Below, piece by piece: positions 1 to 64,000 of a stretch of 64,000 bases of DNA (position 1 is the first letter of the stretch; each line of letters opens with the position of its first letter). This DNA is from Amyelois transitella (lineage: Eukaryota; Arthropoda; Insecta; Lepidoptera; Pyralidae), in NCBI RefSeq assembly GCF_032362555.1, contig NC_083516.1, positions 4,365,001 through 4,429,000 of the forward strand, read 5' to 3'. A program made the translations under genes and the position numbers. The notes under the pieces were generated by a model. The model worked only from the letters and a program-made list of their open reading frames with translations, was not told the DNA's origin and made no database searches.

Positions 1-2590
1 ACTTTTGTATAATAATTTGAGTTAAATATACCCCAATATTCCTTTAATATTATTCATAACACTTTAAAATGTTCGTTTCTAAACCAATGAATATTTATTA
101 TGCCCGATTAGTTCGATGAATTCAATGTAATGTGTGCTTAGCGTAAACAACCCGCTTCATGGAAAGCACCCCACTGAGAACGACGTGTGAACATTTTAAT
201 TGGTGAGAATTGTCTGGGGACAGACCCTAAACCTAAATAGGATTATTAAGCTCCACCGCGGAGTTTAATCACTTGTTTTACTCGAAGAGGCAACGCTTTT
301 TACAGTTAGCTAAGTCTTGGAACTTATATTTCCATTTATGACGCAAACATAATAAAAATTTACACACATTGCTCCCAAAACGTCACAGAAACTAAATATT
401 ATACGTTACGGAATGAGGAGAAACTGTGAGAAAACGTCTCTATTTGTAGGCAAGCTCCTAAAGTTACGTATAACACCCACATGCCGTATTCCATGTTTGG
501 CTTCAACTAAACCATTGGTGTTTATGTTGGAGCGACATCGCTTATTTCATCTGAAGGGCTATGAATTAACATATGCATTGATACATATAAAAAGACGAAA
601 GTAGACACACGTTAAAAATTTTTTATAAAATTATTACGTCATCAAATAAACAACTTAATATTCCCCTAACTAGACCTATCATAGAACTAAATATATCTTA
701 AAGGAACACAGAACACAATCAGAGAATCCCCAATAAGAAAACTATGCATCTAGCATAATTAGTCTTGTTTATGTCAGCATATATTAAGGTTATATAGGCG
801 CACATATTAAGCAGAAATTAATAAAGAAACAAAGCCTTCCTGCCTACACTAGGTGCCTTATCTCTTCCTCGAATGAATTAATTTCACAACAACATTTACG
901 AAAAGTTCTACTGTTGGCACTTTATATGTATTGAATTTTAACCATAACTGCGGTTAAGACAGTGAGGCATAAAAACATGTTGGTATTATTTCTTAGGTAA
1001 AGTGAGAATAAAATTTGCTCTCTCCAGAGCAACGACCTTAAGTTAGTTATACCAGTTGTAGATTTACCGGTGGCTCCAGCTTATAACGAAGCTATCGACT
1101 CCTTATCGGAACTTTCCGTGTCCTAGTATTTACACAACTAACACTATTTACACTTTGTGATCTTATACTACTGACAATCGACATATTTAGTGTTAAGAAA
1201 ATAAATAGGAAAGCTTTCGTCAGTTCTCTGTTGCTTTTTTAGATTCCGTTCTACCCCTTATCTCACCCTATGTTCTAAGAAAGAGCGTTGGTGGTTGAGT
1301 GTAAAATGTCTTGGACTTGTTATCAAGAGACAGGTAACGATTTCTAATCTCGATCTAACCGTAGCGTCACCCTACGGTGATGATGATATGGTGATTTAGT
1401 GATATGTCAACATGTGGAAATGAAACATACCACAAACACGTCAAATGAATTTTGCTCTCTTCTGATACCATGTAATAACATAAATATAAGTCATATCTAG
1501 TCTTACCATTTAAACGTAAATTTAAAAGTTAAGGTTAATTGAAAGACCAACGCACATGAAATAAAACAACAACATTAGAAGAATCATTTAATCTTTGTGC
1601 GACTGTCACGTTTTGTACTACTTATGAAAACGGAAATGCCAGTATTTGGGTCAATACCATTCATGTTGTGTAGAAAATTAGGGTCAAAAACATTAAAACC
1701 AACATTAACAATTTGTTTAGACGGAGGATAATCTAACCTCACATATTTTTGATGAAATAGAAAACCACATCAATCTTTTAAATAACCGAAGCATAATTTC
1801 CAATTGATTAAGTAACTATCATGGCAAATATTTGCAATCTCTCAACCACTCAAAATTAATTCATTGGATATAGGTATTCCAGATTCGCGTCACAATTATC
1901 ATTTGTACAGACACTGAAGTAAATCTAGGAAGTTTGTAACTAGACTGTGAGTCATATTTCAACGCGAGCGCACTGTCTCCGTCAACAGTTAATCTTGTTG
2001 TGAGATCGAGTTGAGAGGAACCATTTGAAGATGAAGATTATGTTTCAAGTGTTGAACATTAAGAAAGTATACTTATTTATTCATGCAATAAATACTCAAA
2101 ACTTACACCTTCATATTGTCGAGATTGCCCTTTAACGATATAAGTCACAAAATTTTCGTCAAATCTGTTTTTTTTTAAGCTTAATATAACAAATCATTAT
2201 TTCAGTAATGTGTGAAATTCAGATTAATTATATGGCTTTTTAAAATAGTTACAGGATCTTCAATCAGTACTTTTGTAACTTACAGGTTTAAGAGTCGATA
2301 CTTGAAAGGCTTAAAACCAACAGGTTTGGGTATTATTTTCTCAATCATTATTTAAATTCTTCCATCATCAAAGAAATAAAAGTAAAATTCCTTTAATCTG
2401 CCTTTAGGGGCAAAGTGATCAATGTGCATCTTCAACGGGCGCAAGGATACAAGATGCATAAGCTTGATATATTATTTTTTTTGACGTACCAGTCAGATAA
2501 CAACTCATTTATATGCTAATATACCTACTTTTGATTTCAGTAAATTTTACAGAAGATAAGAACAAGGTTTTATCTTTTGTAAAATTCACT
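1..2590. other. Non-coding stretch, probably integrin intron
   Basis: I see no convincing exon here on either strand. The integrin alpha gene at 3920-4113 reads leftwards, so this stretch is most likely part of its first intron. I looked for the next integrin exon, expected to carry a LLVGAP-type FG-GAP blade on the minus strand, and did not find it. The sequence is AT-rich and has no long open frame. Confidence 0.5.
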
Positions 2591-2593
2591 GAA

Positions 2594-3290
2594 TGAGTAA
2601 GAAAGAAGAAAGAAAGAAAGAAAAATCTTTATTTGGCGCAAGATGTAACATAACATTTTCATTCATAAACAGAGATAAAAATAAAAAAAAAATACATGAT
2701 GCGACCAAAAGGGTTTCCACTCAGCATATGCATGTGTATGATGAGGTTACACAATGCGCTGATTTTCAGTGGAACCTAGTACGGAGGCTTTGCCATTCAA
2801 TATGAAGGATACATATTAAAAATATAAACACAAAATAACAAGAAGACAGCAGTGCTAGGGAGTTAATATATGTTGAGTATGAACGTGAGTGTAACTATGT
2901 TCTTATTGTTGAAGCAAAGTAGACAAAAGGTAGGCAGGAAGGACAAAAGGTAGGTAGAAGGAAACTACAGAAAAATGCAAAGGTTATGTAAAGGTTTGCT
3001 GTTATGTGTTGGATTGAGATTGTAGTAAGTGACTTTTCAGTTTATCTTTGAAGTGTGATACCGTAGTGCAGTTACGCACAGGTGGCGGAAGATTGTTCCA
3101 ACACTTCGTAGCAGCGTATCGGAAGCTGCCACGAAAAGCAGCTGTATTGTGTTGTGGAAATATTAACCGAGTTGCAGTCCTCATTAGACATTGTGGGAAC
3201 TGTAATTTTTGATAGAGATAGGTAGGTTTCTTTTTGCGCATAATTCCAAACAGAAGTGATCCAAGGTGGAGTGTTCGACGATTTGACATG
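2594..3290 (-). mobile_element. 3' end of a non-LTR retrotransposon
   Basis: On the minus strand an open frame from 3289 to 3002 ends with the typical C-terminus of a LINE reverse-transcriptase ORF: FRYAATKCWNNLP followed by a short FKDKLKSHLL tail. About 370 bases after its stop comes AATAAAG, and then a TTTC-type microsatellite (2594-2625 on the plus strand reads as GAAA/AAAG units), which fits a retroelement with a simple-repeat tail. Nothing recognisable as the palm domain was found upstream, so this is a 5'-truncated copy. It sits in the first intron of the integrin gene. Confidence 0.7.
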
Positions 3291-3919
3291 TTTAATATAT
3301 CATTTTTATTTAAGAAAGGTGTAATGTGACATCTTCGCGGAATTTTAAAACAAAACCGAGTACATGTAAATAAAATATCGTCATCATTTTTAAGACATTT
3401 CTTAATGTCACTCGTAGCTACTCTTGAGTCGTTCGACTCAATCGTCCCAAACTTTGTCTGAGCAGGTAGACGGAGGTAAGTACAGCTACGGACAAAACCC
3501 GCGTGATCCTTTCGACAACACTGTTTAAAGAAAACTACAATGTTGCTGATATAGAGCCAATACTTGTATTGTCACCATTCTTTAAGTTTAAGATTTATGT
3601 TACAATGTTCCCAGACGCAGAAATATTGAGAAACGTGCGTGAACAGTAAATAGGTACAATCGCTCATTTTTAAAACATGATAAAAAACAAGTCTTGAGTT
3701 TGTTATTTAAAACTCAGACCACGCTCAAATAACACAATAGCGCTTTCTGATAAGCGCAGCACATTCTCGATAATTTTGATATCACACCAATATAAAGTAG
3801 TATTCTTGCAAAACAACACATTTCAAGAGATAAATATTTAGCTGGATGCAACCCATATGGGTGACGACCTTCGCTTATGACATCATACTGTACTTTTAAG
3901 ATTAAAATAAGCAACTCAC

Positions 3920-4113
3920 CAGCTAGTATTAGTTCCGTCGCTGTTAAATGTGACATGTTCAGCTACAGAAAATCCAAAGTAAGAGCCTGATGCCCCGTAC
4001 TTTATCACTGGAATCCTCGGTTCTAGATTGAAACTGGTAGCACTAAATAAAAAAAAGCACCAAAATAAAAATAAAACACCAGCGCACTTGGCTTGGAAAG
4101 CCATCGTATACAC
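3920..4113 (-). CDS. Integrin alpha chain, first coding exon (partial gene)
   Basis: The exon encodes an N-terminal signal peptide (hydrophobic core LFLFWCFFLFSATS) followed by FNLEPRIPVIKYGASGSYFG and FSVAEH. In integrin alpha subunits, the mature N-terminus FNL.....PV...G..GSYFG(F/Y)SV is the first strand of the beta-propeller. Integrin alpha chains pair with beta chains at the plasma membrane to bind extracellular matrix. There are two candidate start codons, at 4113 and 4104; the second leaves the better signal peptide. The exon ends AGCTG with donor GTGAGT at 3919, so the gene continues leftwards beyond the window. Which PS-type alpha chain this is cannot be decided from one exon. Confidence 0.85.
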
Positions 4114-6011
4114 CGTTCGTTATATCGTCGAGGAATTATCGTAATATCGCACCTATACAGACTAAGTCCGAGTAATTAATTTGCACATCGCGATTTTCGG
4201 AGTATGAACACGCTGCCGCAGCAACGTATACACGACCAACGCGTTCGCCGGTCGACGGACGAGTGTTTATTCTATTTTTCTGAACCAACCATGCTGTATA
4301 ACCGCTTGATGTGATTTCATAACATCACCGCTAGCCCTTGTAACATGAAGTTATAGTATCTAGGTAATTAAGACATATGGTAAAGAAAAAGTATAGAATT
4401 AAGTGGATAGGTCAAATAAATGTTGAAAATGTACAACATTCGCCATACTTTTGCCACTTCTTGTGAATGAAGAATTCTATAAAGCGCCATCTTCAGCGAT
4501 TTACCGAAGTTAAATAAAATGTAAGTAGTGACATCTACACCAATAGCGTGCAATTGATTAGAGTGATAAAGCTTTTATGCTGTAAATAATGCTGAGCAGT
4601 TTTATTAATTATTAATATAATATCACCGCATTTTTTAAATATAGATAACTTGATTTACGGGCAGCTTCGTCCGTCCAACAGTTCAGCGGTGAGACATTTA
4701 TTTACATTAGGTAAGACATTTATGTGGTACCTACTTGGTAAATTAACTGTAATTTATACGAAGTCTCATTTTAGATTAGCAAAGTAAGTTCCTACCTTGT
4801 AATTTGATCTCTAGATCAATTTTTTTTTTTGCTTTTATTAGGTCTTTAATACTTACTAAAGCATTGGAACTTAGATCATGATCCTATACACCTTGATGCA
4901 ACAAACCTTGAATTCTTGCAATGAAATTAAATATATTTTTACCATTTTTTCACCAGTAGGTACTAGTCTTTCTAGTTATAAGTTATTTTTTATTACTTTG
5001 GTAGTTCATACTCAAAGACAAATTGATCATTTTTCGACAACATGCACTCAGTCTGCAAAGGGTCAGGTCAAGAGTACCCGAAACCGAATGAAGCGAAGGA
5101 AGTATGCAGAGATCGTGGAGAGGAGTGGAGAGATGTACCCCTCTGGGAAAGAGGCGTGATTTTATAAATGTATCTTATCAAATTAAGGAAATTATCTCGA
5201 TCAAATTAAGGACGTACCCGAAACCGCCGAGCTTGCATGAAGAGAGTTATGAATGTGGATGAAGCAAAGGAAGTATGCAGGGATCGTGGCAAGTGGAAAG
5301 AGGTAGTCTCTGTCTACCCCTCCGGGAAAGAGGCGTGATTTTATGTATGTATGTATGTATGCACTCAGTCTGTTACCTTCTACTCAAATCAAGAGGTACC
5401 TATCTGCACTCGCTGAATGCTTAATTAGCTTTCTACATCATTGCTGAAAAAGTATGAAATTCTACTACATTATATTAATCATTTCAGTTTTTTTAAGTCA
5501 AAGCAAGATACGAAACCGTTTCTCAATATAAAGTTTTTAGTTAACGTGAGACCAACAGCTGGTAATGAAACGTAAATACTCGTATAAATACCTAAGTAAG
5601 TACTTTTTAAAAGCTTTATTTGACAATTCACACACTAGAATACAAGAAAACAACATTACTTTTCTTTATTTATTTATTGAAAAATATAATATTCGAGACA
5701 AAATAAGAGATATTTTGATTACCCAAAAAAACAAGAATTCTAAAGTCAATTTCTAAATTAATCAAGGAACGATAGTCTTTTACTAGTCTCTCTCCAAGAG
5801 AAACCATCAAAATTCTTTGTTATGTAAATCAATTAAAGTTATAAATTTAAAATACTGATAATAATCATTTAAGAAAAGGTTATATAATATCTGTAACGAT
5901 TAGCTTAAAAAAAGATATGTTCCATAAACTAGGCGACAAACATTAATGGATTGTTGTTGGATTTGTTTGGTAGTTGGCAAAACAGGCGATCGCCTAGACA
6001 CTGATGATATC
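4114..6011. other. Intergenic stretch between two minus-strand genes
   Basis: This holds the 5' flank of the integrin gene (4114-4300 is relatively GC-rich and may be its 5' UTR or promoter) and the 3' flank of the unknown repeat-protein gene. A minus-strand AATAAA lies within TTTATTTATTTATT near 5666-5676 and could serve that gene's polyadenylation. Two non-LTR retroelement 3' ends lie at 5079-5362. No host exon was recognised. Confidence 0.5.
5079..5362 (+). mobile_element. Two adjacent non-LTR retrotransposon 3' ends
   Basis: Two related copies lie head to tail. The second (about 5215-5362) ends with an open frame reading VDEAKEVCRDRGKWKEVV, SVYPSGKEA, then a stop, followed by a (TGTA)n tail. 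The first (about 5079-5170) carries the same end with an internal deletion (MKRRKYAEIV in another frame, then YPSGKEA). YPSGKEA-stop plus a tetranucleotide tail looks like the C-terminus of an RTE-like LINE ORF; the clade assignment is from memory. Only the last 100 bases or so of each copy remain. Confidence 0.6.
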
Positions 6012-6254
6012 CTATCTCGATACGAAGAGTCGTTTGTTCATATCGATTATTTGTAACGACTCTACAACCGAATCGTATGTTCCTACGGTGCGCACGGCAC
6101 TGGGATAGAAATATCCCTCGGTTGCAAACTCGTGACCAATCGATTGGAATTTGACGGAGCCTATGTCGCGCCAGGTGAGTTTTGTAGCATCACAACACTC
6201 TATGCGGGCCAGGACGCCGCTAGTGTTGTAACACCATTCTGACCTCGATGACGT
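6012..6254 (-). other. In-frame sense extension after the stop of the repeat-protein gene
   Basis: Directly after the TAA at 6257-6255, the same frame stays open for 80 codons to a TAG at 6014-6012. The translation does not look random: it includes SVKFQSIGHEFATEGYFYP, and QSIG.(E/G)F echoes the QSIGRGFARRMTF and QSIGMGYGKRITF motifs of the two upstream repeats. Base composition matches the coding exon rather than the AT-rich flank. It could be a readthrough extension, a recently lost C-terminus, or coding sequence interrupted by an assembly error or allelic stop. Confidence 0.5.
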
Positions 6255-9200
6255 TTAGGGTAGAGGATGGAAGGTCAGCTCGGTTTGTGAGTGTGCGAAC
6301 AACAGGTTCAGTTGGGAGTCCAATCCCACATTGAAAACCTTCACTAGTTTCGCTTCGGCACAGCCAGGATCTTTCCGCACGAGTGCAACTCCTGACACTT
6401 TCATAAGGTGAACTTCAGAGTCGACGGTGCCTCCGCCAGTGGTCGCCAGTTTGACGTGACACGTGACGTCGACGTGAACATATTTCACCACGGCTTTTCC
6501 ACGCTTTCCTGGAACGTCTTCGAATACTGTCTTCTCTTCTACTTGTGGCAGATCAGCTCTGAAAACGGTGGCTTCTCCCAATAGACCCTGTAAAAAATAA
6601 AAGTATTAACTCTCATATTTATAACTCTACAACATCATTGAACAGGCCAAGGTAAAATTGCATTGGCTTATCGCCAAAATGAATGCAACTAGAAATTGTC
6701 CTTGTGCCAAAACCATCTAACTTAGCATTCAAAACATGGGTAGTAAACAAAAGTGGTGTGACCACGGAGTGACATATTGCTCTCTAATTATATCTTGGCA
6801 TTAAGATCCCATTCATCTAGTGCAGTATTTGCCATGATCCCATATGAGTTAGCTTCTCCTGCAAAGATTGTAGAGATCAGATGGGAGTCGCTTACCCAAT
6901 CCAGAATCATGGTCAAAGGCGCACCCCGGACTCCGCTCAGAGGTGAAGATGTCATGTCAGGATTATCTCCAAGAGGAAGAAGAAGAAACCCATAATTTAA
7001 TCGACTTACCCCGTTGCCTGTGATAGAGAATTTCATCCCGGGGTGGATAGCTCGAGTTTCCATTCCAATGCCTTCAGGGTGAGAGTCGGACCAGAAGTAG
7101 TTTTCTGGGCAGTTGAGGCTGTCTGGTTTGAAGGTGATGCGTTTTCCGTAGCCCATGCCGATGGACTGCAGGAGGAGACTGCGGCCTTGGAAGAGGTGGC
7201 GGCGGCTACCGGCAGGCCGCACGCGGTAGTGGAAACCGGGCACCACTCGTGGGTCAACATATGTTCCTATAACAAGTTTTATAAGGTGAGAGGAAGAGCC
7301 TATGGATTCATTTTAATAAAGGTGGTCGGTAAAGAACTGATGTTTTTACTGATGATTGAGCGATCAAAAGATAGTAGTCGATTTAGTCATAATCATATAA
7401 TCGGAATCCTTTCTACATTGCCGGTTGACTAAGAGGTAAGTAAGGTAAGTCCGTAATTAGTATATATATGGCAATTTCACAAAATATAAATATATGTTTA
7501 GCTTGTTCTTAACAATGATTTTAACATACGAAAAAATATAATTACCAATGACAGGGAGTTCATATTTCTCGAGACCAACAACGCAGTATTGGCATGGAAT
7601 GTCTTTGACGTCGCTTCCGTTGACTGTGATTCTCCTTGAGGACGACTGGATGCCCGGCCTGAGTTCATAACCCTTCTTGAGCTGCTTGATTCCTATGGCG
7701 ACGTTAAGCACCTTCTCCACAACAGCCTTGCCTCGACCTTTCTTGAGAATAGCCACCCCAGTGACTGGAACTAATTTCGTGGCACCGTCGTTCTCGTACC
7801 ATTCCACTTTGCATAGGGTATTTATCTTAACCTTCTTGACAATTGTTTCATCTTTCAAAATATTCTGATCTAGTTCTATTTGATTTTTCTGCAATGTTAC
7901 CAAAAAAATATATAAATCAGTGATAAATTCTGTTGAAAAGTTAAAACTTCATTGAATTGCTTATATTTGGGTGACGTCATTAAAATATAAATTAAGTTTG
8001 TTCGTTGATTCGTGTAGTTGAAGAAAGTTCCGCTGCTTAAAAATTTCAACTAATTCATTAATGTATACTATACAATAAAGTTATAAAAAAGATTTAAGAA
8101 CGATAGTAATGAAGAAAAAATACTCTGTGATTTATTACCTGCTGCTGAACAACTTCTAAGATTCCTTGTGGCTCGTGGTTTGCATCATAGATAGTGAATT
8201 TATCTCCAACTGATATAGCTTCGATCTCAAAAACAAATCCTTCCGGTCTGGAGTCAGTCCAGAAATAATTGTCATTGTCATTAAGGGTGCAGTTGTAAGG
8301 TTCAAAAGTCATGCGTCTTGCGAAGCCACGGCCGATGGACTGCAGGGTGAGGGCTTTACCGCCAAACAAATATCTTGGTTTCACGGACAGAGGTGCGGCA
8401 TCTAGACCCTGAAATGTTAAATTTATGCTCAAATATTTTTTCTTTAATCTACAATAAATATCTTATATTGAAATGTGTTGCTTTACATTTGATCTTAATT
8501 TTTACTTTTTCTATTTTAGTACATTAATTAAGTAGCATTATTATTTAAAAATTGATAATTCTAAGTTTTTGTAAAAAAGTAGAACGTTTTAAACTTTCAA
8601 AGATATAATAATAAAGTAAGACGAAACATCACAGAAGTGATCAATGTTATGACTATTTTTTCACATGCTCTGAAATGAACGACTAAAAGTTAGTTCCCAC
8701 AATGAAAAAGGTGTATTTTGGAAAATGTGATGAAAAAATAATCATATCAAGATCGCGCAAGAACATTGATATGATTTAAAATGGCATGTTGCCCTTATGA
8801 ATGATACTTATGGTTTACCTATTTTCGACATAACGTCCCAGGCAGTATGTCTCTTTCGACCGTCGGGTCACGGGATTCTTGAGGTGGTTTGTATCAACGC
8901 CGCTCTGGGCGAGGTTCTGAAAAACTGGACGATCCACATACCATCGCCTACACGACAAGTGCACACAATAGTGGCAACACACGCAAGTCAGACAGTGTTG
9001 ATCGTTGATGACTTTTCGCTCTGGAAATTTCAGCAACGGACACCGCTACTCACTATCGCGACTAGTACAAATCTGATCAAAGTAACTATCCTAAACCGCT
9101 GAAACAGGCTAACAGACGTTACAGTTTTGAATTTGGACATAGGCAATAGTTTTAAACATTTTAAGAAAGTAAACAACAACCTATTTAAACATCTCGTGAG

Positions 9201-12200
9201 GTTGCCATTACAAATTCAATTACTTTTCTATGGAAAATATTATTTTTAATGTTCTCTGTAAATATGTAACGAACATACAAAAGACTACTTATTTAGCAAT
9301 CAAATACAAAATAATTGTGCCCTACATAGTAAGTGTAATAATAGTTACTTACTTATGACAACCTCATTATTGTGCTTTGTGTTTTTAGAATATATTAGGT
9401 ATCTTAGTCCTATTTATATATTTTTCAATATCGCTTGTGGTTATAATATGGGCTTAACGAATAATCTCATTAAAAAGTAAAATATTTTTAACAATATATC
9501 ACATAATAAACTGTAGTTAATTGTATGCAAATAGATACCAACTTAGAGAGTATTCGCTTAGCCTATGAACATTTTTGTAAGATATGAAAAAACTCACCAT
9601 CCTCTTGGTTCTGAAAAGGATTTAAACCTTGCAAGAATGTCCGATATGTAACCACAAACGATTTTATATGGGACCTCAAAACTTTAGAAGAAACTTTTTA
9701 GAATATTACGGTGAATATTGTAGATAAACAGATTACTAATCATTATTTATGCAATAAAGGTTATGGTAAAGAACACAATAAGATGTTTTAAATAGGTTGT
9801 TCATGTTCATACAAAGTCCAAATTGTGTTCAAGTCTGAACGTCGTCACACGTAGCCGTTTCTTTCGCAGTTCAGTTTTAAAATTTTGCCCGAAATTTATA
9901 TGGATCTTCGAAGTTTTTCGTTTCGTTTCCGATGTAAAGAAGCTCCACATTGATGATACACAAGCGAGTTCAATATTTCGATATTTGTCAATGATAAGCG
10001 ACATGTAACTGTACAAGGATAGCCATATTGTATTTTTTTTAAAGTCATGGTAGTATATGTACTATGTAGGTACTTATACTTCCATGAAAATATTTAATTG
10101 AGAATAATCAGAAATGTCAAAGACTTCAATCTTCAACAGATGTTTATAAAATACAACGATCCCGTACAGTGGTGATACCAGATTGCGACAGCGAGTACAT
10201 TACAATTAAATAACTGGTCTCACCTGCATGGGCCGGACTTTGTATCGGAAGCCGGTTCTGACTCGGGGGTCGATGTACACCCCGATTACTGGCAGCTCGT
10301 GAGGAGCTGGCGCAGGGACGCGGTACACGGCTGGCACATCCCCTAGTTTACTTGCGTCCAGTAACACCTCCCTATCAGTAGCACGCTCACGCCAGAAACT
10401 TTTGATGGGAACATCATGAGGCTCCTGTAAAAGAATCACAATTTTTCAAACGATCATATTTAAAAACTATGCAATTTAAAAGTAAATTAAACCTCTTCAG
10501 TAATGTCTAATGAAAATATTTCACAGTCTTCTTCAAGATCTTTTGCGGCCAGTGTCATTTTTTCAAAGGGAACTAAAAGAACTAAGGGGAACAATGACCG
10601 GCCAACTGGCCGGTATGAAACACAATAATGAAATGTATCTAAATCAAGTGATGTACCTAGTTGGCAATCTGTTTCATGCACGAAGCCATTTTATTTTCAA
10701 TTCCTCGGCCAAGAATAATAGGAAGTGCGAGTTACATCACTTGCATTGGTAACTTAGAACTTTCATAGATAAAAGGTGCAAATCCAACAAGTTTTATTTT
10801 TCGGTATTTAGCTATGAATGAAAATTTTATAAGCTTTAACAACATCAATATAATAGATTCAATTGCAACAATTTATTTCAATTGACTTATTTGCCTACTG
10901 CGTACATGTTACGTCTTCATCGCTCGATCTTCCAGATTGTTTCCTGTCGCGAAAATAACTTGAAATATGCGCATCTCAAACTTGATCAATTTATTGACTG
11001 AGCAAAATTACTGCTAATTGGTTGGGGCTAAGTCCGTCTCTGTTTATATTTAAACACCGCCCGTTCTATTTCAGGCGGTGCAGGTTACACGATTTTTCAC
11101 TTTTTGTTGATAGCATCCGTCAATGTATGTATTTAGAACATGAGTCAAGCGATCGAGATTCAAGAGGCGCCTCATATATTCTAGAGCATCTCGACTCGAC
11201 TATTCCAAGCCATATAACGGTAATGCTATTGACCTCCACATATCGAAAGAAATGAATCAAAGGAAGCGCAACAAATATACTATTAGAGAAGACAATCAAG
11301 TGTCAAGACGATTGTCCTTAGATTTTCATCAAACATCCGCACAAATGTATATGTATGTAACCTGGTTACGTTACACATGTGAGTAGTGTAACAGGTAGGT
11401 ACCAATGTTTGTTTTGTCAACATTTCTAGTTAACTTCGATGAAAGTAGAAACAAAACGGTACATGGCAATATTAATGATAACTAATAATACTTTTCCGTC
11501 CCCCGTCAAGTTAATAAATAGATCAAACAACTAAATCAGCCGCCTTATAAATATACCAAAACTTAATTTCAGTTATTACAGTCGAATTGAGGTCCTCCTT
11601 TTTTTGAAGTCGGTTATAAAAATATACCTAAAGTACTTACAGTATATTCTAGTCCAGGGAAAGCCTCTTCACCATCGCTTTCGTAATCACTTGCAGCGGG
11701 CGGTAGGACCTTGGGTGTTGCTTCATTTTTCTACGAAATACAAAACTAAAATTAGACTACCTGGGCGATTTCGCAAATCCAACCTAGACTACGTAACAGA
11801 CATTATTATCATGCATTATCTTAAGACAAAGAAAACACGTCACGTTTATATGGATGGTACAGTTACAAGTACTGTTATTGATAAAGAAAATAGGTTACAT
11901 GTTTACATATTAAAAGATCCTTGACTCAATCTCTTTATTAAGGTTAAGTCGATTGTAAAATATAATTGTAATTTGCAATTGTGCAGCGATGACAAAATGG
12001 TTGTCGTAAGATCTATTAATATTTTACGATGATTTCCTGATAACAAAAATTTTAAACGCTAGTCAAGGGCACTTTTTTGACAAGGTAAAACTGTGTTTAT
12101 ATTTAGATTCCAGTTATTTATATTTTATTTTTTAACACATTAATACCGCCTTGATCTTTTGCGGAAAAATCACTACTGATATCAAATTGTATCAACCTCT

Positions 12201-12587
12201 ATTATCATCAGCTTAGCCAAGAAGTGTATTTTCAGCTCGCTACTTATTATGTAGATTACTAAAAAATATTTTTCAGAACTGCATTTTAAATTCATTTAAA
12301 ACAGGCCATATTTCTTCAAATCCAGAAATAAGCCTTAGTTACTTCTGAAGTTCTCATCTACCTAAGTCAGTCTCATTTACCACTTCTGATACCATCTCGT
12401 GATACCAGTACCTAGCAGATAAATTCAAGATGCTTACCTGAGTGGAGATAGTTTCTTCGACCAGCGCCGGTTCCTCGTCCAAGGCTGTGGAGGTGCCAGC
12501 TAGACGAGCGCGGGTGAGGTTCCACAGGCGCTGCAGAGCCAACGGGGTCTCTTCAGCTTGAATCTCCATGGCTGGGCTGGCTAGCAT
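6255..12587 (-). CDS. Unrecognised protein with an internal two-fold repeat, 8 exons
   Basis: Exons on the minus strand: 12587-12438, 11730-11628, 10572-10493, 10424-10224, 8408-8139, 7888-7546, 7266-7010 and 6587-6255. All phases agree, giving about 578 residues. I do not recognise the family. The core is a tandem repeat offset by about 220 residues, with shared motifs ELPVIG(V/T)Y(I/V)DPRV, then QSIG.G(F/Y).(K/R)R(M/I)TF, NYFW(T/S)DS(R/H)PEG, and a basic GRGKAVV or GKRGKAVVKY stretch. The first 110 residues are acidic and low in hydrophobic content. There is no signal peptide or membrane segment, so it is probably intracellular. The ATG exon begins at a splice acceptor (12603) and is open to that point, so the true start may lie upstream. 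Exon 3 has two acceptors nine bases apart. The stop is followed by an in-frame extension. Confidence 0.75.
8797..9110. other. GC-richer island inside an intron, open on both strands
   Basis: Within the intron between exons 4 and 5 of the repeat-protein gene, about 310 bases are clearly richer in GC than the flanks and stay open on the plus strand (101 codons, 8797-9102) and on the minus strand (73 codons, 9036-8815). I recognise no domain, and no clean splice sites frame it. It may be a transposon remnant; a real exon is not supported. Confidence 0.3.
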
Positions 12588-12603
12588 CTTTGTCTTCTCA
12601 AGT

Positions 12604-15540
12604 CTGAACGCAAAAAGAATCTGGGTTTAGATTGGTCGTTTTTTATCTAAGCATTCCTAAATATTATATAATTGTTAAGCAGACCTGATTACTGACAATG
12701 TATTTTAGCTATTTTTTTATATTTATAAAGGGCTTTCATATTTTTAAAACTGTAGACTCTATCTACACCGTAAGGCATAAAGACGTGGTATGTATGTGTG
12801 TACGTATGCAATATGCAATATACCAAACATTAAGACATCTACAATGGATGTTTTCTTAATAAAGCTTTCTTCATTCATGTTGCATTTTTTAAATATTATA
12901 AATTCATAAATCAGATGTTGTAATAATTTAGGCTAGGTACTCGTACAAAATTAATCAAAAATAGGCTACATAACATATGGCAATGAAATTATTTCCTCAT
13001 TTCGATTAATTTCAAACAGATAAGTGCGGCAGTTTCATAACAAGAGCGAATTTTATTTTGAAATAATTATTTTATATAGTATCTATTAATTAACATATTT
13101 TAATTGGACTTCAAATGCACACGCATGTTTCAACGAAGAGGATTATAATCACTACGAGTTTCATTTTCAAAATAAATTCGCAAAATCAAAAACATTAAAA
13201 TAAAAATCATCAATATTACGATTAGAATAAATATAATCTTTTTGTTCATTATAATCAAATCGTTATTTCAATACAAAAAAAATATGGTTCTCCAAATACT
13301 ATAATGTAGGTATTGAAACTGAACCAAATCCAACTGGTTACAAACTAGTATTTATAAAAAAGGTAATTTATTTTTAGCTTTCATTTGTACTGTGTGAGTA
13401 CACGTTTATTTGATGAGTTATTGATCCAAGACATGAAACACTTGCTTCATGACGTAAATCACTATTTATTTTATGCCAATATTTTGCTAACCGAAAGTAT
13501 TGCTTCAGGGCTATATCAGTTCGATAGGAAAATTCCATGACATATTTCCTCTCGCATATCCTTTACTTTTTTTTTGTTATTTTGTATGGGACGATTATTA
13601 AAATTAACTGTATTTTTTTTATTTGTAAAGTTATAACTAAAATCGCTCCCGATTTTTTATTTAATTTTATATATCATATGGAATAAAATTTATTTGTATA
13701 TTAATCTTATAAATCCATACAATACTATAAGCACTAATTCTTATAAATGCTTAAGTCCTTTTGCTTTTAACGGTTTACGAAGTGCCGATACTAATGAAAA
13801 TGAAAAATTATGAAGTTTAATTTTTCGTGAAAATATAGCAACTTTTTTTTAGAAGTCCTAGGCAAAAATTAGTTAGTTATATTTGTACCACTTTTCCCAA
13901 ATTTGTAACCACCATTTATTTCAATAGTAAATTCTGTAAATTAACAAAATACGCAATAGGATCATGTCTCATCCCCACTCAAAAATTAGGGAATAGCGCA
14001 GGTAAAAGATTTCAACGACCACAAAAACTCTTTTGTATTTTTATCTTAAATCTTTTCGTAACAAGGTAGGTAATAATACTCGTAGTAATTTTTGACAGGT
14101 TTGTATACTCTCAGATAAGTTAGAAAAAACTTTTTATATGTAATTTAACAAACAGTGTTTTATTCTTGTTCTATACTTTATAATTTTTTGGCCTCAAATA
14201 GTGTGGCGAGCGAGGAAAGTTATTTACTCACATTGATTAGCTAGCTGTCAACCGAAAGAGAAAGCGTGCAAGTAGTCGATGCAGTTAAATGTCGGCCATC
14301 TTGCCACCATGGCCTGGTAGTTTTACAATAAATTATCAGACAGTGTAAAGGACATGCATTTCTAATGAGAGAAAGAGGAAATTATGGTATAAATTTTTCC
14401 TTTCATCGCTTGTCATGAACTACTCGTATTTATAGTTTACAGGATCTTTTTAAATCTATAGTCGTAAGTCGTAACATATTGTTTCAAAACTAGAACAATT
14501 TCAGGAAAATTCTAGTTCTTTCTTTTATTTTTTAGAATACTTACCAATTTATAAAAGTTAACAATACAAAGCAACTGCTTCAAGCAAATCAGGATTTCTC
14601 GATCAACTGGCTTTCACAAAACTACAATTGAAAAGTATTCACAATAGTTGCAGCGAACTTATGCAGAATTGAAGGTCTGGCGACTGTCACGTAGCAAGGC
14701 TGAAACACAACTGAGGGTTATTTCTCGACAGAGGTATTTTAAATCACCGGCACTCCCCGGTTAAACTGCTGTATCTCGCATGGTAGAAGAGGATGGTGCT
14801 ATGCACGAAAGAGAGATAGACTTGTGGGCACGCGTCCACCGCGTGTTCCACCAGACAAACACACACATACACAAGTGTTACGCATGCGTTGAAATTATCA
14901 CTGTATACATACGTCTGCTCGACGTCAGAGACTGTCCTCTTTTGAGTCCAAAGTCCACATGGGGGTGCTAAATACCAAATTAGGAAAGTTTCCTCAAACT
15001 TTACTTCACACAAGTCCCTAGGGACACCTTCTTATAAACGTGATATCAATGTTGGCAGGTTGTATGTTACGCTGACCTCTAACGACAAAAAATGTGAAAA
15101 AAAAAAACAGGAAGACATTTTATAAAAATAACCTATTACTTAGAAAAAAATAATGTCGGGTTTTTGAGTTATTTAAGTAACAATTTGGAAGTTATTCAGT
15201 ATTTATTCCAAATTCCTGATGAGTACCTAAAATACGCCAGGCAGTCAGAACAGAAAGACACAACAACGCACATATGGACGGAGCTTAACAATAGTAGGTA
15301 AAGAAAGACGAAGATATGAACCTTAAAAAAACGATAAATGCCAGTAAAATGTCGTCATCGTTCCCAAAGAAAACATCGCAGCAATACTGACTGTAGAACT
15401 AAATTTGAAAAGACAGCAAATGCATCACAGGATTAAATTAAACTGAAGAAGCTAAATTAAATCAAAGCCCTCGCTCCTTATATAGTCAGACAACATTTCA
15501 AAAGATGCATTACAGAGTTATATAGGTACATTTTTTTCAA
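12604..15540. other. Gene-poor spacer, 5' flank of the repeat-protein gene
   Basis: No coding exon was recognised. Because the first coding exon of the repeat-protein gene starts at an acceptor (12603), a 5' UTR exon and promoter should lie in this region; the GC-richer patch at 14640-15010 is a candidate but shows no decisive signal. A degenerate SINE-like tail (CTACACCGTAAGGCATAAAGACGTGGTATGTATG) lies near 12760-12800 in two pieces. Confidence 0.4.
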
Positions 15541-15542
15541 CA

Positions 15543-15797
15543 CATACATATCATCACGTCTAGGTATATCCCTTGCGAGGTAAACAGAGCCAACAGTCTT
15601 GAAAAGACTGAAAGGCCACGTTCAGCTGTTTGGCTTATTGATAAAATTGAGATTCTAATAGAGACAGGTTGCTAGCCCATCGCCTAAAAGAAGAATCCCA
15701 AGTTTATAAACCAATCCTTTAGTCGCATTTTACGACATCCGTGGGAAAGAGATGAAGTAGGCCTATTCTTTTTTCTATTGGGGAACCACACAGCACT
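15543..15797 (-). repeat. SINE-like dispersed repeat, full-length-like copy
   Basis: Member of a family found many times in this window. Read on the minus strand, it begins GTGTGGTTCCCC, passes through a GATGTCGTAAAATGCGACTA segment and a TTGGCTCTGTTTACCTCGCA segment, and ends with AAGGGATATACC, ACGTGAT and ATGTATG-like sequence. The GGTTCCC near the head resembles a polymerase III B box, but I cannot show a tRNA fold. Confidence 0.65.
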
Positions 15798-15799
15798 CT

Positions 15800-18640
15800 T
15801 TTTTTCAAAGTAGATAAAATACCTATATGTGAGTATTATTTAAATATTTATTAAAACTTGGAAAGATATAAAAAACATGATTAGAAGGTTTAACATACCT
15901 TATAAGTAAATAAAAAACCTAATAACTTTTTAACCTTATAACCGGTAGAAACCCAATGATATGTATAATAGGTACCTATTTGAAAAAAGAAGGTTTAAAA
16001 ATCTATTAAATAAAATAGCACTTGCAATTTATCAATATGTTTATGTAACCTCGTCTGTTTAGTGTAAGTACTTTAGATGTAATAAATATTCAACGAGATC
16101 ATTCCCAATCACATTCTTTTTAATCTACATATTTTCCTTACAATTTATCATCTGGGTTTCTACTGGTATTTCAATCAGTTATGTTAATACTACACAGGCA
16201 TAACTTTGGCTCCGTGTATATAAATTGGTTTTTTTTTCACATTTATGACAGGAGAATTCAAACATTAATTTTATTGTTATGAAGATTAATCTAAATGACT
16301 TTGCATGTTGAAGAATGCATTGCAAACAAATCTTCAAATAATGTACAAACAAATTTTACCTTATTATTTGTTTACTGCTTAAGATAAAAGATATCTAGAA
16401 AAATGATATCATACATTAGACTCAACATTGGTACAGATAAAACGGCAGACTTTCTTATCTTATCTTAGGATTATTTGGATGCCCCACGAGACACGGAAGT
16501 GTGAAAAATCGTCATTTTATTTCGCAGTAAATACTTAATAATCAAAATCGAACAGAATTTTACTGTATCTGGAAGTACATACTAAGTCGATAAGGATACT
16601 GATTTTATCGATAGGTACCTATTTGATACAAAAATTTAGTTTAGGTACTTCATTATCACATCATCAAAAATGAATTATGGAACATAATGTTACAATTATT
16701 AAAAGTTCACAGCGTTTTTGCTTCAGTCATAATAAAAAGTATAAAATAATTTAGTATGAATTTTTTGTATAGTGTATTACGAGTTTCTTATTCGAAATCC
16801 CTGATTTTAACATTTACATAGCCACCAGCTACCTGAATAACATATTTTAGCATCCACTTCACTATAAATTTCCACTTCACAATTACTGTAAATACGTGAA
16901 TGACTAATAAGTAACTATTGTAGGCATTTACTCACATGTCAGTGACACTTACAACTTTTTGGGAAAATTTTAAACAAATTTTGAAGATAATGGCTTCTAC
17001 TGAGTCTGTTGTTTTATTTATTTCATTTATTCTTATAATATTACGTAATGAATATTTAGTATCCTATGTTAATGCAGACTATTTTGTTAGTGCCTTCTAC
17101 AAATTTACGAGTATACACCTAACCATACTACCAACTACGTATTTTATAACACGGACTTCGTCCTTTCAATAATAGCTCACATGATTGAACAATTGACGGT
17201 CACTTGCGAAGGCAATCAAATCGAATTGTAATTGTTATTTATTACAATTTGAGACAAGATTCTCAATATGTATTTTAGCTTACTTTACTATGTATGCACC
17301 TCTGGCTCCTCTTGAGAGGTGAGGGCGCAACCGAGACTGACGCCTAAAAGGATACATAATATAATGATGTCTCTATTCCTTGCAGACAGAGCTTAGAAAG
17401 GCTAGGTATATCCACGATAAGCTGTATGGAATTGAGATTCTAAAAGTTGGAGTAACAAAGTTTATTTTTCTCTTGACTGAATCTTACAATCTGCAGGCAA
17501 ATTAAAGCAGCTGGTACACACTTGTTATTCCTTATCTGCCAGACCTTAGCAATAATAATGAATATTCTCAAAATTACAATTCGATGCTTTCAAACCAAGG
17601 TATTTTAAAGCCGGAAGAGGCGTCAAGTTACCGCCAACCAAAACTATATCGGTCAAACACGACGCCAGTTGATTGCAAACATAAACTGACACCCACTGTT
17701 TCGTTCGTGGAACTAACTGTTTTATAAACATGACTTTAAAAATGTCAAAGTTAATTCTTCTTTCTTTGAATACCTAAAAATAACTCACATAAGACGATGT
17801 ACCTATAACAAAAATAGCGTTTAAAGATTTACACAAACGTCATTTTTTGACTTCATTACCTTTTAGGTAGGTACTTAACTAAGAAAGTCTAGGCAACTTC
17901 TTCTTCTTCGTCGATTCCTCATAACTGAGAGTCATGACCACAATAAGTACCTAGTAGTAATTATGTACCATCATCTGGCCAAATTCATAATTACATCATA
18001 ATGTAAGATTATGGGCACGAAGCCAAATCTAGAGTTGTAGAAACTTTATACCGAATTTTCAGGAAGTTTCTTCTCGCATTATTCGACGTCACTGTGACAC
18101 TGTTATTGTTGTAGGACGAGTATTTTAGTTGAGCACACCAAAATCTAGTATTTTCCAGTTATGAGTTGCTAAATATACCTACCTAAGAACATAATCGCAT
18201 AGAACAATTTACATAAGTTTAATTAACGTTTTACAATAGGTAATTTACAATGAAGGGACACCAAACTTTAAAGCAGTTTTAAGTTGGTGTTTCCCTTATC
18301 GAACTTTAAAGATTTCAACTGATTATGGAACTGATATCATGCTCTCGAGAAACTTCAGAAAGGAACTAAAAACGGTAGTGATTACATTCCCTTAGGAGAC
18401 TAATATAACAAAAATGTGAATTATAATAAAACGCATTTAAAAATTTCATTTCATTTCTACTCAAATCAAGCGTTGACAAGGTCATATGATTTGGTATTCT
18501 CATGATAACTAAATTTACCTGTAAATTCGTGTGAGACGAATTAACTGCTCTCAAATCTACATTTTGATGCTAATTTATCAATCCACCTTTAACTAGATTT
18601 TAGATATTTATATTCAAATTTACTGACATGTAATTTTTTT
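15800..18640. other. Gene-poor AT-rich spacer
   Basis: No exon, RNA gene or complete transposon was recognised. A decayed SINE-like segment is visible around 17290-17460 (TCTCTATTCCTTGCAGACAGAG and TGGAATTGAGATTCTA pieces). Confidence 0.4.
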
Positions 18641-18645
18641 GTATT

Positions 18646-18907
18646 AGTGCCGTCTGGTTCCCGACACCAATACAAAAAAGAATAACCCCCTCCCTCTTTT
18701 TCCCATGGATGTCGTAAAAGGCGACTAAGGGATAAGCTTATAAAATTGCGATCCTTTTTTTTAGGCAATAAGCTAGCAACCTGTCACTATTTGGATCTCA
18801 ATTCCATCATTTAGCCGAGCAGCCGAACGTGGCCATTCAGTCTTTTCGGGACTATTGGCTCTGCCTACCCCGTAAGGGATATAGACGTGACTATATGTAT
18901 GTATGTA
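18646..18907 (+). repeat. SINE-like dispersed repeat, full-length-like copy
   Basis: Begins GTGCCGTCTGGTTCCCGACA, contains CATGGATGTCGTAAAAGGCG and GGCTCTGCCTACCCCGTAAG, and ends in an ATGTATGTATGT tail. It is the same family as the copies at 15543, 44808 and 61350. Confidence 0.7.
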
Positions 18908-19535
18908 AAATATTTCTTTGTAAATCTGGTCAATGGTTTACCACATTCAGCGGCTAGTTCTAGATCCACTCCAATTCTTCACTTACAGAGTGTTTCAGAT
19001 GTCTTCAATTAATATACCTAAATGCCTGTGTTGAAACAGACATGAAGCTTAAAGATATCTTTATCGCAGTTTTGCGAGCTTCGCATGCAGCGTAGCGGAG
19101 TAAGTCAGTGGAAGTAAATCTACTTAACATATAATCTAATAAAATAAATCAAACTGGTAAATATATATAAGATGAGGAAGTAAGAGTGGAAGAACACGAC
19201 AATAATATCTCCAAATAGGTGATGCGCCAGTACAATGTCTGACATTTTCATGGCCCTACAGTACCCAGAAGTTCGGGAAGGGCAAAATTATGGTATAACT
19301 AAAGCCTAGATGGGCAGAGCCGAGGGTTTAACTAGTACATTAAATAATTACATAAGCTTTAGAATGATTAGGAAGTTATCTCGGTAGGTAGATAGATATT
19401 AAAAGATAAATTTGGTTATAAAACGTGTGTTTACATTTTTAAAGTAATCATTGTATTGGCATTAGTTTGTCATGTATGATAGCAGTGTATTGCGCCGAAA
19501 TTCTGAACATTCATACATTGCATGCAACTAAGTCT

Positions 19536-19640
19536 ACTAATATTATAAATGCGAAATCTGTCTGTCTATCAGTTCCACTTTCACAGCTAAACCGCTGGAC
19601 GAATTCGAGTGAATTTTGAAATGCTTTTAGCCCCATACCT
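19536..19640 (+). repeat. Helitron-like terminus fragment
   Basis: Carries CTACTAATATTATAAATGCG followed by a TCTGTCTGTCTAT run and AAACCGCTGGACGAATT, a layout shared with the 5' ends of the Helitron-like copies in this window. No matching 3' CTAG hairpin end was found, so this is a fragment or a related non-autonomous family. Confidence 0.4.
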
Positions 19641-20260
19641 TATTATAAATACAACGCATTGACACACTATTAGTAGTCTTTATTCCGTACGGGATAGATA
19701 CACGTTTACCTAAATAGCTTTTAGGATTTAGATATTAATGACAATGTGTTACCTTGTCAACTAAAAGAAGAATTACAAGTTAGTGACTATGCATGAAAAG
19801 ATAAACTAGTTTAGTAACATGTGACATAAAAACTAAATTTCTGAAATTTTCTTAATCTTTACAATCTTGCAAACACGTGCGTACTTTTGTAAATTTATTT
19901 TATACTTTTGTAAAGTTATCGTGAGAAAAAAACGATAACACTGGCAAAATATTCCATTGTGTTGTAGTACCCATTCCATTGTAATCCCATTCCATTGTAA
20001 TACTCCGTCTTACCCATTCTGGCAACTACTTACATTTCAAAGGCTAGGCATGTAGGTACTTTGTCAACATTTTTTAAAATTTCATTTTCATAAAAGATGA
20101 CAAACCCATCAGAATATCTGTTTCCTTTACACTAAATTAATATACACATAATTATATTAAATTTCTGTGCACAAACAAATCTATCTAAGATCTATACTTA
20201 ACATGCCACTTAGCTACGGCGTAGCGAACGCTACACGCTACGATCAATTGTATGTACATA

Positions 20261-20906
20261 CTAGCTGTGCCCGCGACTTCGTCCGCGTGGAAGTCGGGGG
20301 GACGGTCAGGCGGTCACGCGTATTAGAAAGAACGCTGGTTCGCCGTATTAAATGTTTCGCTGCAAATTGCTTATAACGACTATATCTCAAAACCTATTCG
20401 TCTGATTTATATACTGTGAATGACAATTTTAGTCTACATGAAAAGCCGAAAGTAATAAACATATTTATTTGGATAAGGATTAATACTGAATTAAAGAAAA
20501 TTGGTTTCAAAATAACTTATGTTTATAATGAAAAAATAATCTTAAAAAATGAACATAAAAGTGGTTATTGTAAGTAAACCTTAAGAGATAGATATATGCT
20601 CTCGCGGACTTTTTTGTGGCAAAAAATGAGTACTTCACATCTTTAGTACATTGTTTTACTATATCTTTGTTGGTTTGCGCAGTGTTCGCGTGGAAAGCTC
20701 GCAGATGGCCGACTCATTCAACTTTCACCTGCATTGTTGACGTTTCCCGTAGGAAATCCGGGAAAAAATGTAGCCTATAGCCTTCCTCGATAAATAGACT
20801 ATCTAACAGTGAAAGAATTATTTAAATCGGTTCAGTAGTTTCTGAGATTAGCGCGTTTAAACAAACAAACAAAACAAACTCTTCAGCTTTATAATATTAG
20901 TATAGA
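20261..20906 (-). mobile_element. Non-autonomous Helitron-like element
   Basis: On the minus strand the element starts TCTATACTAATATTATAAAG and ends GCGGGCACAGCTAG, with a short GC-rich hairpin (CGCGGAC-GAA-GTCGCG) just before the CTAG. It is flanked by A on the 5' side and T on the 3' side and has no target duplication. A TC start, CTRR end, subterminal hairpin and insertion between A and T are the structural hallmarks of Helitrons. No Rep/helicase coding is present in its 646 bases. A sister copy lies at 30581-31118. Confidence 0.7.
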
Positions 20907-20909
20907 TGT

Positions 20910-23330
20910 ATATTGAGGTAGAGCGCCTACATGCATTTTCTCCGCCACGTTTATAAAGATATTTATAAAATACGTATCCTAATTTGCGTGAAAACGGTAT
21001 TTAAGTAACACATCAAAAATTAGTATTACCTAAATTTTTTGTAATAAAACTACATTATCAAGTTGAGAACTTGACAACTCAATAGGACATTTTGGTAAAT
21101 CAGCCGCACATTTTCATTGCTTTTTCTTTTCGTTATATTACAAAAAGACTGAAAGCATTTAAAGTCACCTCAGACACGACACGACGCCTACGTGCAAACG
21201 AACACGCAACTTGAACTTTAGTCTTTTTTTACATCTCTTGACGCAGGAATAGACCTCTTAAAATAATATTATTATTTAGAGTCTGCCATTTCCATTTTTG
21301 CTGGTTAACAAATTTCATAATATTGGTAATATTGGTTGGTATTTTTAACAAAAAATACCGGCGGTATTATTTACACATTAATAACTTACGCGCACTAGTT
21401 CGTGATCGCAGCGGATCAAAAACAAATCAATAAGCTCATGGTCTTTGACGAAGCAAGGACAATTAAATTGCCCTTGGATGAAAACTAATAGCATTAAGTA
21501 CTTAGGTACGTTAACATTAAAGGTTTTTTGCCCTTCCCTGTAAACTTAACCTTAAGAGAATTTAAACTGATCGAAGTTACGTGTTCATTAAAATTTTAAA
21601 AGAAAAATTTGCAACTGAATATCTAACCGTATTCCAAGCTAGATTAGGTTACCCTGTTAAAGGAATCATGAAGGTCATAAGCTTTGTTATCTTGATACTA
21701 GATCTTGGTCATAGAAAAATCCGCATAACTCGTCACTTATTCTACAGTATGTACTCACCAGGGATACCCATTAACAGCCATCATAACAGCTTATTGTTAC
21801 CGAAACTACGATCAGCTCTTTAAAAATATTACACCATCTCGAAATTAAAAGCGTAAAGAATATCAACCATATCATAAATATACATATTATTTTCGACTCT
21901 AAAATGACCTGGGTTATCGGCGTCTGCCTGGCTTATTCCGTGGGAAAGGTGACTACCATAAGCAGCCACAATGTGACCCCAGTATCTAAGCGATCATTTA
22001 CGTCAATGCCCCTAGAGTAAAATCATTAATTAGTCAAATAATTTCATTCATGCGTAATGGAACTGTTATAGTACGACCATACAATAATGTAATATTTAGT
22101 TTTGTCGTACTTACATAGGTCATCATCGGGATTTCTTAGCTAAATACCGTTCTCAAAAATTCTGATAATTGTTTGACATTTCTTGACCTACAATTATTTG
22201 GGTTCCTACGTAAATAAACGTAAACAATAAAAGTACTTAAGTACCTACGTCTTTTTTTTTTGATAAATACATTTCTAGATTAGTTAAAAGTCTTGAAAAC
22301 AGTTGTAATAATTAACTTTGCTATTAGCCATACCTACTTTAGAAATATTTTTGAAGATTATTTAAAATTGTTTAATTTTTAGTAGGTACTGCACCTTAAA
22401 ATGTAACTACAGACTTTGTAAAACTTTATTCTGAAAAAAGGGAAGACTTGACAGATACACGTTTTTAGATTTTTCATTAAGATATAATACCATCTACCTT
22501 TTAGAAATAATTTTGCGTTGAAAACAATTCCATTATACGTCAGTTGCCTTTTAATTAATTGGATTAGTCTACAAACAGGATCGTTTATTCAGCAGGCGTG
22601 TCGATAACGTTCCACATATCGATAACAGATCATCTATATTAAGTACTTACCTAGTTTCTCTGTATATATGAAGGTAAACAATGGCCCGATGGTTTCATAG
22701 ATAGTGGAAAATTATCTGATTTAAGTGTTCCCCTTTCATATTATTTACGATAAAAAACAACTTTATCAAAGCACGTTTATGTAACCTTTTAACTAAGTGC
22801 TATATCTACGAAATGGAATCTTCGCATGGAAGTTAAAAAATTAAATGCAAGAGATGTTATACAAAAGTATTTATTTCAATAAATATTAGTATTTAATTTT
22901 ATACTTAGGTTAAAAATGATTATTTCCTTATTCAATTAAAACAAACTGAAATATTTAAAATTTATACATAAACAAGGTCCGCACTAACCAAGTACAAACA
23001 CTGACTGGTTGAAAGAAATCCAACAACTTACCGCAATATATAAAATGAAATAAATATACCTAAGTTGACAAAAAAATTGATCTTTTGGTGACAGACTTAA
23101 TTTGTGCGACCCTTATATAATTGTATAAATATTTGTATAACGTACGGTATATATACTAACATGATAAATGAATTATATTCATATAAATCATATCCATTCT
23201 TTGAAAAATACTTTACCCTGCACTTAAGAAAAAGAAAATGACGATGATCTAGGTATTAACTATAAGCAAAAACTAACTTATATAAGACCTACGAGATAAC
23301 AAAACGTTGAAACTAATTCTAGGGCTAGCA
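20910..23330. other. Spacer and HEATR6 3' flank
   Basis: No exon recognised. Toward the right end a minus-strand AATAAA (plus TTTATT near 23337) lies about 430 bases after the HEATR6 stop and could be its polyadenylation signal. Confidence 0.4.
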
Positions 23331-23457
23331 AACTCTATTTATTTTTTCAGTTTACAAAACTGAAAATATATATGTAATATATAAATAATATAATTTTGTA
23401 AATAAGTTTTCAACATATCCGAGTGAAAAGACTTACTAAAAAGGTTGAACGGTCGTG

Positions 23458-23493
23458 TACTGAAAAGAGACAGACATATGTCCCTTTTCAGTA
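23458..23493 (-). other. Hairpin in the HEATR6 3' flank
   Basis: Fifteen-base arms (23458-23472 and 23479-23493) with one mismatch close on a six-base loop. It lies 276-311 bases after the HEATR6 stop, probably inside the 3' UTR. No function is shown by the sequence. Confidence 0.5.
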
Positions 23494-23768
23494 TGTTCAA
23501 ACTCCATAAGTAAATCAGTTTTAGATCGATTAGCTGCTTATAATATATAATCTCAGGTGAATATTTACTAAATAATATCACGCCACTTTCCCAGAGGGTT
23601 AAGCAGAGACTAAATTTTTTCAATTGCCACGATCGCTACAGCCTTTTTTGCTTCATGGGCATGAAGCTTTTATGGTCATAATTTATCAATATTTTTAAGC
23701 AAGGTCGTCGGTTTACCACTTGTCTGACCTTTCACTATTATTACGGCCCCTATTTGATCATGAATTTT

Positions 23769-26700
23769 TTACATATCCCATATGAATATATCTTGGAGCA
23801 TTGCCAACGACTGCTGTTGCGTCTGAGAGCTGGCTGTCAAATCTACCGTCACGTACTTCGCAGCTTGCAATATCTTCATGCACGAAGCATTTTCAGGAAG
23901 CAATCTGTGACATAACTGGGTGTAGAGAGATTTTGCGCATTCATAATGAAACACTAAGGGGTCTAGGATTTCAGTGAGATCCGCTGGAGTGAGGAGACAG
24001 CACATGTGGGCTAAGGTCACGCAGAGCTGAAAGAAGTTTTTTTTATAAGTGTTAATTTTAGGGCCTACGCAGACCGGGACGTCATGGCAAGGGATTTTGC
24101 CGTGAGTCAGCGCACACCGGCTGCTTAGATACCGCGGCATACCAGCATTTTACCACGGCATGCCACGGCGTGCCGCGGCATTCCAGCACTTTGCCACGGC
24201 ATGCCCCGGCATGCCCCGGGGTGCCGCGGCATGACAAAGCACGCCTCAGCGACTCCTGCTGCCTGCAGTCTTCAGTTGCGTTTGATTGAGTGTTGGTGTG
24301 CCTCAGTTTTACAATGGTAGATTGGGATTTAGTGTTGATATCGATTATTGCAGATGAAGAAGAAAGTGCACAGGCTAATAATAGGAATAGAAGAAGATTT
24401 TGGGTTGATAATTTATGGAAAGAAAGGGAATCAAAGGGTGAATTCAATAATTTATTTAATGACTTAAAATACGACGTGCAAAAATTTTATGACTATCATA
24501 GAATGGATTATGAGAAATTTCAAGCACTGTTGAATATATGTCGACCATATATCGAAAAACAGAGGACCAATTTTCGCAACCCCATTGAAGCCGATCAAAG
24601 ATTATCCTTGTGTTTGAGGTGGGCAGTTAAATGATTGTATAAGTTTAATATTTTCTTCTTTTATTTAATTAAAAAAACAATTTTTTTTGCCAAATACAAT
24701 CATGAATTGTAGACACATAATAACGATTTTTATGTTTTTGCACTGATAAATCTTCTCACTGATAATTCCTGGATCTTTATTTCTTTTTACTTAATTTAGA
24801 GTACCTACTACTTTAGATTAGTTTCGTATTCAGAAACTGCAGTTTTGTAGCCAGACCCTGAAGCAGCTTCATAGCCAGGGCCCGAGGCGGTTTCATAACC
24901 AGACCGTGAAGCAGGTTCATAGCCAGAACCTGAGGCGGTTCCAAAGCCAGACCCCGAAGCTGCTTCATAACCAGAGCCTGAGGCAGTTCCAAAGCCAGAC
25001 CCCGAAGCTGCTTCATAACCAGAGCCTGAGGCAGTTCCAAAGCCAGACCCCGAAGCTGCTTCATAACCGGAGCCTGAGGCGGTTCCAAAGTCAGACCCCG
25101 AAGCTGCTTCATAGCCAGATCTTGAGGTGGTTTCATAGCCAGATCTTGAGGTGGTTTCATAGCCAGATCCTGATACAGCTTCATAGCCCAAGCCTGCCGC
25201 GGTTCCACAGCCAGATCTTGAAGTAAAAGCGGTACGGCATGGTCGTTGATGTTGCAAATTGGTAGAGACATCTTCAGATGTTGGAGCTGGAGTTCCCTCT
25301 ATGTAGTTTAATTCGGCGTCAGTTACCATATTAAATATTTGTCTCTTTATTCGGACCTGCTCTCTTTTTGGTAGCTTTTTTACTGTGGCAGCCATTGTTT
25401 GAAAGAACGAATCAATGGCGTCCACCTCCTTTTTCGATTCAATATATTTATTTAGTATTTCAGCAGTTGTTGTAGGTTCTGGTATTATTGAGGAATGGTG
25501 TGAATCATTGGTCATTCGCGAAACTGAACGTTCATCGCTATCAACGACAGCGGATTCTGCAAAAGAAGTCTGCGTATCCTCTGAAGAGGAGTCCAAATTC
25601 GAGGTTTGTTTTCTGTGCTGAATGAATTTTTTCAAAAACTCCAGCTCTTTTTCAAACTTGATAGGGCGTCGCTTTGTGTACGGGTCACCACTCTTTGTTT
25701 TTCTGTTATTCAGAGCTTTCCTAAAATTATTACGTATATTACTCCATATTTTCTGACATTCTTCACCTAAAACAAAACATAAGCAGGTAAAATGGTATAG
25801 AATCAGAATAAGTAGGTAATGGGAAAAGGCCTTAGATAGTGACTAGGTGACTAGGTTAGCACCAGCTATGTTTATGGGATTATATTGAGCTAATTTTTTT
25901 TCTAAGTAAAAATTACCACTGGCTTTACGGTGAAGGAAAATATCGTGAGGAATTCATAATTATATATAAATAAATATATCGTATTATTTAATTGACTTTG
26001 TTTAACTGTACCCTGTCTTTCACTCTGCCTCACTTACCCCTCTTTATATTATCTTTCAGATTTTTGATCACGGGAAGTAGCTTCAAGTCTCTAGGTTACA
26101 GCTATCGTATGGGGTTTAGTACAGTGCGCTCTATAGTACATGAAACTTGCCAAGTCATTTGGAATGTCCTAAGGCCTAGTGTTATGCCAAAACCAACAAG
26201 GGAAAAATGGACGCGAATCGCGATGGAATTTGATGAAAAATGGAATTTCCCGAACTGCATCGGTGCAATAGATGGTAAACATTTTAGGATAAGGGCACCT
26301 CGCAATAGTGGAAGTCTCTACATGAACTATAAAAAGTTTTTTAGTATCGTGCTACTAGCGGTTGTGGATGCAAATTATAAATTTGTGATTGCAGATGTAG
26401 GATCATATGGACGAAATAGTGATGGAGGTATAATGCAAAACTCAATATTTGGAAAAAAATTGACTTCTAATGCCCTCGATATTCCCCCAAAAAAACGTTT
26501 ACCGAGGACAGATCTTGAGTTGCCCTATGTTTTTATAGCAGACGAGGCTTTTCCGTTAACCACAAACATTATGAGACCATTTAGTAGCGACCGATTGACA
26601 GATGAAGCAATGAAAATATACAATTATCGTTTGAGTAGAGCCAGGCGTATCGTCGAAAATGCATTTGGTATACTTCAAGAACGTTTCGAATTATGTCAAA

Positions 26701-29700
26701 AAGGAATTCAGGTTCAACCAAAATATATTGATAATATCATTTTAGCATGTACTTGCTTACACAATTTCATCATAGGTGGTACAAGCACAGAAAGTCAAAG
26801 TATAGCAAGTGTAAGCATTAATTTAGAAAACGATAATAATATGAACAATGCATTAGATGGTACGACAGTACGGGAGATGTTTAAAGATTACTTTAACTCT
26901 GATGAGGGCTCGATTCCATGGCAAAACGATATTGTAAATAGACATTAATACCGTGTGAAGTATTAAAATATAATTATATTGCAAAAATATTTACCTGTTT
27001 TATTCATTTCTGTCCCAATTATTCTCCACGCATTGTTCTTCATTTGAGTGTTCATATAATGTTTTGATGACATATTATATAAATAATCATAGGCTTGAAC
27101 TAATGTTATTAATTTTTCCTCCATGTTGGAATAAAAAACGTAAAAAACTGGTCTCCGAAAAAAACACGTAGGTACACAGTCGTCAAAGACGCGGGCGCAA
27201 ATGGATGGTCAATGGTGTGCATTCCCCGCTTCTCTACCCCCACCGCCGCACCCCGCAGTATATTACTACGAGCGCTGGAGTCCGTGTCATGCCGTTGCCT
27301 ACCGCAGTATGCCGCGGCATCCCGCCACGGGAGCCTGTGACGAGCGCCGGAGTCCGTGTCATGCCGTTGCCTACCGCAGTATGCCGCGGCATCCCGCCAC
27401 GGGAGCCTGTGGCGTGTCTTTTCGATTAAATCCCTTTCAATGCCACGGCATCATTTTAAAGCATAGCAATTTATGTCGTATTTCTGTAACAGTACGGTTG
27501 AATGTCCATTAGTAAAAATTAAAATCCCTTGCCATTCCGTCCCGGTCTGCGTAGGCCTTTAGAGTTATTCCCTCGATTTGAATATTTAATTAAACACTCA
27601 AACATAATAATTGGGAAATTTTCTATAGAAAAAAAAACATTACTATAGTTAAACGTCACTTTTATAGAAAGAAAAAATACGAGATAATTCACTCAAACAA
27701 TTATACTTAAACATAGAGCCTGTGTGCGACATCAGTGATCGGGTAATAATAATTTTGTTGAAATTATCAGTTATAACAAAATAACAAATAATGTACTCGT
27801 TGCCTATACCACGAGAAACAAGCGTGATAATTTTTTTAAGTATTTTAAATACGTCGCAGTAATAAGCCTATCTTCGCGATTTTTATTGCTTCCAACTGGC
27901 CTAAGAAATTCCTCCTTCACGGGTGCGTCAAATGGCTGCGTTGACGTGCACCTTTGGATTCTTGCTTTTGAAGCGTAGCGATAGCAATAGAGCAGATTTA
28001 TTTTCAAAATAATCGCGTTAATCAGTTATCTCTCCATTGGATAAGACCGCCGTTGCAATATTTTTTTACATGTTTTCTGTTTTATGCAATAAAGTTACAA
28101 CAACAACAAAAGCAACCATTTTCAATATACCTGTTCTATGAGATTATCCTTATGTTTATATTCAGTGAAGTCGTCAACATTGGCTGCGTTCTCCATGGCC
28201 GCCATGATGCCACGCCACACGCCCGCAAACTGCTCGCCGTAGAACTCGCGGCTGCTCGGCGCTCGCAACGCAACTGCCGCGTTGATGCGCACCTTTAGAT
28301 TCTTGCATTCGAGACATAGTGTGCATAGACTTGGGAACACTTGCCTCTGTATACAATAAATATAAAAATTAAGGTAACAGAAAATTCAATACTATGAAAT
28401 ATTTTATATTTTCATCTTCTATTTATAATAATTAGTATGGACAATAAAAAGTGAAATATTGTTTTACCTGCCATCCACTGAAACATCTGAAGAGATATTC
28501 GTTTTTCATAGCGTTTCCTATCGCGTAACAAGCGTTCCACCGCACCTTCATATTGCTGACCTTGCACGAGCACTCCAAAAGCTTCCCTATTGCCCCTTCA
28601 CATATGGTCTTGATTTGACTGTTGCGTGATAAAAACTCGCTCGTTATCAATCGTAGAAAATTACCAAGGCCTCGCGTCGCACTCATTTTGACCTGAAATG
28701 GAAGACCGTAATATTTTTTTGATTCGATGGCTAATAATCAATTCAATACAAACAATAAAATTTAATTGCATAAATTAAGTCGAATAGTAAGATAATATAA
28801 GGCGGGCCGCCTTCTATTAACTTACTATTCGACTTTCTTTGTTTATAAGAAAAAGTAAAAAAAACACCTTTACCCGGAGTATCGTTAAATCAGTAGGTTT
28901 TACAAATAAATGGAATTTCCGAGGTTTTGTCCCGTGTACCAAACTAGTAATTAGTTACTATTTATTAATCGTAATTTACCTACTGTATTTATTACTACTA
29001 CTATCTTTGCAGTACATGACCCAATAAAATATAGACATCCTAATTAGCAGTTTTGCCCACAGTACAGCGTGAGAAAGCAATCTTTGTACCTTTACTCTTT
29101 GAACTGACTGGGTAGGTACAATGTTAAAATATATTCAAATAGATATAATAGTCATACTTAGCGGTTCTTTATCAGTAAACACATAAAGTTACTGTTATTT
29201 AAACATAGGCAATGAACCTAATCGTAACTGGACGTAACACGTGCTATGCACGTGAAGGATAATCGGTTTCTATGTATTCGTGACGCAAAGTTTTATGTTC
29301 AGAGATAATCCTAATACTAAATCAAACGAAAAGAGTTCATTTCACGAAAATTTTCAATTTTTTTAATGCATGTATTTTTATATATTTTATATATGAATAT
29401 CAAAATACAAATGTATAGCACAATTGGCTGACTGACTTGACTGGTTTCAACCATTAGGTCTGAAGTATTTATATTTTAAACACAGTCGAAAATAAAAATC
29501 TTTGATAATTAACTTTGTCTCCGTCGATAGAAGTGCTTGTATATTTCATTGTCATTCTTAAACAGCGAAGTGCAATGAAACCTTTTGTGAATTTATGAAC
29601 CTATGAACAGACTGTGAATGCAGAGTCCAAAAAAAAATTGGAAAGGACTTTTCAAACATTTAGTTTTTATGTGAATCAATCTTAAAACAATGAAAAAATT

Positions 29701-32700
29701 ATGAATTTAAACCTAGTTCCTGGTTTAACCATCTAAAAAGATAAAGTTGCTGGTTTTATAATGTCAGTTACAGTTACCATCCGGTACTACTGATTAGAAA
29801 GTAGTGAGTTCACGGCTTGGATAATTTAAATTGTTTTAAAAATAATAAATTGATAAATATTGAGGTCGGTTGCTAAGTTAGTAATGCCACTATTTTTATA
29901 TATAGAAGAGATAGAGAAAGCCAATTGTGTGTGTGTGTGTGTGTTTGTATGTGTATATGGATAAAGTTAAAAGTATTATGTAATTTTATCCTCTTAAAAC
30001 AATTTTTCGAAATCAATATTTAGTTTGACTTTAAATGACCTACATTTGATTGTAATTTTAAGGAAAATATTAAATAGATATCCCAAAACACAACTTTGGG
30101 ATTTCTTTATATATTTTCTATTATTTCCATTTTAAGGAATTTTTGTCCAGAAACATGCAATAAAGTTTTAACTACCAAATTAATAAAGGTCAATCTTATC
30201 ATATGAACTAATTAATGAAACCTAAAAATAAAATTATCTAAAACATTTCTCCTGTTGTTTACTTGCCGTAATTGCATAAAATCGGTTTAATTCGGATCGA
30301 GTAATTAAAGCCAACAGTATCGTCCTGTTATTTTGTGATAAACAAACATTTAAACTTGTGTTATTGAGAAATATTATTTGACTACTCTAACGAAGTTTTA
30401 TCTTTAAAACTAACTCGCATTGGGAATTTTTGAATTATAATATAGTTTGACTTATGATATAGTTGTCTATGATATAATATACAAGGTTTATAATATACAT
30501 ATAAGGTTAATTCTTTACTCCATCTATGATCACTATGTCGAATGTCAATGAGGGCGCTAGTTCTGCGTTTTATAGTTCTACTAGCTGTGCCCGCGACGTC
30601 GTCCGCGTGGAATAGTTGTTTTGGGCATCATTGAAGCTCTCAAGGATGAATAATTTTCCCCGTCATATTTCACATTTTCCATTATTTCTTTGTTCCTTAT
30701 AGTTGCAGCGTGATATCTACTTCGAGGCTAACTCAATCTGTGTAATTTGTCCCGTATTAAGTAGTAATTAGCCTCGAAGTAAGTTCGAAACTTGTGTTAC
30801 GAGATACTAACTCAACGATACTATATTTTATAATAAATACGTATATAGATAAACATCCAAGACCCAGGCCAATCAGAGAAAGTTCGTTTCTCATCATGCC
30901 CTGGCCGGGATTCGAACCCGGGACCTCCGGTGACACAGACAAGCGCACTACCGCTGCGCCACAGAGGCCGTCAAGTGTGATGTTATATAGCCGAAAGCCT
31001 TCCTAGATAAACGGTGTATTCAACGCAAAAAGAATTTTTCAATTCGAAGCAGTAGTTTCTGAGTTTAGCGCGTTCGAACAAACAAACAAACTCTTCAGAT
31101 TTATAATATTAGTATAGACATAGCAACACTGCTTTTTGTAATTATTGCCAGTTCAATTAAATTCACTTTTCAAGCCGCAATATGGCGAGGTATGCTATAT
31201 TTCTGGTCAAGCTTTGCAACATATTTCTTTCACTGCTTTATTTTATAAAGTAAATTAGTAGCAGAGTTTTTGACATGTTACGTCTGTTTGCTCTTAGCTG
31301 CTTACGCAGGCATCTGATTACTGCCGGTTGTCGAATCCCACGAACCAACATACTGGTCTAGCACAAATATGTACTCGACAAACAACTCCCTAGAACCAGA
31401 TTGAACCGATGTTAGAATCGATAGTGTCGTACCTTATCGTTATCGCTGGCGCACTGCACGCTGACCTCTAGCAAACGGGCCAATAGATCGTCGTCAATGT
31501 TATCGAGCTCAGGATCTTTCCTGTAAGTGTGCATACAAAAATAGGTATTTGTGTATAAACATTAAATTGATCTTAGCACTAACATTAAATTAAAAAGAAA
31601 AGCAATTACATTAAACGTGACCTAAGTAATTTGGAATATTGAGAAATAAAGAATCTGTCTGATATTTATGCCAGTACTTGCCAGTAGGGCCTGGGATCCG
31701 GCCATGCGCTTACGCCTAACAGCGACTCCCATCTAACCTCTGTGACCTTTATAAATGGGGAAATTAAACGTTGGATGTTTCACACATATTCAGTTGCATA
31801 AATGTGTAAGTTTCTCGGTATGTAACTCGTAATACTAAACGGTGCTTTCACGGTGAGGGCGGTTCCCTCACCGTGAAGACTCGATTAACATTTAAAACAG
31901 TAAGCGGTCTAGTTTTATATATTTGTTTAGTTATAAAACTCACATATTTAACACCAGAGCATCGCTGAGATTGCCTAGGGCCCACGCGGCCTTCGTGCGG
32001 ACAACTAGGGTTGGTTCCGCAAGAGCACGAAGTATATTTTCACCGCAGTCACTCACAAAGCATATATCCTGAAACCAATTACTTATATCAGAATCACAGA
32101 ATATTTATTTAACATATAAATTGAACAACATGATCAAACCAACAATGAAAATGTTTTTATTTGTGAAAACAGGTTAGGTACTAGTATATTGCATAATTTT
32201 TCTTGACTGTGTCTCAGGGTCGTTACATGATCTCACCAGTAAGCAATACTTAGTCTAACTATGATTATGTACTACGAATTGTATCATATAACTAGTCTCC
32301 CATATTGCCTTAAGAGAAATGTATATTTTCTCACATCTCGGAGTGTGGAATAAATGACCAGCATAGCAAGAACCCTCACTGCCGCTGCACAACATATAGT
32401 CAACCCATAGCTTGCCTATTATAAATGTATTTTTTCTCACCTCTCTAAGCGTGGGATACATGACCAGCATAGCTAGAGCCCTCACGGCTGCAGCACGAAC
32501 AGCTGGCTCGGGGTCACTACACGATCCCACCAATAAAGCGCAACATAACACTTGCGTTCGGCTCTGTAAGAAACAAACATATCCGTAAAGCAGCGCCATC
32601 TTCTGTGTAATAAGAATGTTTTTATTCGATATTATCACGAATTGCGAGCGATAGGACATGAATATTTTTTTAAATAACACAAAGGGCCAGAGGACTAGGA

Positions 32701-35700
32701 ATGAACTCGGCACTCAGTAGGATTTAGGCACGTGCATGTGTTTGAAGTCGTTTACTCAATATATTTATTTACTTACAGGTAGCTCTTTTAATACCCGTGC
32801 GCCCACATTCGCTATACAGTCACATACGACTGCTTTAGCCGGCGAGTTCTCTTGACATTGCAAAGCCATTGAAAGTGGCGGCAGGAGCTTCTCCCAAAAA
32901 TACACGCACTGGTTTAAAGGCGGCGGTTCATCTATTTGTTCTGTAATTTAAAAATACATTTTGGATTTAAAAAGATTCAGTAGAAATAAAATGAGAAAAA
33001 GAGTAAAAATCTTTTTTTGTATAGTTTCGTATTCCTAAAGCTATATTTTTTCACGGCACTCGTCATTCAGATTGAGCATTGTATAGTCATGTTCCTGATT
33101 GATGATCACAATCACTGCAGTAACTGCGGCGCCATTTGTAACCTCTAACTTTTCCTTGTACTACCAGACATTCTACAAAAAGCGTGAGCTATACATAAAA
33201 TATATGAACTTACCTAATTTCTGAACAGCATCCCCCACAATACTGGTTGTCCTGGCCGCTTGCAAAACCACATCTTGATGTTCATGTTGTAACAACTCCG
33301 ACAAGACATCAGCCAACACCGTTATATGTGGTTGAAGGAGCTCTCTCAAGTGATGGAAAGCAATGGCTGAAAGTACTTGAAGAGATTCTAACACTACTGG
33401 GATAACGGACGGCTTACACCTCTGAAAATAACAGAATATTATCGAAATAGGACCTTAATGATTGAAATTGAACAGTATTTCACAGAATTATCAAGTGAGT
33501 AAATGAAAAGGCGTGGCTTGGGGCACTTTCTGGTTATGGCTGAGCCAACAAACTTGAAAAAACTCTAAGGCCACGTCATTTAACTTATTTACATTTTGAG
33601 ATAGTGACAGGTTTCAAGAAAATTCCCAAGTTTATAATCCTTTTTTTTAATAGGCTATTTGACAAAGTTCTAAAAACTATCTTAGGGTATTTATTTGTTT
33701 ATAAGGAGCCCTACAAAAATACTTTTCTGCCTTTATTACAGCTATTTTATTAAAAAATCGAAAAAGAAAATGAAATATTCAAATATGCCGCCAAAACGCG
33801 ACTTTTAGCAATATGGCGGCCATGGCATGCAGTGACGTAAATTTCGTGTAAATATCATACAAAGCTTGTTGGTGTTTCGAAAAGTTTTGATTTTCTCTTG
33901 TTTTATTTAACTTGTGCCACGTCATATGTGTGAAAATTATTAAAATGAGTTCCTATAAATGTTGTGCCGTGCCTCAATGCACTAATACAACAATAAAATC
34001 TCCTACGAAACTGTTTTTTTCTATGCCGATGGATTTGAATATTCGTAAGAAGTGGTTTCAGATCATGATCTCAGATCAGTGGTTACCAAGATATACTTAA
34101 ATTGATGTTTTCACATTCCTCAGTTCGGCAGCATAGAAATCTGAATTGTCTTTGAAGAAGACAATCCAGATTTCTTCTTCCAACCATTATTGCGTCCACT
34201 TTTGGTAGGTTTCAACTGTCAGCTTTCGCGGAATTTCCATTATTAAATACCTATGTTATCTGAGTAAACCTGAGCGATCAAACACTTATAAAATCTTGAA
34301 AAATAATCGCGAACACTAAGGAACGGTACGATCCACAGTCTGTTTATGGATAATTGACGTCATAATAGAAATAGCCAATCACGTTCGTTTTTAGTCACGT
34401 GACAGCTGCATATAAAAACCTAATTTTCTGAGACGGATTTTGTTTAAATAATGCAATATTTTTATCTCGCGTTATTACAAATCGCTCCACAAAAATAATA
34501 TTAAGACTGATGACATAAAAGAAATGTATATTTTTATTACAGTCAAATAGCCTATTGACTTTTAAAATCTGCACAGGAAAATAAACTGCTAACATACCGT
34601 AACCACACTCCCTCTGAAGATCCATCCCATATTTTTAAAGCAGATATCCAAAATCCAACTATTAAAATGATAGAGATTCATATCATTCTCCTTGTCTTTT
34701 TCACTAGTACTCTCTACAAACATTTCGTCGTCAGAGTAACCTTCTTCAAAATCATCGCATTCAGTCTCCACTTTAGTATTACTTGCAATAATTTTCAAAG
34801 GCACTGCATCTTTTTGAATGGATTTGATAATTTCGTCGACTTTTGGATCAACAGACAGGACACATCCCATTGTTATTAATGCGGCGACTTGTAATGTTAC
34901 ATCTGAAATATAAGTGTCACTGTATTGGAAGAAGTATTTCTTCAAAATGTGTATTATTTGAGTGGTGGACTCTGTCTTTCAAACATTAATTCTTTTGGTA
35001 ATTTAAAGGGCAATACTTATAGCGAAACTACCAATTCAAAAATTAAAAAAATATATTAAGTCATTAAATAGTATTCAATAAATAAAGGAACTTTTTTAAT
35101 TTCTTTGCACACTTCTAACAATTTCTGACCAAATAGCCCAAATTGTTGCCGCCCAGCATCTGCCCAATACTTTGTTCGAAAATATCTACTTTGCCACCAG
35201 TATCAACTTTGACTCCACATTAACCTTTTTGAAAAATAATTCTTACCTCTATGGACCAAAAATTTCCTGGTGGCCCTCACGAGTTCTCCAATTAAGCCCG
35301 ACTTCATTTTGTGATAAGGTGTGGCCTGTACGAGAGCAGCACAGCACTTTAGAGCTACAATAATTACTGCATGACTCCTTTCACTGTCTAGTATACTGAT
35401 GAGGGCTTTGTGCATGCAATTTATGACATAGCCAAGGGATACAGAGAATGGTATAAAAGAACCATCTTTTTTGCTGCAAGGAAATGTGTTTGGTGTTAGG
35501 GTGTGTTTGGAAAGAACCTTTGTTAATCTAAATGTAAGATTAACAGAATTTACACAAAATACCACTAGAATTTAATGTAAACCTGTTGTTTATAACATAT
35601 ATAGTTGTTTATAAAAAAAATTACAACAATTGTGGAATACTGACCTTGTATCAGCCTGCGACAAGTACACTCTAGCTCCTGACAGCATAGTAAGAATGAC

Positions 35701-38024
35701 ACTCAACACACTAGCTCTGCTACTGGCTATAGGGTCCGTCACAGCACAATATACGAGGCTTTTCTTGGCAGGCTCATGTGCAGACCAGTTGGCATCATCA
35801 GGGGAATCTGGCAGAAGAGCCCACCAGAACCCGAATATGTCTCTTTTTTCTGATATCTGGATTGTTAAAAGTGCAAATGAAACAGAGGAAAATTCAAAAA
35901 CAAAAAAGTGTCATCATTTAACTTAATTTTAAACAGCAGCGACACACAATTTTAGCAAACAAACAATTTTTTTAATTCAATTTTTTTATTTATATAAATT
36001 ACAATCAAAGATGTTCATTTAATTTCATACAGAAAATTGAACAATAATAAAAAACTTACCTTAACTAAGACAAGCAAAAGATTTGAGGCACTCTGTCTGA
36101 CTCTAGATTTCAGAGCTATAAGCTTTGCTTCCCTGCTGTTCTCAACATCAGACATATCTGAATCACTAGTCAGAACCCAGCCATTCTTGGCTTTCTGAGG
36201 CTCCAAGTATTGGCTAGAAACAGGCTTGTAAGCTGAGTTATTTTCAAAATTATCAACATCTTTCATCAAACTGTGATCCGACACTGGAATCTCTTTCTTT
36301 AAACTTTCTATGGCATTGTTCCTTTGCTTTCTCAATTTTTGTTTCTGAAAATAAAAAGCCAAAATCATTGTTAAGCTAAAATAATCTTGAAAAAAGGCTT
36401 TAGCAAAACATACTATATAGTAGGTCAGAGGACACAAGAGCTCTAAAAGAGTCTGTGAGTTATTACCTTTCCTCCTTTAGGAACAATTTTAACAGGAGCA
36501 GCGGCCATAGTCTGCTGGGCTGGCATTATCTTTTCAGGCGTAGACCCTTGGGCAACAAGCCCATACAGTACAAAATAACGACAAACACCCATAACCTCTG
36601 GCAATGGAATCGATACTTTCTGTTCACTATAATATAACTGAGAGAGTACCCTTAAAGCTGATATTATAACCTGAAAATGGTCAAGGATTATTAAGTTTGG
36701 TTTTTGAACCTTAAATCAAAATATGTAACTGTTATAATAAACCTTACTGACCTTTCTGTTATCCCACAATAATAAATATTGTCACATAATTGTAAATATG
36801 CTTTAGGCAACGGGCTAACACCCTGTCTCTTTTTAAATCTCAATATTATCATTGGGCCAGACAGCTGGAATGGCCTTTCAGTCTTTTGGTGACTACTGGC
36901 TCTGTCTTCCCCACAGGAGATATAAATGTGAGTATATGTTATGTTAATTACAAATAACTTATAGGACAGTATCAAGGTTGATTTCCCTCTATAAATTTAT
37001 TTCATAGGATTTATAAAAAGCAATTTATGTTGGTAGTGTAAAAATTCTTCTTTACAGAACACTTATTGCAAACACCCTTGTGAAACTTTTGATACATATT
37101 GAGGATGGAGACATGGTCAAAAGGCTTCTCCCAGAAAAGTGGAGTTAACACCAGGAGGAAGAAGATTTATTAACCAAAGGACTTTTATAGAATTTGTTGC
37201 TCACCTTACAATATAAGAACTCATCTCCTTTATTACATAAATCCTTCATCAGAAACTTTAAAGTCAGTTGTGAAAGTTTTTGTTGCATGTCAACTGATAT
37301 ATTGGTTTCTGTCTTACTATCTTCTGTTGTGATGCAAGATGATATACACTTAAAGGCAAGTAAAGAGATCTGCAGATTATTTTGAGAAGAAATGCTTTGC
37401 TCAATTAGGTTTGTTAAAATTCCATTTTGACCTAGTAGTTCCTCAATACACTGAAATTAGAAACACACACAAACATAAATATTATGCAGTCATACAGATT
37501 GTAGCTTAATTTTAGGATAACATAGTACTTATGGATACTTGCCTTTTTGCCTGCTTGAGGGCTAATCTTCAAAATGCATTGCATATTATGGAGAATGTCA
37601 GGTAATATTATATCAGAACATTGTTTCACACACTGAATATGCCACGAAATAACTTTCCATAGGTATTCCGCTTCAAACTTCAAACTTTGTTTGGTAATAA
37701 TACTGTTGATCAAATGTGATGTTTTTGCAGCCAATAACTCATCTGCTGGTTTGATATTGAGAGACAAAGCGGTCACCAAAACAGTTGAATCCTAAAAACA
37801 TTTTAAAATTATACTTAAACAGTATACATAAAATACATAATACCCCGAAAATATTTTAGTATTTAACTTACGTGCTTCCGAACAAACAAACAGCCTTTAA
37901 AAGGTTTCGAATTCAATTCGTCAAGAAAAGAATTCACTTTTGATTTATTATATTCTTTTAAATACAACAAATTGCACAATTCTCCACAAATTAGTGAAAA
38001 ATCCTGAGCTAAGTTGATATCCAT
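23769..38024 (-). CDS. HEATR6: HEAT repeat-containing protein 6, 16 exons, complete
   Basis: Exons (minus): 38024-37872, 37791-37543, 37450-37205, 36670-36467, 36344-36060, 35856-35645, 35473-35247, 34902-34598, 33421-33214, 32940-32777, 32563-32441, 32068-31944, 31520-31433, 28692-28468, 28346-28131 and 24026-23769. Every junction keeps frame: 3288 bases, 1095 residues, near the roughly 1180 I recall for vertebrate HEATR6. Diagnostic stretches are KAAWALGNLSDAL and MKVRWNACYAIGNAMKN near the C-terminus, where HEAT helices pack best, and a basic KQKLRKQRN linker after exon 4. It has no membrane segment; HEAT solenoids are protein-binding scaffolds, and the exact role of HEATR6 is unsettled. 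Intron 2 has a GC donor (AAG|GCAAGT). The last intron carries a Harbinger transposon, intron 8 a P-like element, and intron 11 decayed exon copies. Confidence 0.92.
24100..24240. repeat. Left subterminal GC-rich repeat cluster of the Harbinger element
   Basis: About ten overlapping copies of a short motif of the type GC(C/T)(G/A)CGGCATGCC lie just inside the left TIR, many of them palindromic. Clustered subterminal motifs in this position commonly act as transposase or Myb-like protein binding sites; that role is inferred. Confidence 0.6.
24314..26948 (+). CDS. PIF/Harbinger transposase (DDE_Tnp_4 nuclease), two exons
   Basis: Exon 1 is 24314-24618 and exon 2 is 26060-26948, joined by a GTGGGC...TTTCAG intron; the frame continues as SLCLR|FLITGSSFKSLGYS, giving 397 residues. 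Exon 1 has the family N-terminal block RRRFWVDNLWKERESKGEFN. Exon 2 carries the nuclease core: CIGAIDGKHFRI with the first Asp, then DANYKFVIADVGSYG and FIADEAFPL for the second Asp region, and a conserved (R)ARRIVENAFGIL carrying the acidic third residue. It should cut and paste the element at TWA sites, helped by the MADF partner. The intron contains the last exon of that partner gene on the other strand. No frameshift or stop is seen. Confidence 0.92.
24808..27124 (-). CDS. MADF-BESS protein of the Harbinger element, two exons
   Basis: Exon 1 is 27124-26995 and exon 2 is 25766-24808 on the minus strand; they join as MNKT|GEECQKIWSNIRNNFRKA, giving 362 residues. The N-terminal 100 residues form a MADF (Myb-like DNA-binding) domain: LITLVQAYDYLY, WRIIG, then W..IR..FRKAL and KFEKELEFLKKFI. 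A BESS motif follows (IDSFFQTMAATVKKLPKREQ). The C-terminal third is a run of eight-residue units G(Y/F)(E/G)xASGS from a 48-bp DNA repeat (about 24840-25180), unusual for this family. Harbinger elements use such a protein for DNA binding and nuclear import of the transposase. Its single intron encloses exon 2 of the transposase. Confidence 0.88.
24840..25180 (-). repeat. Coding minisatellite, 24/48-bp units
   Basis: Tandem 48-bp units (two 24-bp half-units) encode the Gly/Ser/Tyr/Phe-rich tail of the MADF protein. Because the unit length is a multiple of three and stop-free, other frames on both strands are open too. Some central units are almost identical, which points to recent expansion. 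Confidence 0.85.
27270..27413 (+). repeat. 72-bp tandem duplication at the Harbinger right end
   Basis: Two copies, 27270-27341 and 27342-27413, differ at only a few positions (for example GCGCTGG against GCGCCGG). Each holds TATGCCGCGGCATCCCGCC, related to the left subterminal motifs. Confidence 0.85.
28777..28835. other. 59-bp near-perfect palindrome in a HEATR6 intron
   Basis: Arms of 29 bases around a single central G match except at two positions; the outer 15 bases (AAGTCGAATAGTAAG and its complement) and the GC-rich core AAGGCGG/CCGCCTT match fully. It lies about 85 bases upstream of the exon 14 acceptor of HEATR6. Confidence 0.9.
29926..29945. repeat. GT microsatellite
   Basis: A run of about nine GT units followed by interrupted TG sequence, in HEATR6 intron 13. 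Confidence 0.8.
30581..31118 (-). mobile_element. Helitron-like element interrupted by a SINE
   Basis: The same family as 20261-20906: on the minus strand it starts TCTATACTAATATTATAAAT and ends GCGGGCACAGCTAG, and it shares TTTCTGAG.TTAGCGCGTT and AAACAAACAAACTCTTCAG. Its middle is split by a tRNA-derived SINE (about 30718-30970). It lies in HEATR6 intron 13. The base before TC is G rather than A, so that edge has changed or is slightly off. Confidence 0.65.
30718..30970 (-). mobile_element. tRNA-derived SINE
   Basis: The minus-strand head (30967-30896) looks like a tRNA: TGGCGCAGCGGTAGTGCGC gives an A box, and GGTTCGAATCCCGG gives a B box inside a CCGGG-paired T arm. The body that follows is not tRNA and includes an inverted pair, CTTCGAGGCTAA and TTAGCCTCGAAG, at its distal end. 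Flanking GTGAT in the host Helitron may be the target duplication. It is unlikely to be a functional tRNA gene because it continues straight into repeat sequence. Confidence 0.7.
32208..32393 (-). pseudogene. Decayed duplicates of HEATR6 exon 11
   Basis: Downstream of exon 11 (32563-32441), the stretch 32393-32335 repeats its 3' half, with AGTGAGGGTTCTTGCTATGC and TGGTCAT against the exon's TATGCTGGTCATGTATCCC, and even the intron after the donor (32334-32303) is similar. A second piece at 32251-32208 matches the exon's 5' half. Neither has a full exon or good frame, so they look like relics of tandem exon duplication. Confidence 0.7.
33510..33640 (-). repeat. Degenerate SINE-like repeat
   Basis: The minus strand reads an AAACTTGGGAATT...CCTGTCACTATCTCA...TGACGTGGCC...TTGGCTC order, matching the SINE-like family with many changes. 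It directly abuts the P-like element at 33649. Confidence 0.5.
33649..34556 (+). mobile_element. P-element-like remnant with a THAP exon
   Basis: Flanked by 15-bp inverted repeats (AATAGGCTATTTGAC at 33649-33663 and its complement at 34542-34556). Inside, from 33945, the plus strand encodes MSSYKCCAVPQCTNTTIKSP with LFFSMPMDLNIRKKWFQ, the first half of a THAP zinc finger (C..C, then the conserved P and W), before a stop. THAP domains are the DNA-binding part of P-element transposases. The catalytic part is gone. A 17-bp hairpin with one mismatch lies at 34137-34175. The element is in HEATR6 intron 8. No clear 8-bp duplication is seen. Confidence 0.6.
36780..36940 (+). repeat. SINE-like repeat, 3' part
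   Basis: Carries a GGCAACGGGCTAACACCCTG...TCTCAATATTATCATT...CCTTTCAGTCTTTTGGTGAC...GGCTCTGTCTTCCCCACAGG order, the 3' half of the SINE-like family, in HEATR6 intron 3. Confidence 0.55.
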
Positions 38025-38423
38025 TATTGGAATATTAATGAATATGGTCAGATCTTTTGTAATTAATATCACTGCATATTTAATTTGTACACGTTGAATG
38101 GAAAAACTTTTTAAAAGAAGTCGGCTAATAATTTTTAACAAATAATAATTCAAAACAATATTTGCAGCTGTGATTCTGAGGTTACAACTACTTGACACCT
38201 TGACGAAAAATACGAAAATTGACTTTGACAACGATTTTGAAAGCGCTTTTAAAAATGGGCGAATCTAGAGTCAAGAAGTGAATGTAACCTGAGCACCATG
38301 TACTATTTTATTTTATAAAAATCCCAAGAAGGTTCTGGTAAATTTTTGGAGAAAACAAAATTAATCACGTCCAATGTGGCATTTTTATGTCATTTCACAT
38401 AAAGAATTCACACCATACACATC
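38025..38423. promoter_or_regulatory. Divergent promoter region HEATR6 / PPIL6-like
   Basis: Only 399 bases separate the two start codons, so both transcripts must begin in this interval unless a gene has an unseen upstream exon. I see no clear TATA box or initiator that I would single out. The shared interval implies a bidirectional promoter. Confidence 0.55.
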
Positions 38424-41400
38424 ATGTCGTCTTTATTCAATTTGAAACTTCCAACTCATGAAAAACCCGTATTTCATCATCCTTGGGAAAGGATAATCAA
38501 AGATGAGTTTACTAGTAAAGTGAAGTATGCCCACAACTCGGTAAAGAATCCTAGATATCCCAGAGAAGAAGACCTAAAGACTAAGCCAAAACCAAAAGTA
38601 CCAAAAGAATCGAGAATCAGATTCACCATAATTGGCAATAGAGTAACAAAGGAATTTGTATATTGTGTCAGTATAGCTAAGGGATTATATAAGTACAGGC
38701 AGAAAATTTTCGATTCCCCTATAATAAGAGGTAAGATTTTTGCCAAATCTATTCAAGTCTTTTCAAGAAAATGTTTTAAAACAGAGTCTGAAATTCGAGG
38801 GAGTTGAACACATATTCTGGGATTGAGTTTCTCAATAGTAGCAGTCCAGGCAGGAAATAATGTGTCTCTCAATGTATCTCCATAATTTGCGCGAGATTAG
38901 TATCTCTAGTTACAGAACAGTTTCTGTAACTCTTCTTCGACATAAGCCTATGAACGACATAAAGTCCTGTTAGTTTAAAGCCATGCTGAAGAAAAATATG
39001 CCGAATCCATAACTTGTTTTCCTTTCTTTCACTTGCTATAGCTTTGTTTTTTCAGGTGTAACTAGTGTAGAATGGCCGTCAGTATGGAACGATTTGAAGC
39101 TCAGATATGGCGAACTAGCGTTCTGCATCAACTCTCAGGTTGCTGTTATAATGAACGATACTTTCCTTGGCGGCGAAGAAGAATTGAAAGAATTTATTGA
39201 ATCAAGATATGTTTATCATCTATGCTTGGACTACTATAAAGAAGGAATCGGCCAGTTTGCAACTTACATAAGATCGTCTGGTGTAAGTTTATTTTTAAAT
39301 AATCTTATTTTAAATTAGTAAGTATGTTGGGTATATTTTTTGGATAATATTTTCTATATTTTTATTTCTTCCAGAGACCATGTGCATATTTTCATATCTC
39401 AATAGATGATGAAGAAGTTGGTTCTATGATATTTATGGTAAGTAGGTAGATATACTTTTTTCACGCAACTGTGGCGACATCTCTACGCCACAAGTCACAA
39501 AAAACTTATCACGCAACGTTATGAGTCAAAAACAGCGAAATCTCTAAATCGCGCAAGCAAAGATTTCACGGATTGGAGCGTATCTACAACCTCCGGCACA
39601 ACATTGTTGGAGCCGTATAATTAAGAAATATTGATTTCCCCTGATACTCTAGAATAACTTATACTAAGGTCACCTCACAACACAAAGTTCTGTGTGTGTG
39701 AACTTACAAAAGATTCACCTCTCTAAAGTCTAGGGTTGCGCCTTTTGCCTATGATACTGTGTTGGGTAAGTCAGGTTTTCACACAAAGCGTCTCCCGTCT
39801 GAACTCTACAACCTTTGCATGGGCAAGCTGTACTAGACGAATGTGCCTATTCCCTTAACCGTTTTTATGACATCCATAGGAAAGAGATGTCCTATTTTAT
39901 TAAGGTGCCGGGAAAAACACTACTCAAACACAACACGTGTGGTTCTTTTTTACCTTATGATAGCCTTGGTGTGACTTTTCAAAGACGGCACATTGTATCA
40001 ATCTTTAAACACAAATAGTACGCAACACTTCGGTTCGCACAAATAACCTTGACATGATCTTAATTTTTTAATGATTTCCAGTTATATTCGGACATATTGC
40101 CGTACACTTGCGACAACTTCCTCAGACTCTGCAAGCAAACAAAGGGCGGTTACGGTGGCACCCCTGTCCACCGCATTGTTAAAGATGGTTGGATACAGTG
40201 CGGTGGATTTGGACTGAAGAGTAATGATGATTTGGGCTGTGAGAATTTTATAGTACCGCACGATAGACGCGGCGTGTTATGCATGGCTAATGATGGAAGG
40301 TATTTTATGTGCAATTAACCTTTATATTGTAGGAATGTTAACTTTCTCGTGTTGAATCTCGAAAAATTAATCATTTGAGAGCTACTTACAGGGAAATTAT
40401 AAAGCAATATGAACTTGCATCTTCGATTTCAAGTCGTCCGTCGTGTAAGCTGAAGATGAGTATACCTAGGTACTATACTTAATCTACCAAAATACTTTAC
40501 AGAAATGTGGATTGCTCAACACAGTTTTTCGTTTTGCTGCAACCAGCTCCATGGATGGCACACAAATACGTCGCGTTCGGGCAACTCATTGATGGAGAAA
40601 GCACTCTTCAGAAAATTGAACAGGTTCCTACATTATACGAATCGCCAACGAAAAATATTACAATATACCGCGCTGGTATATTGAACATGGATTGTCAAGA
40701 TATTATGATAAATAAAAACACAAAAGAATTTATTTTTGGTCACATTGACGATCTTTATGTTATTGGAGAAATATTTTATGAGGCAAGTAAGATTTTCGGT
40801 AAATATAAAAAAGTTATTTAGATGAGAACGAAAAAGACGGACCATTTATTATTTAATATATCGACCTTATTGCAGGAACTTCTACAAAAGGTGTTCGATG
40901 AAATCGAGCGTAGGGAGCATCAAGTATTAACTGGGGAAGAAATAGAAGGTGAAGTCACAGGCGAAGGTGACTTAATTAAAGACAGTCAAAGGTAATGAAA
41001 TTATAGCTCAAATATCTTCCCTAAGTGTAGATTAAACTGTTCATCAGGTTTTAACTGTACTTACTTGTAGCAACCTACTAATAGCAACTATATTTCCTCA
41101 CTTACATTCTAGATTTATTCGTAACAAAGAAGATATCGAAAAACAATTGGGTAAGAGTCAGGGAGCTATGCCAGAAACCAATCCTGAATTAGGAGAAGCT
41201 GAGGAATATCAATATGCTTACGAATACGAAGGTTCACCGTATCGACACGTATCATTGGGTCCTACAGCAAGTCTGGTAGTCAAACCTGAAAAACCGTACT
41301 ACTTGCCACTAACAGATGTTCCTTACCCTGGTGAAGTGGACTCAAACTTTGATTTGAAAAGGTCAGCTGTACAAATTTTGTAGTAACGTGGTAACAGGAT

Positions 41401-44400
41401 GGCCCTATACTTATTGTACCGACTTATATCTTTACACTTTTTCAGGTTCTTAAGGGGCGATTATTGCCATGAAATTGACTTGGAAGTAAAACGTGAATCC
41501 AAGAAGACAGCAGTGGCATATCCTTCAGAGTTGTTCGTTTGTTCTGAGAGTAGCGACGACAGTCCTTCATGTGTGTATATTTGTATTGTGGTAGTGTGTA
41601 TGAAAAAAAATGCACAGTACCTTAAGGCGGTAAATATGTACATAACTATAAGATACACGTACTTTTTCTATGAAAATTATGGGTGGTCTACTTAGGAATG
41701 TTATAGCAAATAAGCCTGGATATTTGATGGATTTTTATTATTGTATCAAATAACATCACAAGCATGTAGAGCAGAATTATATTTATTTTTTCTTTTTTTA
41801 TAGCGGTAGAATTGGATTCTGAAGAAGAGCGGGAAATCAAAAAATATCTTAGGTAATTAATTATATTTCAGCAAGGCCAGACCAATTTTTTTCTCAAAAA
41901 AAAGTCCAATATGACCATTCTATTCTATTTTCACTTTTACAGCCAAAATGTAGATCATGTGAGCTTTGCCGGGGGCACGGTAAAAAAGATATCCAAACGG
42001 TTTGCAAAATTGAACATATTAGGTAGTCCTAATGCTATGTAAGTATCTCTTCTATATTTTTCAATTTTTATTTTGAAAATGTATATGTCGAGAGAAAAAT
42101 ACAGACCTAAGTTACATGTTATATGTCATTCTTAAAATAAAATACATAATTGACTTAGTATATAGATGGATAGGTATATACTTATACCAAAATCTTATAA
42201 GTAACATTTTAATTTTTAGGTCCGAATCGTTTATAGTAACTGACGAAATTCTAAGAAAAGTAAGGTAAATATATTATATACTGACTAAGAAGACATTTGA
42301 CATTAGGTAATAGATATTTCTGGGGCTTCGCTCCAATAGAAAATTCTTCAACAAGAAATTGGTCCGGTTTCCAAAGATAAAGAATAATTTTGTGGTAAAT
42401 TCATCAAAATCAGTCCAGTAGTTTAAGTTTTTTCGTTACGAATAAAAATACTAATAAATATCTTTCTCACACACACAAAAATCACAATGATTTTTATTTT
42501 ACAGAACATTGTCACCTGTAGCGAATCAAAGACACGCCAAGTAAGATTTTTTAATAATTTCGTTACTAACATACTTACCTATTCAAAGGTCCTTTTTAAC
42601 TTATATGGCTACAAACCTGAACTTTCGTGGCTTACATTTAAAATGCTTCAGAGGAGTAATCAGGCAATATAGAAACAAACCCGTAAGAAAAAAACAGGAA
42701 ACTCATTTTTTTTGAAGATTAACAGTTACATAATAATCCTTATTAGTACCTACCTAATATCTAATACAATTCATAAAACCAAAGGCATTTGCAAATTTCT
42801 GATACGTGTACCTACCTAAGCACGAAAATTCTGTAAGTGACACATTCAATTTTCAAGGACAGTTTTCAAAATATGACAGTGTAGTAAATGTTTTTGGCAG
42901 AAAAGTATCAGTAAGCATAAACGCCGATGATGAAGAAAAGGTGCACCATAAAATCAAACGACGCCAGACAGGTTTCGTTCGCCCCACTGACTTGGAGAAG
43001 ATTCGCCTGGTAGCTAAACTAAACCAAAACCTAGATGACGAGACTTACGAGGACAACGATGCTAACAGGTAAGTAGTCGTTGAGCGGCCTTAACATGGGA
43101 CAAATTTTGTGGATACCTAAAATTTTTTATACCCGAATGAAATAACCATAGAAGTCTGTTTAATTCAGTATATTTTAAAATAACCAAAAAATATCTAAAA
43201 GGCCATAATTCAAATTTATCCTGTTCCAATTTGTATTAACTTCTTTCTTGGCTTTTTGAATATCATTAAAAATAGCTGTAAATGAAGTAAGCGGCACCAC
43301 GCGGTCTCTGTTCACGGTTTTACAGAACTGCGTGTCCGAAGAAATTACATGAAGAGTGTTATGTATAGATGATCGGATAAGATTGGTTTGTATAAAATTA
43401 AAATAAAATTGGTCAAACATATCTACATTGATCAATTAGAAACGCGTAAACTGCCTCACTTACCTACTTAACGGCTTATTTATTTTTTTCTTCTTTATAA
43501 TCATGTTTTATTCAGAAAAAAAAATAAGGTAACTGTAAAAATATCTACTGAAGAAGTCCGTCAAGAACAGATGCATCATCAAAGCAAGCGACGACAAACT
43601 GGGTTTGTGAGACCTGGCGGGAAAAATTCTTCTCTCATTGGCGGGTTCCACGAGGAAAAATACGACGACAGTACAGATGTTATCAGGTTTAATTAGTTTT
43701 TTATACAAATAACTATTTGTGTAGGCGATTCTTGTTGTCTTTAGGATAAAATATTTTCGTGACATTTAATTTTGTCACGCGAATATTTAAAAATTGGTCA
43801 TTGAAGAGAAGCCGTATAAAACTTTTAAGCTCTTTGGGGCGCACGCACTATTGCTATCTATTGAATTATTTTTAAACAATGAATAACAAAATTTTCACCT
43901 GTTTTGCATGTGTTTGCGCACATTGCACAATTTGAAAGTTTAAAAAAAATGTTCTATCCGAAAGCCAATATAAATAATGTGTTTAAGTTTTGAAATTACT
44001 TATAACACTTAACCTTTCAGTATTAAATAGAACATATTCATTTATTGTTCTTTGGCGTACTTCATTGACTTTTTAAATTCGTAGAGTATTTTTTTTTACT
44101 TTTTATTTAGAAAAATGTCAATGAATAAAGCCAAGAAAGAAGAAAAACCAAAGAAATCAAAGTGTCGCTCGGTGTTTGAACGCTCGGGAAATTTAGAAAA
44201 GGTTCATATAATAGACGAATGGAATGATGACAATGATGATGACAGGTATTCGCTTTTTATGTAAATAACATAAGTAAGTACTTATAATTAATGTTGCTTT
44301 TGCTTCTACTCAAGTGTTAAAAGTGCACACGTTTGCATTGTAAGTAGAGCACAAAAATATTTCTATATCTCAGTATGTAACAATCTTAATTTTCATGTCT

Positions 44401-47400
44401 TCATATGAGTAAGTATAAAGTGATAAAAGTTAAGAAACCAAATTATGTGAAGAAAACGCTGTTATAACACCGAATTTATCTATAGGAGTATCACGCGCAA
44501 CGCCACTGAGAGAAAGAAGATGACAAAACTTATACATAAGAAACTTTATTTTATTCAATAGGTAACTACAAACATACAAATTGATAAAAACATCAACGTC
44601 TCATCTGCCGTTCCGCTACTACGAATACTGATATATTTAAATAAACTAACAAGAATTTTCAATACTATGTAGGAAATAATAAATATGGGCTTTGGCCGAT
44701 ACATGCATTTTACTAAAGTATAATCCGCTGAACACATCCTAGCAGAAGACTAACTTCATTATTCTACTGGACACTATCAGAATAATCTTTAAATTACGAG
44801 AAAAAATTGTGCCGTGTGGTTCCCGGCACCAATACAAAAAAGAATAGGACCACTCCATCTCTTCCCCATGGAGGCGTAAAAGGCGACTAAGGGATAGGCT
44901 TAAAAACTGGGATTCTTCTTTAGGCGATGGGCAAGCAACCTGTCACTATTTGAATCTCAATTCTATCACTAAGCCAAATAGCTGAACGTGGCCATTCAGT
45001 CTTTTCATAACTGTTGGCTCTGTCTACCCCGCAAGGGATATAGACGTGACCATATGTATGTATGTATTACGAGAAATATACTTAAACCGAAATTCGCGCA
45101 CTTATACAAATAATTTAAAATGTCTCCGCTTCCAATAGATTTTCTATAATTCCATTGATCAAAAGAATGGCATCTAATGAACACAAGGCTGATTTGAAAA
45201 TGGAATATCTCTTGTTCCAGAAAAGTGCGGATATCGCAGAAAGCGCCTGAGTCGCAAATTCATGAAAAAGAAAGGCAAAGGCAAATAGCCCGCCGGCCGA
45301 CCGGATTCGTGCGAATGGCTCCTCTGGATGTTGATGACTCGGAAATTGATGTTCATCGGCCGTCTGTACTGCAAAGATTGTACGATGATGTAGCAATTGA
45401 AGATGATGACGATGTGCCCACTCTAAAGGACTACAAGTATGTCTCATCTATACTTTATTTTATAAAACCTCTAGACCGGTCTTTTTTCGATGGACCAAAC
45501 ACTGATTAATGAATACACGCAGAGCATAAAAAATATAAAAAAATAAATACATATATACGCGACAGATTACACGGATATTTCAAACTTACAAAGATTTTCT
45601 TACGCCAAGAGTCAAACCTTAACTCTCTGAGGGTATGTAAATTAGCAAGACGAAATTCGTTAAATCTTAAAAATTAAACTACCATCGCTGTATCGCCTGT
45701 CAACAGTTTCGAACTTACTTCGAAACTAACTCAGTCTGTGGAATTTTATCTTATATATTTTATTTTATCCCCTCAACAGAGTATTACCCCACAGCAGCAG
45801 TTATCAGTATCGGTGAAACTAAATAAAATTTTTAATTTTATATTTTTATTGTAGGACGAAATCTGAATTAATTCCGAAAAAGAGTAATTTACTGACTACC
45901 GAAAACCTGCTAATGGCTAATGATGAAAGTAAAGAACGATACTTCCGCCCTTCCATGTTGCCAAAAGTTGCATCTCCAGAACAAGTGCTTAACTTACAGC
46001 ATGGTAAAAAAGTTGCAAGAAAGATCTCTTCGGACTACGTCAATACCATAGACCAGATAGAACATAGACAACAAAACTCCATAAGGAGTGTAGAGTACGC
46101 AAAAATGCGCCCGACAATTAGCGTTACAGATTATCAAACTAAAAATTCTAAATACCAAGAGGAACAAAGGAATTCGAAACCCCAAATGAAAAACATCCTT
46201 GAAGGTAATAGTAGTAATATTTTAAAATAATGAATATAATGATAACATTATATTCATTATTTTAAAATATTACGGCACGGCGTTACGGCAGCTATACATT
46301 AGTGCTGCGAAGGTCCGCGAATAGCCGCGCCTGTTGCGATCAGTGAGTGCATTCACGCTTATTTGTATTTTAATCCACGACAAAGACCTAGCATCTCGTT
46401 CGCATGGCGTTCACGTATCTCCATCCAACCACACACGGCTCCGGCATTAACTGGCAAGGAGCCGAGAAGGAGAAGGACTATACGATCGTTGTATTTCAAT
46501 TATCCACCTTTTTTTTTACTTTTATAGCAAATTACTGTTATAGTAGCAGCAGCTTTCACGTCCATTTCGCGGCATGTTACGCTGATGAATGTGAACCCAT
46601 ATTAATTCGCGGCACTAGTGTTTGGTGCCATTATGTTTTATAAGGGTAATACACTATGGCTACCTATATAATAACTCCAATGGCATGAATATAATCTGAA
46701 GCACCATTAGTGTCTTTGATCATTTGGATAAAGTTTATGTCAAGCAGGAAATTTCAGAACAAATTGTGCCAGGCTGTGTCGTACTTTTAGATCTGTGTTT
46801 TTCAAAAAATACATATACCATATCTCTTTTTAATTCAATCCTGTCCATGAAATTCAATTCAATTTTGTTGTGGAATGTCCAGTACGATTGTTTTTATTAA
46901 TTAAGCAATTAATAAATGTTTCTTTTTATTTGTAGACGACAGCGTAACTGTAGGTTTGCGACTACCTGGCGATACTCCGCTTTATTTAGAGAACTCTTCT
47001 GAAAACGTAAAGTTCTTTGGTCAATTTTATTTCATTTTTATAGCGTTATTCAATACGTCGCATTTTTTAAGTCGAACAATCAGAACTCAGATATACTGCA
47101 CCATTTAAAGAACTAAATCAATCTATTATTTGTAAATAATACACGGCTATTCAAGTTTTATTTTTGGCGGCACTATCGAGTGCATCCCATTTTTGCTTTC
47201 AAAAAACATTTAGTGCTCGAAGTACGGTCAGCATCACCTGCATTTGGCTCGTATGTATTTGTTTTTCTAATAATGTCATTCCGACACACTACTTGTGTTA
47301 GTATTGTTTGTAATGCTGTACCAAAATGCACTGAGAATGTTATAAATTAAAAATAACGCTATATATTGTAGATCAAGCAGCGTGCAGATGAAGCAGCTCA

Positions 47401-47461
47401 TCGCATTAGCGTGGTACAATCAAAATTATCAAGAATCGAAAAACAAAGTCGACATAATTGA
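38424..47461 (+). CDS. PPIL6-like: PPIL6-type cyclophilin with long repeat-bearing C-terminal tail
   Basis: Exons: 38424-38730, 39056-39282, 39375-39437, 40082-40299, 40503-40782, 40876-40991, 41113-41361, 41446-41570, 41804-41852, 41943-42038, 42220-42264, 42505-42540, 42901-43068, 43516-43686, 44111-44245, 45221-45436, 45855-46204, 46936-47006 and 47372-47461. All phases agree: 1003 residues. Residues 60-175 match the PPIL6 N-terminal region; about 178-345 form a cyclophilin fold (VHRIVKDGWIQCGGF, MANDGR, TQFFVLL, PWMAHKYVAFG). By cyclophilin A numbering, R55, Q63, Q111, F113 and W121 are kept, but F60 is W and H126 is Y, so isomerase activity is doubtful. The remaining 650 residues are charged and probably disordered, with RR(Q/P)TGFVR three times, and end in a short coiled coil. 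Human PPIL6 is about 311 residues. Intron 5 has a GC donor. Intron 17 retention would end translation at 46230. Confidence 0.82.
39840..39930 (-). repeat. Degenerate SINE-like repeat
   Basis: The minus-strand reading GTTTTTCCCGGCACC...GACATCTCTTTCCTATGGATGT...AAGGGAATAGG matches the head of the SINE-like family, in intron 3 of the PPIL6-like gene. Confidence 0.5.
42959..45314 (+). repeat. Three RR(Q/P)TGFVR motifs in separate exons
   Basis: KRRQTGFVRP is encoded at about 42959-42985 and 43589-43615, and ARRPTGFVRM at 45291-45314. The exons share phase and layout (phase 2/2, beginning K-x-V-x-V/I, motif 20-26 residues in, acidic end), which suggests tandem exon duplication. Confidence 0.8.
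44808..45069 (+). repeat. SINE-like dispersed repeat, full-length-like copy
   Basis: Begins GTGCCGTGTGGTTCCCGGCA, has CATGGAGGCGTAAAAGGCGA and GGCTCTGTCTACCCCGCAAG, and ends in an ATGTATGTATGTAT tail. It lies in intron 15 of the PPIL6-like gene. Confidence 0.75.
46214..46273 (+). other. Perfect 28-bp hairpin at the start of intron 17
   Basis: Arms 46214-46241 and 46246-46273 are exact complements around a four-base loop ATAA. The hairpin begins nine bases after the donor GT of exon 17 (46205) and contains the TAA that would be used if the intron were retained. Confidence 0.92.
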
Positions 47462-47702
47462 GATTTTTTTAGTTTAACTTTTATAATTTTGTCTTAATAA
47501 TTTTACAGAGTTTTAGACATATTATTACACGTTTTAAGTACAAAAAACTTTGTTTTTTTTTATATCAAGTAGGTACGTTGAGTCGCGAAATTGACGTTAT
47601 AAGTATTTAATGTTGTTATAACAGTTTTGAATTTATGGAAAACAAAGCTTAGTGTACAATTAATATTGTTATTGTGTCTACCTAGTTTAACGAGGTTATA
47701 TG

Positions 47703-47779
47703 CTCCTACACACGATGCCACACTACCGCCATGAAGAGCCGCAAACTCGAAGAGAAGTTATAGACATCGTATGTAGGAG
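47703..47779 (+). other. Hairpin just before a poly(A) signal
   Basis: Fifteen-base arms CTCCTACACACGATG (47703-47717) and its complement (47765-47779), with one mismatch, enclose a 47-base loop. The stem ends ten bases before the AATAAA of the PPIL6-like gene. Confidence 0.6.
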
Positions 47780-48518
47780 ATTAGATTAAATAAATAATTA
47801 AATAAGTTCATGCATTTTTATTTTTAGGCATTTTAAGTAGATTTCACATAAACACATTAATATGTCTCATAAATGGACAGATTATCATTTATAGAAATTA
47901 TTATTGTCTTGGCTCATGATAATCAGCAATTTTATATTCAGAAAAATAATCCGCTCTACCGCACCATATTATATTTCTTTATAATTCTTATAAACAGATA
48001 ATTGTAGGATTGAAATACTTGAAATAAAAGACGTGATTAAAAAAGAAAATAGTTTAATAACCACTGAAATCGCACGTATAATTTCCCATCACAATATATT
48101 AATACTCTATGTACCTACAATATATTTGATTATTTACATTATCACAATGTAAACTTAAAAACTTGATCAACACTGAGTTTGAGAGGTGTCATCACACAGT
48201 TGCACTTATTGTACCAAATTGAACCTACTTATATAAAGATTCAGTCGCGTCCATACAAATTGACAAATTCATTGGTTAGTGACGCCCACCGCCGACTAGC
48301 ACCGTTCACACCAGAAATATCACATCTAGATTTTGCCATACATAAACGTATTACCTAGAAGAAGAAAAAAACATTTTTAAACATAGATATTTTACTGTCA
48401 GCTCCAATGCACCATGCATTAAATAACAAATAAAGCTAAATACAGCATACAAAAATATGTAATTTATAATTACCTAATTTTGTGTTAAATAAATTGTCCT
48501 AATAGGTAATTTACGCAG

Positions 48519-48577
48519 TTGTTTTACTAAATCCATCATAAACTATTGCTTAGTTTATGATGGATTTAGTAAAACAA
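48519..48577 (-). other. Perfect 27-bp hairpin in the ABCB6 3' flank
   Basis: Arms 48519-48545 and 48551-48577 are exact complements around a five-base loop (TTGCT on the plus strand). It lies 144-202 bases after the ABCB6 stop, so probably inside the 3' UTR. Confidence 0.92.
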
Positions 48578-48720
48578 ACCCAGTCAAACGTGGCGTAATA
48601 CCGGCCTTGATATCTGGCATCTATGAACAACATTCAAAAGAGAGGATGGGTTGGTTTCCTTCAAGTCGTTAATAAAATTAAAAAATAGAGAATTACATAC
48701 CTAAACGGGGCAAAATAGAT

Positions 48721-51700
48721 TTAAAGATGGCCGTGCCCATGGCCAGGGTTGACCGCGCCGCCCCCGTTGGGTTGAGTGGGCGGCGTTTCTTCTACGTTGT
48801 TGTTGTTACCTTCGCCTATGTTGTTGCTGTTTCTACTTTCGAGTTGTTGCTGCCACATTGATGCGTAGAAACCGCCTTGCGCTAGCAATGTGTCGTGGCT
48901 GGAAAGGAATATAGATCAACTGAGATCTGATTTAGTTCAATTTAAATTTCTGTCTACCCCGTTAGGGATAAAGACGTGATAAAATGTGTGTATGTACGAT
49001 ACAATTTGATCAGATTCGTCACAAAGGACAACTCGCAATCGCTTCTCTGTTAGCACCTAACAATCATACTCTTGGATCGTTCTGAGGTAGACTACCACTT
49101 AGTCTACTATGGCAAACTCCACGACAATATGATGATAGGAACAAGGACAAGAAATGTAAATATAATTAATTTTGTCCAGTTTTTTATCAAGGTATATCAA
49201 TAGCTAACAATGTAAACTCTCCGGCTATCTGTGAAAAAACAGAGGGTAGGTAAATAAATTTTTACTAACCTTCCTCTTTCAATGATCTCTCCTTCCTTGA
49301 GCACTAAAATCTCATCTGCATGGATGATTGTTGATAACCTATGTGCTATTATTAAAGTTGTTCTATTCGCGCAGACTCGCGCCAACGCTGCCTAAAAAAT
49401 TAAAATAAATTATGTTCACTATAATTTGCCCGTGGCTGTGCTGCCGTGGAAGTTTCTTAATTTCCAGACAGAATAGGGATGTGGACTATTTTTGAGAAAG
49501 TGTTTAAAACCATGCATAAGTACCAAATATAACCCAAACTATTTATTATTATTTTTTTATTTGAAGTAATACCTTTAAAATAATTTATTTAAAATTCCAT
49601 TTAAAATTTCGCGCTAAAACGCGGATACCTGTCAAACGGCCGCTGTGACGTCACGCGTTATAAAATATTGTCGAAGTTGTATGTAATGAATATCTAGTTT
49701 ATTTATTTATTTATTTAATAGTTATGTAATAGTTATTTCATAGTTGTGTGATAATAATATGAATTCAAAATTTTATAAATATTGTGCGGTGCCGCAGTGT
49801 AAAATTACAACTATTAAAACACCTGAAAAACTGTTTTTTCACGTTCCACGTACAAAAACGATGCTAAAAATTGGCCCATCGGGATCCGGCACTTGTATCT
49901 ACACAAAATAAAATGTATTTCTGTGAGGATCATTTTGATGTAAGTTTGATAATATTTGTAACATTTACTTGTATTAAAATAATTTAACTCTTCAAGTTTT
50001 CAAAGACGAAAACTCGAATTTTTAGGTTAGAAATAAAGTAAACAATGTTTCGTAGTTTTATTATAGTTTCCAATGATATGGAGAATTATCCAGAATATCA
50101 TTTGATGGGCACAGTATCCCAGATCAGACTGAGAGCAGGTTGTGTGCCAAGAAAGTTTGCATGTCAACCCGATAGAAAAGACGAACCGAAAACATAACAA
50201 CTCGACTATTAGCAGTTAAAAGGCAAAGATTGGAATCAATAGCGGAATGTGAAAGAGAAAAAGAACAGACTCATTCTACACAAAGTATTTCCGTGGCTTA
50301 GATAATCGGACGGTAATCACGGTAATAATATGATCCAAATATCAACAAACACCATAGTATTTGACAGCGAAAATTCTTGTATTGCAACGCGTGACATCAC
50401 GAATTTTGATTGGTGTTCATTGTCACGTGACTTGAGGGTGAAATATTTAATAACATTTTATAAAGTAAAAATAATCCTTATTTATTAAGGAAAATATTGT
50501 GTTTTTTACTATAGAAACTACCTTTTCGTGGTAAAATTTTATACTTATTTGAGTGTAGTCCACATCCGAATAGGGATTATATTTGAATCATATTATTACT
50601 GTAATTTCCGTGCAACTTCTTCGAAATTTGCTCGATTATCTTTTTGAATAAATTTTTAAAGGTTTTCCCATAATGGAAAGTGGATATATTAAGGCAGATA
50701 GTTCCAAGTTTTATTACAAACCTGTATATTTCTCTCCGTGTTAGTATCGAGAGCAGACGTGGCTTCGTCCAACAGAACGATCGCAGGATCCTTTAGTATG
50801 GTCCTTGCTATCGCTATTCTTTGTTTCTCACCACCACTCAGCCGCAGCCCTCTTTCTCCAACCTAAGAAATATGTTTATGAATTATTAATATATTTGATT
50901 TATAAAATCGATACTGAAAAAAATAATATCAAATGAGAAACACCTTATCTAATAAAGAAGCTTTAAAGTTATAGCTTTAAACTAACCTGTGTGTCATACG
51001 CTTCAGGGAATGTGAGTATTCTGTCGTGAATATCAGCATTTTTGGCCGCAGAAATAACATCAGCGGAGGTTGCAGTCAAGCGGCCATATTGGATGTTATA
51101 TCTGAGAATAATAATAAACACAAATACAATAAACAAACTTATCACGTTTTTATATAGTCGCAAGTCCTGGAAGGCTCAATTGCGGTATAGAGATTCAGAC
51201 ATAGTGTCAGTTACTAGCCCATCACCCTTCCCCTTGATTGACGTTTTGAATCTGCGCGGGAAGAGAAACAGCTTGCGCCACAACTTTTGTTTACGACGAA
51301 GAAACTGAGCACATTACTGTCCCTGTTTTGGGAAGAAAAACTAACTGAATAAAAGTAAAAAATTGACTAACCGGACAGTATTGTTGAAAAGCACGGTGTC
51401 CTGCGGCACCACTCCGATGTTGGCGCGCAACGACGCCTGCGTCACCGTGCGCACGTCCTGACCGTCCACCAGCACCGCGCCTTCGTTCACGTCATAGAAA
51501 CGGAACAAAAGACGCATCACTGTCGATTTTCCGGCGCCGCTCGGACCGACCTTAATAAATAAATGAAATTACGATTAATTTTTTTAGGATATGTAATAAA
51601 ATATACTAACGGGTAAAAGTCTACTGTTGAGCGTTTATGAATGGAGCTACAATGAATTTCTCAATTGAAGTAAACAGTTTATCTAGAGTGGGAATCAGTT

Positions 51701-54700
51701 TCTCAATGTGAGAATCCATTTCTCAAAGTAAGAGTCGGTTACTCAGGTGTGAGAATCAGTTTCCAAAGATTATGTTGAAAATTTGTTTCTCCATTTGAGA
51801 ATACCTTTTCACAAATTTCACAATTTATCATACAATAATCATAAATAAATAAATATAAGAAAAACACGTCTACCAAACTCCACTTACCAACGCGACAGTA
51901 CTGCCCGGCGCTACTTTGAAGCTAACATTAGTAAGAATCAGTTTTTCAGGCCCATATCCAAATGAAACGTGCTTGAATTCAATGCCACCTCGTCTAATTA
52001 ACAAGTCTGGGGCTCCCACGGCATCCTTCACGTCGCTATCCACTCGCATCAGGTCGAACATGTTTTCCATATCAACAAAGTTCTTTTGGATTGCCCTAAA
52101 ATAAAAAAAATATATAAATACTTTGTCTCGGTGTCTGTTTTAAACCATTTTATATTATCTATCGCTTAATCTGATATGTTTGCGCCGAATCCAGATCATA
52201 TGTATTAATACGGTTAAAACAATGTGGGTATCCTTATTTAAGACCAAGTTGTAGAGCAAAACCTGTAAGTGGATATAAATTAATTACGTAATGCCAAAAC
52301 AAAGTCTTTATATATTACTATCACAACAGCAGAATTAGGGTTACGGTAGGCCTACTGTAAAAACTTATAAAAACTATTTGTCCGATTATTATCCCGAGTT
52401 TAAGACTTATTAGCAATATCTTCGGTAAAGACTAGTAAATTTATAGATACAGAAAATCACTTACCTATAATAAGTACCGAACCAGTTAAGCGGTACGTAG
52501 AGTTGCACTATGTAAGAGGCGAAAAGTACGTAATCACCAACAGTCAACTCAAATTTGGTGACCATAGAAATACACAGCAGAGAGCCGGCAAGTAGACCTG
52601 AGAGAAGAGAAAAATACATTTCATACATGACAGTTCGTATCTTTTTTAGTAGTGAAAGTTAATGTCAAGGTAATATTATAATCAGCTTTTTGATATCAAA
52701 TTATAAGTCTAGAAGAGACTATTTATCTTGAAATCTAACCAACTGTTATTATCAGTTTTTTATATTAATTGTAAGCACCTAAATAGTTGACATATATTTT
52801 GTTGAAAGAGCAATAGGACTTCCAAGTCCAAATATAAAGTTTGATAACCAGGTGATATTATTAGCATTTTTAATTTAATTTTCAAGTATAATTATTATTA
52901 CCTACTTACCACTGCAAATGATGACGTTCTGCATTGTATTGAGCATGTTCAATGTGATGAGAGATTTAAATTCTTCTTTCTGTGAACAAAAAAAAATAAA
53001 ACAATATATTTACCTATTTTGTAAAAAACATTCTTTAAAAAACCTGACAAATAGGAACAAAAGACGCGTCACTGTCGATTTTCCGGCGCCGCTCGGACCT
53101 ACCTGCAACCTGATAACTGACAGTTTAAATTCATGGGAAACCATGATCGAATATGAGTTGGGTTCTTATGCAAAGGTTGTTGCGGTCAGAGGGTGACGCT
53201 TCGTATGCAACCAGGACTAAAGACAGAGGAATGATACGAGTGTATGGGTAGTAATATTCTAACTACTAAATTACTTTTAGTCTGGGATATCATGTTCCGG
53301 ACAGAATACACATTCAAATATTTACACTCTTTACAATATTATATATTTTTGCTCAAATGGAAGTTAAACCTCTTAAGTCGGTTGCTTTGACAAATAATTG
53401 AATATAGCAAATCTCTACGGATCTTTGATTAGAGGTAGATTAAAAAGTACTAACCTTAAAAGTACTAAGAGTAATCTAATATATCAATAAACGATACAAA
53501 CCTGGTAGTTAACAATAGCTTCTCTATAAGACACAACTTCATAGCTCTCAGCGCCGTAATATTTGACAGTTTCGTAATTGAGCAAAGAGTCGACCGAACG
53601 CGCCTTCTGTTCGTTGTCAGCTAAGTTCATACGCCGTTGATACTTTGTCCGCCATTCCGTTACGGCGATCGTTGCAACTGAAAAAAATTATGAAAAATGT
53701 TGCAGTAGAATTCACGACTGTTTCTTTTTTTTTATTTGGCTATATTTTGCTGAGTGCCACGATGGGCAATGGCCTCTTTTGGTCTCCATTGATCTATATC
53801 GTAGGGAAGATGCAATCAGATCATCCGACTTATTAATTAAGATTCAGTGAACCCTCTCAGAAGGCGATTTTTGCGAGTCTAATAAATTATTTTTACACAG
53901 TTTATTAAAAAATCGCCAAATTATCATCCTTTACGGTATTTCCTGTTGCATCGTTTCTCTTGAGATGAGCCCAGAGTATTTAAATACAGCCGTTTTTAAA
54001 AAATAATTTGTAATTTTGCCAATTACCATTGATAATATTTGTTTAAAATATAATTTCAAACACTCACTTATATACAAAACCATAGTCGAGAAGACAATCA
54101 GTCCGAACCAAGCGTTAAACTGAGTTACGAAGTACACCACTGCCACTATAATATCCACCAGAGTCGGAGTTATAGAGAAAAGAATGTACGACAGCAAGTT
54201 GTCTATGGAATCCGTCCCGCGGTCCATTACGCGAAGGACTTCGCCGGTTTTGCGAGCGAGGTGCCATCGCAGAGGTAATTCGTGGAGGTGTTTGAATAAT
54301 TCTAGCTGAAATATTAAGAGAAATAAAATATTAAACAAGCCGCTAAAATGAATGGCGTCTGCCTTCGTTTGTTCTTGGAGGAGGAGGTTTGGGGGTGGGA
54401 GTATCGTACCCATACAGCACAGATAATCGTTCCCATTACCTGACCTAGATTTGCGCTTGCATTTGCAGGCCGATTCCTCTGCCTTGTTTACTCCTAGAAA
54501 TGGGTGTGGAATAATTTGGTGATTCTGTAAAAAAACTGAACATAATCTATAGATATGTGACCCTACACTAATAAGGATTAATAAAAGGTAACGATTTACT
54601 ATACCTGTAATTCCCTAGTAGTGTATTGCTGCACTTTGATCCACAAGAAGGAGCGCAGATTGTTCAGAAAGCCCATTCCGCCGGTTCCGCCGCCTTGCAG

Positions 54701-57700
54701 GAACTTGAACACCACGTAAACCACGACGAGGTCCCAACGGAACACCATCGGCGGTATGGATAAGCTGTCCACTAAATCAAGAAAAAAAATTGCGCTTCTG
54801 AATAACTGAATCATAAACTGACTGACTGATGACTTTCACACATAGCCAAATCCGCTGGGTCTAAAGACTTGAAATTTTGTACGCAGTCGCAGGAAGTCCC
54901 GAATTAACGAGATTTTACGCTATTCCCAGGCGGAGCTGCGGGCTATAGTTGTCTATATAGTTATCTATATAAATCATCTAATACAAAAACTAAATAATCA
55001 CAAATGATTCATCATCAGAACAGAGCTCACGATTCATCTTCATTAGCATGTCCAGTTGATTTCTGGAGGCAGGAACATTGATTTACGTTAGAGCTAATCT
55101 ATGATGAGTCCTATATACTTATTATACAGCATTACAGAAGTTTATATGGTATCGAAATGACACTCATTGGTTTCTGTTGATATATAAATATCGTATAAAG
55201 AGAAACAATGGTAGATAAAGAATTGGTCAACAACAAAAATACATCCAAAAACAGAATTACCGACCCAAAGAACGTACTTTCCTCGCAACTTTATATTATT
55301 CAAATAAGCATATCTAGTGAAACCGATAGTATTTTTGTGTAATAAATAATTGTAAAAACTTGTGAGTCCATGATATGGAAACAGAAGTGAATATATTACA
55401 TACATACATACATATGATCACGTCTATATCCCTTGCGGGGTAGACAGAGCCAACAGTCTTGAAAAGACTGAATGGCCACGTTCAGCTATTTGGCTATAGT
55501 GAATATATTCCTCATGTTAATCAGCACATTCTCATCGAATGCTGGATGTAAGTATGTATTCTTGAGCTTATTGAGCCAACTACTCCCAGCAATATATTGA
55601 CCAGATCCTCTTATCTATCTGGTATGTGGTTTACTCAAAATATATTCATTTTCTTTTCTGGAATTTTCACCATAGACATAACTACGTAGGATATAAAATA
55701 TGAAGAACATACCTATCAGCTTATTATAAATAGGCACGTAAAGGTTAACTACGCGGCCGGCGATGAGAGCCAATATGCATATAAACACGTAGATCTGCAG
55801 GCACAGACTCTTGCGCGGCCAAAGAAACGGCAGCAGGGTGCGCAGTTTGCTGAATACATTGCGGAATGTTGACCTGTTTTCATCCTGTTGACGAAATTTG
55901 GAACGCGTTAATTAGAATTATAAAGTTAAGATAAAAGATATAACTATTATAAAAGAAAATGTGTGATCCCAATCTAAATAAGTACATGCAAGCTTAAATA
56001 ACTTTCCTTCAAAAACCTAAGTTATTTTTTATATCTTTAACGTGACGCGGGGAGAGATTATATTTTTAGTAGAGTGATTTAAAACCTTAAGAAATACATA
56101 AAATATAGATATCATTCATTCTTTCGTTGCATTTTATATTGAATTCCCCCTACGATATGGTCAAAACAATGTCTCACAGGTGGTGAATAGCAGGCGAGTG
56201 CGTAGTCCATATTTTAAATCATAAGGCACTTTCTCGTATCCTAAAGAATATTTAGTGAGCAATCACCTGTTTTTTAATTTTTATCTCAGTATCTACACAA
56301 TGATTTTGAAACGGGCATGGCATCTTAACCTAATTACACAAAAATATAAATAATTATTACTGATAATATAAAATCATAACGAAATTGAAAATGACGGACT
56401 AACGTCAAAAACTGCGGTGGTAAATTTTTAAATGTCAAGCACTAATGAGTGTGGCTACAGATCGAACAACAGAGCACTGCACATTGAGAGCCTACCCGAA
56501 AAAAAAAAAAAGAGGAAATTTTCATATTTTTGTAACTTAATAACAGTATTAAGCACAAAACAATAGCACACCTGTCTGATACTTTCTCTGTGTGTTCTGT
56601 TGAGTTCAGAGGAGGTTCAAAGTATATCAACAAACCGCACATTTATTTAGGGTATATCTTTATAAGGCGTTTTATTTAAGAGAATTTGGTTATTTTCTTG
56701 TAATATTTTGGACTTACCCGCGGAGGTATTCTGCGATTATCGTCTACCCTGAAGTACTCATTCGGATGCATGATTCCAGGGGCTTTTAGGCCAAGTATAA
56801 ACATTATCATACAGGATACATATCGGCCGACGAAGAGTGCCATCTCTAGGCGATCTTGGAGACTAAAAAACAAAATTAAAAATAAAAAATAGCCAAAAAT
56901 ACAATAAATTTCATAACACAACAATATTTATCTGGTATATTATGTGTTTAGTTTTCGGAAGTCCGCCTTTCATGCTATGCGATCGTATCTGTATAATAAC
57001 GTTTTAATAAAAAAATCACGCTACCCTGCACAGCCATGTAAATTTGCTAAATAACAACAATTTAGTGTAAAGTGACAATCGTTGTAATAATTGTGAATAT
57101 CTTGATTATATATGTAATTAAGTAATTTTGCCTTACAAACAAAATAAATAAAATATATATTTTATATAAAAGATATATTTCGGTTATATTACCGAAACAA
57201 TAATTTGTACTCACTCTTTCAATCCCCACCACCATCCTTCCTTATTGAGATTCAGGAATGACAGATTCTCTGACACAAATATCAGAGCCCAGAAAACCAA
57301 TAACACGAAGCCATGGCCTCTCGGAGGCACCGAGGGTAGTAGGTATCGCCTCTCCAAAATTGCGAGGTAGGCCGATAGAGGAAACACTACTACATTTATC
57401 ACTAGAGCTACAACCTGAAAACAAAAATAAGAGTCCAAATAAGCATAGTTCTGTTTGACCACAAAAACAAATCAGCTGGTATAGCAGGGTTACAGACGTC
57501 TAATTTAACGGCTCCACGAAATTACCTCAACTTACCACTGCCGCTGCTTCGTTGCCATGGGTAGACCATGGTCCTCTTAAAGTAAGACGCAATGGATACA
57601 AACTCAAAGATGAAGATGTATAACTAATTATGCTAAGGAAGGCCCTCGAAGTAATTGATCCGGGATCAGGATTAATTTTAGTGGTAGAAATTCAAATTAA

Positions 57701-60700
57701 ACCACGTGAGAAACATACATAGTATTGAACACAGATATCAGTTCAAAGCCGCCTCACATACTGAAGGTGGCGCAAATGCGAAAGCGTACATACACTTTGT
57801 ATTTAAATACTAACGACCCGGTAGCAATAATAGATATAAATCTTTCTCACAAAACTTCTCACCAACATTTCAAACAGGGCAAAATCCACAACTTTCCGAG
57901 ATAACCGCATATACACAGGCAGAGAAAATAGGAAAGCTTTATAATATTTATAGACTACATTTTGTTTCCTTATAAGCGTGTGCAGTTTCATTGGGAAGAA
58001 CTCACCATATAACCATAGACATGTCCACCTTTGAATACAAATGACTGCAGTATAAACCGTGTTACAGCCAAAACTGGTACAAATAGCGTGAAAAACAGCT
58101 GAACCCCAAACAAGCGCGACGACCTGACATCTAATACTTCAGTTCCATATCTGAAAAAAGTTAATTTGTATATTAAGAATATATATAAATAAAACGGTAG
58201 GTTGTTAAACTGACATTTGTTTAACGAAGAATGACCTATTAATTTATTTATTTAATAACGTAACCTATTCAATAAACGCAGATAAGTGATTAAAATTATA
58301 GCAGTACAAGCCTTTGAAAGCAATTAAGATTGCACGCATTAGATGTGGTGATTAAATATGATATTTCCCCCGTTCTAAAAGATTTTTATGCACTTTGTAC
58401 AACTTTGTTGTATTTGGCTCCCCTCTAGTAGGTACATGAAGAGTAGACATCTGAGAATACTATCAGGCAGGTTACGGACGCAAGAGACGACCAAGGTTGT
58501 AAATATTTGAAAATGTGCAACAACTGCATTCCCAAGGAAGGTTGACGTTAGGCAGGTAACTAGGTAAAATAAAATATTACTAAAATCAACAGTAAACAGA
58601 AAACCAGAACATAAGCTAGAGGACAAGGCAACTGGGCCTAGTTGGTTGAAAATGGACAACACGCGAGAGGGAGAACGTTGGGGCTTCATTAATAGCTAAA
58701 AGTCTGTATATTAAAAAAACCGACCAAGGTTGGCCTCGCGCACGAATAGTTACGTACCATCTATTCAAAAAATTTCGTTTGTTGGATTTAACATTGTGCC
58801 TCCTTTAACACTAACCTTATTTTATTTAATATTTTTTTTTATATTGAAAGGTAACATGCAACTTAATTTTATTATTAACATTGAGCAAAAATCGAAGAAT
58901 ACAAGTTGTATGATACCACCCTTAATGTTTTTATTTGTAGACAAAATTTGTTGTCAAAGCGGCAACGGAAATACGTAATTTGTGAAAATTTCAGCTTTCT
59001 AGCTATCACGGTTTAGGAGATACAAGCTGTTTGTAAACAAAAGCTTGTTGGTTTTAATTGTGGACGAAAAATTATGTCATGTCTATTTTTAAATTTACCT
59101 TACTTCTTTCTGATAAGATTTAGGTAGCCCAGAATTCAATGAGATAATAAAACTGATAATTGTCAAATTGCAAGTTCGCGCCTATTGTTATCTCTCGCTC
59201 CTACGTGACTAGGCGTAAGGGGCCTAATTGACATTACATAAACACTGTTTGATAAGCTGCTGATAAATTATTAAACGGCATTTATTACAATTATTATAGA
59301 AGGGCACTGTGTTAAAAATAAATCCAGTTACATAATTTAAATAATTACTAGGTTTCCTTATGATATGGGACAAAACTCAATAACATTATTTGAAACTACA
59401 ACATACATACATATAATAAAATTGTAACTGACCGACGTCTATACATAAAAGGATATACGTATGTAGAATACAATAGAAAAGATTTATTTTCAAAATTGGA
59501 TACCAGATATCACTTATTGGTGTCACATCACTTAAATTTTAATTTTATATATACTACCGCTTCAAAGCGCATATGTTAAAGAAGCGGCGACACAAACTAC
59601 ACTGCAGATACATATATCACCAAAAGAAGCCAAAAATCTGATTTTTAGCATGTCTTTCAAGCTGTATCTGAAATAAGTTTAAGCCCCATTTGCACCTGAT
59701 GAAGCGAAAGATCCCCGTTAATTTCCCGTCCCGCAGGATTTCGGGGAAACCTCTCTTATGCTGGGGCCACACTAACTAGAAATGCCATTTATTGTCGCAA
59801 TAATGGACGTTATCGTAGGTTTAGCCAAGACTTAACACGATAATTTGACATTAACGTCTGGCCTTTCATAAATACTGACTAACGGACAGCCCCGGCTTCG
59901 CACGGGTAGCATCATACAAACTTTCACCTCCCATTCTAGTATTATAGGGATTGATTTTTGAAAAAGAAGTATCCTATTTTAGAATACGGATTTTTAACTA
60001 TATTTTTTTTTGCATACCAAGTTTTATTCGAATCGGTCTAGCGGTTTAGCTGTTTAGTGCAAGTGTAGCCACCCACTTTAGCGCGTTATAATTATCCTAA
60101 TAATTTATCACGCTAGTGAGCATTGTCGTTAGCCGCTAGTGTGATACCACCTTTATTGCAACCGTAGACCACATAAGAAACCTAATTGAATTTGAAATCT
60201 CTAAACCCGGCGGATTTGCTTGTGCGTTGATATTTATCAATGTCCACTTTTATAAATTTAGATAATAATCAAACAATAGCCGACTTTCAGCTCTAAGGGC
60301 TCCAAGGCCACTTGGCGTCTTTCGGGCGTCGTCTTCTTGCTAGTGCCTAAGCCCACCTGTATGATGCACATTACTGCTACGTCGACGCTGTGATGACGAC
60401 GCGCGAAAAACGCCAAGGGCTCTAAGTTTGTAGTTTGAAGGCAAGGGACATTATTTTAAATCGCAATACACGCCTTATATGGTCATATATCTATTACCCA
60501 GAGAATCCCAGGGCTCTTCCCGAGACAAGAGGCAACTGTGACAATTGCCAGGAGAATGACGATGACACAATATTGCGCAATACTGATATCAATAATGTAA
60601 TGACGTCATGACGATTCCCTGTTTGTTTTTGAATAAACATGTGTTGGGACCATTTTTTTAATTTGAAGTGTCAATAATTTAAAATCCCTTAGTCACCTTT

Positions 60701-62120
60701 TACGACATACAAAGGAGAATATACACTTTTTATTACGAAAAAGGGGGGGGAAGGAGTAATAAAAGGGGATGAAAGATTTCAGTATACTTTTATGGTGAAT
60801 CAGACCTTGGTGCAATCTTATTTATAGGATATCTATAATAAATCTGCTTGTTCTAGTACATTTACTTACTTTTTTATAGAGATATAAAAGTAAGATAGTT
60901 TAGATTATGATTATGCCCTTCTTTCATCATCATCTGTTGTTACAAAATATTGAACATACAATGTAAGCTGTTCATATTTAGTGGGTTATTCATAAATGCT
61001 GACAACACGTATGTCTAATCTACTCTCTCTGTGTCTGTCTTAGTCTGGGATTAATCATAGAGATAAAAAAGGGAGAATTTATCAGGTCTGTCTTTATTAA
61101 TTATCATGATTCATGAACAGACAGTTAAAATCCATACTAATATTATAAAGTAAAAGTGTTTGTTTGTCTATCTTTGATGACTAAACTGCTAAAGCAATCT
61201 ACATGAAATTTTGCATGTACATTGTGTAGTTTGGTGAAGGAAATAGAGTACCTTATGTGAGGACAGATTGGCAGGTAAAAGCTACTCACAAATAACTTGA
61301 GTATCTTCTTTGTATAAATGAAACAAATATCCTATGCATTAAATTTAAAAAAAAAGAATAGGACCACACCATTTTTCATGTTCCCATGGATGTCGTAAAA
61401 GGCGACAAAGGGATAGACTTATAAACTTGGGATTATTCTTTTAGACGATGGGCTAGCAACCTATCACTATTTGAATCTCAATACTATCATTAAGAAAAAA
61501 ATTTGAACATAGGACATGTTTTTTCAAGACTGTTGGTTTTGTCTTCCCCGCAAGGGACATAGATGTAATTTTATGTAAATGTATGTTTAAAAACGTAAAG
61601 TCATGTTGGTACTATTACTTGCTAAGTTTATTTTTTGCTTTGCAAATTTTGTCCCATTAATTTAGGTTTAACTCTTAACAAAAGCCTCATTAAGTCAAAC
61701 TGCTGAACATAGCTTTTCAGTCATTAGATTACTGTTGGCTCTATCTACCCCATAAGAGATAAAGATGTGATTAAATGTATGATGTAATTTTAAATAAATT
61801 TCTTATTTGATATTTTATTTACAGAATTAGATTGATGTCTTCAAACATTTGATATATTAATATTAGTATAGTTGATATTCTTTGGCTACCTATGTTATGG
61901 CATTCTCATGGTGACAAATCAAATTACTTCCTTTTTAAAATAAAAATTAATTTACTATGTTAGAAATATCTTACCTTTTGTACATAACAATCTGAATAAT
62001 ACCAAATCCAATAAGGAAACTACCAATAACAATGGCAGAAATAGTCTCCATAAAACATTGTGATATGCCATGATCAACCCACACTTCCCAAAGAGTAACA
62101 TTAGGTGGACAATACTCCAT
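48721..62120 (-). CDS. ABCB6: ABC transporter subfamily B member 6, 16 coding exons, complete
   Basis: Exons (minus): 62120-61975, 58150-58006, 57414-57215, 56862-56718, 55884-55713, 54771-54605, 54305-54068, 53677-53502, 52979-52910, 52597-52465, 52095-51888, 51550-51372, 51101-50987, 50862-50722, 49391-49270 and 48898-48721. All phases agree: 844 residues, close to the 842 I recall for human ABCB6. The first five exons encode the extra N-terminal membrane domain that marks ABCB6; six transmembrane segments follow, then one ATPase domain with Walker [10 protein letters not shown], signature LSGGE, Walker [13 protein letters not shown] and H-loop IIAHRLSTI. Family members (Drosophila Hmt-1) move porphyrins or glutathione conjugates in mitochondrial or endolysosomal membranes. 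The tail has an Asn-rich stretch and ends GHGHGHL. An acceptor at about 62126, just before the ATG, implies an upstream 5' UTR exon. Confidence 0.93.
48950..49010 (+). repeat. SINE-like repeat, 3' end fragment
   Basis: CTGTCTACCCCGTTAGGGAT followed by AAAGACGTGATAAAATGTGTGTATGTACG is the tail of the SINE-like family, in ABCB6 intron 15. Confidence 0.6.
49470..50574 (+). mobile_element. P-element-like transposon with a broken THAP gene
   Basis: The element spans 49478-50566 with inverted ends GATGTGGACTA and TAGTCCACATC, flanked by AGAATAGG and CGAATAGG (8 bases, one mismatch), the duplication length of P elements. Two exons encode a THAP zinc finger: [20 protein letters not shown] and LFFHVP from 49759, a one-frame shift near 49870, then MYFCEDHFD with donor GTAAGT, and after an intron [15 protein letters not shown] and a stop. 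The finger's CxxxC...P...C..HF layout is visible but the frame is broken and no catalytic domain remains. It lies in ABCB6 intron 14. Confidence 0.7.
51650..51800. repeat. Degenerate short tandem array
   Basis: Several diverged units containing AGTTTCTCAATGTGAGAATC or a similar TTTCTCA...TGAGAA pair, about 25-30 bases apart, in ABCB6 intron 11. Each unit is itself partly palindromic. Confidence 0.6.
53054..53102 (-). pseudogene. Stray copy of the ABCB6 Walker A coding segment
   Basis: Forty-nine bases in intron 8 repeat the start of exon 12 (51550-51502) with only two differences, encoding [16 protein letters not shown]. It is preceded by TTGCAG, so it looks like an exon with an acceptor, but similarity stops abruptly after TTGTTCC and the sequence upstream differs from the true exon 12 intron. 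Splicing it in would not keep frame with exons 8 and 9 if the next CAG/GTTTTT is the donor. Confidence 0.85.
55395..55497 (-). repeat. SINE-like repeat, 3' part
   Basis: The minus strand reads GGCCATTCAGTCTTTTCAAG, CTGTTGGCTCTGTCTACCCC, GCAAGGGATATAGACGTGAT and an ATGTATGTATGTATG tail, in ABCB6 intron 5. Confidence 0.7.
59879..60065 (+). repeat. Dispersed repeat fragment
   Basis: Contains CCCCGGCTTCGCACGGGTAG and, 150 bases on, a TCGAATCGGTCTAGCGGTTTAG segment. I recognise this from memory as a common moth repeat layout; the class is not decided by the sequence. It lies in ABCB6 intron 1. Confidence 0.45.
61124..61330 (+). repeat. Helitron-like 5' terminus fragment
   Basis: ATCCATACTAATATTATAAAG is followed by GTGTTTGTTTGTC and a AAACTGCTAAAGCAATCTAC segment; the start resembles the 5' end of the Helitron-like copies. 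No CTAG hairpin end was found. Confidence 0.4.
61350..61590 (+). repeat. SINE-like dispersed repeat, 5'-truncated copy
   Basis: Starts at AAAAAAAAGAATAGGACCAC, has CATGGATGTCGTAAAAGGCG and GTCTTCCCCGCAAGGGACAT, and ends TGTAAATGTATG. A second 3' part of the same family follows at 61690-61785. Confidence 0.7.
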
Positions 62121-62128
62121 TGTCACTG

Positions 62129-64000
62129 AAAACATCAAAATAAGGTGAATTTTATTTAAACACTATTTTCTTAAAAAGAAAACAAACACATTTCCTGTAT
62201 ACTGAATTATTAAGAATACGTGTTTTAACATGAAAAAGAAATATAGGTACCTATTGCAGGTATACTATTTTTCTATTATACGTGTTCTCTTGCATTTTGC
62301 GTTCGTAGGAAATAAACAATTATTTTTTCACAAAGAGGTAAAGTTCAACTAAAGTGTAAATTTTACTAAATAATACAAAAGACATAAAAAATTATTAACT
62401 TAAAACTTTTGTTTTTAAAATGCAATAGATACCTATATGTAAATTTTTACAATTTTGATTATACAAGCACAAATCATATTTCTTACCATGGGTTGCGTTG
62501 AGTAATTATAATAAGTCAGGATTTACCAAAGTTTATGTAAGAAAACCTCTAATATTCAATGACAATAGGCGGCTACCTCTATCAAATTTCCTTAATCATT
62601 ATTTTACGTTATGAAGCAAATTAAAAATTACAAACCCGCAATTGCAATCACCTATCACTATCATACATATCACTCACTGACATTTTCTTTTTATTCCTTC
62701 GTTTTATAATATGGCAAAGGATACTAGCCCACGCAGCAATCACTCACTGTCAGCGTAACGTGACGTTGTTGACAATTGACAAACAAGCCATAAACAAGAT
62801 TAAACTTTTAATTTTCCAATATCAAAGTCCCAAACGTTTCGAATATAAGTAATTATATCGATGCGTACCATAATAAAGTAATTGTTTTTCTCAACATATT
62901 GGTTATTAGTATATCAACAAAATATGTAAAACTACAATAAATAAAGTTCCATAATTGTTCAAAGTATTTCAAGCATCTACTACTGTAGCCGTTAACAATA
63001 TCAAGCAAAAAAATTAATATTTATTTTATCTCATATACCTCGTCAAATATTTATCTAATCCTTATTAAATATTTATTTTGAGCTAAAATAGAAATACCTA
63101 CATATTTAGTATTCTGTGATTATTTCCACCGGCAACAGGCATACTGTGCCATACTTCAAATTCTAGACAGGACTTTTGTTTATAACAAAACAAACACAGT
63201 ATTAGTTGATGTAGTTAATCCCAAATAATTTATGAAAACGAAAGTAAGTTTTATTGTTTGTTGATTTTAAGGCATTAACTAATAAACCAATCTTTGTAAA
63301 TTTTACAAAGCGTTTGAAGTTAAATGTCTGTAGAAGGACATAATTAAAACTTTTCACCCGAGTTAGTTTCCGTCGGATTTGCGAAAAACTTGTACTCTTT
63401 TGTGGCTCTAAATTTGCGTATATAGGTGGCGCTTAATTCGCGCGTATTGGTTATAAGCTTATTTTATGTTACGTGCATATCTCAGGTCTTTATTCTTTAC
63501 TTCGTAGGGACTCTTCCTAGTAAATACGATCTAATTAATAAATAACTTATTATTGCAATAAAAAATTGTACACGATTAATGCATTTTGTTAATCATAGTA
63601 ACTAGGTACTTTACCTAGCTTTATAGTACCTAGATAGGTACTTTGGTTGGTACCAAGGTAGGTACGTAAAATTATTAATTGAATGAAGTTTGAAGAATGA
63701 ATATAATTACTACCACAGACACAATACAACAATACAACTTCCATTCAGTAGATTATCGTTCTCTGATTGGCAGGTTGAACGTCATGTGTTTGAATGTAAA
63801 GTGTCTTCAATGTAGGGGTGTGCTATTTTTTAGTAGTGTGCGTAGCACTGGAGTGACGTGACGGGCGGGTGTAAAACGTTTTCACATTCATTTGCATTTT
63901 TTGTAAATATAAACTAGTAATATCAGTAACAGTAGTCGTAAATAATTGACACATTTTATTATTTATTTATCTAAACGTACACTATGTGATAAGGTGTTTT
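62129..64000. other. 5' flank of ABCB6
   Basis: No coding exon recognised. A 5' UTR exon and promoter of ABCB6 should lie here; 62690-62780 (CACTGTCAGCGTAACGTGACGTTG) and 63750-63890 (GATTGGCAGG, GTGACGTGACGGGCGGGTG) are GC-richer candidates. Near 63600-63665 there is a cluster of TAGGTA(C) words. Confidence 0.4.

Follow-up and report, generated by a model that had tools for sequence, protein, structure and literature searches.

We analyzed a 64,000-nucleotide stretch of the genome of the lepidopteran Amyelois transitella (RefSeq assembly GCF_032362555.1, contig NC_083516.1, positions 4,365,001–4,429,000; hereafter the window, numbered from its first letter) and found within it a complete PIF/Harbinger element. 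Its membership of this class follows from a DDE_Tnp_4 transposase, a MADF second gene, terminal inverted repeats (TIRs) and a 3-bp target-site duplication (TSD). The element's ends were placed from the TIRs, the TSD and whole-element copies elsewhere in the genome, the TSD by comparison of flanks, and the subterminal repeats with TRF (on the right also by genome search):

24061–27558, plus strand: complete PIF/Harbinger element, 3498 bp
24058–24060: left TSD, TTA
27559–27561: right TSD, TTA
24062–24098, plus strand: left TIR, 37 nt, 95% complementary to 27521–27557
27521–27557, minus strand: right TIR, pairing with the left arm
24130–24233: subterminal tandem repeats on the left, GC-rich and resembling CCACGGCATG, putative binding sites
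27268–27411: right subterminal 72-bp tandem repeat, two copies

PIF/Harbinger target duplications show a preference for TWA. The original prediction, made from the window's sequence, had named the Harbinger class and these boundaries, and the TIRs, the TTA flanks and the DDE_Tnp_4 and MADF domain matches bear out both. The ORF beside the insertion had no Pfam match. The genome search also revealed several additional copies of the right subterminal 72-bp repeat in the C21 element.

The TIRs enclose two oppositely oriented genes of two coding exons apiece (repeats by TRF):

24314–24618, plus strand: transposase exon 1 (T1), ending ...LCLR, phase-2 donor AG/GT
24619–26059, plus strand: transposase intron, 1441 bp, GT-AG, holding MADF exon 2 in antisense
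26060–26948, plus strand: transposase exon 2 (T2), DDE domain
26962–26967, plus strand: ATTAAA, putative poly(A) hexamer, located in the 46 bp that separate the transposase stop from MADF exon 1
26995–27124, minus strand: MADF exon 1 (M1), encoding the N-terminal half of the domain, with a phase-1 donor G/GT
25767–26994, minus strand: MADF intron, 1228 bp, GT-AG, holding transposase exon 2 in antisense
24808–25766, minus strand: MADF exon 2 (M2), encoding the C-terminal half of the domain, the BESS motif and a repetitive C-terminus
24839–25223: tandem repeat encoding the SGSGYEAA-type MADF tail, 24-bp unit, 16 copies
24849–25173: 48-bp unit, 6.8 copies, within the MADF-tail repeat
24776–24781, minus strand: AATAAA, putative poly(A) hexamer, past the MADF stop and within the transposase intron
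25767–26059: 293-bp spacer separating the back-to-back 3' splice sites

Joining the two transposase exons (24314–24618 and 26060–26948) gives a frame that is open throughout (397 aa), and the spliced protein matches DDE_Tnp_4 (PF13359) over the full length of the profile (positions 1–158, E 3e-32). Its IDGKH, DEAFP and ENAFG blocks, which we take to be the DDE triad, are conserved across three aligned families. The joined MADF frame (27124–26995 and 25766–24808) is also open throughout (362 aa), and the spliced protein covers all 84 positions (1–84) of PF10545 (E 5e-17) with a domain that spans the exon junction. The BESS match is weak on the whole MADF protein (19.5 bits vs a cut-off of 21) and slightly above the cut-off on exon 2 alone (21.5 bits).

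The order on the DNA is T1(+)–M2(–)–T2(+)–M1(–), with each intron housing the other gene's last exon. Reciprocal interleaving with intact frames had been predicted and was confirmed: an exon of each gene lies in the intron of the other, both ORFs are open across the GT-AG junctions, and both domains are whole. The longest intronic ORFs antisense to the host gene, one per intron, are 344 and 318 aa, vs maxima of 153 and 124 aa in Markov-resampled controls (300 per intron), and so exceed chance. The coding exons themselves are disjoint, and the primary transcripts, bounded by their coding regions, overlap in antisense over 2141 bp (24808–26948); the approximately 2.3 kb originally given is reached only if untranslated regions are counted. 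The claim that no simple internal deletion could remove one gene without hitting the other is incorrect as stated, as any single-exon deletion kills one gene only; it does apply to one deletion taking both exons of a gene, which must strike the other. A plus-strand AATAAA at 25969, within the transposase intron, could terminate the transposase transcript prematurely and counts against the proposed gene model; a search of the minus strand of the MADF intron found no AATAAA.

In the same genome, ten copies reach both element ends, at separate sites. Five of the seven uninterrupted copies, the window's included, are listed at 100% identity over 3496 bp, and a fully read copy at C30 is 100% identical although another Harbinger splits it. 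The flanking 3-bp duplications (TTA, TAA, TAC or GAA) agree in nine of the ten copies; the flanks of the odd one, C7:11065159, disagree (ACA/TTA). The element is young and recently mobile, as near-identical copies with TSDs lie at different sites. Dense transposon nests in this genome could be assembled wrongly, which would make the layout a misassembly, or a one-off rearrangement, of this copy. However, the sister copies, which the original prediction had singled out as the place where non-interleaved genes might be found, carry the same arrangement, and the same order recurs in ten further families, of which nine have the full set of four exons. We rejected a one-off rearrangement and consider an artifact of this kind virtually inconceivable: with so many sister copies flanked by TSDs, the layout is not an oddity of one rearranged copy.

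Reading 11 divergent families with the same introns (lineage I) showed all four exons in the same order in 10, by profile in W, B, C, D, E, F, G and J and with completion by eye in H and K; family I has three, its first exon being missing or beyond the stretch read. The T1 donor GT, in phase 2 (10/10), the T2 acceptor AG (11/11) and the M2 acceptor AG (9/9 families compared) lie at homologous places, and a phase-1 GT closes M1 in all 10 families compared, with the site in E–K picked by eye. The transposase second exons are often a mere 40–50% identical across families. In nine families, and in eight loci of a second lineage described below, the two 3' splice sites are arranged back to back with 37–293 bp between them. 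Comparisons between near families suggest that the exons are under purifying selection, with dN/dS of 0.06 for T2 of W–B and of 0.11 (T1) and 0.16 (T2) for C–D, and pN/pS of 0.23–0.35 where synonymous sites are saturated; the far comparison W–C, weak on selection, gave a dN/dS of 0.45 for MADF exon 2 and a pN/pS of 0.49–0.62 for the other exons. From the conserved splice sites, the frames and the selection, we infer that both introns are removed in vivo.

A broader tally, made by coordinates only and with 150 of 461 MADF candidates scored, covered 124 lineage I T2 matches. Among the matches listed, at least 53 have a MADF exon at the interleaved place, and MADF exon 1 lies downstream in antisense in 46 and downstream on the same strand in 3; 14 of these 46 first-exon matches have E-values of 0.3–0.35, and 11 of the 14 belong to family F, which was read directly as L055. 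The 71 T2 matches with no listed neighbor are uninformative because only 150 of the 461 candidates were scored. The input comprised the 150 MADF rows plus 129 rows and 58 of 59 rows of two other lists, the omitted row being a duplicate.

A second transposase lineage (lineage II) is split at other codons and phases, with a MADF-type exon 2 antisense in the intron at 11 of 13 loci. The lineage I transposase intron is in phase 2 at LxLR^F/Y and that of lineage II in phase 0, ~40 codons later; the MADF intron is in phase 1 in mid-domain in lineage I and in phase 0 past the domain in the four lineage II loci mapped on both sides, whereas no clear joint between MADF exons 1 and 2 emerged at L015, L021, L025 and L030. 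We had entertained plain tail-to-tail genes for lineage II, a reading overturned by long antisense ORFs in its transposase introns: 167–255 aa at eight of nine loci, a length matched by 0 of 300 resampled introns, and 173–219 aa at three of four further loci (without resampling). The BESS-like tail of lineage II exon 2 matches exon 2 of lineage I (hhalign probability 93, E 3e-7, 46 columns), and against Pfam this exon reached no cut-off. A MADF exon 2 was looked for and not found at L017 and at the second T2 of L032+L012 (505 bp upstream examined). The transposase donor of L022 is one base away from the expected phase, so this copy may be broken. T2 of L015–L030 has a dN/dS of 0.09. The original prediction had Harbinger elements normally carrying their two genes side by side, an expectation contradicted here by interleaving in all 11 intron-sharing families and 11 of 13 lineage II loci. 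Since the same order is found across lineages with different introns, the interleaving appears to be old, outlasting the introns that create it, and these comparisons indicate a stable state, typical of the lineage rather than of a single copy. Additional, more distant transposase lineages lacking interleaving may exist in this genome.

Searches of viral contigs found no relatives of the element, and genome contigs beyond this genome yielded one, the contaminant contig L054, whose transposase lacks the introns of both lineages. This contig stops inside the transposase, and lineage I MADF exon profiles gave nothing better than E 0.25 on it. One hypothesis is that interleaving arose twice, independently in each transposase lineage; two origins would suggest that the state is selected. 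In favor of this, intron place and phase differ between the lineages in both genes, and L054, with neither transposase intron, branches on the side of lineage I. A single origin with intron relocation fits the same data, however; the placement of L054 is weak, as a lineage I clade excluding it is not rejected (p-AU 0.245), and the tree is unrooted. We regard two origins as rather doubtful.

Judging from the sequences, we are highly confident that the element is a recently mobile PIF/Harbinger transposon with two facing, interlocked genes. Each gene would begin near one TIR, from a putative promoter there, and be transcribed inward; each primary transcript would pass antisense across its partner's last exon, which would be discarded along with the intron, producing two mRNAs with disjoint coding exons from a single 2.1-kb stretch. 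The MADF protein and the DDE transposase would then cooperate, as in zebrafish and rice relatives, for which a MADF/Myb-like partner is reported to provide DNA binding and nuclear import for the DDE transposase, both proteins being needed for transposition (PMC9710019).

The layout most likely persists through lock-in, as no single event undoes it without breaking a gene, and a layout irreversible in one event would be inherited by a large lineage. It might have arisen neutrally and in one event, by tandem duplication of a T2+M2 block in tail-to-tail, intron-bearing genes followed by complementary loss of one T2 and one M2, which would yield the interleaved order. The outer exons still face each other, losses inside introns would be tolerated, and the order is constant in all 11 lineage I families read. 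However, no intermediate with a duplicated T2 or M2 was seen among the loci examined (not a systematic search), and the two different intron sets are left unexplained. Family J does have a second T1-like piece upstream, dissimilar at the DNA level and without a donor at its end, which resembles debris from a different element rather than an intermediate. We consider this route a serious candidate that falls somewhat short of an even chance. Alternatively, the arrangement could be a self-limiting device, in which convergent transcription or nascent antisense RNA keeps output low and balanced or feeds small-RNA silencing. The convergent antisense overlap and the poly(A) hexamers placed in the inter-exon gaps are consistent with such a device; because the overlap is intronic, cytoplasmic dsRNA is not expected, which counts against it, and we think it unlikely. 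Lock-in is our preferred reading; colliding transcription that balances or limits the two partner proteins might also bring a benefit. More speculatively, and with the chances against it, reciprocal interleaving could be the standard in a large insect PIF/Harbinger radiation. It would then have been attained, or anchored anew, two or more times through introns that are non-homologous in both genes, and would be kept because two proteins that have to cooperate are thereby forced into expression that is linked, depends on splicing and is mutually limiting.

Where genes overlap in host genomes, they are mostly separate genes. In this case the overlap joins the two genes of one selfish unit and their order is held across two intron sets, so the system lends itself to testing whether selection maintains antisense interleaving or whether it simply cannot be reversed. 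Software for gene finding or transposon annotation that works strand by strand or exon by exon would likely label such elements broken, fragmented or one-gene, and MADF partners concealed in transposase introns are likely missed by such annotation.

We found no account of interleaved Harbinger genes in the open-access literature (open-licence PMC text), and the terms overlap, interleaved, antisense and nested are absent from the main text of PMC9710019. Host genes that overlap in antiparallel pairs, nested or embedded, likewise share a locus on opposite strands via introns, but one survey heads its comparison 'poor evolutionary conservation' (PMC2330155), whereas both genes of the element are parts of a single mobile unit with a layout that recurs in many families. 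Known PIF/Harbinger elements (Harbinger3_DR, Pong/PIF and insect PIF) also combine a DDE transposase, a MADF/Myb-like gene, short TIRs and a 3-bp TSD (PMC9710019). In the portions of the accounts consulted, however, their genes are adjacent in variable order, with mutual exon-in-intron nesting absent, and the two genes are reported as neighbors in other organisms and in domesticated pairs (PMC9710019, PMC2213677); in Medicago, orf1 precedes the transposase in five elements and follows it in six (PMC2213677). The same part of PMC9710019 describes the co-domesticated insect PIF pairs LPLG2-LPM2, APLG-APM and DPLG7-DPM7, which like this element couple a transposase with a MADF protein, thought to stem from a single insertion, but are host genes without TIRs, either adjacent (in varying direction) or separated. 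It also describes cockroach BPLG1 and BPLG2, for the transposase only, as retaining a two-exon structure like that seen here (PMC9710019).

The window occupies positions 4365001–4429000 of contig C12 in the 327-Mb, 33-contig genome assembly, and its PIF/Harbinger element at 24061–27558 has inverted ends of 37 nt (95% complementary) with TTA on both flanks. The original prediction held that the element's two genes are interleaved, the last exon of each lying inside the intron of the other, in the order transposase exon 1 (T1), MADF exon 2 (M2), transposase exon 2 (T2), MADF exon 1 (M1). The features are as follows.

24130–24233: GC-rich tandem repeats inside the left end, outward of the genes
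24314–24618 and 26060–26948, plus strand: transposase gene (397 aa, uninterrupted once the predicted exons are joined; GT-AG intron)
24781–24776: poly(A) hexamer soon past the MADF stop, within the transposase intron
27124–26995 and 25766–24808, minus strand: MADF gene (362 aa, uninterrupted once the predicted exons are joined; GT-AG intron)
26962–26967: poly(A) hexamer 13 nt past the transposase stop, within the 46-bp gap ahead of M1
27268–27411: GC-rich tandem repeat, 72 bp x 2, inside the right end, outward of the genes

The transposase matches DDE_Tnp_4 (E 3e-32), and the 362-aa protein carries a complete MADF domain across the exon junction (E 5e-17); a BESS motif is weak in the whole protein (19.5 bits against a cut-off of 21) and marginally above cut-off in M2 by itself (21.5 bits). 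Antisense open frames reach 344 and 318 aa in the two introns, versus maxima of 153 and 124 aa among 300 Markov-resampled sequences per intron. Given the open joined frames, the domain matches and the length of these intron ORFs, the predicted order is real. The transposase intron (1441 bp) encloses M2, the MADF intron (1228 bp) encloses T2, and the two genes' 3' splice sites lie back to back, separated by 293 bp. Measured between coding ends, the primary transcripts overlap by 2141 bp and the coding exons are disjoint. An additional plus-strand AATAAA at 25969, within the transposase intron, counts against a clean picture.

The interleaving could have been a rearrangement of this one copy, a reading contradicted by the sister copies, in which the interleaved unit is present at separate sites. 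Searching the genome with the whole element at DNA level (30 candidates, all scored) identified ten copies reaching both ends. Seven are uninterrupted: five at 100% as listed (C27:3150600, C20:7311041, the window, C7:11065159 and C30:1831051), one at 99% and slightly short (C14:7555388), and one with an expanded 72-bp array (C21:759547). Three are split by insertions (C27:2949682–2976759, C23:4801199–4809907 and C30:1847095–1853663), and a further, truncated piece lies on C26. Matching 3-bp flanks (TTA, TAA, TAC or GAA) border 9/10 copies, the C7 copy being unmatched. The split C30 copy, compared in full with the window copy, shows 100% identity and is split by another Harbinger; C30:1831051 shows one difference across the 2247 bp compared. 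Because near-identical copies reach both ends and have matching flanks, the interleaved unit is mobile as a whole, and recently so. The otherwise full copy at C21:759547–763906 has several units of the right subterminal 72-bp repeat beyond the window's two.

Searching the genome with T2 (129 of 398 candidates scored) yielded at least 124 matches starting at, or within 8 residues of, the window's exon boundary; judged by where they start, all 124 would carry the intron. We compared 11 families with these introns (lineage I: W, the window element; B on C32; C and D on C7; E on C30; F on C1; G on C3; H on C28; I on C12; J on C20; K on C19). All four exons, on the same strands and in the same order, were placed in 10/11, eight by profile and H and K completed by eye; in family I, M2, T2 and M1 were located, with T1 beyond the stretch covered or missing. 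Two partly covered elements are consistent with the interleaved order, the first element of L035 (M2, T2, M1) and the right end of L010 (T2, M1). Across the families, homologous positions carry a phase 2 GT as T1 donor (10/10), AG as T2 acceptor (11/11) and AG as M2 acceptor in the families displayed (9/9); M1 ends at a phase-1 GT in 10/10 displayed, where the choice for E–K was made by eye. Damage occurs in some copies: insertions in B, and M2 breaks in D and K.

For T2, dN/dS is 0.06 between W and B (127 codons) and 0.16 between C and D, for which T1 gives 0.11. Synonymous sites are saturated in other near-family pairs (pN/pS 0.23–0.35), and the far pair W–C gives dN/dS 0.45 for M2 and pN/pS 0.49–0.62 for other exons. 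By coordinates alone, a listed MADF exon lies at the interleaved place for at least 53 of the 124 T2 matches. Around these matches, MADF first exons are downstream antisense in 46 cases versus downstream on the same strand in 3, with another 2 antisense but upstream, and 2 MADF matches nearby that are unsplit; 14 of the 46 are weak (E 0.3–0.35), of which 11 belong to family F, confirmed directly. The other 71 T2 matches are uninformative, since the MADF exons were drawn from the 150 scored among 461 candidates.

Loci of a second transposase lineage (lineage II) have their transposase intron (593–911 bp) about 40 codons later than lineage I. An antisense ORF of 167–255 aa occupies this intron at 8/9 loci (A, L015, L016, L021, L022, L024, L025 and L030, with L015 and L021 near copies of one family), a length matched by 0/300 resampled sequences per intron; a long antisense ORF was looked for in the L017 transposase intron and none was found. 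Three of four further loci have one: L019 (198 aa), L009/L010 (an L025-family copy; 173 aa) and another element within L015 (219 aa; T1 not seen). The second T2 of L032+L012 has none within the 505 bp examined. At the eight mapped loci every ORF begins past a 3' splice site, inside the transposase intron. In lineage II, MADF exon 1 is placed downstream in antisense orientation. Plain tail-to-tail genes were rejected as a description of lineage II; the antisense ORFs are inside transposase introns. The acceptors of the two genes are 37–152 bp apart. Splice phase is 0 for the transposase in 7/8 (L022 is off by one base) and for MADF in four of the eight, those mapped on both sides of the joint between MADF exons 1 and 2. 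A profile of seven of the ORFs aligns with lineage I M2 across 46 columns of a BESS-like segment (probability 93, E 3e-7); Pfam recognised no domain in the lineage II exon 2 ORFs. The window's MADF tail is encoded by a 24/48-bp repeat, with a long Ser/Gly/Tyr repeat at the C-terminus (24839–25223); in family C a short repeat of another kind takes this place, and proline- or threonine-rich repeats occur there in some lineage II proteins.

In the tree, one branch separates lineages I and II in 86% of bootstrap trees when all 23 rows are included and in 94% when the long row H is dropped. The interleaved order has outlasted the introns of both genes, whether these were replaced or chosen independently. 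L054, a relative from outside this genome, is without either transposase intron and groups weakly on the lineage I side. Its contig is probably a contaminant, as it carries a eukaryote-type PIF transposase (2679–3655) and is filed under a betaproteobacterial MAG.

In the openly licensed text searched, PIF/Harbinger papers describe the two genes as neighbours (e.g. PMC9710019, whose main text uses none of the terms overlap, interleaved, antisense or nested). Within this text, we found no description of interleaved Harbinger genes (PMC9710019, PMC9179366, PMC2213677, PMC11893794, PMC7998251, PMC4528330, PMC2891614, PMC2330155), and to that extent the layout is previously undescribed.

Anatomy, conservation and mobility of the interleaved unit are direct observations; its expression we can propose. 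Most likely, each gene would be transcribed inwards from a putative promoter near its own TIR, and each transcript would splice out the other gene's last exon. The two proteins would then cooperate, by analogy with zebrafish Harbinger3_DR, whose Myb-like partner is reported to bring the transposase into the nucleus and to bind subterminal sites (PMC9710019); the MADF protein may act likewise. The layout may persist either because it is hard to undo or because it is favoured. The proposal that neither gene can be deleted without hitting the other holds in part: a single deletion cannot cleanly remove a whole gene, but losing T1, M2, T2 or M1 singly inactivates one gene only.

Many listed Harbinger and MADF matches concentrate in a few dense transposon nests (C7 2.77–3.1 Mb; C19 1.8–2.05 Mb; C20 1.82–2.0 and 7.16–7.36 Mb; C23 4.8–4.85 Mb; C27 2.6–3.2 Mb; C30 1.8–1.9 Mb), with some elements inserted into each other. 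The window element may have inserted in a host intron near the branch-point region, since a minus-strand ORF (23769–24149), which had no Pfam match, has a candidate 3' splice site about 30 bp away (24029–24060). Elsewhere in the window, minus-strand ORFs resemble what we take to be a segment of an ABCB6-type transporter (53931–54614) and, presumably, the end of a non-LTR retrotransposon reverse transcriptase (3002–3571).
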